Positions 1 through 64,000 of a stretch of DNA of 64,000 bases are shown piece by piece. Numbering within the stretch: the stretch's first letter is position 1; every line of letters begins with the position of its first letter. Made by a program: the position numbers and the translations under genes. Source of the stretch: Eucommia ulmoides (taxonomy: Eukaryota > Streptophyta > Magnoliopsida > Garryales > Eucommiaceae). Location of the stretch: positions 6,643,726 to 6,707,725 of the forward strand of contig CM028327.1 in NCBI GenBank assembly GCA_016647705.1, written 5' to 3'. The notes beneath the pieces are model-generated. The model ran no database searches. It was not told the DNA's origin and saw nothing but the letters and a program-made list of their open reading frames with translations.

Positions 1-557
1 TTTTATTTTTTTAATTTGAGGAGTGGATGAATTTTTGGATATAGAGATTTCAGGTCTTGGATTCCAAAGTATTTTAAACATTCATCGTCAAAATATATTT
101 GTCTTATATTGACGTAGTTTCAAACTACAGGGTATTATCTCTAGGGGTTAACTTGAAAGGAAATTAATTGATTCTTTTGGGGATCAACCAAAATGATATG
201 CTTGTTACCGAATCCTATTTTATGGGTGAGTAATTGTAATCCTAAATAAAGGTTCACATGTGTTAGATTATGGTAAATTTTGTTAAGTGCGAGTTTTTTA
301 GTGGATATTATATTATTTTTTGCAAATTTGATTTAATGGTTTCATTTTAAACCCTGGATGAGACAACTTTAGATTGTAAATTTGGTTATGTTGTATTTGT
401 AATATACGTTTTTAGTTGGTAATAGTATTTAAATGTTAAGTTTTGTTGATATTTTAATAAAACAAATGTAAAATGTTGTATAAACCGAAGAATTGTGTCA
501 ATTTTTTAAAGTTCAATATTTTTACACACATGCGTTCAGGCACGGATTATACGTTAG
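1..557 (+). mobile_element. Helitron-like 3' end
   Basis: AT-rich noncoding sequence ending in a hairpin-like GC-richer segment (GCGTTCAGGCACGGATTATA, 533-552) followed by CGTTAG and then T. The same terminal phrase, hairpin plus GGGTTATACGCTAG, recurs at 30591-30620 and, decayed, near 50450-50480. It fits the Helitron 3' rule of a short hairpin just before CTRR with insertion between A and T. Homology between the two duplicated RNR2 segments begins exactly at the next base (558), so this is a real insertion boundary. The Helitron 5' end lies left of the window. No coding sequence was seen here. Confidence 0.5.
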
Positions 558-809
558 TTATAAAAATATAAGGATGCTAATTTATAACACAATTTTTTTT
601 TTTTTTAAAAATATAAGAATATATTTAAATTACCATTTCACAATTAAAAAAAAAAAAAACAATATATGATTATTTATCTCATAATTTTTTATTTTTGTAA
701 TTTTTCTTAAAAAAAATATAAAAATATAATGGTACTAAGTGAGTATTTAACAATTTGAGGGGAGCAAAGTCAGACCTCACATTATATTATGGCTCAGTCC
801 CGACTAGGT

Positions 810-1296
810 TAGATCCCTTTTGGTTAATGTTTTCATTTTCTGATTTCTGCCTCCACTCCAAAAATTTTGAGTACAAAAATGCATTTGATAAACACGTTTT
901 TGTTCCCAAATTTTGCGAATAATTTGAAAGTAATTCCTGAATTCATTAGAAATTTGAGAAACAAAAAAAAAAAAAAATGATTCATATTCACTCCCACAAA
1001 ACTATTCCTACTACCATCCTGCCGGCCACCATCATCCCACCGATCAAGACCACCCCGTAGGCCACGACCACCCCATTGGTTACCATACATTTAATGAAAA
1101 AAAATAACAAATGTTGCAACAAAACGTTTTTCTTATTTTTGTTCTTATAAATTTAAAGAAACAATTTCAGGACAACGGTCGTGACTAAACAAATTTCTAT
1201 TCTTAAAATACTTGAGAACGAAAACAAAATTCTCATCCCAGATCATTGAAAGTAGAAACAAAAAAAAAAGAAAAAAAACACAAACCAAACGCTACC
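810..1296. mobile_element. Harbinger-like MITE (copy A)
   Basis: A noncoding element bounded by inverted ends of the type CCTTTTGGTTAATG and, on the other strand, GGTAGCGTTTGGTTTG. The interior has poly-A runs and a GC-richer block at 1015-1085. Related MITEs lie at 2904-3293, 57178-58290 and 60253-60660, with a fragment at about 55590-55690. The TIR style suggests a PIF/Harbinger MITE. I could not fix the TSD. The stretch to 1500 holds only a further fragment of the same family. Confidence 0.5.
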
Positions 1297-1783
1297 TTAG
1301 TGTTTTTGTTCCCAGAAAATTCAGAATAAAACATATAAACAAAATAAATATAAAATAATGTTTTTATTCTATTTTTTTTCTCAATAACAAAAATATTTAA
1401 AAATAAATTAAAAAAATAGTAACCAAACATGAAAGGTAAGGCTGCACCACCTTTCACAAAAAAACTGCCTAAGCCAAAACATAACTTAAAAACTAAACCT
1501 TCTCCCTTTATGTAGATGGATGGTGGGGTTGGGCTCCACTTAACACATATATATTTTTTTAAATGAATATCAACTATATATTAATAAAAATAAAAATTAA
1601 TTATATATATATATATAAGGGCATGATTTGAAATCACACATCTTCCACTAAGCCATCTCCACAAGTTAAGTTCATGCAAGGTGCAACAATCATTAATCAC
1701 ACAACCTTATGGCATGAACCCCTAAACTTAATTAAGTCCATCTCGACATTTTACCTAAACAACATCAATCATGATATATATAC

Positions 1784-1815
<32 letters not shown>

Positions 1816-1816
1816 C

Positions 1817-2130
1817 TTTTGCACTTTGCATCCCTGAAGTTTAAGAAAAATCCCACTTTAGTCTATATATCCTTTTAATTTGAACACATTAAATCTTGAT
1901 ATATCTAAATCGCGTTGAGTCAATCCTACCGTCATTTTTTTACGACGGAATTCACCCACGTAGGTGATTTCGTGTTTGAGATGTTGCTGATTTCCATCAT
2001 AAAAATAATAGAGTTACCGATTTGGACCGACTAACACGATTTGGATACTTCAAGATTTAATATATTCATTGAAAATACAGGGGCTAAACTAGAATTTTTC
2101 TAAAACTTTAAGGGTGCAAAATGCAAATTT
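1817..2130. mobile_element. MITE with TTTTGCACTTTGCA ends (copy A)
   Basis: The left end TTTTGCACTTTGCATCCCTG is matched in inverted orientation at the right end (GGGTGCAAAATGCAAA). The interior also folds back, with the two arms complementary (for example ACGATTTGGATACTTC against the left arm). It is about 310 bp and noncoding. It is flanked on the left by TA/GA microsatellite and on the right by TA repeats. The orthologous copy is at 59037-59342. Confidence 0.7.
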
Positions 2131-2343
2131 CTCATATATATATAGTTGATGTGAATTTCAACCAACAAAATGATGAAATGCAACTAACATTTAATCATAC
2201 TTCTTTATTCACACACTGACCGTTGGTTGTCTAAATTATCTTATTTTTGATGAATGTATTTGTATATTTCTTCGTCTACATATGATTTAATCAAATTTAC
2301 ATATATATATATATTTTTAAAATTATTTTGGTTTAATTAAATT

Positions 2344-2543
2344 TTAGGGTTAATTACACTCTGTCCCTTATAGTTAGGCATTTATTGTATTTTACCCCCT
2401 CATCAGCACTTTGCCCCCTGTAGTTAAAGCTTATATCAAGGGGTAAAGTTTAACAAGGTGGGCAAAGTGGTGACGAAAATACCACAGGAGGACAAAGTGC
2501 AAAACGACCTAATCACAGAAGGACAAAATGTAATTAACCCTAA
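2344..2543. mobile_element. MITE with TTAGGGTTAATTACA ends (copy A)
   Basis: A 200 bp noncoding element beginning TTAGGGTTAATTACA and ending TGTAATTAACCCTAA, a perfect 15-base inverted repeat. The interior arms pair further (CTGTCCC against GGACAAA). The copy B counterpart is 59587-59817. The family of the parent transposon cannot be told from the TIR alone. Confidence 0.75.
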
Positions 2544-2903
2544 ATTTTACTCTAATTACACGAGAAAATAGAATATGTGGCAGAACTAAAACGATTTTCA
2601 ATTAACACTAAACGTTAACAATAGTTCATAAATTGAGTAATTAAAGAATAATACAATTTGTGACTGCCAAATGGGCCCTAATTAATCAAAACATACAAAA
2701 TATATTTTTTTAGTACATAATTCCAAGAACGATTTAATAAATATTAAAATGTTACCCACAAAAATTAGCAACAAAATTTAGACGCCCGAATTGAAGCATC
2801 GAGGTAATACTTGTAGAGAGGCTAAAACATAACTGAAACTTTCTGATATTCGCCCACCCTTCTCTCAAAGAAGTTTATTTTTCCTCTGCAAAAAAAACGT
2901 TTA

Positions 2904-3293
2904 GGGCCAGTTTGGTTATTGTTTTCATCCCCTGATTTATGTTCCTACTCCCAAAATTTTGGAGTTAATGTACATAAACCCATTTAGTAAACATGTTTCT
3001 ATTTCCAAAATTTTGGGAGTATTTTCTTTATTCCGTAAGAATCTCAAAAATAAAAAAATATTGATTCCTATACACAAAACTATTCTCACTACCACCCTGT
3101 CGGCCACCATTCTTTAAAGGAAAAAACATGTTTCTTGTTTTTGTTTCTCATAAATTAAAAGAAGCAATATCAGAACAATGGTTGTTACCAAACATATTTC
3201 TATTCCCAAAATACTCCAAAATGGAAACAAAATTCTCATCTCAGTTTATTAGAAGTAAAAACAAAAAAGCAAAAACACTAACCAAACACCACC
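2904..3293. mobile_element. Harbinger-like MITE (copy A)
   Basis: It lies in the intron between the last two RNR2 exons. It starts GGGCCAGTTTGGTTATTG and ends, on the opposite strand, GGTGGTGTTTGGTTAGTG. It has no convincing coding sequence. The copy B counterpart is at about 60253-60660, so it predates the duplication. The GTTTGGTT termini are typical of Tourist/Harbinger-type MITEs; the target duplication is not clear. Confidence 0.6.
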
Positions 3294-3330
3294 TAAACAA
3301 ACGGAGACTATCAGTCATGTTCCAAGCTCT

Positions 3331-3435
3331 AAGGGACGATTTGGGAGCATGTATTTAAATCAAATGTATCTAAAATTTTGGTCCATTTCAAACTCCGATT
3401 CCAAGGCTACAATTCCGTTCAACCAAACACTCCCT
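3331..3435. mobile_element. Small MITE (copy A)
   Basis: A noncoding element of about 105 bp with inverted ends AGGGACGATTTGGGAG and CCAAACACTCCCT. The copy B counterpart is near 60690-60776 and has lost an internal segment. It lies in an RNR2 intron. Confidence 0.45.
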
Positions 3436-3795
3436 AAAGTTTTTTTCTTAAATAATAAAAAATATTAAATGCAGTGTTATTTTTCTCATCAAAATACTTA
3501 CTGCAAAGAAATAAACTCCATCCAATCAAATGGATTTTCCACATTGTATTTCTTGTGATACCTTAAAACCACCTGAAAAAGAGAATAAAATAAAATAAAT
3601 TAATAATTAAAAATCACTTTTTTTTTTTTGAATTTTTGACACTTTGTGCACCTGAAGTACCACGATTATCTCACTTCAGGCCAAATCAATAATTTCATTA
3701 CAATTTTGGACGACTTAGTCAAATGCCGGAACTTTATGAGCATTTCTCACTTCTTCCTTTTCCCCTTACAATATTTCTAAGTATTTGTGGGAGAC

Positions 3796-4236
3796 TGTTG
3801 CAATTCAATGGGCCTAACTCACTCTGAAAAGACGTCTTGTAAGAGGAGGAATGCCCTAAGCTTTATATATAACTTAGGATCAAGTAACACAAGCAATGTG
3901 GGATTTAACATGCCCCTTCACATGCAGGGTAAAGTTTTAACGAGCCACTGCGAATGGATATCAGGTGAAGGGCCCAACATCGATGTGAGATTCAACAAAG
4001 CCCTCTCATCCGCAGGGTGAACTTTTTGACAACCACTGCGAACGGATATTGGGGCCCCCCAACATCAATGTGGGATTCAACATAGCAAACATAAGACAAG
4101 AATCCTAACTCTAATACTATGTAGCAACTCATTGGCCTAACTCACTCTCAAAAGACGATGTCTTATAAGAGGGCGATTGTCCTAGGCTTTACATATAGTC
4201 CAGGATCAGGTAACACAAACAATGTAGGATTCCCCA
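3796..4236 (-). mobile_element. TRIM retrotransposon (copy A)
   Basis: A terminal-repeat retrotransposon in miniature. Two repeats of about 115-120 bp, read on the minus strand from TGTGGAATCC-like to CTACA-like ends, flank about 200 bp with no gene. Just inside the right repeat the minus strand reads TAGTATTAGAG, a decayed form of TGGTATCAGAGC, the initiator-tRNA primer site. It is inserted in an RNR2 intron, apparently within a MITE whose halves are near 3635-3795 and 4280-4460. The copy B counterpart is 61171-61610; a better-preserved relative is at 7166-7595. Confidence 0.72.
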
Positions 4237-4496
4237 GGAACGAAGAAAGAGAGTGACAGAGGCAGCTGGAATTGCCCATAAAACCTCTTAAAAGTCGTCA
4301 TGTGCATATCAGGTGACTATTTTCCGTCCAAAATTGTACTAGGAATATTGACTTAGGACAATGGTGGGATGATCAAAAAATTTTAAGGTCTCATATGTTC
4401 AAATTGAAAACATTGCGACCAAAGTGAGATTTTGGTGAAACTCCAGGGGTAAAAAAGAACTTTTTTTAACAAAATATACACACACACATATACATA

Positions 4497-4612
4497 AAGG
4501 GCAGCCCAATGTACAAAAGCTTCCGCTATTGCGGGGTCTGGGGAGGCCGGGATGGTCAAATCTACGCAGTCTTACCTCTATATACAGATTATACAGAGAG
4601 GCTATTTCCAAG
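4497..4612 (+). mobile_element. Au-like SINE fragment (copy A)
   Basis: The phrase GCAGCCCAATGTACAAAAGC followed by TTCCGCTATTGCGGGGTCTG and then ACGCAGTCTTACC matches the body of plant Au SINEs. The tRNA-like 3' part is cut short after CTATTTCCAAGAT. It lies in an RNR2 intron and is shared with copy B (61878-61992), so it predates the duplication. Confidence 0.7.
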
Positions 4613-4616
4613 ATAC

Positions 4617-4620
<4 letters not shown>

Positions 4621-4659
<39 letters not shown>
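4621..4659. repeat. (TA)n microsatellite at an RNR2 exon edge
   Basis: About 19 TA units directly abut the last bases of an RNR2 exon relic (minus strand GCCGATCAC). They replace the TTGTTG and GTAAGG splice donor seen in copy B at 62026-62037. Confidence 0.9.
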
Positions 4660-4664
<5 letters not shown>

Positions 4665-5049
4665 CGGCAACAAATTTGATGTATTGGTTCATGAGTTGAG
4701 AATTCATGCCAATCAAAGCACATGGAAGGGCTTAACAGACAAACTGGATCTCTATTACAACAGCTTCATACACTATCTCATGAACCTTTTGCCACTTCAG
4801 TTGCTTCCTCAGTAAACTGCAAATAACCAACAATCCTTAGGCCCTGTTTGGCTGTCCTCCAAATTCTATTTTAGGTAATTTATTTATTAATTATTACAGT
4901 TTGGAGTTTGATTCAAAATTTATAAGCATTCAAACTAGAAAATTATGAGAATTTATTTGGTTTAGTTTTGAAAAAGAGAATATTTATTAAAATTCAGTTA
5001 AAATTTTGAAAAGGAGAAATGGTGTGATTGGAATAAAAAGGCTAGATCG

Positions 5050-5362
5050 CACTTTGCACCCCCTAAAGTTTGGCTGCAGTCTCGTTTTACTCCCTGACAT
5101 TTTAATTGTTGCAATGTGCCCCCTAAAGTTTGGTTTTCAAATCAATTTGGTCCAATTAACTAATTTCGCTCAACTTTTTGCTTGAATAAGGGGATAAAGT
5201 GTAACGACACTCAAATTTTAAGGATGCATAGTGCAACGTAACATTTTTCAATTGCATGACTAAATTCCGACAATAAAATTGATTTGAATCAAGGGCAATT
5301 GGACCAAATTGATACAGAAATTGATCTTTAACAAGTAAAACATCGAGAGGCAAAGTGAGACT
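5050..5362. mobile_element. MITE in RNR2 intron (copy A)
   Basis: A noncoding element with ends CACTTTGCACCCCCTAAAG and, inverted, TCACTTTGCC. The interior carries AATTTGGTCCAATTAACT paired with AATTGGACCAAATTGAT. The counterpart in copy B is near 62535-62850. Confidence 0.55.
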
Positions 5363-5869
5363 TCAAAATTTCAAATAGCCGTGTTGTTAAAAGACAAATA
5401 GTAGTATATTGAGTTTTTGAAAACATAAAAAACACTAATAAAAAGCTCCAAAGTATATTTTTTTTAACTCGCTTTTTGAAAAAAAATATAATTGACCTAT
5501 ACAAAAGGCAAGCGAAGTCGCAATGGAGACCCTCGTCTCTAGAAATAAGCTCATTTGAGAATGTCAAGCCTGGCATTAACCCCCTCTTTTTGAGCCAAAA
5601 AATGGCACAAAAGCAGAGAGAGAGAGAGCGCGAGTGAGCGAGACAAATTTAATATTTAATAATTTAACAAATTTACATGAACCTAAAATAAATATTTATT
5701 AGCTCATAAAAATAAAAGTATATTTATTAGCTCATAAAAGTAAAAGTATACTTTTCGAAGAAGAAAATATATTCAATACTGGCAAAGGCAATAACTCGTT
5801 CAGCAAACGAGGTCGAGCTACAAATAAATATTAGCTCAAAGCATTACATACATCTCAGTTTCAATTCTT

Positions 5870-6146
5870 ACTGAGCAAGATGGGAATTCACAATCTGTAT
5901 TCTCCACCTTGAGGAGAAGTATTAGAATTTAGATATATTCTTCTAGAATCTTCCATTGCCAAATTGTTATGTTTGTTATGCTGGTTTGTTATAGTTTATT
6001 AGGCTCATCCACGTGGCATTTTGATAGGCTATAAATGTTGTATCTCTTTCCCATTTTTAATAAGTCCCATTTCGTGGAAGTTTCTTGAGAAGGCCCTTGT
6101 TCTCAAGATCGTCCCTCCCGTTCTCGTGCTTGCTCTACTCTCAACA
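5870..6146 (+). mobile_element. Remnant of a copia 3' end and LTR
   Basis: TATTCTCCACCTTGAGGAGA ending in GGAGAAG at about 5914-5920 resembles the polypurine tract of a Ty1/copia element. It is followed by an LTR-like stretch of about 225 bp, from TATTAGAATTTAG to CTCTCAACA. A TATA box, GGCTATAAATG, lies at 6030-6040. No second LTR or coding region is attached, so this is a truncated relic. From 6147 to 6519 I see only CT/T-rich and simple sequence. Confidence 0.4.
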
Positions 6147-6519
6147 AGGTCTCTCTCTCTCTGTTTTTCATTTTTTTTTTCCGATTTTCGTGATTTGGGT
6201 ATAAGGGTCTGTTTGGATTGTGATCAATTGGAGTTGGGATGAACAGTTTTGTTTGGATTGTTCCTGAGTAGGTAAAATTTTAGTTAGGTGGGTCCTACTT
6301 GAAATCGATCGATCAAAGTGGGAAAAGAAGAAGGGACCAAATTTACCATTTCTGATTCTGAATTGTCTGTTTTTTTTTTTCCTTTTTGGGTTTTATTTGA
6401 TTTGATTGAAGTAGTAATTACTTGACTGTATAAATGAAGGTAGTCCATGGCTATAAAGAACACACACATATATACACACCTCTGTATATGCATATCAGCA
6501 TATATATATGTGTGTGTAT

Positions 6520-6840
6520 TGTTGGGTTTATCCCAATGTGGGGTCTGGTGGTCATGTTATAACGTCACCTCGTAAGCTAGTTTTTGGAGTTGAGAGGGGT
6601 CCGAGACCACCCTATATTAGTATCCGAGCCCAGATTACAACAACTCTGACCCGATAGCCACAAAAGGAGTGATTGGTTGAGGGTTAATCGACCAAAGGTC
6701 CGATATGTGAGTGAGAGATTATTGGGTTTATTTCAATTTTGATGTAGAAGGAATTGGTGGTTTAGTTATAAGGTGTGAGAGAAAGTCTCACCTCATGAGT
6801 TATCTTTTGTAATTGAGAGAGGTCTAAGACCACCCTATAT
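6520..6840 (+). mobile_element. TRIM-like element, decayed
   Basis: Two diverged direct repeats of about 100-120 bp: TGTTGGGTTTATCCCAATGT ... GACCACCCTATA (6520-6616), and ATTGGGTTTATTTCAA ... GACCACCCTATA (6721-6838). Just after the first repeat TTAGTATCCGAGCC resembles a decayed initiator-tRNA primer site. No gene is present. Sequence from 6841 to 7165 holds no recognisable feature. Confidence 0.5.
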
Positions 6841-7165
6841 GTGTGTGTGTATACATATATTGACCAACCATTTATAAATTCCTTTTTTTGTACAGGGTAA
6901 TTCCGAACCGGCGATCCTAGCCAGCAACATTTAGGTTTTATATGGAACTCCTAAAGAGACTTCCTTGCATGCTTAAATCTGATATAACTGGATCAAACTA
7001 TCAAAAGTGAGTTTTTTAATTTTAATTTTTTGATCTTATTCTTGCATATTAATTTCATGGCTTAACACCGGTTTGGATATCCTTTAATTAGCGAATTGAA
7101 CCCTTTTTCAGTTAGCGAATTGTTATATTTTGGTGTTTGGTTGTAAAAATAATAATTAAAATGTA

Positions 7166-7595
7166 TGTTGAATCCCACATCGCTTCTTTACCTGATCTTG
7201 AGCAATATATAAAACCTAGGGCAATCGTCCTCTTACAAGTTGTTATTTAAGAGTGAGTTAGGCCCAATGAATTTTCTACATGGTATCAGAGCCAGACTTT
7301 TTGTCTGATGTTGGGCATGTTGAATTCCACATCAATGTTAGCTCCCTAATATATGTTTGCAATGATTTGTCAAAGTTCACCTTGCGTGTAAGTCATGAGG
7401 GAGCATGTTGAATCCCACATTTGACCTCTTCCCCCGATATCCGTTTGCAGTGGTTTATCAAAAGTCCATTTGTACGTGAGGGGGCGTGTTGAATCTTGCA
7501 TAGCTTGTGTTACTTGATCCTGAGCAATATATAAAACCTATGGCAATCCTCCTCTTACAAGGCGTCAGTGTATTAGGTCCACTGGGTTTTCTACA
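7166..7595 (+). mobile_element. TRIM retrotransposon
   Basis: The left repeat 7166-7280 begins TGTTGAATCCCACATCG and ends TTTTCTACA. It is immediately followed by TGGTATCAGAGCC, the canonical primer site for initiator methionine tRNA. The right repeat 7487-7595 begins TGTTGAATCTTGCATAG and ends in CTACA. The 206 bp between them has no gene. The total of 430 bp is typical of TRIMs. Candidate target duplications ATGTA and GTTTA do not match well, so the insertion is old or the ends are slightly off. Confidence 0.8.
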
Positions 7596-7637
7596 GTTTA
7601 GGTAGCGTTCGTTTCATCTTAAATCATATATAAATAT

Positions 7638-8482
7638 TGTTGAAGTAGAAAATAAATAATGAACGAGTTTATCGAAATTTCTTGGGTTGAGTCGCAGACT
7701 AAGTTGCTCTCTTTAAGACGTTTCGCGGCTCTGCCCAAGAACGTGCAAGCAGTGTAACAGCTCCGTCGTCCCCAGGATAAAACAACCCAGAATCACATTT
7801 GTCTAGGACCTTATTTGCATAACAGAAGGTCTGAATACTAAACACCCACTCTTCGTTTGAATGAACAAACAAATTTGCTTAGGAATCAGAATAAAAATAA
7901 ACAAACCGGCTGATGGAAGATGATGTTTTTTTTTTTTTTCAATTGCAGATTGATCTTCTGTTCTGTTTTCTTAAAACAGATATAGAGATCTGTATTTATA
8001 GGCATGAAAGAACCTGAAAATCAATCCAAACGTTTGATTTTTTAAAAAAAAACTGAATTAGAACTTCATTGCAGAATTTGAAACGTTTCAGCAAATAATT
8101 GTTAACGTTGGAAAAAAAAAAAAAAAACGTTTTGAAACAGATCAGTAAAAATAGCGTTTTGAAATTGTTGAATTCATTGTGTTGTGATTTGAAACTGTTG
8201 AATTCATTGTGTTGTCATATTACCACACGCACGCACGCTCGACTCGACACGGCACGGTCGGACGGATGGCGGCACGGCATGTGTGGTAAACAAGTAAGGA
8301 TGTAACTCCTTTCCCCTCCACAAAATGTGAGTACCCCTTGGGGCACACCCCAAGTATCCTACATGCCCTTAATTATACATCTCATTAATTCTTCTCCCAA
8401 CCAATGTTGGATATAGGAACTGGAGGGAAACCTTATGACACTTTAAAAAAAAAAAATAATTTAAAATTCATAAGTTCCAATA
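7638..8482 (-). mobile_element. 3' LTR of the copia element
   Basis: The left-hand repeat on the plus strand begins TGTTGAAGTAG. Its inner end reads TAAGTTCCAATA where the other LTR has TAAGTTCCAACA. A TATA box is visible on the minus strand (CCTATAAATACAG, about 7988-8003). Confidence 0.92.
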
Positions 8483-8495
8483 ATCCCCCACTTGA
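8483..8495 (-). other. Polypurine tract of the copia element
   Basis: On the minus strand CAAGTGGGGGAT lies directly against the 3' LTR, the position where plus-strand DNA synthesis is primed. Between it and 9041 is untranslated 3' sequence of the element; I see no gene there. Confidence 0.8.
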
Positions 8496-9041
8496 ATTTT
8501 TAAAAATAAATTTTTCATCGAGCAATTTAATACAATATAAGATTGTGCATAAGTAAAGGTGTCTGTCGACTTGAACATTTACATAGTGAAGATGATTTAG
8601 ATTATACTAGAGTAACTCGTAATTTTGAACTCTATATCTAACAACATCACACACACAACCCTATCAGGGTGTAGTCCAAAAGTCCGTGCTTTACGGCCAT
8701 ACACGTGTATTCCAGTATAGTGAATGCTCTAGAGAATTTTGCCCAAAATTCCATAGGAAGCGGCCACACTTCCACATTCACATAGGTAAGTCTATCAAGA
8801 GTACTCCTGTAACTAGGTACTCCACTCCAAATAGAGTATAGATCTCATTAAGAGTTAATAAAAACTCAACCTTCTATCACTTCAAGATATCATGCTTCAA
8901 ACAACACATTTATGAAATAGAACTCTAATTTATTATTATAGCATGATTCTTCTCATATCACTTCATGAGTTGTTATTACCCTGTGAACCTATTTCTTGAA
9001 ATCTCCAGTCTATAGGTTGGGTTTCCCTCACAAGTGACTCG

Positions 9042-10722
9042 TCAATCTATGGGCTTGAGTTCCATTCCTTTCAAGGTTTTGTAAACCTTTTCTTGAGCTA
9101 ATCCTTTCGTCAAAAGATCAGCTAGGTTATCATCAGATCATACATGATCCACTCTCACAGCCCCTGTCAAGATATACTCTCTAATAGTGCTGTGTTTGCG
9201 ACGTATTTGTCGTTTTTTTTTCGTTATAATAACGGTTCTGAATCTTTGCATTAGCCGCGGTACTATCGCAATGGATCAAGACAGCTGGAATCGGACTCTC
9301 CCATAAAGGAGTATCAGAAAGCAGGCTTCTTAACCACCCTGCTTCCTCGTTAGCTGAAGCTAGTGCAATCATCTCAGACTCCATAGTAGATTGAGCCAAA
9401 ATAGTCTGTTTCTTAGATTTCCAAGAAACAGCACCACCAGTTATACTAAATATATAGCCGCTAGTTGCCTTGGAGTCATCTGAAAGGGTGTTCCAATCAG
9501 CATCGCTATATCCTTCCAGAACAGCGGAAAACTTCTGATAATGTAATCCAAGGTTCATAGTTCTTTTTAGGTATCTCATGACCCTATCAATAGCATGCAA
9601 ATGCTCAATACTAGGTCTGCTTATAAACCGGCAAAGTAATCCCACAGCATACGTTATATCGGGTCTAGTGCAATTAGTGGCATATCGAAGACTGCCTATG
9701 ATGCTCGCATACTCAGATTGTCTAACACCGTCATCTGTGTTCTTGAACAATTTCACACTAGGATCATAAGGAGTACATTCTGGTTTACAATCAAAATAAT
9801 TGTATTTCTTTAGAATTTTCTCTATATAATGAGATTGATCCAAAGAAATTTCCTGTTTAGACCTAGTTATTTTAATACCAAGGATTACACTTGCTTCACC
9901 AAGATCTTTCATGTCAAAATTAGCACATAACATGGATTTCACATGATTCACAACATGAATATTGGAACAAAAAATCAGCAAGTCATCCACATAAAGACAT
10001 ATAATAGTTCAAATATCATTTTCAGATTTATAATAAATGCATTTGTCACTTTCATTTACTTTAAAATCATGTGAAATAACTAGATTATCAAATTTCTCAT
10101 GCTATTGTTTAGGTGCTTGTTTTAAACTATAAAGAGATTTATCTAATTTGCACACTTTATTTTCTAGACCAGGAATTACAAATCCTTCAGGTTGGTCCAT
10201 ATAAATCTCTTCTTCTAATTCACCATTCAAAAAAGCAGTTTTAACATTCATTTGGTGCACAACAAGATCATGAATTGCAGCAAGAGATAAAAGTACGCGA
10301 ATAGATGTAATTTTAGAGACAGGTGAGAAAGTATCAAAGAAATCTATATTCTCTCTTTGTCTAAACCATTTGGCTATGAGACGAGTCTTATATTTATCAA
10401 TGGTTCCGTCGGGTTTCAATTTCTTCTTAAGAATCCATTTACAACCAAGAGGTAAATCTACAAAATGCCAAGTTCTATTTGACTCGAGAGAGTCCAATTC
10501 ATCATCTATAGCCTCTTTCCATAAATTGGCATCTACAGAGGACAATGCCTCTTGGAGGGTGAGCAGATCCTCCTCTAAGGTATATGCACAGAAACCCGAA
10601 CCAAAGTCCTTAGCAATACGAGGCCGTTTACTCCTTCTAGGTTTAATATCTAATTCCTTATCAGATTCATTAATCCTAATGATAGGTTCATTACTAGATG
10701 TTGAGCCCCCATTATTCTTCAA
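9042..10722 (-). pseudogene. Copia reverse transcriptase and RNase H region
   Basis: Reads on the minus strand from the RVT_2-type domain (DELDSLESNRTW, LKPDGTIDKYKTRLIAK, FSPVSK) to the palm motif YVDDLL at 9976-9993. The copia RNase H follows (YSDADWN, SGYIFSITGGAVSWKSKKQ, STMESEMIA) and then a tail with NLADLLTKGL, ending at the stop 9042-9044. The first catalytic aspartate, normally in DVKTAFLNG, is Asn here (codon 10246-10248). Frame breaks or stops occur near 10100, 10007 and 9200. The product would convert element RNA to DNA, but this copy cannot be active. Confidence 0.92.
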
Positions 10723-10740
10723 TTTGAAAGGAAATTTATA

Positions 10741-11881
10741 TTAATAAAAATCAGCATCATTTGATTCAAGGATAACTCGATCTTTCAAATCATAAAATCT
10801 ATAAGTTTTGTTATTCACCACATAACCAATAAAAACACATTCATAAGCTCTACTGGCAAGTTTTTTTTTTTTTAGATCAGAAATTCGAATATATGCCAAA
10901 CAACCCCAAGTTTTAAAATAAGACAAATTTGGTTTCTTATTTTTGAAAACTTCATAAGGTGAAATTTTACTTTTCGATTTGGGAACTCTATTAAGCACAT
11001 AGCAAATCGTCAATAAAATTTCACCTCACCAGTGACAAGCTGCACCAGAGTTAAGTAAAATAGCAACTACAGATTTAGCAAAAGTTCTATTTTTCCTTTC
11101 AACCTTACTATTCATTTAAGGAGAATACGGTGCAATTTTTTTTATGAATAATCCCATGAGAATTATAAAAATCAATGAAAATATCATAATCATATTCGGT
11201 TCCTCAATCACTACGTAACCTCTTAATTTTCTTATTGCATTGATTTTCAATCTCAGTTACAAATATTTTGAACATATCAAACACTTCACTTTTATTTTTC
11301 ATGAGATAAACAAAAGTGTAATTAGAGCAATCATCTATAAAAGTAATAAAATAATATTTACCATTCCTAGTCATGACACCATCAAATTCACAAATGTCAG
11401 AATGTATCAAATTAAGAGGTTCAGATTCTCTAATTATTGATTTATTAAGGGTTTTAGTAATCTTGGTTTGACTGCAAAATTCACACTTTTCAAAATCATT
11501 CAAAGACAGTTTAGGAATTACTTCTAAATTGTTTAAGTTTTTAATAATGCGTTTGTTAACATGACAAAGTTTAGCATGCCAAATATTAAAAGAACATAAT
11601 ATGTAAGGAGAAGAAGAAATTTTATTAATTTCCACATTCAGTCTGAACATTCCATCAGTTGTATAACTCTTCCCAACAAAAACATTATTTTTGGTTAAAG
11701 TGTACAAATCAGCCCCAATAGTTTGAGTGAACCCCGCCTTGTTAAGAAGATAGCCCGAAATCAAATTCTTTCTTATCTCTGGAGTATGCAGAACATCTAT
11801 GACTGTCTTTTCAGAGGTAAACTTTAATTCCACTTCACCAAAACTGGTAACAATAGTGGAGTGAGAATTACCCAACAACAC
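10741..11881 (-). pseudogene. Copia integrase region
   Basis: The minus strand shows the GAG_pre-integrase zinc-binding segment (HAKLCHVNKRIIKNL ... CEFCSQTK). The catalytic core follows (HSDICEFDG, YFITFIDDCSNYTFVYLMK), and then the C-terminal part with KTWGCLAYI and FIGYVVNNKTYRFYD. Stops and a frame change interrupt it between about 11014 and 11203. Integrase would insert the element cDNA into the genome; this copy is broken. Confidence 0.9.
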
Positions 11882-11884
11882 TTT

Positions 11885-12650
11885 TTGTCTTTATTTTCAG
11901 AATAAGACTTGAACATGGTACGATCATGGCAGACATGGCGTGAAGCACCAGTGTCCACCCACCACCCTTTGGATTTACCAACTATATTGATTTCAGAAAT
12001 CATAACTATAAGTTGGTCCTCAGTAAGATTTGCCTGTAGAGCAGGACGACGTCTTTGCCAGCAATTTCGAGCCAAATGGCCCGCCTTCCCACAGTTATAA
12101 CAAGTAAACTGTTTATAATTATTTCTTGAAGGGGGTTTGTTTCTATTCTGATTTTGATGTACATTTCTGTTCTGGTTATTGTGGTTGCGATTTTGATTTT
12201 GATTTTTCATATTTTTTCCTTTGGGTTTCAGAACAGCATAAAATGATTTTTTGTGAGCGTTGTTAGAAATAACGTGCATTTCATCTTTCTGATCTTATTT
12301 TCGGGCTTCCTCTTTAATTCGAAGACGAGTGATCAAATTTTCTAAAGAAAACTCTTTAGTTTTGTGCCTCAGAGTATTCTTAAAATCTTTCCAAGAAGGG
12401 GGTAATTTGTCAATTAAAACAACAACTTGAAATTGTTCATCAAGGGACATACATTCAGCAATTATTTCATGAGCGATTTTCTGAAGTTCATGAGACTGAA
12501 CTTCCACAGATTTGTCGTCGGTCATTTGGTATTTTAGATACCGACTAACAACATATTTTTTACTTCTAACCTCCTCAGTGTCGTATTTTTTCGAAACAAC
12601 ATCCCAAACTTCATTTCTAGTTTTGTTAGAGCAGTAATAATCATACAGAT
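11885..12650 (-). pseudogene. Copia gag C-terminal part and protease
   Basis: On the minus strand, the UBN2-type gag segment (RSKKYVVSRYLKYQM, LIDKLPPSWKDFKNTLRHK) is followed by a stop near 12295. A basic Asn/Gln-rich linker and the CCHC zinc knuckle CYNCGKAGHLARNC (about 12061-12102) come next. The aspartic protease motif WWVDTGASRHVC is at about 11930-11965. The first part of gag lies on the far side of the solo LTR (15435-15692). The zinc knuckle would bind element RNA and the protease would cut the polyprotein. Confidence 0.9.
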
Positions 12651-15434
12651 TGTAAGACCTCAATCGTAGCAGGTACGTCATTTCAGTGGTATTTTAAAGT
12701 AATGGTGAAAATTCGGGGTGAAATTAGGACAATTAAAAATTCAAATAAAAAGTCTAGGGGTCAAATTGAAAATATAGAAACAGTAAATCCTAATTTAGGG
12801 AGGTAAATTGACATTTAACATTTAAAAGAAACTTTCAGGGGGGTGAAATTGAAAATCTTAGGAACTTTTAAAAGTTGAAAAGGATTAAAATCAAGGTTTA
12901 AAGGAAATTGGGGGGAGGAAAGAGCAATTGATGGAAACTGTTTTTTTTTTTTATCATTTATACACACCCACACGCCGACGGTCGGACAAAACACATGGCC
13001 AGCAAGGAATCAGATAAGAGGAACGACGTGGCACGCTTAGACAATTCGAATACACTAATTTCATGCATCGGTAGTGATAAAAAAACAGAGTCCCATGATC
13101 AAGAATCGAAAATCCGAAAATCTGAAAATCCGAAATCTAGAGAGAGAGAGAGAGCCGGCCAGAGCTTGGGGTTTGAAAAGTAATCGCCGGCGAGGCAGGG
13201 TGTTCAGTTACAGGGTCGTGGGCGTGCATGGGCATGCGGTGGTTGACGGAAATGGGGGGTTCGGCATAGGTGGTGGTGATCGTCGCCGGTCGTCCGGTAA
13301 GCGTTCGGTAATGTGTTCGGCTCGTCGTCAACTGAGTTTGTGTGAGTTGATCGCCATGATGAAGGTTGGCGGAGAGAAATAGGGAGAGAGAGATGGGTCG
13401 GCGACAGGGGAAGAGAGAGAAGGGTTCGCCGGCGTCGGGGATCGATTCCGGCGGACGACTGAAACGAAAAGGAGGCAGGAATGGTCATGCGACGGTGTGT
13501 GGGGGGTGTTCAGCTGCTGTTGTGTGTGTGTATGTGATCGTCGGTGTGGTCACCGGAGTTGACAAAAAAAAAAAAAAAAGAGGAGAGAGAGAGAATCGGC
13601 GGTGACGGGTTCGGTGGCCGCCGTTGGTGAGTTCGTCGTCGTTCCTCCGGCGATTTCGCATGTGTGGGTATGGGAGGTGCTCGGCGTGGTGTGTGCGTGT
13701 GCCGGAACGCTGACAGTGAAGATCGGCGGAAGGAGTGGAGATCGGCCGGCGTTGAAGAGGTCCGGCGGGTCACTGAACCGAGACAGAACAGAAAAAAAAA
13801 AAAAAAAAGAAAGAGGAAAGGAAAAAAAAAAAAAAAGAAGAGAAAATTACAAAAGCAACCCCAATAAAATTCAAAATTTATTTCGCGGCCTGTGAACGTT
13901 TCGGAACAGGTAACATTTTCAGTAGATATCGTTATCGATTGAATTAAATGGTTGAGCATAGAAATTTGTTGCATTTGCAATAGTAATGGTCGTGGGCGTA
14001 ATAACATTTTTATAATTGCTAATTTTTAACAAACGGGTACAGTAAACTTAACGAAGCGAAATTAAAACGAATAATAATTTTATTTGTAATAAAATATGGG
14101 GAGTGGGAAAATTATGAAGAATTAGGACATGCATTCATCTAATTAGGTTATTTTAAATACGATATTAATTTAAGCCCTATTATTATTAGGTTTGCAGGCA
14201 CCGGGATTTCGGTAGAGAGTAGTCAGTAAAAGCTTTTGGGAACGGATCATGAGGTGAGTGTACTGTCTTCTTACCAAACTATATTTCTATGTATGTGTAT
14301 GATGAAATATGTGCTTACTTAAATTGTGTGAATTTATAAATAATATGGATCAAGTAGGATTTGGGTGAGTTGGTAAACGACTTTTGGAAAGATTTCGATG
14401 GTTTCCAAAATGAAACTGAAAATGAATCTTTGTTGAATTTGGTAAAATCAGACGGTGTTTTTAAAAGGAAATAGAAAACATCTGTTTTCCTAAAAATATC
14501 TAGTTTTCAAAAGAAAAATAAAGAGTGGAAAAATAATTTTGAAAGAATCAGACGGTTTCTCTAAAAAGAAAAGTGTGAAATATGCTTTTGGGCTTAAAAG
14601 TTGGTTTTGAGGAAAAGAGATAGACGTGATGATTTGACGATATTTATCGAGTTGTGATTCAATGATGCGGTATTTGATTTGACGATGCCCTAGTATTTAT
14701 CTATTTCGGTAGAGTGAGATTATCCGCTTCGGCGGAGTGATGTTATCCGCTACGGCGGAGTGATGTTTATCTGCTTCGGCAGGGTGATGTTAGACGTTTA
14801 TACTGAGCAGTGATTATCTGCTTCGGCGGAGTGATGGGTGTTCGTAGGAAGGCATATCCTACGAATGGTACGGTACCGTTGCAAACTCCCAATCGTAAGG
14901 TTAAAACGATCACTAGGGCTGGCCAGTGTGTGTGTGTTTGAGATTGGTGCATTGAGATGTGGTGATTTAAGTATATTGATTGATTTGATATTATTTATTA
15001 TGATGACATGTATGATTTTATACTAGATGGAACTTATCTATACCACTTTATTTTCATTGCTTATATACCTGTGCTTGATCCATACTAAATTGTGGAAATA
15101 TTTAGAACGTATTAATATTTTAAAAATATTTTACTAAGAAGGCAATACACTCGCAGGTACAATAGCTAGGAGTCGGTCCCCTACTGGCACTAGGTAGAAC
15201 TGCGTGATGGAGTCATAGAGGTGTTTGAGAGAAGCTGTCTAAGACAAACCTGTAAAAGGTTCATAGATGAATACTGTTTGTTAGGATAAATTTTGGGATG
15301 GGTGTGTCCCCCATTTAAATGTTTGTATTATATGGTGGGAACATATTGTCTTTCATTTGGTTGTTTGGGCATTGGTGATGTCATTTGTAGTCACGCCAGC
15401 CTCGGGATGACGGGTTCCGGGACGGGTTGTGACA
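12651..15434. mobile_element. Solo LTR (2784 bp) inserted in copia gag
   Basis: Begins TGTAAGACCTC and ends GGGTTGTGACA, a TG...CA LTR, flanked by a perfect 5 bp duplication CAGAT (12646-12650 and 15435-15439). A relative in the opposite orientation is at 36164-38934. It contains no element genes. Inside are a GC-rich block (13200-13780), poly-A runs, and tandem repeats at 14700-14840. Size and TGTCACGACCC/TGTAAGACC termini suit a chromovirus (Tekay/Del-like) gypsy LTR; that assignment is inference. Apparent reading frames at 12995-13900 look like low-complexity artefacts. Removing the insert and one CAGAT leaves the gag frame continuous. Confidence 0.92.
14700..14840. repeat. Tandem 'CCGCTTCGGCGGAGTGATG' repeats in the solo LTR
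   Basis: About five imperfect copies of a unit containing TCCGCTTCGGCGGAGTGATG. Each can form a small CCGC-TTCG-GCGG hairpin. The relative at 36877-37016 has four units on the other strand (CGCTCCGCTGGACTATGCC), so the array belongs to the LTR family. Confidence 0.8.
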
Positions 15435-15692
15435 CAGATCATCAGATATACCATTAAGAATGAAATTCTTATAACGAAAATCATTTTCCTCCCAAGACTT
15501 AACTTCTTGAATCTGAGCGTCAGTAGGAACTTGAGGCAATTGAGGTTTTTCGGTTGTACAGACATATGCTACTTTTTTTATAGTTAGAAAAAATAACATT
15601 TTCTGTCTCTATCTTTTAAAATGAAACCCTTCGAATCGAAAGAGTTTGTTGAGATCAACAGTGACTTGTTTAAATTCGTGATCAGTGGACAT
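15435..15692 (-). pseudogene. Copia gag N-terminal part
   Basis: The ATG at 15690-15692 on the minus strand opens gag (MSTDHEFKQVTVDLNKLFRF). An in-frame TAG follows about 27 codons later. The frame then continues through KSWEENDFRYKNFILNGISD up to the solo LTR at 15434 and resumes in frame at 12650. The leader 15693-15731 precedes the 5' LTR. Confidence 0.85.
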
Positions 15693-15731
15693 CTTAGTAG
15701 ATAATCGACAAAAATTGAATCGTCTTAAAAT

Positions 15732-16366
15732 TGTTGAAACAGAAAATAAATAATGTACGAGTTTACCGAAATTTCTTAGGTTGAGTCGCAGATTAGGTCG
15801 CTCTCTTTAAGACGTTTTGCGGCTCTGCCCAAGAACGTGCAAACAATGTAATAGCCCCATTGTCCCCAGGATAAAACATTATAGAATCACCTCTATCTAG
15901 GACTTTTTTTGCACAACAGAAGGCCTGAATACTAAACAACCACTCTTTGTTTGAATGAACAAACAAATTTACTCGAAAATCAGAATAAAAATAAACAAAC
16001 AGGCTGATGGAAGAGGATGTTTTTTTTTTTTTTTTTTTTTTCCAATTGTAGATTAATCTTTTGTTCTGTGTTCTTAAAACAAATGTAGAGATCTGTATTT
16101 ATAGGCATTAAAAAACCTGAAAATCAATCCAAACGTTTGATTTTTTTTTAAAAACCGAATCAAAACTTCATGGCAGAAATTGAAACATTTCAGAAAATAA
16201 TTGTTAACGTTGGAAAAAAAAAATAGACATTTTGAAACAGATCTGAAACAGATCAGTAAAAACAGCATTTTGAAACTGTTGAATTCACTGTTGCGTTTTG
16301 AAACTGTTGAATTCATTTTTGAAAACAAAAAACTGATCTGATTAATTTTATTAAATAAGTTTTGTC

Positions 16367-16448
<82 letters not shown>

Positions 16449-16702
16449 TGTCATCTCACCACACGCACGCTCGGCTCGGCCGGACGGACGACGGCGTGCG
16501 CGTGTGGTAAACAAGTAGGGATGTAACTCCTCTCCCCTCCATAAAATGTGGGTACCCCTTGGGGCACACCCCAAATATCCCACATGCCCTTAATTATACA
16601 TCTCATCAATTCTTCTCCCAATCAATGTAGGATAGAGGAATTGGAGGGAAACCTTATGACACTTTTAAAAAAAAATAAAATTAAAATTCATAAGTTCCAA
16701 CA
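15732..16702 (-). mobile_element. 5' LTR of the copia element
   Basis: Starts TGTTGAAACAG on the plus strand and ends TAAGTTCCAACA. It aligns with 7638-8482 along its length and is longer because of a (TA)n tract. The TATA box on the minus strand (CCTATAAATACAG) is near 16093-16106. The adjoining internal sequence on the minus strand is ATTTTAAGACGATTC, not the usual TGGTATCAGAGC primer site. Confidence 0.92.
16371..16446. repeat. (TA)38 microsatellite in copia LTR
   Basis: An uninterrupted TA dinucleotide tract absent from the other LTR, so it expanded after insertion. Confidence 0.97.
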
Positions 16703-16707
16703 AATAT

Positions 16708-19235
16708 AGAGATTTATATCAATATATTTCGTCTAAAAAAATGTAATTATTTAAAATAAGATAGTTAATACAACCCAACGGTCCCTTAAAACTTTTATCT
16801 TTGGCTTCTTGGTTTACATGGAGTTATTTTTTATTTTTTATATATTTTTTTTGTAGTTATATAAATAAGGGAGCGTTTGGTTCATCTAAAATATGTAATT
16901 ATTGAAAATAAGAAAATTAATACAGCGAAACGAGCCCTTAAAAGTTTTATACTCGGTTTCTTGGTTTACATGGTGCTGCATTTTTCGTTTTCTCGTATTA
17001 TTCGAAGAACTAGTTCTACATTTCATAGGTATTGTTAGATTCTTATCCCACATCGATTACTTGAGAGTTTTCAAACCACTTTATAAATGAAATGAGCTAC
17101 TCCACTTAGCAGGTGATCCGGAACTGATAAATGATACGAGCATTTGGTTTCACACAATTGGAATTGGAAATGAATATTCATCTCCAATTCAAATTCCAAG
17201 AATTCAACCCGTTCTACCAAACGCAACCTTACCGTCAACATGGCTTGTTTTTCTCATTTTTCGATTTTTTTCTTGCAGGATCATGAATTTGACATGAAAC
17301 AAAATTGTGTAACCGAACTGCGAACAAAATTACATACCCGTTTTTATATATCTATTCCTTTATATATTACCTATACTTTTTGTTTTGTTCATAATTTTAT
17401 TATACTTCATAAGTATGTGCTTGTGCCAAAAAGTGGTTAACACCTCAAGTTGGTTCGGTTATAGGTTACGAGGACTTTCCTTGCAAAGGCAAAGTTGACA
17501 TGTTCTGAGCGTTGGTGTCAAGAGTCAATGATCTTTGGATGCTTTTGAAATCTATAGTTGCTTCTTGTCTAATTCGAGTTGAAGCTCTGAGCTTGTACAT
17601 ACACAAGGACTCACCAGAATTGTTTCCGATAAAGCCCTTCCGGCATGAGAATGAAAGCTTAGGGGGACAAGGCTTTTGAGATACTTCAAATGAGTAATTG
17701 AGTCTTACCTTTGGCATTGAATACCTTAGCATTTATAGGTGAAGAGTGCTATTAGCGCTGCAAAATTAGAGGGCCCAAGCTCGATAGATTACTGTAACTT
17801 GACGCGTGGCCAATGAGTGGAGATGTGAAGAGATTATGCTTATGGGCCTGCGTTTTAGACCCATCAAGGAGAGCCCGTGGGTCGGCCCAACATGGCTAAG
17901 GAGAACGAATGCAGTCGCGGTGATGGTGGTGCTTAGACGGTGATTGCTCAAATTTAATACCTAATTTAAGTGTAAAATATGGTAATATAGTGACGTAAGT
18001 AAGGATGTCAAACCACATAGATTGGATTGCAATTATTAATTTTTATCTTATTATTTGGTTGAATTTAACAAGATTGGTTTTTTTTTAATTAAAAAAAATA
18101 CTTAAATTAAAATATTAAATGATAAATAACCGGGTTGAGAGCAATGCATTTATCTTTCGATTATCCTAATGATTTTTACTTCTTCATCTATTTTGATTCT
18201 ATGTATAATGAAGTAATTTAACTATAAGAAAAATAATAACGAATGTTTGATTGTTTAATTGACATGAACTATTTTCGGAATTCGTTTCTTACTCTAGTGA
18301 ACAAATCTCTAAGTATAATTCATTCTATCAAATGTATCAATTGACCGACCGTTGGTATGAACTATTTTTGGGATTCGTTTCTTACTCTATAGTGAACAAA
18401 TCTCTAAGTATAATTCATTCTATCAAATGTATCAATTGACCGACCGTTGGTATGAACTATTTTTGGGATTCGATTTCTGAACTATGGTGAATTAATCTCT
18501 TTGTATAATTCATCCTATTATACCGTATTGATTCCAATAAGAACAAGTTATATATCGGTTAGATTTAAACCACAGATATTAGATTTAACGCACAAACACC
18601 AATAATGTTATTTCTAACACGTATAAAATGATAAAAATAAAAATTGACGGGATAAACAATGTAAAAATATTAATCAATTGTTATATAACCTTATATATAG
18701 AAAAAATAAAATTATATTACGGAAATCTTAAAACGAATACAGTCTAATCCAGATCAACTGCGAAGAACTCCCACAATGGTCCCCGTGGAAGCCAGAAAAG
18801 AGAAGCACCTCTGGCCAAATGAAAAATAATCTAAATATAATGAATTGGCCCTTTCCTCTTTGCTGAATTTCCTTCTTTCCGTTTGTTTAACATGGGGAAT
18901 AAACGGTTCCTTTTGATTCCCACATAATTCTTTAATTCGTTTGTAATATAATATAGTGTTTTAATGTGCATTGATAAAAAATGAAAATTCTTTTTCTCAT
19001 TAAATTTATTTTATTAGTTTTTTTTTTTAACGGTTTCGGGTCGACGCGATAATTTTTATTCTATTTTTTTTATCCTTCTTAGCTATTTTCTTCCCTTTTT
19101 CTTCGGGTTTTTTTATTTATGACTTTATTCTTGCAAAAACAATAAATTATATTATTACTAGTTAAAAACTAATAAAAAGACTCATAAAAATTATAGATTC
19201 AGAAGAGAAATTTGGTACAAAATTAAAAACGATCA
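16708..19235. other. Intergenic DNA with degenerate repeats
   Basis: No gene is supported. A stretch near 16736-16830 is partly repeated at 16885-16980 (CTTGGTTTACATGG). A TRIM-LTR-like fragment (GTTAGATTCTTATCCCACAT) lies near 17034. Sequence at 17460-17760 is slightly richer in GC and may be an old LTR relic on the minus strand, but I cannot place it in a family. Confidence 0.5.
18264..18530. repeat. Tandem repeat, about 94 bp unit, 2.8 copies
   Basis: Units begin ATGAACTATTTT at 18264, 18357 and 18452. They carry AAATCTCTAAGTATAATTCA and GACCGACCGTTGGT. The first two units are nearly identical and the third diverges after about 60 bp. Confidence 0.9.
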
Positions 19236-19660
19236 GACGGACTGTTTCTGTTCCGGAATGCGATCATAGGCCACCCAGGGTCCCCGTAGATGCTTGAACC
19301 GAGCAGGCGATGACTGGCGGGGGTGCTTGGGCACCTGAGTTCGGTCCACCTTTTAAGGCTTCCGTAGGCACTGATCCGAGCAGTAGGTGCCCAGAGAGCC
19401 CTGCCCGGTCATTCGTCAGGCGCTTCCACTTCGACGATCTGACCAGAGATGAAAGAGGAACAAAGTTGGGATTTGAGGAGGAAATGCCCAGCTCGGGCAA
19501 GGATTAAGGGTTCTTCTTGGACGAAATATCGACCAGAGACAGCTCGAAGAGCGCTAGTTGGGCGGATCTCGTTGGTTTCCTCTTTTGGAAAAAACCGATC
19601 ATAGGGTGCTCGGCGGTCCAGTTCGATCATTCTATCAGACTTAACTGAAATACCTATCCA
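19236..19660. other. GC-rich island, possibly organelle-derived
   Basis: Base composition rises sharply above the AT-rich surroundings on both sides. The text (TGCTTGAACCGAGCAGGCGA, GAGCCCTGCCCGGTC) lacks poly-A/T and TE features. Short open frames exist on both strands, but none has a domain I recognise. The composition suits a transferred mitochondrial fragment (NUMT); this is inference. The AT-rich 19661-20900 that follows holds only a TA microsatellite (about 19968-19999) and a hairpin. Confidence 0.4.
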
Positions 19661-19967
19661 TGTGTAGGGTTCTGAGTAGACTAAAGAGAACGACCTAAGT
19701 TCCTCATATCAGTATGTATTATCATTAGGATTTATCGTCTGGTTGTTTGTTTTTTATTACGTTTGAATTTTATGTTTTATATTTTAGTTATGTTGGGGTG
19801 TCTATTGTAACAATTAACAATTTAGTGGTTTGATTTTGATTTTGTTTGTTTGATTTTGATTTTATTTGGAATTTATGTTTTATATTTTAGTTATATTTTT
19901 GTTTATAATTTTACGAACTTGTACTACTGAGTAAGTAGTAATTAGAATAAAATAAATAAATAAATAA

Positions 19968-20007
<40 letters not shown>

Positions 20008-20036
20008 ATTTGGTATTGTTTTTCTATAAAACTAAA

Positions 20037-20060
20037 CAATGCGGTTTTTTAACCGCATTG
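20037..20060. repeat. Short perfect hairpin CAATGCGG ... CCGCATTG
   Basis: CAATGCGGTT and AACCGCATTG are separated by four T, giving a 10 bp perfect stem in AT-rich DNA. No T-run or gene gives it a terminator role. It may be the subterminal part of a decayed hAT-like element. Confidence 0.6.
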
Positions 20061-21403
20061 TATGTAAAAATCGAGTTTTAAAAAATTGACAATTTACAAT
20101 TTGGTTTTTGTTTTTGGTTTTTTAACCAGTTTTGGTTTTAGTTTCTACTAAATCTGGACGAAAATTGACCCATTACAGTTAATTGTGAATCACTAAAACA
20201 CTTAAGAAATTACATGGGGTTAATTAAAATATTTTGAAGTAGATGGACTAGACAAAATACATGAGTTTGTATGATATTTCACCCAAATATCAATCCTCAT
20301 GGATTTTTTGGTGAACAGATGATGAACTTAAAATTGCAGCCTATAAAGTTCACAATTTCACGCACTAAAGTAATTTTTTTATGAAGTTCAAAATTATTGT
20401 ACCATATAAAAATTCTGTAATTTTTCACGTAAAAAATTATAGTATTTTTTTTGCCATAAATTGATTTTGGGTTTTTAATAAAATCATTAAACTTCTAACA
20501 AATACTGTATTTAGTGGGTTGGATGAATAGTAAAATGTAAATTTTGGGAGTAAGAAAAAAACGATAAATATTAATGAATATAGATATGTATATAGCTATT
20601 TATCAAAACTATAAAAAATTAAAAAATAATGGATAATTTGTGAAATTTTTATTTATGAACTTTGACTATGGTATTTGTGTGTTATAAAGTGTAGTTATTA
20701 TAACTAAAAAAAATCCTTTTTAATATTTTTTTTAAAGAAATAAGGGCAACCTCGCCGTTTCTCTCTCTCCAAGCCTCGTCGTCCTCCCTCTCCCACCCTC
20801 TCTGCCTGCCATTGCCCTCACTCTCACCCTTCCCTACTATTCCCCAACTCCTCCACCATTCCCATCTCCTCTTTCTCATTTTTCTTTTTACTCACCTATT
20901 TTTCTCTCTGTAAATACACACACACACATATATAATAAATCATGATTGGTATATTCACGACCGTTGGATGAGAGATAAAACTCTAGACATTTTAAGGCCG
21001 TCGGATCACTTTGACCAACATATAAAACAAAAAAATAAAAAATAAAAAATTAGGGTTTATGATCTCTCAGACGACTCTCTCTCTAACTCTTAGACGACTC
21101 TCTCTCATTCTCACTCTTCCTCTCTTCCTCCACCACCGCCATGCAAGCCACGCCGCCTTGCCATCACCATCTACGATCTGAAGCATACTCCCTCATTCAC
21201 ATCCCACCTCCGTCATCATCTCCATCTCCGAAGATCTGCGAGATCTCCCTCTCAGTGCTGCCACCGCCACGCTCAGGTACGCTTTCTCTCTTATGGTATG
21301 TCTTCCTCTCTCTTTGTTCCTTCCGTACGTTCTCGAATCTCTTTCTACGCTTCTCCGTCTATCTCGCCGATCGTTGCAAACCACCGCCATCACCAACTCC
21401 GGT

Positions 21404-21708
21404 CGTTTCCCTTAAAACCCAAATCAAAGGTCAATTTTGTAAAATTTAATTTCAATTTCAAATCGAAGGTCAATTTTGTAAAATTTAATTTCAATTTCTT
21501 TATATATGAACTCGATTTGTTTAGATTTAATAATGATTTGTGTATATTTGGCCTGAATTTGTGTAGATCTGTCTGGTCGTCTCCCTTAAAACCCAAATCG
21601 AAGGTCGGTTTTGTAAAATTTGATTTCAATTTCTTTAGATATGAACTCGATTTGTTTAGATTTAATAATGATTTGTGTATATTTAACCTAAATTTGTGTA
21701 GATCTAAA
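21404..21708. repeat. Tandem duplication in Helitron-like region
   Basis: A block of about 150 bp (CCCTTAAAACCCAAATCAAA ... GAATTTGTGTAGATCT) occurs at about 21408-21569 and again at 21585-21708. The first copy has an extra internal repeat of about 46 bp (GGTCAATTTTGTAAAATTTA). Confidence 0.85.
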
Positions 21709-24700
21709 GGACGATGAAGCACCAACAACAACAACAAGGTAGCGTGGCGAAGGTATGAAGCATTACTATCTCCAACATCTTCATGATCTTCAGCTTCAAG
21801 TCCGATTCCAACACCCAACGTTTATTCTCTACAAACGCTCCTTTCAATTTCGAAACCCCTAATTATACATGCATACAAATATATACGCATATCTAATTTC
21901 TTCATACTTTGCACCGCACATGTTTGAAGTATTTACTTTTGGGCAAAATTTCGTGTTTCCAAATAGGATTTAGTGAATTGACAAAGTCTATATGCTCAAT
22001 TAACGGTATATTATGTGAATTATGCAGGTAATTGGGTGAAAAATCAGTGAGTGAAAGAAGTATTTGCAATATTCGGTATCTCGGGTGAAAGAAGTATTTG
22101 CAATAACCATTTTCTCATTTTCACCCAAAATCTAATCACTCACTCTATAACCTAGCCTCCCTATTTGCGTGTTAAATTCACTTCAAACCCTCGCTTCAAA
22201 AACCCATCGCAGAGCATCACCATCACTACTTTTGTGTTCATTGCCGTCATAGTGGCTCCACCACTACTGATCATCACTTTTCTCCATCAAGTAAATCAAT
22301 TCTGCCGTCAGAAAAAAGGTGAGTCGCCGTTTAATTTTTCTATTCTCTGTTTCTATTTCTGTTTGTCAACTACATCACCGATTTGTAGATCATGTCCATG
22401 TTTTCCTCTGTTTGAAATAAGAGTTCAATTGGCGACTTTTAATGTTTTTTACATTACTATTTTGTTCCTGTATTGTTGTTCCCAACATACTGTTTCTATT
22501 ATGTTCCCAAATTATCTGTTGGGCAATGTTTAGAATGTTTAATTATTTTGATTTTCCCCTTATAGCTGCAACAGATTTCCTCACTTCTTACAGCAACCCT
22601 CAACATTGCAGCTCTCATGTAAGTTATCATCTCTCCCTTATCTATCTTCATTGTTGTCATTCAACCACCCTACCGGCACACACAACGCCGCCACTGTTCT
22701 TTTTCGTTGCAAATGGTAATCTTTAAACTTAACAGTAAACGGTAATAGACATTTGAAGGGCACGTTGATTCCCAAAATCCAGATCTAATTATAGTTTGAT
22801 CTCTTAAATCTCCTTGATTTCATATTTATCTTCTTTTTCTTTTTCTTTTTTTAAGGTTTTTCAAATATACATGGGATCTCTTTTAAGAGTTTTCTTCAAT
22901 TGGACTCTTTTCGAGTGACATTTTGCTTAATAGTGAATGAATTTGATCGAATTTAATCACCGACGTCTTTTAGTTCTTCTTTTGTGGAACAAGAAGACAT
23001 CTATATATATACACATATATACTAGATGGGTTGCAATATGTTTTGTAGAAATCCAAATGTAAGATAGCTTGAGATTTTGATTAGTTTGTGCAAAGTTTGA
23101 GAGTTTATGATACTAAATTGGGTGAATGCCTAAATTAAACTGATTTCCTGAATTAGTGCCCCAATTAATGCCCTAAAATATAGTGCCAAAATCCATATGT
23201 TTTTGTGATATGTCATGTCCCAGAATTGAATTTTGTTTCTATTCTACTGCCATGTTTGGAGAACAAATATTTCTGAATTGTTTTCAAATTTCTATAGAAA
23301 TGAGGCCCTGTTTGGTAAAAAAAAAATTGAAAATAGTTTGGGTGAATATGAGAATTTAGGGTTAATTTTTTTGAAAAAGTGTATATTTTTTCCCCCAATT
23401 CAACAGATCTATTAGAACTGATGATCGAAATTTCTTGAAGTGCTAACAATAAAGATTTCGACAATAGAAATAGATAGTTATTTGTTCGTATGTGCATCGA
23501 GAAGTGGAGGAGATAATTGAGAATTTGGAGTGCGTACTCTTCTTCATGGTTTACTTCACGATATGAAATTCTTTCAGGTAACATTTTTGCTCTTTTTCTC
23601 TAATTTTGTATTCATCGGCCATGAATAACACCATCACTTAAAGTTTGAAGTTGCATTTTCAATAATAATTAAGAAATTTAGGCTTTTGATTTGTAATTTC
23701 ACATATGTTGTATACATTCAGTATATATTTAATATTTGCATGTTTCTAATTTAAGACATCATGAAAATCAATGGTTGTTGAGTTCTTTCATTTTTGTTTG
23801 TTTGATTTTATTTAGTGCCTTGACGTGCTGTCTAAAGTAAACTACTGCCTCATGAAGTGAATGAACAACATTTGTATTTTGTTTCTGTCGCATGAAGTAA
23901 ATGACCAACCTTTGTTTTATCATAATTTTCTTTTGAAAATGTATCCAATTCATCCACAACTAGCTCTAACTGTAAGAGAATGAGCAGATGATGTATACCC
24001 GAGATAAATATAGTTTTTCTATTTATTTATTTATTGTTGTTGTTGTTGTTGTATTTGTTTTTCGGTTCATGATCTTCAATTAATTTTTATTTTCAGAACA
24101 TGTAGTATCAATCGCTGTTTGGTTTAGGATGTCTACGTCTTATTATATATTTTGCAGCCCTTTTTTTTTTCTTTTGTATATTTTTAATTTTGTCTTGAGT
24201 TGATATACTATCCAACCAATCACTATGTTTCTCTTGGATTGTGATAACTTTGTTTTGGGATACAATATATTTCTTCCTTAAGAGTTTTCTTAAATTCACA
24301 CACAAAAAGAGATGGATATGAGAAGGGTATTCTGGTATTTTATCTCACACAGAGTTTCAAATTATGTTCGATTGATTATTATTTACGTTATATTTGTCTT
24401 TTTTTTGCTTGTAGTTGGATTTAATTGGTGTAATTCTATCTGCGGTGGATTATTATTTGCAAGAAGTGTTCAATTGTTGTAATTGAAAGGGAATGTTGTA
24501 TAAACAAGGTTTGTGAATGTTGTATAAACCAAGTAATGTTTCTTTTCTTCAATTGTTGGTTATTGTTGTGTTCACTTGAAAAATTGGGAGTTGAGAACTT
24601 GAGAAATGAATAGTGCTTTATTATTTTTTTGAATTGTTGGTTAAGTTTTATTAATTGTTATTAGTTATTATTCTATTAATTTGAAAGCAAGAATCAGACC

Positions 24701-24840
24701 TTGAAAATGCTGTATAAATAATGGTAATTTTGTCATTTTTTTAAAAATTTGTAAATGTATTATTAATTTGTGCTTAATTTTTGTTCATTTGAATTATTTG
24801 ATAATAAAAAACTTAACAATTTGATGGTTCATTTATTTTA

Positions 24841-25044
24841 AGAAAAAGTACAATTTAGACTCTTTAACTATGGACACATTTCTATGTGGTCCTTCTAAAT
24901 TTTATCGTTTCATTCTAAACCCTCTATGTACTAACTTGTCTTTAAATGGTTCTTTTGTCAGAATTTTCATCCAAAGTGGACGGAAATGTCTTCACGTGAG
25001 ATGCACAACCCTTTTCTCAAGGGTATAATTGTCAGTTCATGTTA
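24841..25044. repeat. Left TIR of the MULE
   Basis: Begins AGAAAAAGTACAATTTAGAC and ends GTCAGTTCATGTTA. It pairs with 30023-30225 with a few mismatches. It includes TTCACGTGAGATGCACAACC and may act as promoter and transposase-binding site, as TIRs do in MULEs. Confidence 0.95.
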
Positions 25045-25278
25045 CCAAAAACAAAAACAAAAAAAAAGAAAAAGAAAAAAGCAAGCGTCCATTTCCTTTT
25101 CATTTCATACGAAGAGACAGCCATCCCATTCCTACTTAGACACTCTATCGTGAGCCAAACTTCTTTCATTCTCTCTCTTCACCATCATCTTCTCAAAACC
25201 TAGGGTTTGGTTGAGCATTTGAAGGAGAAGTTGTAAATCAGGCCATTTCAGCTCTCACTCTCTCCAACGATCGACAAC

Positions 25279-28200
25279 ATGCAAGGTATAAGACACGACG
25301 ATTATGGAAGGCCAAATTACCGTAAGTGTTTCATGTTTTAATCTCTTTCATCTTCCCTCTGTGTTCGATTTGTAGTTGATACATTTTTTAAATGCATGCG
25401 TTATTTCTGTATTCTGCATGTTGGTATTTTTTTTAGTGTGATAAAGGCACTGGTATCTTGTTTCCATACATTCCAACATTCTTGTCTTCATTTTTTGTCT
25501 TTGCTTGAACGGTGGTCCCTTGGCTGGTTGCATAAATTTTAGGGTTTTTAATCTATTTTTTGTGCACTTTTTATGTATTCCCTTTTTTTTTGTCTTTGTT
25601 GGGTCTTTTAAGCTTTACTGCTTTAGTTAATTATTTTTTTTGTTTTTCGTTCTGTTTTGTTAATGACAGCCCCAAACTCATCTTATTTCTCTGTCAAAGT
25701 TCACTACGGTGGTAGATTTGTAAACTCAAAATATGTTGTAGGGGCAATTTTCTACTTTGATAACTGGGATGGGGATAGAATATCATTGTTAGATGTTGAG
25801 GATATGGCAGAGGCCTTAGGGTATAATACTTCTAAATCTGAGGCTTTATTGTTTTATAAGATTCCCACCCTTCATCTAAACAAAGGTCTGAAGATTCTTA
25901 TCACTGATAATGATGTTCTTGACATGGTTAGGATTTTACCACCGAGTAGAGTTATAGAATTTTATTTTGAGGATAAGGGTAGTGAGCCCCAGTTTCAGAG
26001 TCAAGCATGTTCAAATGATTTGGCTGAACCTGTACTTCCTCCTCTGCTTTTGACGCAGAGTAAACACAATTTTGACAATGATGGGGCTAAATTAGGGGTT
26101 GAGGAAGGGGCTAAATTAAGGGTTGAGGACGGGGCTGAATCAGGGGTTGGGTTAGAGGCAAGGGCTGAATCAAGGGATGAGACAGGGGATGAGGAAGAGT
26201 CAGATGAGGATAGTGAATTCAGTGGGAGAGAACAAGATGAAACAGACGATGATTTATTGTTTGAAGCTAATGTAGATTCCGAGAGTGAATGGATGGGACG
26301 TAAAGAAATGGGGAAAAGTAGTAATTCCCATCAGCCTACCGTTAATGTGGATGATATTGAAGTAGAGTCAGAATATGCTGATGAGGACGAGGATATTAGG
26401 GCTAAGTCAGGGGATGAGGAAGATGAGGATACTCATAATGTTTGGCCAGAGTATAGGAAAGGAATGGAATTCCTAGATAATCCTTTTGAATTAGGGATGT
26501 TGTTTTCTTGTGGGGCAGAACTTGTTAAGGCATTGAGGGGATATGCAATAAAACAAGGTAAAAATATGTTTTTGAAGAAGAATGAGAAAAAAAAAAGTAA
26601 GGGCGGTATGTAAAGAATCGGGGTGCAGGTGGTTTATTCAAGCTTCTTTAAACGAAAATGGTGACATGCAAATTAAGAAGTTGAATGGAGATCACAGTTG
26701 TGGCAAGATGTAATCCCGAATGGAGTTTGAAGGCGTTTAAGGATGCTGTCGAGACTGAACTGTGCATTGGTGTATCGAAGGCACTGGTATTTAGAGCAAA
26801 GAGAAAGGCATTAGGGATGATTGAGGGGAGTTATGGAAAATAGTACAAGAAGGTTTGGGATTATGCCGAAGAATTGAGAAGATCAAACCCTGGCTCAAGT
26901 GTTGTAGTGAAATCTGAGTTTGATGAGGAGGCTGGGCAGCCTAGATTTCAACGGATTTATGTTTGTCTCAGAGCTCTAAAGCAGGGTTTTAGTAATTGTT
27001 GCAGGCAAGTATTGTGCCTAGATGGATGCTTCATTAAAGGGCCATTTCCTGGACAGATATTATGTGCAGTTGGAGTGGATGAAAAAATGGTATGTATCCG
27101 CTTGCATATGCTGTGGTTGAGTTTGAGTGTGCAGACAGTTGGAAGTGGTTCATAGAGTTGGTGGTCAATGATATTGGGGTCACAAATCAGCAGAATTGGA
27201 CTTTCATTTCAGATGAACAGAAGGTACTTTTATTTTATTTTTTGCTCATTCATTTTTCTTTTGTTCATTTGTAATTGTTTTCTGTAACTGATCTGCTGTA
27301 ACATTCTGTAACTGTTTTTTTTTTTGTTTTTGTTTATTTGTAATTTAACAGGGGTTGGAGACAGTGATAGAGACTATACTTCCTGGAGCTGAGCACAGAA
27401 ATTGTTTGAGACACATCTATGATAACTACAAGAAGCAATTTAGAAGTAAAATAATAAAAAACGCTTTATGGTCTTGTGGGTCTGCATATAATTTACATTA
27501 CTTTGGGAAGGCCATGGATAGGTTAAGATGTGTAGATGAGAATGCATTTCAGTGGGTCAACAGACATGCCCCTAAGAAATGGGCTAGGTCTCACTTCAAT
27601 CTAAACACCCAATGTGATAAATTGTCGAACAATCTAGCTGAGTGTTTTAATGGCTTCACCCTTGGTGCTAGGGATAAGCCAATTATCACTTTGCTAGAGA
27701 CAATTAGGTGTTTATTGATGAAAAGAATGCAAATAAAGAGGGAGAATATAAGAAATATGGAGACAACCATAGGACCAAAAATTCATGAAGTCTTAGAAAA
27801 GAATAAAAGAGAAGCTGGGAAGTGTAGGGCTGTGGTCTGGAGGGCTGATGTTTCAAGTGTTGTGTCAAGATGGAGACCAATTTGTGGTTGATTTGGGCCA
27901 TCGGACATATGCTTGTCGGAAGTGGGATTTGTCTAGAATCCCATGTGAGCATGCAATTTCAGCAATTTGGAGTAAAAAAGAGAGCCCAGACAAGTATGTT
28001 GCCCACTAGTTTAGAAAGGAAACTTACTTGGCCACCTATGAGCCCATCATACCACCAATGAATTCATCCAACTTGTGGCCCAAATCTGTGAACATTGAGT
28101 TGTTACCACCTCTGCACCGTACACAACCTGGGAGGCCCAAAAAATCTAGGAAAAGGGGACCAGATGAGGTTTCAAGAAAGTGCACTCGTTTGAGGAGGGT

Positions 28201-28576
28201 CCAAGTAACTTTGACGTGCAGAAAATGTGGTAATATAGGCCACAATAGCAGGACATGTAAGGGTCAAGGTGGAAGAGAAAGAAGACCACTGTAAGTTTTT
28301 GGATTTTGTATATATTTCACTGTTAAGATTTTTTATTTTGTAATTGCTTTAACGACTAATTGGATCATACTCTAATAGGGATCTACCAGGCAAGCTGCAA
28401 ATAAAAGGCCGCCTACTGCTCAAAGTACCACTCGAGGAAGAAGATGTGCAAAACCTGCAAATGAGGCCACTCAAGTTGCAAATGAAATGTCATCTACTGC
28501 TCAAAGTACTACTCGAGGAAGAAGACGTGCAAAACCTGCAAATGAGGCCACTCAAGCTGAAAATGAATGCCACTAA
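25279..28576 (+). pseudogene. MuDR-family transposase (PB1-like, MULE, SWIM, zinc knuckle), decayed
   Basis: Exon 1 (25279-25321, MQGIRHDDYGRPNY) joins an exon from 25670 with a PB1-like N-terminal domain (VKVHYGGRFVNSKYVVG) and a long acidic linker. The MULE core follows: LCLDGCFIKG (first Asp), FISDEQK (second Asp) ending at an intron (about 27223-27351), GLETVIETILPGAEH, then NNLAECFNGF (Glu). After it come a SWIM-like segment (ACRKWDLSRIPCEHA), a CCHC knuckle CRKCGNIGHNSRTC, an intron (28293-28379) and a repeated basic tail. Frame shifts lie at the poly-A near 26590, at about 27088 and at 27880; stops lie near 26710 and 26841. The family cuts and inserts MULEs in the nucleus. This copy is broken. 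Confidence 0.92.
28390..28573 (+). repeat. Repeated C-terminal tail of the MULE transposase
   Basis: Two adjacent units of about 84 bp encode STTRGRRCAKPANEATQ and STTRGRRRAKPANEATQ. They form a basic tail that may help bind DNA. Frame is kept between the units. Confidence 0.8.
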
Positions 28577-28699
28577 CCAATTGTGATTATTAGACTTGTT
28601 TTCTTTTGGGAAAAAATTATGAATGACTTTTGGCAACAGATTATATATTTTTTGAATGCCTATTTATCCTTCTTCTTCTTTTTGTTGATATTGGTATGA

Positions 28700-28995
28700 A
28701 TATTACTGGTATGGAATGTTATTATTGGTATGGAATGATATGGAATATTTTGATTGAAATGTTGCAAATGCAGTGTTCAAATTTACAGCTTAATTTTTGG
28801 TTTCCAGTCTTCAAATGTGAAATGTTGCAGATTGTGAATGTTATTATTGGTATGGAATGATATGGAATATTTGGATTGAAATGTTGCAAATGCAGTGTTC
28901 AAATTTGCAACTTAATTTTTGGTTTCCAGTCTTCAAATGTGAAATGTTGCAGATTGTTGGTTTCCAGTCTTCAAATTTACAGCTTAATTTTTGTC
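28700..28995. repeat. Tandem repeat downstream of the MULE transposase
   Basis: A unit of about 130 bp (GGTATGGAATGATATGGAAT ... GAAATGTTGCAGATTG) occurs twice plus a partial third. It is noncoding and lies in the 3' region of the element. Confidence 0.85.
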
Positions 28996-29533
28996 ATCTA
29001 ATGCTACTTTTTTTGTGATCTTTCATTTTGAGAATTCATTTTGAAATATTTAAGACCACTGCTACTGTTATTGCAGTTTTTGTAATCTTTCATTTTGAGA
29101 GAATTAATACAATTGCTACTGCTTCATGTTTGTTTTTTTTTTTTTTTTTTTCTTTTTGTTGTTGTAAGCTCTTACTTTAGGTTGTTGTGCCTCAAAAACG
29201 TAAACAGTTTCCCTTCAGGCTGTTGTGCCTCTAAAACAGAAACAATTTCCCAACTCCACTTTCATCATACCATACCATACTCTATTTCTAAACTCAAAAA
29301 AATATCACATCTTCATCTGAATATAAAAAATTCTAGAAATGAAACAAAACCAAAACTAAAATAAAATTCAAACAAAAGAAAAGCAAAACTAAAACTACAT
29401 ATGAAACAAGATAAAATCACTTAATTCACTTTTGAAAAAAGAAAACCAAGCAAAACCTAAGACGAAATCAAACAAAGCCATAATATTCTTTTCTTTCTTC
29501 GCTGCTTGTTTATCTTTCTCAACAACCCCGAAA

Positions 29534-29716
29534 TTACTTGTTTGCATCTATCACAAGGTAACGGATCAAACCACAAAAAAAAAAAAAAAAAAAAACACAC
29601 CCGCCAATACCCCTCTCACAACCATAGAATCTTCTTGAGGGATTTTCAACCGTCCATGAAGTTCTAACCTTAGCCATTCGTCCACAATGACAAAACACTG
29701 TGTTTCTCCTTGCCAT
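29534..29716 (-). pseudogene. GRF-type zinc-finger fragment inside the MULE
   Basis: The minus strand from ATG 29714-29716 reads CHCGRMAKVRTSWTVENPS then RRFYGCE, the GRF zinc-finger signature (C-x-C ... NP-x-RRFYGC). After GGC a poly-T tract (poly-A on the plus strand, 29576-29594) disrupts the finger's last zinc ligands. In plants GRF fingers are often a small gene carried by MULEs; their role there is not established. It sits 300 bp from the right TIR, transcribed toward the transposase. Confidence 0.7.
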
Positions 29717-30022
29717 TCTACGGTTTGGGTTGCGGAATAACGAACCAAATTTTTAGCCCTAGCTCTTCGAACTGGGTCAGCCTTGCGATCTTCACTGTTT
29801 CAAGTGTCGTTCTCGCTTCAGCCTTCGATCTTCTTCTCCTCCTCAGTCTTTCTCTCTTCCCAGTTGCCTTCGATTCGATCAGCCTTACTTTCGTCTCTGA
29901 AAATGGAGTAATAGTTCTGCACTCAGCCTTTAATGGCTGTCGCAACATTTTTAGGCGGGAAACAGATAAACATTCCCTCATCCCCTCCTTATTTTTCCTT
30001 AAAATAAGGCATTAACCTTGTA

Positions 30023-30225
30023 TAACATGAACTGACAATTATACCCTTAAGAAAAGGGTTGTGCATCTCACGTGAAGACATTTCCGTCCACTTTGGACGG
30101 AAATTCTGACGGAAGGACCATTTATAGACAAGTTAGTACATAGAGGGTTTAAAATGAAACGATAAAACTTAGAAGGACCACATAGAAATGTGTCCATAGT
30201 TAGAGGGTCTAAATTGTACTTTTCC
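30023..30225. repeat. Right TIR of the MULE
   Basis: The reverse complement of 24841-25044, starting on the minus strand GGAAAAGTACAATTTAGACC. It is followed directly by the TSD copy TTTATTTTA. Confidence 0.95.
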
Positions 30226-30620
30226 TTTATTTTATAATTAGTAAATTTGTCATTCACTGCAAGTTAATTGATAACTTTTATGTATTTTGGTTGTTCTAAT
30301 TTATGGTCAATAATTTCTACGACTATGATTCATGTCTATTTTATATATATATATATATATATATATTGGTATTTTAAGCATTTTTTATGATGAGATGAAG
30401 AAAAAAAGAGAATTTACCGGACTTTCTATGTAGTATGGATGAAATGATGTTTATTATTTTATGATGATTTTCAATGTAATTTATTTATTTATTATTATTA
30501 TTATTATTATTTAGATAAAATATGTATAAATGTTGTATAAACAAAAAAGATAATGTTAAAAAATCTTTTTTTTTGTCCTTTTGTTTTAAACCGGTCCTTC
30601 AGGGACGGGTTATACGCTAG

Positions 30621-31990
30621 TATATTTATAAATCACAACATATTTATATTTTAAGACATTTTGAGCCGTTGGATCGGATATCTAAAAGTCTAGATTGAAT
30701 CTGGACACATTTTATGTTTGAGACATTTTAGACTGTTAGATCGAATATCTAACAGCTGAGATTGTATTATATTAAGAGATATTTTCAGCTGTTGAATTGG
30801 AATAAGATTCAATGGTCAAGATTAAATCATCAATCCTTTCTTCCCCAAATCTCGCTGAACAAATTTCTCTCTCCTCCATAAAATACTCGGGCGCCTTTAC
30901 TGGATCAACTCAAGGCTCTCATTCATGAAAATTTCAGTCCTTCCCTCTTCTCTAACATTGTTTTATCTGCCACGAATGCCTTCCCCAAACAAAATCTGCC
31001 ATATTTCTCTAACACGAACACCGTCGATGCTATGCTCTCTCTCTGCAAATCAGCCTTTGTTTTACCACCGCCACTACCGTTAGGAGCCACGAAGTCGTGA
31101 CCACCACCACCAAACTTGCCCGATCTCCACGCAGCTACCACCGCACCACTAGCCTTTGCCACCTCATCGACGTTATGGCCTTCGATCACCACCATCGACT
31201 GTTTTGCCGGTTGGCGACGGTTTGGACGAAGGTAGGTGAAGAAAAACAATGGGGGCTGAAGACGAGCAGCAACAATCCAATGAACCGAACACTATCCCTA
31301 TCTTGAACGCTAAACCTTATATCATCACAGTATGGAGCATCAAGAGGTCTTCGATTTCTCCTCTTTTATATTTTTTTTTGGGATAAGTGCATTTTTGGCC
31401 CTCACAAATGAACTTTGTGTCAATTTTGGACCCCCGTATTTGAAAATGCACACATTAGCTACCTCACATTTCAATTTCACTTCAATTTGGACCCTAGGCT
31501 AACAGTGTGAATGGAATTGGACGAAAAATAGGCACGTGCAAATCACGTGACCTTATTAGCAAGGGTAAATATGTAAATTCAATTTTTTTTTTCTGGTGAC
31601 CCTAGGAGATCAGTCTCTCACTTGTCCAAAAAAAAAAGGGGCGCACACCAATAGATCCCTTTTCACAATTCCATGTCCCAATCAAACCCCAAGTTTTTTT
31701 TTTTGCATTGTTAGGTCCTTTTTGTTTTTTCGTGACCATCTTGCCCCTACAAGTGTCCGGATTAGGCATTCTTGTTTCCTTTCCTAGAGCTACAGTTAAT
31801 GTTCGAGAATTGCATTCCACAAAACCTGGGCGTTGACTGTTGGACATAAAAATAACATGAAACTTGGCTGTTTTGTGATTTTTTTGGTGTTCAAAAAATA
31901 AACTTTTTACATCATATTAATCAGAAAAAAATCAGCGTTAATTTGATGTGATATTCGTGATTTTTGGTTGAGTTAATATGAAGTTGTGTG
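30621..31990. other. Intergenic DNA with transposon ends
   Basis: No gene is supported. Sequence at 30655-30800 has repeated GTTGGATCGGATATCTAAAA-like phrases. At 31380-31600 the text GGGATAAGTGCATTTTTGGC through GGGTAAATATGTAAATTC looks like one end of a decayed DNA transposon, but I found no inverted partner. The second MULE's motif field begins at 31994. Confidence 0.4.
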
Positions 31991-32290
31991 GGTGTTACAT
32001 TCAACATTCGAATGGTGTGTGTGGAATGTAACATCCAAATATATGTATTCTGGATGCACGGTGCTGTGTATCACGAAGCACCAAATCATTCCCCCCATGC
32101 CTTCTCTTTCAAATCGGTCGTACTTTCTGTGAATAGGTATGACCGTTTAGGTAGTGGCGCGTTTACCATATACAGAGCATAAAACCTTCCATTATTAATC
32201 CAAAACCCTAAAAAAACTGTCGGTATTCCATATTTCCTCCCCCGACTTCCATATCGAAACACTCTAAAAACCTTCAATCTCTGAAAGACA

Positions 32291-35200
32291 ATGGTGACAA
32301 CTCACCGTAAGATGAGAACCGTAAACCCAAATACGGCTGCAATCGCAGTGAATCTCACCGACTCGGGTAGGTTTTATCGATTTCTCAAATGTTTTGTGCC
32401 TTTTTGGTGTGTGTTTATTATAATAAACACTATATTACTTGTTTATTTGTTGTTTGATCCTAAAAAAATCTACATGCAAGTGAAAGCGACACTATAAAAA
32501 TTATTTTTTTTTGGATCCTGTTGGGTTATGTTTTTGTCGTGTTTATGGGTGTGTTTGTACTCGCCCTCTGATTCGTCTTCTGTGTTTGTATGTAATTGTT
32601 ACATTCAACCCCATGTTGCATTTCGACACTGTATCAGTCGCTCTTTTCTCGATTATGTTGGGTTCAATTTTGTCGTGTTTATGGTTATGTTTGTACTCGC
32701 CCTCTAACTCGTGGTCTGTGTTTGTATTATGTTCTGTATTTGTGTGAAATGTAATATTGGTTGAATGTAACACAAAGTTCTTTTTGGTGGAATTTTTTGA
32801 AGAACTTGGGTTGAATGTGTCATTTTTAACAAATTTGACTCAAATAAGAATCCAGAGTGTGTGTGAAAAAGAATGTAGCATATTGAATCTTGCATAATGA
32901 CATATGTTGTCTGTGTAAAAGACACTCGATGCGTTTGAATTGAATATAACATATGTTGAATGTAATAAAATCTTTGTTTTGTGGGATTTTTTATAAATTT
33001 TGTTTGTCAAATTTTGTGAGTTAGCTTTATTTTTGTGTAAAATATTCTGTCAGTTAGTATGTTGAATGTAACATTCATTCAACATTGATTGGTTTGTTGA
33101 ATGTAACATGATTTGACTGTGCATGTGTATAACACGCCGTGTGTGTAGAATGATAACATTTTCAATTTGGTGTTACATTCAACACAACAAAGAGAAAATG
33201 TTTTTTGGTAAAAAAAAATCAAATACAGTGTGTGCCCGATCCCCCTTGTGGCTGTGTTAATTGTTACATTCAACCTGATTTGTGTTGAATGTTATATTCA
33301 ACATTGATTCTCTGTCAGTTAGTTTGTTGAATGTAACATTCATTATCATTCATTGTGTGTTTTTCCAGACGATGACGTTCCCGTAAGATCCACGCAGCGC
33401 TCTGCGTAGCCTAGTGGGTCTCAAAACTCCATAATGCCATCGTGTAGCTCTTCCAATTCAGACGCCATTGCTTCATCGCCGTCTAGTATTCCAGAATCGC
33501 GCCTGTTGTGTGCCCCCATCGCTAAATACCGGGTAAATCTATCACAATTTTTCTCGCTTGTTTCCAGTATTCGTCTGCATCATTCACACCTTGAACTGCT
33601 GAAATGGACGCCCTTTTGGAACACGATGAGTACTATTTTTCAAGAAAATTTAGTGGATTTAGCTTTTAACAAAATTGATAGCATGTGTGAAAATATCATA
33701 CTTACATACCAACCGCACCGGAAGGCTTTCAGAATTGGCCCGAAGTTGGTGACTTTCACTTCCGATGATGTGCAACTGATTTTTGGCTTTATATCCAAAA
33801 AGAAACCGATACCAGCCCGGTATGTGAAGAAAACTGATAGCTTATTTTTGCACCTACAGGATGTGAAGACCAATCGGATGAGTGTAGTTTAAATTAGGAA
33901 CATGCTGGTTAGAATTATAGGGAGTGATGTTGAAGACGATGTTGAGGACGTCCTGTGGTTGCTCTATTTGCATCTTATCGCGACGTGTTTTTTTGCAAAC
34001 AAAGGTTAATCGTGTAGTATTTCTGATATAAGGCTTGTTGAGGATTTGGGTGCCCTTTCATCCTACAATTGGGCTGATCGTGTGCATTCCAACCTAATGT
34101 CTTCAATTAAAGCTAGATACCAGACACCGTCATCTGTTGTTGGATGCGTCCTCGCGTTATATGTTATATTTCTTTTTCATTTGTTTAAAACTAAAAACTT
34201 TAGTTAATAAGTATTGTCCGTAACTTCTGCTATTTTGATTTAAACTTTTTATATTTAGTTCTGACTGTGTGAGCACACTAAAATTCTCCGTGCTACTCCC
34301 TGGCGAGAGATATTTATACCACGATAGGGGAAGTGGAATATGCTGGAGCTGATGACTGTTGCATCAAGGCTGCACCTGTCTGAAATTGATGGGGCTTAGG
34401 TTTGTTACATTGTGTGATGAATGTAACATCCATACTGTATGTTGATGAAAAATGACATTGTTTCAGGTCGATGAAGGTTATTTAGTTGAGACAATAGCTT
34501 AAATACAAGTCGGTGTTGTATTGCCCGTCCATGGTAATACTGAGGAGTCGAGGACAAGAAGTAAAGGCAAAGCAAAAGTTAGCTCATCAAGCGAGTTTCC
34601 ATCTTTTGATTTGGGGATATCACAGTCGTTTAACGAGGATGCCACTAATTTTGGTGGTGGTTCGCAAAATCTGAATGACCCTGTTGAGCAAAATCGTCAG
34701 TTAACAACCAAAGTTGAGGCATTGAGGAATTCTTGTAGGTGTCTAAGACTGAGGAAGTCGACGGAGATTGCAAAACTACGTGAAAAGGTACGAGAGTTGA
34801 AGCGGACAGTACAACAATTGCAGGGAGATCTTATGGAATCAGAGGTGCACGTAGTTACGCAGCAGGTGCTCCATGAGACTGAAAAAACCAATTTTGAAGA
34901 GCAATTGGTCGAGGCTGTTGTCCATTCTGTAACGCAGTCAGTCAAGGAGAAGAATAAGCATGAAGATAATATTGTTGGCATCTCTGAATTCTATCAAATG
35001 GAGCTAGCAGATAGGGATAACATAATCGTGCAACAAACTAAAGAGATTGGGCGTCATAATGACTCGGTAATGGTCCAGCCGCCGCGATGCGTTTCGCGAT
35101 CGAAGAGCCAGCCGACAATGCCCAATTCGCTTGTAAAAAATATAAAGAAATGTGTGAGAACGCGAAAGACATGAAAGGACTTTGTTCATGAGTATACTGT

Positions 35201-38200
35201 CCCCGTCAAAAAACAGCGTCGATTGAAGAAGAATGAAGAAAATTCTGTCAAGGATATGGTCGTTTACACTGGTGAGCCCCCTGCATCAACTGCAGTTGTT
35301 GTTGAGCCTCATGTGTTGCCTCCCCGAGAGGGGGCTGTTGCCTGTCTGTTGCTCCCTGCCGATTGGGATAAGCTTGAGTTGATCCTACACACAGAAGGGT
35401 CTTCGTAAGTATTTATTTTCTTTTGTTTTTTTTGTTTAAGCTTCAAATTCAAACATCCCCATGTCTCATATTTTGAATAAATCTATAGTGCGTGCATATG
35501 GAGAGGTAAATTTCTGAATGCTCATTTATCAGTGCGCGACATTCTTGGTATATTATGGGATGATCAGTTATCAAATTTTGTAAGTGCCTTCCAGAGTTTT
35601 CTGTGTATCACCATAGGTGTGCGTGTTACATTCCACATGTATTGAATGTAACACTCTTGAGATATGTTGAATGTGACTTGATCTCCTGTGTTGAATGTAA
35701 CATCCTATGTGTTGTGTGTAGGTTATTAATTCATATATGGAAATTATGCGGACTGAGCAGAATAGAGTTGTCACCCAGCTGCCGGATCTACCTAATTCAT
35801 CATTTTTTTTATAAACAGTGCATGTTGGGTGAGTCTAAAAAACACACACCTATTTATCTTTTTTCCTATAGTGTAAAACACATGCACTGTAACTCCATGA
35901 AAATGCCACAAATAATGTTTGTTCATTTTTTGCGCCTTTACTGCTGTGTCTGCCAGACCTGGATCAAGCGAAAAGTTACTGATTGCCTTGCAAAATTTAT
36001 CAATCCAAGCATAATAAATGCGTTTTCGTCCATTGTCCGGTACGTGCATTTTCCTTTACATCATGAGGGGGCGACAGCTGATTCGGGGCATTGGACGCTC
36101 CTCGTGTGTGATAAGCAAAAATCAACCTGGGATCATTATAATTCTATTGATTTGCAGCAACCGTGTCACGACCCGTCCCAGACACCTGTCATCCCAGGAC
36201 CGACGTGACGACAATATGACATCACCTGCTTCACTATTTACTTCTTGATACATTACTCAAATTCCATGAATGTACTATACAATTTAAATCATACAACAAG
36301 AACGTAATCTTTCACTATCTTATATTTTCCTCTCTGACAGCTTAACTCAAAAATCTTCCCAGATGACTCCACCTAATGCCAGTAGGGGACCTCTCCTAAG
36401 AAATCACCTGTGAGTGTACTGCCTTCTTAGTAAAAATATTTTTTAAGATAATAATACATTCTAAATAATACAACATTTAAATGGATCAAGCTTAATGCAT
36501 ATAAACAAACACATTTTGAACCGTAGTATAAAAATTATATACCACAAGAAAACTCTTTCTTCCTGCCATTCAGAATTTATCATCCATAAACATATATCAA
36601 ATATATGAAAATCGTCCAAACCATCAGCATAAAATAATATGATAAATCGCCAACGATGATATAATAAAACACTACATCAACACGTATAACACAACATCAA
36701 ATACGACAAAACATCACATACGACCAAATACAACATATAACACCATATCTCACCACACCACACCATACCACACCACACCACCCCCACACCTCGGCTAGCC
36801 ATGTGATCGTTTTAACCTCACGATCGGGAGTTGCAACGGTACCGTATCCCGTAGGATATGCCTTCCTAGCGGGATATAACAACGCTCCGCTGGACTGTGC
36901 TAGACGGGTGAACAACGCTCCGCTGGACTATGCCAAGCGGGTGAAACAACGCTCCGCTGGACTATACCAGACGGGTGAAACACCGCTCCGCTGGACTATG
37001 CCAGACGGGTGAAAATCTAACACCAATCTCTAACTCATTTCAACAACAACAACTCATCTCTATCTCAACAACAACAATTCTGCCCACAATCAACCACCTC
37101 ATCAATACAATAATATCATCATCAAACTACAACCCAATTATATCAACATCTATCTCCAAAACCGATTTAATCCGAAAATCATATTTTTCACCTTTGTTTA
37201 AAAAAACCATCTAATTTCAACAAAACCATTTTTTCCCTTTATTTTTAGAAACCATACATTTTTAGGAAAAAACAGATATTTTTCACTCTCTTTTAAAACC
37301 ACCAAGTCCAACGAAAATCCTTTTCAACTTTCTTTCAAAACTAACGTAATTTAATGAAAATCCAATTTTTACCAACTCACCCAAAATCTGCTTGATCCAC
37401 TTCATTTTTAAAAGTATCTAATTTAAATACAACCATTTTCTATCATATAGATATAAAAATAGTTCGGCAAAAAGGGCAGTACACTCACCTGATATCCGCT
37501 TTCGTAACCTTTATCTGACTATCTCCTATCCGAACTCTGGTGCCTGCGAACCTAACGGTGACAGGACCTAAATTAATACTTTTGTATAAAACAAACTAAT
37601 CACGCTATGAAATCCTAATTTCCTATTTCGCATCTTTTATTACGAAATATAACTATTCAACTAGTATCGTTTCGTTACGGTTTACTATTTATAAACTCTA
37701 TTCTTATAAACAATCTCAAGATTTATTATTTTCATTTAATTACTTTAAGGTTAGAAAACTAAATTTAGAATTCTCAACATAAATTAGAAAGGTTACCCGA
37801 TTAAAAATTTACCTGTTTCCGAATCCACAGCCGGCCGCGAATTAGGTTTTTATTCGGGGTTGTTTGTGTAATTTTCTCATTTTTTCCCTCCTTCTTCCTT
37901 CTTCTTGTTTTTTGTTTTTCCTGTTTTCTGCTTCGCCGTCGACAATACTGACTCGCCACCGCAAATCCCTGGCTCCGATCAAGCCCACACATCCACGGGG
38001 ACAGAACACCCACGATGTCGGACGACCGACCGGAACACCCGCCACGCCGACCGACTTTTTTTTTTTTTTTTTTTTTTTTTTCTGTTTTGATTCAGTTCGG
38101 TCGCCCCTCTCTCTCTCCTCGCCATCCGACCACCCTCAACGATCACTCACGCCATCGCCAGCCACCTTACACCGATCACGTCCACAAACACGACACACAC

Positions 38201-38552
38201 CCACATACCGCCGAAACACACACGACAATACACACCCACTCACCGAACATCAGTGACAGACGGCGACGATCCCGTACCTCCGTAGCGAACTACCGATAAC
38301 CCACGCCGGCAACCCACAACCGACGATGAACCGAACTCACACACACACACATGTTGAACGGCCGACCGAAACGCTCACCGCCGACAAACCATCCTCGGAC
38401 CGCCGGACCAACCTTTCTCTCTCCTCTGTTTCTTCTTTCTTTTTCTGTTTTTGATTCCTGGTTCAGCCGACCGCCGGCGACGACAAAACCTTCTCCTCTC
38501 TCTCTCTCTCTTTTCTCTATTTTTCTCGATTCTTCGCTCCCCCTTATCCCTC

Positions 38553-38612
<60 letters not shown>

Positions 38613-39420
38613 GTATGCGTGTGAGATCCCTAGGCCGGACAGCCCCCTCCCATACCTCTACCAATTTCCACCCTACCCATTCCCAACATTTTATGTGTAT
38701 ATATATATATATATATTTATATTGAGATATTTTTATAAAATTACACAAATCTCCCCTTATATTATGTTGTGGTAGAAATTTAAACCCAAAAATATGTTTG
38801 AAGGTTTTTAAATTTCAATATAACCCCCCTAAAATATTAATTTACATAATTAATATCGTAGTCTACCCTGACATTTCAAAATATTTTTAAAACGCGACTT
38901 GAATTATTCGTTTATGAAAAGTCGGGGTCTTACAAACCGGGATCATTTGACCATTATTATGGGGATGCCAAAAAAGTTATAAGATTTTTTTCCAACACTT
39001 ATTTGCGTGTCCAGTTCGGCACCCATTGTCCTTACATTGTTTTTTTGTCCTCACAGATTTCATACATCACCAAGTTGCTTTGGACTATGGCTAAGGAATA
39101 TAGGCTAAAGCGTGTTCAGGTTTCCAATGTGTCAGAAGTGCCTAATCAGGGTGGGTCAGTGTAAGTGTCATTTGCTATTCATGCATGGTACCGTTCTGTT
39201 TTAAAAAATGTACCACGTAGCGCTGACTGTCCCATCATGTTTTTGTGTGTGCGGTGTTGCTGTAGTTTACATAATAAAGCAGATTTACAGTGCGCAAAAA
39301 ATCGACGTTGATTTGGGGCCTGACGGATTTCGAATGGAACGAGCTGCACTGGTCCATGCGTTCCTCAATGATCCTCCCCGCTCTTGGACTGTGGACAATT
39401 GTTTATCTAGGAAAACTTAA
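32291..39420 (+). pseudogene. DUF1985-like / coiled-coil / Ulp1 (C48) protease gene of the MULE, split by a solo LTR
   Basis: Exon 1 32291-32366 (MVTTHRKMRTVNPN) joins an exon from 33369. The fold 33434-34150 (FRIGPKLVTFTSDDVQLIFG, WLLYLHLIATCFF, SYNWADRVHSNLMSSIKARY) resembles DUF1985 proteins. A basic coiled-coil exon follows (34521-35402; LREKVRELKRTVQQLQGDL). The C-terminus is an Ulp1-type cysteine protease: VINSYMEIMRTEQ, GHWTLLV (His), WDHYNS (Asp), PNQGGS (Gln) and CGVAVVYIIKQI (Cys). Family role: SUMO-type peptidase; whether MULE versions cleave SUMO is unknown. In-frame stops lie at 33407, 33890 and 35172, with a frame change near 34005. A solo LTR lies between the Asp and Gln motifs. 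Dispersed motifs crowd its introns. Confidence 0.8.
36164..38934. mobile_element. Solo LTR (2771 bp) inserted in the Ulp1 domain
   Basis: Begins TGTCACGACCCGTCCC and ends GGGGTCTTACA, with a perfect target duplication AACCG (36159-36163 and 38935-38939). It is the same family as 12651-15434 but inverted. Tandem CGCTCCGCTGGACTATGCC units lie at 36877-37016, poly-T at 38056-38080, GC-rich sequence at 37950-38480, and (TG)n(TA)n at 38552-38609. There are no genes inside. Deleting it with one AACCG leaves the Ulp1 frame open across the junction. Confidence 0.93.
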
Positions 39421-40365
39421 TTTACAGTGTATCCCATACTTCCATAGTAGTTGTTGTTTGAATTGGTCATGATATTTAACCAGCATATAGATTTTTGTTT
39501 TTTTCCATTATGTTGCTAACTTTTTTTATTTTTTTGGGCTGCGTATTACGATGTAACATTGATTACCATTTTCGTATTATTCCCATATTTAACATTGTTG
39601 AATGTGTCAAACATATGAAGATAAATATGGTTTGGGTGTTACATTCAACTTTCTCATTTGAATGTTGAATGTAACATTCAACACAGGTTGTGTTACATTC
39701 AACATGCAAATAAAAAAAAAATGTAAAAAGCTTTGTTTGATACATTTCATCACAACGAGTGAAATGTAACATTCAACACATGTCGTGTTACATTCCCATT
39801 TGTGAATTATTTAGTGCATCATCAATTAACATAGTGTGAACCCCATTCCATTTCATGCGGTGTTTTGTGTGATATTTGCTCCATCAAAATATAAGCATTG
39901 TTAGATGTTTGTATTAGTAATCGTGTACATAGACAATCATTTTAGCACCACCTAAGTCATCCATTTCACGTCCTTCACTGATTGCTGGTGATTGAAACGT
40001 CATGATGAAAAACGTACGCCTGTTACCTGTGCACAACGCGGCGTTTCTTTTGTGTTGGGGAGCGAACCGTCTAGTACGTTTGGGTATGGGGCGATGGTCA
40101 TAAATACATTCACCCCATTGTTCTCCCTTTATATATCTCACTTGAATCCAAACGTCGACACTGGTTCGCGCGTCTGGTTCCTCCCCAACGATTAGGGTCC
40201 TGTTTCGTGTTGCATGTTACTTCTTTGTTCATTTCTGCGCAGATATAAGCCTCTGAAAATCCCATGCATACATCGTAAGAGTTCATTTTCGAATTCCTCA
40301 TGTTGTTAATTGTGGATATTTGTTTTGTAAAAATGAATATTTAAATATTTTTTAATTATAATAGG
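39421..40365. other. Spacer rich in the dispersed motif
   Basis: It contains at least six copies of the GTTGAATGTAAC family (39597-39797). From 39992 to 40195 a 67-codon frame without a recognisable domain is relatively GC-rich; it could be an upstream exon of the small gene at 40366, but I cannot support that with a splice model. Confidence 0.4.
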
Positions 40366-40653
40366 ATGGCCGGACAGTAGAACAACACTGATTTTGACAA
40401 GTCGCTCGTAAAATGGGACGAGGACTCTGAAGTGTTGATGGATGTTGCACATGGTCTGCGGTGAAAGTTGGGAGGTGCCCGCTACATGTACGCTTCGATG
40501 GCCAAGGACAACGAGGCCATGAAGTTGGAGATCCGACGACTCAATTTGCTCGTCTCTAGTCTGCACGATGAGGTTGAGATGTTGAGGAGCCACCTTGGAC
40601 CTGGTTATGTTGCACCAGCCCCAAGTGAGTCGTCGATACACATGGAGCAGTGA
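40366..40653 (+). pseudogene. Small coiled-coil protein relic in the MULE
   Basis: Preceded by an intron-acceptor-like TATAATAG. It opens ATGGCCGGACAG, hits TAG at 40378 and TGA at 40462, and otherwise stays open to TGA 40651-40653. The second half (AKDNEAMKLEIRRLNLLVSS then LHDEVEMLRSHLGPGY) is a heptad-type coiled coil. Codon use is GC-richer than the surroundings, typical of a former gene. No known domain. Many GRF-type MULE genes end in such a coil, but no GRF finger is visible here. It may be a third element gene, analogous in position to vanB; that is inference. Confidence 0.5.
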
Positions 40654-41517
40654 AGCCCATGGTTGGTTGTTGTTTTTTTGTTTTTTTTTTTTGTATCAAA
40701 TTACACATTTTTTATCTATCCCCCCCTGTCTTTAAATAAACTAATGTCTCTGTTTTGATCGTCAAACATTATGTTTATCGCCTGTTTTATAATCTGGATG
40801 TGTGTTATACACTATTTTTGTTTTTTGTTTTTCTCGAGAAAAAAAATGTTACGTTCAACATCGTTTTTTCTCGGGTTTGAATGTTACATTCAACATTGAC
40901 TTGTATATGTTTTTGCACTGAAATGTTATATTCAACATTGACTGGTCTGTTGAATGTGTCGTGCACATATAAAAGTTGCAGTTTTTTGTTGGTGTCACAT
41001 TTAACGAACACAAAGAAATAAATAATGGGCAAGCAAAAATAAAATGTGTACAACAAGTTCATCATGTGGCTGTACAAAAAAAGAATCCGTCTCTACGATG
41101 GTGTTACATTCCACAAAATAGTCGATGTTGAATGTAACGCGCACATAGCAAACTTCTACAAAAAACTACATACAATGTGTAGAGCAGATTCATCATGTGA
41201 CAATTCATCCCCATGAATTTGTCAAGCAACCAAAATACAATATGTGGAACATATTCATCATGTGGATGTGAAAAAAATCCGTCTCTACGCTGATGTTACA
41301 TTCAACAAATAGTCGATGTTGAATGTAACGTGCACGTAACAGAACTTATATATAAGCAACATATAGACACATATAAATTGTGGATGACAAACCAACCCCC
41401 AAATAAGAAAAAAAATGTCTGTTTTATTCATGTCCAATAAATCTATGAGGAAACATAGATTTTATTTTAGTATGAAAAATAAAAATGAAATAAAAAATCA
41501 AAGTATTGAAATTCCCC

Positions 41518-43825
41518 CTATTTGAGTGGTGCTTTGCAAGATTTCCTATTGTGTCTCGACATTTGACCACATCTTCTGCATCGTCATTCTTTTACCTCCC
41601 CCCGAGATGCAATCGGAACTTTCCTTGGTATTCCCGATTGTTTCCTTGATAATGGAGGTAGAATCATTGTTTCGCTCTCGATCGATATTGGTCGTTCCAT
41701 TGTTGGTATTGAGTATATACCTCTCAAATACATCCCCCGATAAAAGCAGCTCCGAAAATAATCCTCTATGTATTTGAATGTTGGAAGTCTACTCTTGTTG
41801 ATAGCTATAAATGCATGTGCACATGGGAACCCTTTTATCTGCCATTGTCGGCACGAGCATGAACGTCCCTCAGTGTCAACTAAGACAGAGTGCGTTGAAT
41901 GAACTTCGAACACTCCATTGCCAGACGAGCTGACGTTCCATGTTCGCCCTTCATTCGTCAGTTCGCATATTTTGTTCTCCCAATAAGGCGTGATCTCCTC
42001 TTATAACTTGTTTGCTTCATCCATCCTCTTTGCCATTAAGTTCATCCACTTTATTCTTATCTTGTCAATCAACAAGATTGCAGGTAGATGATGAAATTCG
42101 CTTATCCAAAAATTAAAACACTCAGCCAGATTGGACATCATCTCACCATACCGTTTTCCTCTGAAAAAAGTGTTACTATACTTCATGGTTGACAATTCAT
42201 GGATGAATCTATGCACATTTGTGCCCCCCTCATACATCATTTGATCGTACAACATCTTGTACATTTCTAGCGTGTGTGCATATGCCAATCCGTTTAATTT
42301 TTGGATCATCATCTCCTTGAAAGTCGTTCTTGTGCCAGTCATCGCAGCCCTCAAATTCATTTTCAAGTGATGAATACAATATGCGTGGTGGCATTGTGGG
42401 AACACGTTTTGTACTCCTTGTAAAATCCCATTGTGTCTGTCAGAAATGAATGTTATCACTATGTCTGGATCGACAATCTTCTTGAGTTCTGATAAAAACT
42501 ACAACCAATTATTATTGTTTTCTGCATCAACAATGGTGAACGCAACTGGTAACATTCCTACATGCACCATGCAAGCGAACATACAATAAATCATACAATA
42601 TACAAATGAAACCAAGAAAATGTTGAATGTAACATTGTCACGTTTGACATAAAAAAAAAAAAGGTAACCAGGTTGAATGTAACACTGAAATGTTTGAAAG
42701 CATTTTTGTATACATACCTTGGTTTCTATTCTTTGTTGTTGCTGCTAGTAAGTTCTCCTTATACCTACCAATCAAAAAGGTACCGTCGAGGAACAACATG
42801 GGGCGACAAAAACGAAATATGTGTATGCACGCTTGGAATGCAATGAATATCCTTTTGAAATGTTTTATGTCCTCATTGTATTCCAGTGTTACATAACTGC
42901 CGGGGTTTGTCTCTCTATATTTCTCAACATATCATCTTAATTGATCGTATGACGACGAGTAATCACCGAATACGTTGTTCTTGGCTTTTTCTACCCCCAT
43001 CCATGCATTTCGATATGATATCTCTAGTCCATATTGTTTTCTAAAATTGTCAACGACATCTATTGGGCGAGTTTTTGGATTTTCATGCACCTCGTTAGTC
43101 AGGCACGACGATATAATGTTTGAACTCAAACGTTTGCCTTTTGTTGTCCGAAATGCAACACCACACATGTGTTCTTTTACTAGGCTGTGAATGTAGAATA
43201 CACCGTTTTCACTCCTCACCCACCCATGCACAAACCATGGGCAATTCATTTCCTCTCGCACTGCGCACGCGGCTGTGACACGTACCTTGTCATTTTTTAG
43301 GTACCAAAAATTAAACCCCACATCTACCGCATATTTTTGCAACGCCATGCGAAATTCGCTCGTCCCTCCTCTGAATTTTTGCCCCTCCTCCTGTATTCCA
43401 TTAGCCCATTTTGATAATAGCAGCATTTTTTCGTTTGGGTTTTGTAACATGTTACCATAACTACCTATATATTCCATTTCAGCTTTGCTATTATCATTGC
43501 TACGATCGGTGACGGGGACTAACGCAGATGATGATGACCCAGTTGAACCACTTGAATCACTTACCCGTCTTTCCACACATACTTCAATAAGTTCGATCTT
43601 CATTATGCCCGCTAGGAAAAACATTTTCTCAAAGTCCTTTTGGTCGTCCAACACACATTTCGGGTGTCCAATGAGTGAATACGACAACTCAATCATCCCA
43701 CTGCTACAATCTGTCCATTTGTTCCCAATTTTTTGACGAAACCCATCAATATCACAATCATATCTCATCCTCAACACTGTTGTGACATTCTCGTATTTGC
43801 ACAAAAGTGGGATTGATGACGTCAT
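41518..43825 (-). pseudogene. Mutator-like transposase (MuDR N-terminal, MULE, SWIM, zinc knuckle)
   Basis: Minus-strand exon 1 42718-43825 starts at MTSSIPLLCKYENV, with another ATG at 43867. It carries the MuDR N-terminal region (FRMALQKYAVDVGFNFWYLK then CPWFVHGWVR) and the start of the catalytic domain (LFLDGTFLIGRYK, first Asp). A 160 bp intron (42558-42717) holds two dispersed motifs. Exon 2 42557-41518 has FISDRHNGIL (second Asp), NLAECFNFW (Glu), the SWIM finger CSCRQWQIKGFPCAHA and the knuckle CRRCGQMSRHNRKSC. The frame is collinear with no frameshift but with stops near 42932, 42525, 42001 and 41584. Family role: nuclear cut-and-paste transposase. The copy is dead unless read through. 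Confidence 0.93.
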
Positions 43826-44019
43826 CTTGTTCAAACAACAAAAACGTGTTTTCCCATCAGTGCACAAAAAAACAGATCACTGGTACCACACAAACTTATT
43901 ATGTGTTGTTCATGTGGAATGTAACATCCTGTGTTTTTTGTCCCTGAGTGACATTGAATCCATTTGATGTATGTATGTGGAATGTAACATCACGTGCGCA
44001 CTCCCCCCCCTTCCCTATC

Positions 44020-44720
44020 GTGTGCGGATATTGAATGTATCATCCACGCATGTGTCGTATGCGCGCTCCAGACCGTGTATGGATGTTGAATGTAACATCC
44101 ATACGTGTGTCGTATGTGTGTGTTGAACGTAACAATCATTGTTTATATAAGCAAAAAACAATGCCAGCAGTATCCAACTGAAGTGGATTATCCCGTACGC
44201 ATGTTCAACACACACTGATCGTGTGTTTTTTTGGGGTGTAATATGATCGTGGTAGATGTTGAATGTAACATACATGCATATGACGTGTGTGTGTGTTCAT
44301 GTTGAATGTAACATACATGCATGTGTCATGTGTGCATGTTGAACGTACCAATCATTGTTTATTTTCACAAAAAAAAATGCCGGCAGTATCCAAACGAAGC
44401 GGATCGTCTCGTACGCATGTTCAACACACAGTTATCGTGTGGGGTGTTGAATGTAGCATGATTGTGCTGATATTGAATGTAACGTCTATGCATGTGTCGT
44501 ATGTGCCTGTTTCCATGACAATGTTTAATTTCCCAGACAATACACAAAACAAACACCCAAAACACAACAAACTGGTATCCCCTCTTCGTTTGGGGGTGTT
44601 GAATGTAACATCCATGAATGTGTCGTATGTGCTTGTTTTTCATGACAATGTTTAATTTCCCAGACAATACACAAAACAAAACACCCCGAAACACAACAAA
44701 CTAGTATTCCCCCTTCGTAA
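44020..44720. repeat. Right subterminal composite repeat array of the MULE
   Basis: Repeated modules: the dispersed motif followed by CATGTGTCGTATGTG (44030, 44085, 44301, 44472, 44598). A block of about 100 bp with CAATCATTGTTTAT and CAGTATCCAA occurs at 44128 and 44345. A block of about 80 bp starting CATGACAATGTTTAATTTCC occurs at 44515 and 44641. It lies upstream of the transposase start, in the promoter or terminal position. The MULE spacer 43826-44019 also holds motifs. Confidence 0.85.
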
Positions 44721-45366
44721 ATGTTTTTATATACAAAACGATTGTCTTCGAAAATGAACAACATAAACTTCATCTAAAAATAATTTTTAAATGATTGCGT
44801 TCTGTTGTTGAACACACTCATAAATGTGTATGCATCGTACAAAAACCATTTTTTACATACTTGTTACGACTGGGTGCTGTTGCTGTGAAAATATCGACTT
44901 CTAAGTATCGACAATGCTTGGCCGGTAACTCTTCCACTTCCGCTCTTTCGATTGAATTTCAAAATGTATTTCGAAGTGCTCTGTCTATTATTCGTCGGCT
45001 CTACATTCACTGAACTGATTTGAAATTCAAAAAACCCTAATAATGGAATGTTACGTTTCTCGAACCACCGATGCATTGTGGATGGAAATCGCGATCTAAA
45101 AATGGAAACGCTTGCTCCGAAAATGCAGGGAGGGTAAATATGTAAACGATTATCGTCGTTAATTGCGGGATGGGGCTTCTCAGTGCAGAACCGATCAACG
45201 ACGGGACTTGCTTGTTCAGTTTCGAGCGTATGGGTTTGATCGGTCACTAGTAATAAAAAACAGGATGGCGTGGTCATTTTCTCAAAAAAAAAAAAAAAAG
45301 CCTCTCTCTCTCTCTCTTTCCTTAAGCTCACCAATTCTGAGTTCCTCCCTCACCTTCACGCTTTCT

Positions 45367-47332
45367 GAGTTCTTTACATAATAAATATTTTAAAAAAAAA
45401 AAAATTGACAAAACATATATTTAAACTTATTTACAAAAGTCGAGTATCTCGGTGTTGGGAACACCGAGACTTAATTTTTTATTTTTTTAAAAAAAAATTG
45501 GTCCCAACATTTTGAACGCCGAGACCAAAATACAACCCAAACAGTGTTAAACACTGTTTGGGTGTTGGGGACCTAGTCCCGGTGTTCACAACACTGGGAC
45601 TAAGTCCCATTTTTCTATACCAACAAAGAGCAGAGAGAAAGAGAAGAGACAATGCAGAGAGAGAGCAGAGCGCAGAGAGAGAGAGAGAGAGTAGAGAGAA
45701 AATGAAATGTGAAATATAAGCCTTTTTCACACTTTATACCCCTAAAGTCCGATCATTATTTCATTCTGATTAATTTTTTTTGTTTTTTAGTTTTACTCTT
45801 TTTTTTTTTTTTTAATTTCGTTTTTTATAAAGAAAACTTTTTTTGTTTGTTAATTTTAATTTTTTTTATTGTTGTAATTTAAATTTAAAAGTGAGGTCAA
45901 ACAGTCGATCAAAAATTCAATTCGGTCGATCATATTGAATTTGGTCAACAGAATGTCTCATTCGGTCGAACAAAAATTAAATTTGGTCGATCAAATTGAA
46001 TTTGGTTGACCAAAAATTGAATTTGGTCGACCATCAATTTGGCCGACCGAATTCAATTTTTGGTAAATCGAATGGGACATCTTGTCGACCAAATTCAATT
46101 TTTAGTTGACCGAATGAAATATCATGTCGACCAAATTCAATTTGATCGACCAAATTCAATTTTTAGTCGATCGAATTGAAATTTTGATCGATCGAATTGA
46201 ATTTTTTGTTAACCGAATGAGACATTTTGTCGACCAAATTCAATTTGGTCAACCGAATTGAATTTTTAGTTGACCAAATGAAATATCATATCGACCAAAT
46301 TCAATTTGATCGATCAAATTCATTTTTTGGTCGACCGAATTAAATTTTTGGTTGACCGAATGAGACATCCTGTCGACCAAATTTAATTTTTGTTTGACTG
46401 AATGAGACATCCTGTCGACCAAATTCAATATGGTCGACCGAATTGAATTTTTAGTCGACGAAATTCAATTTTTGGTTGACCGAATTGAATTTTTGGTCGA
46501 CTAAATTCAATTTTTGGTCGACTGAATAGGACATCCTGTCTACCAAATTCAATTTGGTCAACCGAATTGAATTTTTGGTCGACCAAATGAGACATCTTGT
46601 CAACCAAATTCAATTGCTCGATCGAATTGAATTTTTGGTCGACCGAATGAGACATCATGTCGACTAAATTCAATTTGATCGACCAAATTCAATTTTTGGT
46701 CAACCTAATTAAATTTTTGGTCAATCGAATGAGACATCATGTCAACCAAATTCAATTTTTGTTTGACCGAATAGGACATCTTGTCGACCAAATTCAATAT
46801 GGTTGACCGAATTAAATTTTTGATCGACTGTTTGACCTTACTTTTAAATTTAAATTACAACAATCAAAGAAATTAAAATTAACAAAAAAAAAAAGTAAAA
46901 CTAAAAAAATAAATAAAAAATTAATCAAAATAAAATAATGGGCAAACTTTAGGGGTATAAAGTATGAAAAATGCTTATATTTCACATTTCATTTTCTCTC
47001 TACAGTCTCTCTGCGCTCTGCTCTCTCTCTACGCTATCTCTCCTCACTCTCTCTGCTAACCGTTGGTAAAGAAAAATGGGACTTAGTCCCGGTGTTGTGA
47101 ACACCGGGACTAGGTCCCCCAACACCCAAACGGTGTTTAATACCGTTTGGATTGTATTTTGGTCCCGGCATTCAAAACGTCGGGACCAAAAAAATTAAAA
47201 AATAAATAAAAAATAAAATCCCAGTATTGCGAACACCGGGATCAAAGTCCCTCGACTCTTGTAAATAAGTTTAAATATATATTTTGTCAGAATTTTTTAT
47301 TTTTTTTTAAATATTTATTATGTAAAGAACTC
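45367..47332. mobile_element. Foldback MULE-like element 1
   Basis: Ends GAGTTCTTTACATAATAAAT and its inverse at 47313-47332, with near-identical 10 bp flanks (CACGCTTTCT and CACACTCTCT, 8 of 10). Each arm, about 360 bp, includes self-complementary modules: CTCGGTGTTGGGAACACCGAG (about 45450), CAAACAGTGTTAAACACTG (about 45539) and GTCCCGGTGTTCACAACACT (about 45576). CT/GA-rich tracts follow (45610-45712 and 46990-47060). The centre is a GTCGAC-rich array. No coding region is supported. Confidence 0.88.
45893..46835. repeat. Degenerate GTCGACC/AATTCAATTTTTGG array
   Basis: Dozens of short alternating modules built from TTGGTCGACC, AAATTCAATT, TTTTTGGTCGACCGAAT and GAATGAGACATCCTGTCGAC. Many are in mutually inverted order, so the block is rich in overlapping hairpins. 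Its edges repeat each other inverted (AGGTCAAACAGTCGATC and GATCGACTGTTTGACCT). Frames through it are repeat artefacts. Confidence 0.9.
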
Positions 47333-47342
47333 CACACTCTCT

Positions 47343-50300
47343 CCTTTTCCTCTCTCAGGATCCTGTGAACAAAAAAAGAAAAACTATAAATAGAACCATA
47401 TATAAACTATTAGTTATTTGTAATTTATAATTTTTCTTTAATTTTTTTTCTTCTTCACGTATTCTCTCCATTTTCACTATATATAATTTGTGGTGCATTT
47501 AGAATATATAAATTGTTAGTTATTTATTTTTTTCAGATTTTTTTATTTCTGTCTCAACATTCTCTTCCTGCTAGGTACACTTATGTTTTGTTTTTGTTAT
47601 TTCTTTCTTTATTTTTTTATTTTTTTTTTGTTTCGCTGGAGTTTTTGAACAGATTTGATCTGTATTTGTTTTTTTTTTTTTTTTTTTCATTTCTTTGTGC
47701 GTGTGTTCCCAATTCTATACCCTTTTTTTTTTTTTTGGTTCATGTGCGTGCATGTTCATGTTCATTTGTTATCTATTTTTTTGGATTAAAATTGTGTGAA
47801 TTGAATTATTTTAAAAACATTGAATTGGTGCATTTATGATCATTGCCACATCATTTCCATGGAACGTATTGATAGCACTCTGTGTTGTTAGTGGAAAGCA
47901 TCCGAAGAGACAACTTGCCATAACCATATTGTCTCAAGAATCCCAAGTTAAGTGTATTTTCAATTAATCTTCTTCTACATTATTTTGATGGTTAAATGAG
48001 TCTTCTTCTGGATTATGTTGATGGTTAAATTTCTTATGGTATTGTTGGTTTAGTCTATTTTTATTTAGTTCCAATGTGGAATTGTTAATTAATTTTATTT
48101 TGGATTAAGCTAATGTTTATTGTTCCGTGGTTTTATTTCGCTGGTGATTTGGTAAAATATTTTATAGGAAACCTCTTTGATGGATTGGAGAAAGAGGCAA
48201 TAGAAATAATTCCAACAAAGGTAATTGTTCATTCTCTCTCTCTCTCTCTCTCTCACTTTTTTTTTTTTTTTTTTTTTTTTATGTGGTTGGAAAATAGGGT
48301 TTTGAAGGAGGAGATTGATCAGGTGATTTATAGTGCATGTTGATCGGAACAAATGTGATTTAAGGAGATTCACAGATTGAATCAGTTGCCACTTGATGTA
48401 TGTCTGGATATTCTCAGCATTAGAAAATGCCCATTTGGTCTTTTGGCCATTTCAGCATCTTCCTCTTTCTCTTCTCCTTCCATCTGAGTTTCTTTCAGTA
48501 CCCGAAGTTGACTTTTTCTCATTTAATATAAGTACATATATGTTGTCTCCTAATTTTTTAGGGCTTTGGAAGTTCAGAATGGTGGGAAACGTGCTCTGCA
48601 TCACTTTTTTGGTCTATGTACTTAATTTTTTTTTTTTTTAATATCTTATCTTCTAATGATTTGAGTTTCTCCATGCATATTTATGATTTTATATAATTGT
48701 TTTTTTCTTACGGATTGTGTTGCTTCTATTATTGGCAGTGGTGTAGTGAAGATGAGGGTTGCTGTGTTACTATAATACTGTTTCTTCTTCTAATAATTGG
48801 GAAATCGTAAATTTTCATAGCTGCAATCGAGGAGTTGAGGAGCTGATGGTTTTGAAGACACTGCCGTAGATTCTGATGAGGAAATTGAGGTGACCAGGTG
48901 CAATACTCTAATTTTTATTTTTATTTTTTTAAAAGTAATGTTCATTTGAAATCTGGGTTGCATATGTCAATCTCTCTTTTTTTTTCTTTTTTTTTTCTTC
49001 ATGATTTTCAAGCCTCCTAATATGAAAAATGATTTTTTTGATTAATTTGTTCATTGCTCTGTATATTTAATTGTCATATAAAAAATTTATAGTTATTTTT
49101 TGTTTGGATACATAATCTGTAAATATATTAGTATTTATCTTTAGTTACATATCTTTATTGGTCTTTATCTTTAGTTACATATCTTTATTTATTCTAGGTG
49201 ATCGATTCACTTAGAGTGTTTTTTAACTAGATAGATGGATAAAAAGTAAAATATTTCTTTTGATACTAGTTTGTATAGATACAGGTTTAATATTATGCTT
49301 TCAATATTGGGTAAAGTGCTGTTTATATTTGATCAAATGAAAATAATGGTGTATTGTTTAATTTGATGCCAGTAATTTCTCGAACTATTGTTGTGTGTTG
49401 GTACGGGGAAGCACTTCATGTATGATGGTACGGGGAAGCACAACTTCACGAATGAAATCATATGTTAATATTGGGTAGAGTGTTGTTTATATTTGATCAA
49501 ATGAAAATAATGGTGTATTGTTTAATTTGATGCCAGTAATTTCTTGAACTATTGTTGTATATTGGTACGGGGAAGCACAACTTCATGTATGATGGTACGG
49601 GGAAGCACAACTTCACGAATGAAATCATATGTTATTTGGATTCTACTCCCTATAATTTCTAGGGAAATTCCTTGAAAAGTCTCATGAATAAATAACACTA
49701 CTTTGTAGAGGACCATCCAAGACATTTTTTTTGTCTTGGGATGGTCCTTAGAAAGTGGTATTTTCCACTTGTGGGCCTCCTAACAAGATGCCCTAATTTC
49801 TATTTGTGCTTTTGTTGATTTTTTTGTTTTTGGTGTTGATATGATGGTTCATTTATTTTGCGGTCTTTTTAAATTATTTATGGATATGTAATTGTTAATT
49901 ATTATTAATATTCAAATGAAATAGGTGTAGAATATTTTATAAACAGATGAGCTTATATAAAAGAAAAAATCAAAAAATGTTATTTTTTGTAATATCCATA
50001 CCTTCATGCACGGGTTATACGAAGGAGGTTATTATTGATGTTCAAACGATACAAGTGCGAGTCTCGATTATTAGTTTTCATTATTGTTATTAGTTATCAT
50101 TATTGAATTATTTATTATTGATGTTTGACGGTTAGTTATTATTCATGTTCTTAAAAAATAGGTTCAAAATGTTATATATGCAGTGGAGGTTATGTCAAAA
50201 AAAAATTTATTTTACACCCGTGCCTAATACAAATTACCGTGACAAGATTTTATTAATCAGATAATAAATAAAATTTTAAATTTTCCACTATCCATATAAT

Positions 50301-50480
50301 ATCAATTATCAAATTAACAATCAAACTAAAAATGTTATATAAATTATTCATAAATTATTTTGTGATGACAATTATGGTCTTTAAATTTATGTTATTTAAA
50401 ATATGGATAAGGTAATTTAATTAATTTTAAATATAAAAAAAAATTGAAACCCATGTCTTCAGGCACGGGTTATACCTTAA
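47343..50480 (+). mobile_element. Helitron-like sequence, decayed
   Basis: A 3'-end-like phrase TGTCTTCAGGCACGGGTTAT with ACCTTAAT lies at 50454-50480, and a second relic, CATGCACGGGTTATACG, at 49999-50019. The phrase GATGGTTCATTTATTTT (about 49844) matches the Helitron-like region at 24824. T-rich, with a CT/poly-T tract at 48233-48282. Short exon-like stretches (for example 48110-48225) show no known domain. The 5' end is not identified. I see no supported gene in this interval. Confidence 0.35.
49303..49634. repeat. Tandem duplication, about 165 bp unit
   Basis: Units 49303-49466 and 49467-49634 start AATATTGGGTA and end GAAATCATATGTTA. Each contains two GGTACGGGGAAGCAC submodules. Confidence 0.93.
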
Positions 50481-50502
50481 TATATCTATAATATAAATCA
50501 AG

Positions 50503-52594
50503 GAGTTGTTTACGTAATAAATATTTAAAAAACAATTACTGAAAGAGTATTAATTTCAACTTAATTACGGGAGTGATGCATTTCGGCGTTCGGAACGCGG
50601 GGATTAGATCCCGGCATTCCGAACGCCGAAATCGTTGTTATATTTTATTTTATTTTTTTTATCCCAGCCTTGTGAAGGCCGGGATCAAAAAAAAATATTA
50701 TTATTTTTTTTATTTTTTTGATCCCGGCCTTGTGAAAGCCGGGATCAAATTTTCTTCTTTTATCCCGACCCTGTGAAGGCCGGGATCACACATTCTATTT
50801 TTTATTTTTGTTATGTTTTGGCCCAATAAATTTTTAAAATTTTCGACAACTTGGAGTTAATTGACGGTGGTCTATCTATATTTTAAATAAATCCAATTTT
50901 TTTGTGTATAAATTACGTTTAAAATACTCCATAATGATTTTTACAACATTAAAAACGGACAAGTGGATGAATTTTAAAAAATCGTCAAAGTTGACCAGAC
51001 GAGCTGTTTCGATAGCGGCGGATTTTTTTTTTACAATTTAGAATTAACAAAAGATTGCATGTCCGTAACAAAAATGAACCAATTTTTTGTATATAAACTA
51101 TGTTCATAACACTACATAACAAAATTTAGAACACTAAAAACGGACTAGTGAATTATTTTTAAATAATCGTCAAAATTGGTCGGATGAGTAGTTTCGATGA
51201 CGATGCAGTTTTTTTGAAAACTTTGAGTTAATAAAAAATTGTCGTCTATCCGTAACAGAATTGAACCTGATTTTTTTGTATACAAACTAAGTTCATAACG
51301 CTAAATAATAAAATCGAGAACACAAAAAACGGATAAGGGAATATATGGTGTTGAGATAAGAGAACTTATGTAAAATAATAGAAAAAATTTGGATGAACAT
51401 AACTTTGCGCTCGGTGGTCCGTTTGGGGCCATTTTTTTTTTTTTATTTTAGGTATTTTTTCGAGATCTAGGCGTGACAAATTGTTGTAGGCGGTTTGGTG
51501 AGTATTTTTTTAAATAAAACCCGTTTTCACCTTCAATTTTGGATTCGAAGTGTTAGGTGACTAAATTTGTAATCTTTATCGCGAGCGTGCGTCTTGTCCT
51601 ATTGGTAAAATTGAAATCTTCTAAAGCCAGAATGATGACTCAGATCAAACCCAACTTTTAAAAAAAAAAAAAAAATTGCCCCCAATGGACCACCGAACGC
51701 AAAGTTATATCCATCCAAACATTGAAAAACAATATAGTATTTTTGAAACGTTGAAGAGTAATAAAATGTTGTGATAATAACTATTATTTAAAAATTATTC
51801 ACAAATCTGTTTTTGGTGTTCTCGATTTTATTATTTAGCATTATGAACGTAATTTATATACAAAAAAATCAGGTTCATTTCTGTTACGGATAAATGACCA
51901 TTTTTTGTTAAACTCAAAATTTTCAAAAAAAAATGCATCGTCATCGAAACAACTCATTCGAGCAATTTTGACGATTATTTAAAAATGATTCACTAGTCCA
52001 TTTTTAGTGTTCTAAGCTTTTTTATGTAGTGTTATGAATATAGTTTATATACAAAAAAATTAGTTCATTTCTATCACGGACATACAATCTTTTGTTAATT
52101 CTAAATTGCTGAAAAAAATTCCGCCGTTATCGAAACAGCTCGTCTGGTCAACTTTGGCGATTTTTTAAAATTCATCCACTTGTCCGTTTTTAGTATTGTA
52201 AAAAGCATTATGGAGTATTTTGAACCTAATTTATACACAAAAAAAATAGATTTATTTAAAATATCGATAGACCACCGTTAATTAACTCAAAGTTATCGAA
52301 AATTTTAAAAATTTATTGGGCCATAACAAAATAAAAAATAAAAAATTGTGTGATCCCAGCCTTCACATGGCCGAGATAAAAAAAATTAAAAAATAAAAAT
52401 AAAAATTTGATCCCTACCTTCACAAGGCCGGGATAAAAAATATATATATATATAACAATGATTTTGGCATTCGGAACGCTGAGATCTAATCCTGACGTTC
52501 CGAACGCCGAAATACATTACTTCCGTAAATAAGTTGAAATTAATACTCTTTCAATAATTTTTTAAAAAAAAAATATTTATTACGTAAGGAACTC
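50503..52594. mobile_element. Foldback MULE-like element 2
   Basis: Ends GAGTTGTTTACGTAATAAAT and its inverse, flanked by a perfect 10 bp duplication ATAAATCAAG (50493-50502 and 52595-52604). Almost the whole element is one inverted repeat, with arms of about 950 bp pairing around 51450-51650. Arms carry hairpin modules: CGGCGTTCGGAACGC (50584), and three units like GATCCCGGCCTTGTGAAGGC on the left (50661-50787) with partners at 52350-52440. Termini match element 1, so both belong to one family. No protein is encoded. Confidence 0.92.
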
Positions 52595-52801
52595 ATAAAT
52601 CAAGAATGAAAATGTCCTACAGTTGCTACAGTAATATCCAAGGGTAAGATACATTATCACCAAAGAGATATTTTAGTCCACTAGATTTATCTCGATCCAA
52701 CAGTCCGAATCAAACTTCACTCTCCTCTTCTTTTTTCCTAGATCTGGCATGTCCCTCTCTCATTCTCCGATCTGACCTCTCCATTCTCTCTCTCCTCTCG
52801 C

Positions 52802-52802
<1 letters not shown>

Positions 52803-52834
<32 letters not shown>
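52803..52834. repeat. (CT)n microsatellite upstream of RPA49
   Basis: A CT-rich tract in the 52740-52880 region, likely in the RPA49 promoter or a 5' leader. Such tracts are common in plant 5' regions. Confidence 0.8.
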
Positions 52835-52837
<3 letters not shown>

Positions 52838-53033
52838 TACAGAAGCTGCTTCGCTCTCTGCCCTTCCCCTCTTTTTGTAGGTCGCCTCCGCCACCAAAAC
52901 CACCGATATCTTTTCAAGGCTCAGCAGCGGTCTCCCCTCTTTGTCTCACTTTGGGCTTCTTCCTCCCTAGACGGCGGCGGCAGCAGCAGCGAAGCTTCTT
53001 AGGTGATCGGCTTAGGCGGCAAGGCAACAAACC

Positions 53034-53260
53034 GGCCCAAATCAACCTTAAATCTGAAAAGCTCTCTACCCTCTCTCTCATCTATGTCGTCGACGGAAAA
53101 TCCGAACGGGCCAAGCTGAACCCGCCATCCAAACGGGCCTGTTTTCTTCAACCCGTAAGACCCATGGGCGGATCGCGGGCCTATTGAGTACACCCGCGGG
53201 TTGACCCGACCCGACCGATCAATAGAGGAGAGAGGCAGAGAGCCATTTAGATTAGGGTTT
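53034..53260 (+). promoter_or_regulatory. RPA49 promoter: site II elements and telo-box
   Basis: GGCCCA at 53034-53039 and GGGCCT/GGGCCA-type sequences near 53105, 53138 and 53175 are site II-like (TCP-binding) elements. TTAGGGTTT at 53252-53260, 54 bases before the start codon, is an inverted telo-box. This pairing is well known in plant promoters of ribosomal-protein and ribosome-biogenesis genes, which suits an RNA polymerase I subunit. No TATA box is evident. A short open frame at 52951-53187 has no recognisable domain. Confidence 0.6.
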
Positions 53261-53313
53261 TCTGAATTCATTTGAGTTCCTCTTCCCTCGCGAGTCTCGA
53301 TCGATTTCACGCC

Positions 53314-56144
53314 ATGGAAGTTGAAGAAGAGAGAAGCGATAAGAAGGAAGAAGAAATTGTCGTGAAGATCGAGACTATTGGAGAAAAATCTGATAAGATG
53401 TCACCTATCGTCGGCTACTTCCCGTCCGGATTCGACCCCCTCAAAAACCGTAGAGTTCAAGGCCTAGTGGAAGAAGAGGAAGGATCATCGACGGCGACGA
53501 ATGTTAAGGTTTATAGGCACGTGAAAAGAAGTAATCGGTTAAAGATGGTGGTGCGGCCTACCGATGGCTCTCGAGTGGATTTCGTCGGTACCAGCTATAC
53601 CGGCGAAGCGGCTGCTCCTCAGGTTTGCACTTATGCGCTTGGGGTTCTTGATAAAGCCACGAAGACGCTCAAAATTGTACCGATTGCTGCCAATAAGGTA
53701 ATGCGTATTGAAGTTGCTTGTCTTTCTGATCTGTCAAAGAGAATGAGAATTTGATAGTAACAAAGCTTGACGGATTTAGAAGTCGAAATTTTTGTGATGC
53801 TAAACATTTTTTAGAGTAGAGGTGTTATTTCATTAATTAGAGATTTATGTCATTGTTCTAAAGAAGGTAGAGAAACTTCTAATCATTTGCGGGGCAGGGC
53901 CTATTCATAAATTAGTTCGTGGCTATCATGTAGTGAAGCGTGATTTTGATAACCATTTGCTATCGGATCATTTTTGCTTTGTTAGATGGAATCGGAATAT
54001 TATGTTGCGTTTGGATAAATTCATGAAATTTATAAATGGTGGGACTTTGAAGTTTGAATATCATCATTTGCAAATTCGGTTTTTGGTTATATTTTTTTAA
54101 ATTGAAATATATTAATGTAATTTCTCATCTAGATGGAGAGGTCATTTTACCACCTGTAAATTCCAATTAAAAATAACCAAAAAAAAAAAATCAGTTTCCT
54201 TTTTGAAGTAGCCAAACACGAATTTTAACTTATGAATTTCAGAAATTCCTTATCAAAATCAAACACTTGCAAATTCCTTCATACAAAAACACACCCTTAG
54301 ATTGTTTCTTGTGTTTGCAGATATTTAGGTTGGAACCAAAAGTCAGAGGGTCTGAAATTGCTGATGACGAACCTTCTGAAATGGTGGCTGAAGAACTGAC
54401 TGCCCAAGTGAAGGTCGAGAAAAAAAAAGAGTTGGCATTGGCGTATTCCGATAGGAAGAGTATAAGAAGGGTATTCCCCCTTTCCTTTGAGTTTATTAAA
54501 GCGATAATTTTTAATTTTTTTTCCAATTCGGTAGAGACCGTCTATGTTTTGGTCACAATGCATGTTTATATGAGATTGGTTTACTTGGTCCATTTGAAAG
54601 TGAGGTTTGCTTTAGAACTTTTTAGACAAGTTACTTGGTTCAAATTCAAGTCTATAAATAAATTTTTAAGCACCGTTTGAGAACATTTTTAAGTACTTTT
54701 TACAAATTACTTAAAAATAAAAGTGGCTTGTGTCTTGCGTTTTACATTTAAAACTCAAGAAATAAAAAATACTTTTTTTTTTTTCAAAACAAAGAAAATA
54801 AATTGTTTTCCATTTCTTTGACTCGTATATTGTAAGAGATTGATGAACTAGGATCTCTTTACCTAAATTTGTTTGACCCTCTATGAAATTCTAGTGCATT
54901 AAGAGATTATTTATATTGGTTATACTAAGATATTATCAAGTGTATATTGGTAATACTAAGATATTATCAAGTGCACTTTAGATTTTTGCTTATGCTTTTA
55001 CGTAAAACTATTTCTTTTGTTCAATCAACCTTCTAGTTATAAAAAGTGCTTGAAAGCAAACGTTATCAAAAAGTGCCTTATTTGTTTTATGCTAACGCTT
55101 AGTTGTTGTTGTTGTTGTTGTTGTACTGCAGGATGCGAAGTTCGAGGCTATATATCAGAAAGAAGATCCCAGGTATAAAGAAGAGTTGGACAGGACATTA
55201 GAGAATGTTCAAATAAACAAAGAGGCTCTTGAAGGTGCCAATTCAACTATCAAAGCTCGGAATATTCCCCCACACGATTTGTCAGCCACTGAACCCCAGA
55301 AGGCTTATCCGCTTGATAAGATTATTACCAAGTGGGAATGGAATCAACTCTTGGATATTTTAGAGCTTTCAGAAGCAGGCGAAGAATTGCCACCTGAGGA
55401 TTATCCGAATTTTGTTTGCAACCGGGTTTATAGATTGGAACATATGCAGGTACGGCATTTAACCACACTATGGGTTTTGAGGTTCTTGAATTAGTTGGAA
55501 GTATAATTTTGTTCGGCATATAAAATTGTGTGAGAGGTTGCATACATCTGACCCTCAGTTATCAAATCCCGCAATAATGAGAAATTTTGTGTTCTTGGCT
55601 GTCTTTTTTTGTGTTCCCTAATTTCCGTTTCTACTCCAAGTTTTCTGGGAACAAAAACACTAAAACAAACACAACCTAATATCCTATTTGATTGTGATGA
55701 AATGTCATTTTCTCTTTGTAGGATGATAAAGAGAAGAGGAGGCTCTCTGGTATATTTTCGTACATCACGCATCTCGTCAAGTTCAACGATAAACACTCCA
55801 TGGATGGCTATTCCTCTGCGAAATATCACAAAATCCCAAAAAATTTATACCAGAAATTCTCCAGCATGTTCTCCGATGTTGATTCAAAAAGGCTTTCAAG
55901 TGAAAAGAAGGATCTGCTCATCAGCTATGTCTTGGTCCTTACACTCTTTGTTGATGATTTCAAGACTGATCCAACGGACATAGCTAAGGATTTCAGAATG
56001 ACAAGTGTTGCCATTAGACAACATTATTCACAATTGGGTTGCAAGTTTGTTCGAGATGGTAAGTCTGTTCCTGATTACAAGCATCTGGCTACACTTCCTA
56101 TTCCTCTTGAATTTCCGGAGATTAGAAGGAAGAGGCGAAGGTAA
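53314..56144 (+). CDS. RPA49: DNA-directed RNA polymerase I subunit RPA49
   Basis: Four exons: 53314-53697, 54321-54470, 55132-55449 and 55722-56144, all with GT/AG introns in phase 0, giving 424 residues with no internal stop. RPA49 pairs with RPA34 in the TFIIF-like heterodimer of RNA polymerase I and aids initiation and elongation on rDNA in the nucleolus. The N-terminal part (VGYFPSGFDP, FVGTSYTGEAA, YALGVLDKATKTLKIVP) is the dimerisation module. The rest (AYPLDKIITKWEWNQLLDIL, FVCNRVYRLEHMQ, FVDDFKTDPTDIAKDFRM) is the tandem winged-helix DNA-binding region. The start is the first ATG of an acidic N-terminus. Length is close to plant homologues. Intron 1 hosts a MITE. Confidence 0.95.
54004..54299. 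mobile_element. MITE in RPA49 intron 1
   Basis: Begins GTTGCGTTTGGATAA and ends CAAAAACACACCCTTA, with interior words (ATTTGCAAATTC, AGCCAAACACGAATTTTAAC) shared with the MITE at 63814-64000. Noncoding. It leaves both splice sites intact. Confidence 0.5.
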
Positions 56145-56903
56145 GAGTTTTTTATTTTTAGGTTCGACCGTTGGATTTGAATTGGGTTTTTTCTTCTATT
56201 TTTGATTGTTAGGTAGCATTTGGTTGTATTGTTTTTTCGAAGTCCTTCTTGATGTTGTGTTTCATGAACGTGGTTTGGAACCGTGTTTAAAGAGACGCAT
56301 TCGCGAGTAATTTTTCTCCATAAATGCCAACCCTAAACAGGCTTATTTTATCTTAAAAGGTGAATTAGGTGAAATGGGTTTGATGATCTACATGCTACAT
56401 TTAACTGCCCCATGAAAAGATGAAAGTTGGTGTGAACTTGGGTGGGCTATGTACTTGGGTTTGAAAAATTAGTTAAGAATTGGATAATATTGGTTTATCA
56501 TCATTCTTAAATAAATGTTTCTTACCCCCCACCCACCCCACCCCACCCCACCCCCTATCCCTAACCTTTGCTTAAGACATGAAAAAGAGAGAACCATAAT
56601 TTCCTTCCTTCCCTTTCAAGTGGAGAAGCCAACAAATAGAGTTCTATTATATTTTAATTTTATGCACCAATATGGGTTTATTTTTTTAAGTGGGGTTGCT
56701 TCAGGGCAGGCCCAAAAATATCCGTCTGGGTCAAAATAAACTTATTTATATCACCGAAGAAATTTTTGTATTTTTTTTTAAGGTAAATATAAAATATATC
56801 AAGATATTATTTAAATGACTATTTCACAATTTTAGAAGGAAATCAACATAGAATTATTTCTCTCTCATTTTTTTATTTTTCATTTGTAATTTTTCGAAAA
56901 AAA
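56145..56903. other. RPA49 3' flank
   Basis: It contains the 3' UTR and AT-rich intergenic DNA with a C-rich run (CCCACCCCACCCCACCCC, about 56532). No gene. A counterpart in copy A, if any, would lie left of the Helitron outside the window. Confidence 0.5.
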
Positions 56904-57317
56904 TTATAAAAATATAAGGATGCTAATTTATAACACAAAATGATTTTTTTAATTTTTTAAAAATGTAAGAATATATTTAAATTACTATTTCACAATTTTA
57001 AAGAAAACCCAATATATGATTATTTATCTCATAATTTTATTTTTATTTTTTTTTTGTATTTTTTTTTTTTTTAAAAATATAGAAATATAATGTTAATAAG
57101 TGAGTATTTAACAATTTGTGGGGAGCAAAGTCAATCCTCACATTACATATGGCTCCGTCCCACTCAGCCAGGTTAGGCCCCTTTTGGATTTTGGTTATTG
57201 TTTCTGTTTTTTTATTTCTGTTTCCGCTCCTAAAATTTTGAGATTAATGTACAGAAACTCATTTGGTAAACAAATTTTTATTCTCAATATTTTGGAAGTA
57301 ATTCATGAATTCATTAA

Positions 57318-57964
57318 GGTGGCGTTTGGTAACCGTTTCTGTTTCAATTCCAGCAGTGGGATGGGAATGGGATGGGAATTTTGTTTTTTTTTTTGGAGTA
57401 GAATTGCGTTTGGTAACGATAATTTTTTTTTTGTTTTGGGAAGGGAATTTGTGTTTGGTAACGATTTTATCCTAAAATCTTTTTTTTTTTTTTTTTTTTT
57501 TTTCTCTTTTCAGTTTTGGCCGGCCTGCGGTGGCGCCGTCGCCGGCCGGCCGGAAACGGCCGGCGACGGTTCTCCGACGTCGGAGACGGCGGTGCCCCCG
57601 CCGGCGATGACCGGACGGCGGTGGCGCCGTCGCCGGCGACTGCCGGAAGTTGCCGGAAAAATTCCGGCCGGACGGTGACCGCCGACGGCGGCGGACGGTG
57701 ACCGCCGGCGGCGGCGGACGGTGACCGGCGGCGGACGGCGGCGGCGGCGGACGGTAGGTGAATAGTGATCATGGGTTTTGGGAATGGAATGGGAATAATG
57801 AAAAACAACTTTTTTTTGTTTCTCATTTCTTAAGAAAAAAGTGGGCACAATTCTCAAATGGGAATGAAATGGAAACGGAAACAAAAATTACCAAACGCTA
57901 TTCCCAAACAGAATTCCCAAAAATCTGGGAACGGAATGGGATGGAAATGGTTACCAAACGGGGC
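57318..57964. mobile_element. Copy B-specific element with GC-rich core
   Basis: Inverted ends GGTGGCGTTTGGTAACC and, on the other strand, GCCCCGTTTGGTAACC bound about 647 bp that is absent from the matching place in copy A (near 950). The termini suggest a Harbinger-type MITE; a TSD is not clear. A GC-rich block at 57520-57755 (CCGGCGGCGGCGG-type) follows poly-T. Frames in all phases there are compositional artefacts. Confidence 0.7.
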
Positions 57965-58759
57965 ATCTGAGAAAAAAAGAATTGATTCATATTCACTCCC
58001 AAAAAACTATTCCTACTACCATTCAGCTAGCCACCACCAACTTGCTGGTCATCACCACCCCTCCGGTCACCATACATTTAATGAAAAAAGAAAATAAGAA
58101 CAAATGTTGCAACAAAACGCGTTTCTTATTTTTGTTCTTATAAATTAAAAGAAACAATTTCAGGTTAATGGTCATGAACAAACACTTTTCTATTCCTGAA
58201 ATACTCGAGAACGAAAACAGAATTTTCATCCCATATTATTGAAAGTAGAAACAGAAAAGCAAAAACACAAACCAAAGCTACCTTAGTGTTTTTGTTCCCA
58301 GAAAATTCAGAATAAAACATATAAAATAATGTTTTTATTCTATTTTTTATTTTCTCAATAACAAAATATTAAAAAAAAAAAAATAGTAACCAAACATGAA
58401 AGATAAGGCTGCACCACCTTTCACAAAAAAACTGCCTAGCCAAAACATAACTTGAAAACTAACTTCGCCCTTTATGTAGTTGGATGGTGGGGTTGGGCTC
58501 CACTTTAACACATTTTTAAAAAAAAATAAATATCAACTATATATTATTAAAAATTAAAAGTGATTATTTTTTTTTTCTCACAAACTCAAAATTTTGTAAT
58601 TCCATGTTAATCCAACCCACTCGGTACAATAATTTTTTGGACAAAAAATTTAAATTTGCAGATTGTTCAATGTTCACCAAGAACCCCTCAAAAATAAGTT
58701 AAGTTGGTGACGACTAAAAATAAATTGCTCTATAAATAATCGAAAAATAGAAAACTATG

Positions 58760-58797
<38 letters not shown>

Positions 58798-60120
58798 GCA
58801 TGATTTGAAATCACACATCTTCCACTAAGCCATCTCCGCCAAAAGAAATAAAGCACTACTCATCTAGCCATTTTTTTGGGACAAACCAGAAGAGCAAGTT
58901 AAGTTCAGACAAAGTGCAGCAATCATTAATCACACAACCTTATGGCATGAACCCTAAACTTAATTAAGTCCATCTCAACATTTTACCTAAACAACATCAA
59001 TCATGATATATATATAGAGAGAGAGAGAGAGAGAGCTTTTGCACTTTGCACCCCTGAAGTTTTAAGAGAAATCCCACTTTAGTCCATGTCCTTTCAATTG
59101 AATACATTAAACCTTAAAGTATCCAAATCGTGTTTAGTCAATTCTTTCGTCATTTTTTAATGACGGAATTCACCTACATGGACTATTTCGTATTTGACAT
59201 GTGACTGATTTCCATCATAAAAATAACAAAATTACCCATTTGGACTGACTAACACGATTTAGATACTTCAAAATTTAATATGTTCAAATTGAAAATCTAA
59301 ACTAGAATTTTCTAAAACTTCAGGGGGTGCAAAATGCAAAATTCTCATATATATATATATATAGTTGATGTGAATTTCAACCAACAAAATTGATGAAATG
59401 CAACTAACATATAATCATACCTCTTTAGTTACATGACAAACACTAACGGACCATTGGTTGCCTAAATTATCTTATTTTTGATGAGTCTATTTGTATATTT
59501 CTTCTATATATTATTTAATAAAATTTACATATATATTTTTTTTTTAAAAAAAATAAGCGACGCAATTATTTTGATTTAATTAAATTTTAGGGTTAATTAC
59601 ACTTTGTCTCCCTTGGTTAGATCGTCACCACTTTGTCCCTTGTAGTCAGGCATTTGTTGTATTTTACCTCCTCGTCAGCACTTTACCCCCTATAATTTAA
59701 GCCTACAACAACAAAGGGTAAAGTGCCATAAGGCGGACAAAGTAGTGACGAAAATACCACAAGGGGCAAAGTGCAAAATGACCTAATCACAAGAGGGCAA
59801 AGTGTAATTTACCCTAAATTTTACTCCAATTACACGAGAAAATAAAATCTGTGGCAGAACTAAAACGATTTTCAATTAACACTAAACGTTAACAACAGTT
59901 CATAAATTGAGTAATTAAAGAATAATACAATTTGTGACAACCAAATGGGCCCTAATTAATCGAAACACACAAAATATATTTTTTTAGTACATAATTCCAA
60001 AAACGATTTAATAAATATTAAAATGTTGCCCAAAAAAATTAGCAACAAAATTCAGACGCCCGGATTGAAGCATCGAGGTAATACTTACTTGTAGAGGGGC
60101 CAAAACATAATTTTCAATAA

Positions 60121-61117
60121 CTAGAAGTCCTCGTCGGTGTTGAACACAAAATTTTTGCCACCGTCTTGTAGGCTCAACATAACTGAAGCTTTTTGATATT
60201 CGCCCACCCTTCTCTCGAAGAAGTTTGTTTTTCCTCTGCAAAAAAAACGTTTAGGGCCAGTTTGGTTACTGTTTTCGTCCCTTGATTTCTGTTCCTGCTC
60301 CCAAAATTTTGGAGTTAATGTACATAAACCCGTTTAATAAACATATTTTTGTTCCCAAAATTTTGATAGTATTTTCTGATTTCCTTAAGAATTTGAAAAA
60401 CAATTTTTTTTTTATTCCTATACACACAACTATTCCCACCTCCACCCTATAGGCCACCATTCATTTAAAGAAAAAAAAATAAAAAATTCTTGTTTTTGTT
60501 CTCATAAATTAAAAGAAGCAATTTCAGGACAATGGTCGTTACCAAACATGTTTCTATTCCCAGAATACTTCAGAATGAAAATAGAATTCTCATCCCTAAA
60601 ATTTATTAGAAGTAGAAACAAAAATGCTAAAACAATAACCAAATGCCCCCTAAACAAACGGGGACTATCAGTCATGTTCCAAGCTCTAAGGGACTGTTTG
60701 GGAGCATGTATTTAAATCAAATGTATCTAAACTTCGATTCCAAGGCTACAATTCCGTTCAACCAAACACTCCCTAAAGTTTTTTTTTTTAAATAATAAAA
60801 AATATTAAATGCAGTGTTATTTTTCTCATCAAAATACTTACTGCAAAGAAATGAACTCCATCCAATCAAATGGATTTTCCACATTGTATTTCTTGTGATA
60901 CCCTAAAGCCACCTGAAAAAGAGAATAAAATAAAATAAATAAATAATTAAAAAATCACTTTTTTTTTTTTTTTTTGAGTTTTTGACACTTTGTGCACCTA
61001 AAGTACTGCGATCATCCCACTTCAGGCCAAATCAATAATTTCGTTACAATTTTGGACGACTCAATCAAATGCCGGAACTTTATGAACATTTCTCACTTCT
61101 TCCTTTTCCCCTTACAA

Positions 61118-61149
<32 letters not shown>

Positions 61150-63272
61150 TTTCTAAGCATTTGGGGAGACTGTTGCAATTCAATGGGCCTAACTCACTCT
61201 GAAAAGACGCCTTGTAAGAGGAGGAATGCCCTAAGCTTTATATATAACTCAGGATCAAGTAACACAAGCAATGTGGGATTCAACATGCCCCCTTACATGC
61301 AGGGTAGAGTTTTGACGAACCACTGCGAACGGATATCGGGTGAAGGACCCAACATCGATGTGGAATTCAACGAGCCCTCTCACCCGCAGGGTGGACTTTT
61401 TGACAACCACTGCGAATGGATATTGGGGCCCCCAACATCAATGTGGGATTCAACATACCAAACATTAGACAAGAATCCTGACTCTAATACTATGTAGCAA
61501 CTCAATGGGCCGAACTCACTCTCAAAAGACAATGTCTTGTAAGAGGGCAATTGTCCTAGGCTTTACATATAACCCAGGATCAGGTAACACAAGCAATGTA
61601 GGATTCCACAAGGATGAAGAAAGGGAGTGAAGGAGGCAGCTGGAATTGCTCATAAAACGTCTTAAAAGTCGTTATGTGCATATCAAGTGACTATTTTCCG
61701 TCCAAAATTGTACTGGGAATATTGACTTAGGACAATGGTGGGATGATCAAGAAACTTTAAGGTCTCATATGTTCAAATTGAAAACATTGCGACCAAAGTG
61801 AGATTTTGGTGAAACTCCAAGGGTAAAAAAAAAACACTTTTTTTTAAGAAAATATATATACACACACATATACATAAAAGGCTGCCCAATGTATGAAGGC
61901 TTCCGCTATTGCGAGGTCTGGGGAGAGTCAAATGTACGCAGTTTTGCCTCAGTATACCGACTATACAGAGAGGTTGTTTCCAAGATACACAAATATATAT
62001 ATATATATTAAGAAAGGGAAAAACACCTTACCAACAAGTGATCGGCAACAAATTTGATGTATTGGCTCATGAGTTGAGAATTCATGCCAATCAAAGCACA
62101 TGGAAGGGCTTCACAGACAAACTGGATCTCTATTACAACAGCTTCAGACACTATCTCATGAACCTTTTGCCACTTCAGTTGCTTCCTCAGTAAACTGCAA
62201 ATAACCAACAATTCTTACGCCCTGTTTGGCAGTCCTCCAAATTCTATTTTAGGTAATTTATTTATTAATTATTACAGTTTGGAGTTTGGTTCTAAATTTA
62301 TAAGCATTCAAACTAGAATAGGATTGCTTCGACAACCAAATGGGTCCTTAAAATTACTAACATTATTAGCAAACCCAGAAAAAAGAAAATGCTTTTTGAA
62401 AACCGTTCTCGAAAAATTTTGAAAACAGTTTTTGAAAATTATGAGAATTTATTTGGTTTAGTTTTGAAAAAGAGAATATTTATTAAAATTTTGAAAAGGA
62501 AAAATGATGTGATTGGAATAAAAAGGCTAGATCGCACTTTGCACCCCCTAAAGTTTGGCTGCAGTCTCGTTTTACTCCCTGACGTTTTAATTGTTGCAAT
62601 GTGTCCCCTAAAGTTTGCTTTTCATATCAATTTGGTCCAATTAACTGATTTCAGTCAATTTTTTGCTGGAATAAGGGAATAAAGTGTAACGACACTCAAA
62701 CTTTAAGGATACATAGTGCAACGTGACAATTTTCAATTGCATTACTAAATTCCAGCAATAAAATTGATTTGAATCAGGCAATTGGACCAAATTGATATAG
62801 AAATTGATCTTCAACAAGTAAAACATCAAGAGGCGAAGTGAGACTTCAAAATTTCAAATAGTCGTGTTGTTAAAAAACAAATAGTAGTATATTGAGTTTT
62901 TGAAAACATAAAAAACACTAATGAAAAGCTCCAAAGTATTTTTTTTTTACTCGCATTTTGAAAAAATAAATACATAAATAAAAAATAACCGACCTGTACA
63001 AAAGGCAAGCGAAGTCGCAATGGAGACCCTCGTCTCTAGAAATAAGCTCATTTGAGAATGTCAAGCCTGGCATTAACCCCCTCTTTTTGAGCCAAAAAAT
63101 GGCACAAAAGCTGAGAGCGAGCGAGATAGAGATTTAATAATTAATAATTTAATAAATTTACACGAACCTAAAAAAAATATTTATTATCATAAAAATAAAA
63201 GTATACCTTCCGGAGAAGAAAATACCTTCGATACAGGCAAAGGCAACAACTCGTTCAGCAAACGAGGTCGAG
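60121..63272 (-). CDS. RNR2: Ribonucleoside-diphosphate reductase small subunit, last five exons
   Basis: Minus-strand exons 63207-63272, 62994-63110, 62032-62194, 60842-60912 and 60121-60235, all with GT/AG borders and compatible phases, encode about 176 C-terminal residues. The R2 subunit holds the di-iron/tyrosyl radical used to reduce ribonucleotides for DNA synthesis. Visible iron ligands are Glu in [10 protein letters not shown], then Glu and His in [14 protein letters not shown]. Other R2 motifs: [49 protein letters not shown], and the acidic tail DEDF that docks on the large subunit. Family length is about 340, so the N-terminal half with the radical Tyr must lie beyond the right edge, if present. 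The frame is intact, unlike copy A. It runs convergently with RPA49. Confidence 0.93.
61171..61610 (-). mobile_element. TRIM retrotransposon (copy B)
   Basis: Counterpart of 3796-4236, from TGTTGCAATTCAATGGGCC to GGATTCCACA. It is better preserved at the right end. The decayed primer site is near 61480-61495. It lies in an RNR2 intron. Confidence 0.72.
61878..61992 (+). mobile_element. Au-like SINE fragment (copy B)
   Basis: GGCTGCCCAATGTATGAAGG and TTCCGCTATTGCGAGGTCTG, then ACGCAGTTTTGCC; counterpart of 4497-4612. A short TA run follows, still separated from the exon donor at 62026-62031. Confidence 0.7.
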
Positions 63273-63397
63273 CTGCAAACAAATATTAGCCCAAAAATGC
63301 ACCTTAGAGAAATAAAGAAATTAAAAAAAAAAAAATCTATATAATAAATGCACAAAAAAAATAGTAAATAATTAAAAAAAGACACTGTGTTGGACAC

Positions 63398-63528
63398 TAG
63401 GGGTCTGTTTGACAAGAGAATTCACCACTTAAAACTGAATACATTAAGCATTTATCAAATATTAATTTTAAAGTTCAACACTTTTAAGTTTTCCAAACTT
63501 AATTTTCAGTATTACCAAACAGGCCCTA
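63398..63528. mobile_element. Short MITE
   Basis: Inverted ends TAGGGGTCTGTTTG and CCAAACAGGCCCTA with about 130 bp between the outer bases. Noncoding. It lies to the right of the duplication boundary, in what would be an RNR2 intron if the gene continues. Confidence 0.65.
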
Positions 63529-63674
63529 ACCCTAAGATACGTTTTGGTGAGGTATTCGAATAAGAAATTTATAAAAAGTAAAATTTTATGAATCAAATTA
63601 ATTCGTTAAATGCATCACTCAAATGCAACCTAAAGGTCTTTTTCCCTTAAAAAATAAACAAATAAATAAAAATG

Positions 63675-63805
63675 TGCACGAAGGCTCCCACCATTGTAGG
63701 GACTAGGGAGCGTCAGATGTACACAACCTTATCTCTGTATACAGATAAATTATTTTCAAAATTTGACCCCAGGTCACAAATGGGCAACCTTACAAACCCA
63801 AGGCG
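63675..63805 (+). mobile_element. Au-like SINE, longer fragment
   Basis: AAGGCTCCCACCATTGTAGG, TACACAACCTTATCTCTGTA, then AATTTGACCCCAGGTCACAA and ACAACCTTAC-type words match the body and tRNA-like 3' region of Au SINEs. It extends further 3' than the copies at 4497 and 61878. Confidence 0.55.
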
Positions 63806-63813
63806 TAACTATA

Positions 63814-64000
63814 AGAGTGCGTTTGGACAAGGAATAATGGGATTTTGAAATTTAAAATCCCATCACTTGCAGATTCGTTGTTTGGGTATTAAAATGTTAT
63901 CGATTTAATTTCAAAATTCCTTTCGTAAGTAGCCAAACGAGGAAATTTAGCTTGTGAATTTCAAAAATTGCTTGTCAAAATCATTCATCCAAACACACCC
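63814..64000. mobile_element. MITE at the right edge
   Basis: AGTGCGTTTGGACAAGG at the left and CATCCAAACACACCC at the window end are inverted. The interior resembles the MITE in RPA49 intron 1. It may continue beyond the window. Confidence 0.55.

Follow-up and report, generated by a model that had tools for sequence, protein, structure and literature searches.

A 14-bp motif dispersed through the non-coding DNA of a MULE family in Eucommia ulmoides, a candidate site of self-recognition

Described self-recognition systems and the Eucommia element

The Arabidopsis protein VANC21 binds introns, intergenic regions and terminal non-coding regions of its own family, and its action through a short motif accompanies a loss of methylation; in the sections of that study drawn on here, the sites of VANC21 form arrays of a single orientation, motifs differ between related VANDAL families, and those of VANC21 and VANC6 are given as YAGTATTAY and AGTTGTCC/AGTTGTAC, 8-9 bp in length (PMC5735166). 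VANDALs that carry Ulp1 (KIUs) act like VANC21, and the Ulp1 domain is strongly conserved in eudicots, according to extracts of a further source (PMC13317346). In extracts on other elements, TnpA of Spm binds subterminal repeats (PMC2613891), activation of Spm by TnpA correlates with demethylation (PMC10398659), and MURA reduces the methylation of non-autonomous copies at their terminal repeats (PMC2613891, PMC10398659).

The window, a 64,000-nucleotide stretch of the E. ulmoides genome, contains a broken MULE in which the sites of a short motif remain (Table 1). As with VANDAL21/VANC21 and VANDAL6/VANC6, the element has a transposase and extra genes, the motif is dense in the introns, spacers and ends of the family, and some duplications bear the motif; unlike in those systems, the motif spans about 14 bp instead of 8-9, is found in both orientations, and forms inverted pairs and palindromes. 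Both orientations had been noted, and the 50 copies of the element comprise 34 plus and 16 minus; in contrast to the single-orientation arrays described for VANC21 in the sections cited, only the region upstream of the transposase has all of its copies (11/11) in one orientation. Such arrays may not define the VANDAL/VANC (KIU) type, and we therefore compare the MULE with that type rather than class it as a proven member. The sequence of the motif differs from YAGTATTAY and from AGTTGTCC/AGTTGTAC; the original prediction likewise held it to be unlike the VANC21 site. Neither the VANC21 nor the VANC6 motif is enriched in the window.

In the KIU (Kaonashi) elements and Ulp1-carrying VANDALs of eudicots, as far as the extracts describe them, an Ulp1-like gene likewise lies opposite the transposase and there are likewise three coding genes (PMC13317346, PMC2528002). 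This KI-MULE arrangement is present in the window MULE, although, unlike in KIU as described, its Ulp1 match is weak and in a second subfamily one strand carries both the second gene and the transposase. An abstract by Sasaki (2022) on KIU reportedly treats motif sequence, density and helical periodicity. The resemblance to CACTA Spm/En with TnpA lies in a protein of the element itself, here putative, reading repeated short motifs; here, however, the motifs occur throughout the element, introns and central spacers included, instead of being confined to subterminal DNA as in the account of Spm/En cited, and the transposase belongs to a different superfamily.

Table 1. Positions of the MULE, its genes and its motif clusters in the window
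Feature	Position	Strand	Details
Whole MULE	31638..45283		about 13.6 kb with nested LTR; left end GGGGCGCACACC, right end GGTCATTTTCTC
Span of 50 motif copies (TGTTGAATGTAACA core)	31994..44609	both	
Second gene, 5' part	32292..36163	+	broken by in-frame stops; exons by eye
Second gene, exon 1	~32292-32369	+	
Second gene, intron 1	32370..33368		12 motif copies: 8 plus, 4 minus
Second gene, DUF1985/PMD-like domain	33369-34160	+	
Second gene, coiled-coil-like exon	34468-35408	+	
Second gene, intron with motif	35581..35721		4 motif copies
Second gene, Ulp1-like exon	35957-36163	+	
Nested solo LTR	36164..38934		2771 bp; flanking 5-bp duplication AACCG
Second gene, 3' part beyond LTR	38940..39310	+	residue order like the end of the Ulp1 catalytic domain (by eye)
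Spacer motif cluster	39597..39777		7 copies, including two overlapping convergent pairs
Small third gene	40366..40653	+	no Pfam match; two in-frame stops
Motif cluster with divergent pairs	40848..41329		four divergent pairs, 23-28 bp start to start
Transposase	41520..43876	-	DBD_Tnp_Mut, MULE and SWIM domains; in-frame stops
Transposase intron	~42559-42718		2 motif copies
Region upstream of transposase	43914..44609	+	11 motif copies, all oriented alike, some of them within a 216-bp tandem duplication

The element proved larger than the span first assigned to it (31994..44612). Its left end was set at 31638 because the alignments of relatives begin at that base, just outside the motif arrays, two of them strongly (L012, score 76; L020, 68); weaker scores with the same start were obtained for L022 (55), L014 (53), L017 (50) and L019 (41), the best of 15 shuffles reaching 40, while comparable scores came from different start points in L009 (53), L028 (50), L016 (47) and L027 (45), and loci of a control MULE gave 37-39. 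A candidate target duplication, TTTTTACAT, was dropped, since the relatives place the left end elsewhere. The right end, near 45283, resembles by eye the ends of L009, L011 and L016, and L021 aligns (66%) up to about 45290. Poly-A lies on both sides of the element. A search for terminal inverted repeats joining its flanks found none, a further likeness to the VANDAL/VANC (KIU) type; the non-autonomous relative L009 has imperfect ones (66 nt, 77%).

The transposase was recognised by Pfam through DBD_Tnp_Mut (4e-12), MULE (4.9e-7) and SWIM (2.5e-7), and has 88 homologues, the best from Liquidambar, Rhododendron, Malus and Camellia, the top-scoring one being 46% identical over 81% of the query. 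For the second gene all scores fell below the curated cut-offs: DUF1985 at E values of 4e-4 in L044, 0.011 in L045 and 0.0049 in the window read-through; PMD at 0.0039 in L044 and 0.012 in the window, with none in L045; and Ulp1 (C48) at 0.012, in an exon interrupted by the LTR. L044 and L045 are relatives with open frames in the DUF1985/PMD-like exon. The 3' part of the gene had no Pfam match, no homologue was found in the protein database with query sequences that contained errors, and a single-sequence structure prediction of the DUF1985/PMD-like domain (mean pLDDT 45) was left unused. The third gene has a relative in L021, 68% identical over 53 aa.

Several further features were recorded. 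The N-terminus of the transposase (42932-43876) looks PB1-like by eye, and several relatives have a PB1 domain (PF00564). A 161-aa open frame on the minus strand (44864-45349), largely within the right end, has no Pfam match over the 137 aa scanned. Elsewhere in the window lie an element with inverted repeats (45392-47303), densely filled with an internal repeat of AATTTGGTCGAC / GACCAAATTGAA type, and pieces of a Copia-type retrotransposon, with RVT_2 in two frames (9181-11890).

Form and distribution of the motif in the window

Sites were counted as matches to GTTGAATGTAAC with at most two mismatches. Where about 45 copies had been estimated, 50 were counted between 31300 and 45390 (22 exact, 17 with one mismatch and 11 with two); outside the MULE the window holds three sites, none of them exact. 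The total of 53 is, as predicted, far above chance: shuffled sequences gave a mean of 10.3 and 0/100 shuffles reached 53, and a fourth-order Markov model of the non-coding DNA of the MULE yielded a mean of 1.1 sites with the motifs masked, or 12.3 (largest, 20) with the motifs left in. Among 38,521 distinct 12-mers, low-complexity ones excluded, GTTGAATGTAAC heads the largest family in the window, with 40 sites at no more than one mismatch; the runner-up has 29 sites, mostly in one compact repeat at 45.9-46.8 kb.

The motif is better written as TGTTGAATGTAACA, of about 14 bp. Most of the information in the window sites falls at positions 0 to 13, with weaker preferences at -1, 14 and 16, and positions 0 to 13 were recovered again from 271 sites of relatives. 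Its description as a near-palindrome holds weakly, for 8/12 positions are symmetric, and the well-conserved positions 4 and 8 are asymmetric. No 10.5-bp periodicity was seen among the 50 sites, and a literature search with the 12-letter forms returned no related paper, judging by titles.

With exon limits drawn manually from frames and splice signals, the MULE was divided into 5152 nt of exons, 6144 nt of non-coding DNA and the 2771 nt of the LTR. All 50 copies proved non-coding on this map (random placement, P = 6e-14), and the LTR contained none at up to two mismatches, both in keeping with what had been noted; when three mismatches were allowed, 64 sites were non-coding, exons and the LTR had 2 each, and the rest of the window had 58. 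CpG depletion did not discriminate between the compartments. Many copies are intronic, as would suit a motif acting in RNA, through splicing or structure; intron 1 of the second gene, however, has both orientations (8 plus, 4 minus) and the spacers also carry copies, and we regard an action in RNA as very improbable.

Some blocks bearing the motif are tandemly duplicated, chiefly upstream of the transposase, with 83% identity over 151 bp. These duplications lend something to the idea that tandem duplication and gene conversion spread the motif without any function, an explanation we nonetheless think improbable: only 12/50 sites share a 30-bp flank at least 70% identical with that of another site, and 38/50 are without such a relative. 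Over all 1225 pairs of window sites, the identity of the motifs is 88% and that of the flanks 28%. In eight duplicated blocks, motifs were identical at 104/108 positions and flanks at 268/340, a comparison that is biased because repeat seeds often fall in the motif. The same motif also recurs across subfamilies at different positions and in different numbers, which again speaks against functionless spread.

The sites occur singly, in inverted pairs with a spacing of about two helical turns, and overlapping as palindromes. Of the 13 pairs of neighbours in the window that are spaced at 12-30 bp, 8 are divergent (P 0.0015 when orientations are shuffled), two of these within one duplication. In the genome, 604 divergent pairs with 4-20 bp between the sites were found, as against 0 for the control; among the first 50 inverted pairs listed, the distance from start to start is 21-23 bp in 40, including 26 with exactly 22 bp, and many inverted pairs are related by descent. 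A 19-bp palindrome composed of two overlapping sites occurs 922 times in the genome (control, 0).

The motif across the genome and the MULE family

The 947-Mb genome contains 19,133 exact copies of the motif, compared with 80 of its reversed control, an excess of about 240-fold; the motif is thus not frequent in DNA at large. In order to see where the copies lie, 20 stretches of 10 kb around listed matches were picked by eye within the initial 15 Mb of a single contig, a sample that is for both reasons not random. Thirteen are motif clusters, and each of the remaining seven has one exact site. Related MULEs are present in two of the clusters, L013 and L021, and the other eleven are without such a coding match, apart from a short transposase match in L019. 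Six of these eleven (L009, L010, L011, L016, L018 and L019) form one related set of short non-autonomous elements with a common left end, ends near GGG..CATGCACCAT and motif arrays inside; a 9-bp duplication is exact in L009, with AAAAAATAA on both sides, matches at 8/9 in L011, and is not clean in L016 (by eye). L012, L017 and L020 make up a second, mutually related set, which aligns with the left end of the MULE; L014 shows a weaker match to that end, and L022, a stretch with a single exact site, has four additional sites with one mismatch and a left-end match. In viral contigs, the motif pairs had no match and the transposase had no relative that could be confirmed.

The motif had been expected in the MULE family only. 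It is indeed dense there, but some single-site stretches, L023, L025 and L026 among them, could not be assigned to it, so not every site has been placed within the family. These singletons outside any recognised element, together with the occurrence of the motif, short and well defined, in introns and in upstream DNA, are what might be looked for if the family had adopted a host transcription-factor or chromatin site as an enhancer. At 14 bp, a stringent site is long by the standards of host factors. The genomic excess relative to the reversed control, the clustering at 13/20 of the sampled places and the stretches of control MULE without the motif likewise count against a host factor, which we consider a shade less probable still than functionless spread.

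Membership of the family was examined with exon 2 of the transposase, for which there were 2944 candidates in the genome; 150 were scored and 150/150 match, at 67 to 100% identity. Ten relatives at graded identity (88 to 67%) were fetched, and, as predicted, 10/10 carry the motif, with 20 to 26 copies each in 4.1 kb at up to two mismatches, 5 to 18 of them exact. Only 2/228 of these sites overlap matched exons, and in 10/10 relatives there are copies between the matched parts of the exons, where the transposase intron lies. No copy was found in five copies of the control MULE (3.5 kb each) or in its window copy. The control, at 25627-27891, is an unrelated element, a MULE by appearance with no Pfam match at 0.001, and has 2405 candidates in the genome, of which 150 were scored. 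The motif is dense both in this MULE family and in certain short non-autonomous elements, and is absent from the control MULE.

Linkage of the second gene was assessed from capped lists of 150 transposase copies and 150 second-gene matches, the latter out of 1656 candidates. A listed second-gene match lies within 20 kb of 69/150 listed transposase copies, against an expectation of 0.95, and always on the 3' side of the transposase; the remaining 81 have no listed match within that distance. Of the linked pairs, 46 lie on opposite strands, 4-17 kb apart; the other 23 share a strand, and for 22 the distance is about 2 kb. Since both arrangements were found, gene order has changed while the motif has not.

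Candidate readers of the motif and what a fixed code would mean

The proposal that the motif is the recognition site of a protein of this MULE family is partly supported, by its excess in the genome and its presence in all ten relatives; neither of the two conditions named as refuting it was borne out in the DNA examined. Given a layout like that of VANC21 and the account of KIUs in a review, we take the motif to be the family's own recognition site, and on this analysis it is rather probably bound by a protein that the family encodes and that recognises the family's own DNA. The most likely reader is the protein of the second gene, DUF1985/PMD-like with an Ulp1-like part, which would act in the manner of VANC: it would bind the introns, spacers and end regions of the MULE, its binding would clear silent chromatin and so permit expression of the transposase, and non-autonomous copies with the same sites would share in the anti-silencing effect.

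The transposase is the chief rival as reader. Between subfamilies the domain of the second gene retains only about 50% identity, against a constant motif, and this would also fit the transposase, whose scored exon, at about 75%, is the better conserved of the two, like the motif. The sites could then belong to the transposase, or to an accessory protein, as a requirement of transposition, comparable to those of Spm TnpA at subterminal repeats. That non-autonomous copies carry the motif, some with a MULE-like left end, would agree with this, as would the precedents of TnpA, in which activation and demethylation are correlated, and of MURA on non-autonomous terminal repeats, insofar as the extracts cited above describe them. 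Copies are found, however, in introns and in spacers of the middle of the element, kilobases away from either end, where excision would need none, and the motif is present in the region of the transposase intron in every one of the ten relatives; a role in transposition is accordingly rated unlikely, if less so than the other alternatives.

Returning to the reading as a family-encoded self-recognition site, what is new relative to the VANC systems is a motif that is constant across the sampled subfamilies, that is present on non-autonomous elements, and that has an inverted geometry; by contrast, related VANDAL families have different motifs in the sections cited. A broader and more tentative proposal is that a single self-recognition code has held throughout an old and large MULE family, along with the non-autonomous elements dependent on it, in spite of the change in gene order and a transposase divergence of about 33% (scored exon), and that a multimer reads this code, both at 19-bp palindromes and at inverted sites spaced by two turns of the helix; we offer this as a possibility only.

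If true, the motif would represent, on a large scale and outside Arabidopsis, a code for anti-silencing or self-recognition, with some 19,000 exact sites in one genome. Dips in methylation would be expected at the motif-bearing introns of active copies, and the 14-bp site would provide a specific handle for targeted demethylation. For the family itself, the code would be one without drift between the sampled subfamilies, a fixed code and thus the opposite of the fast turnover of motifs described for VANC systems.
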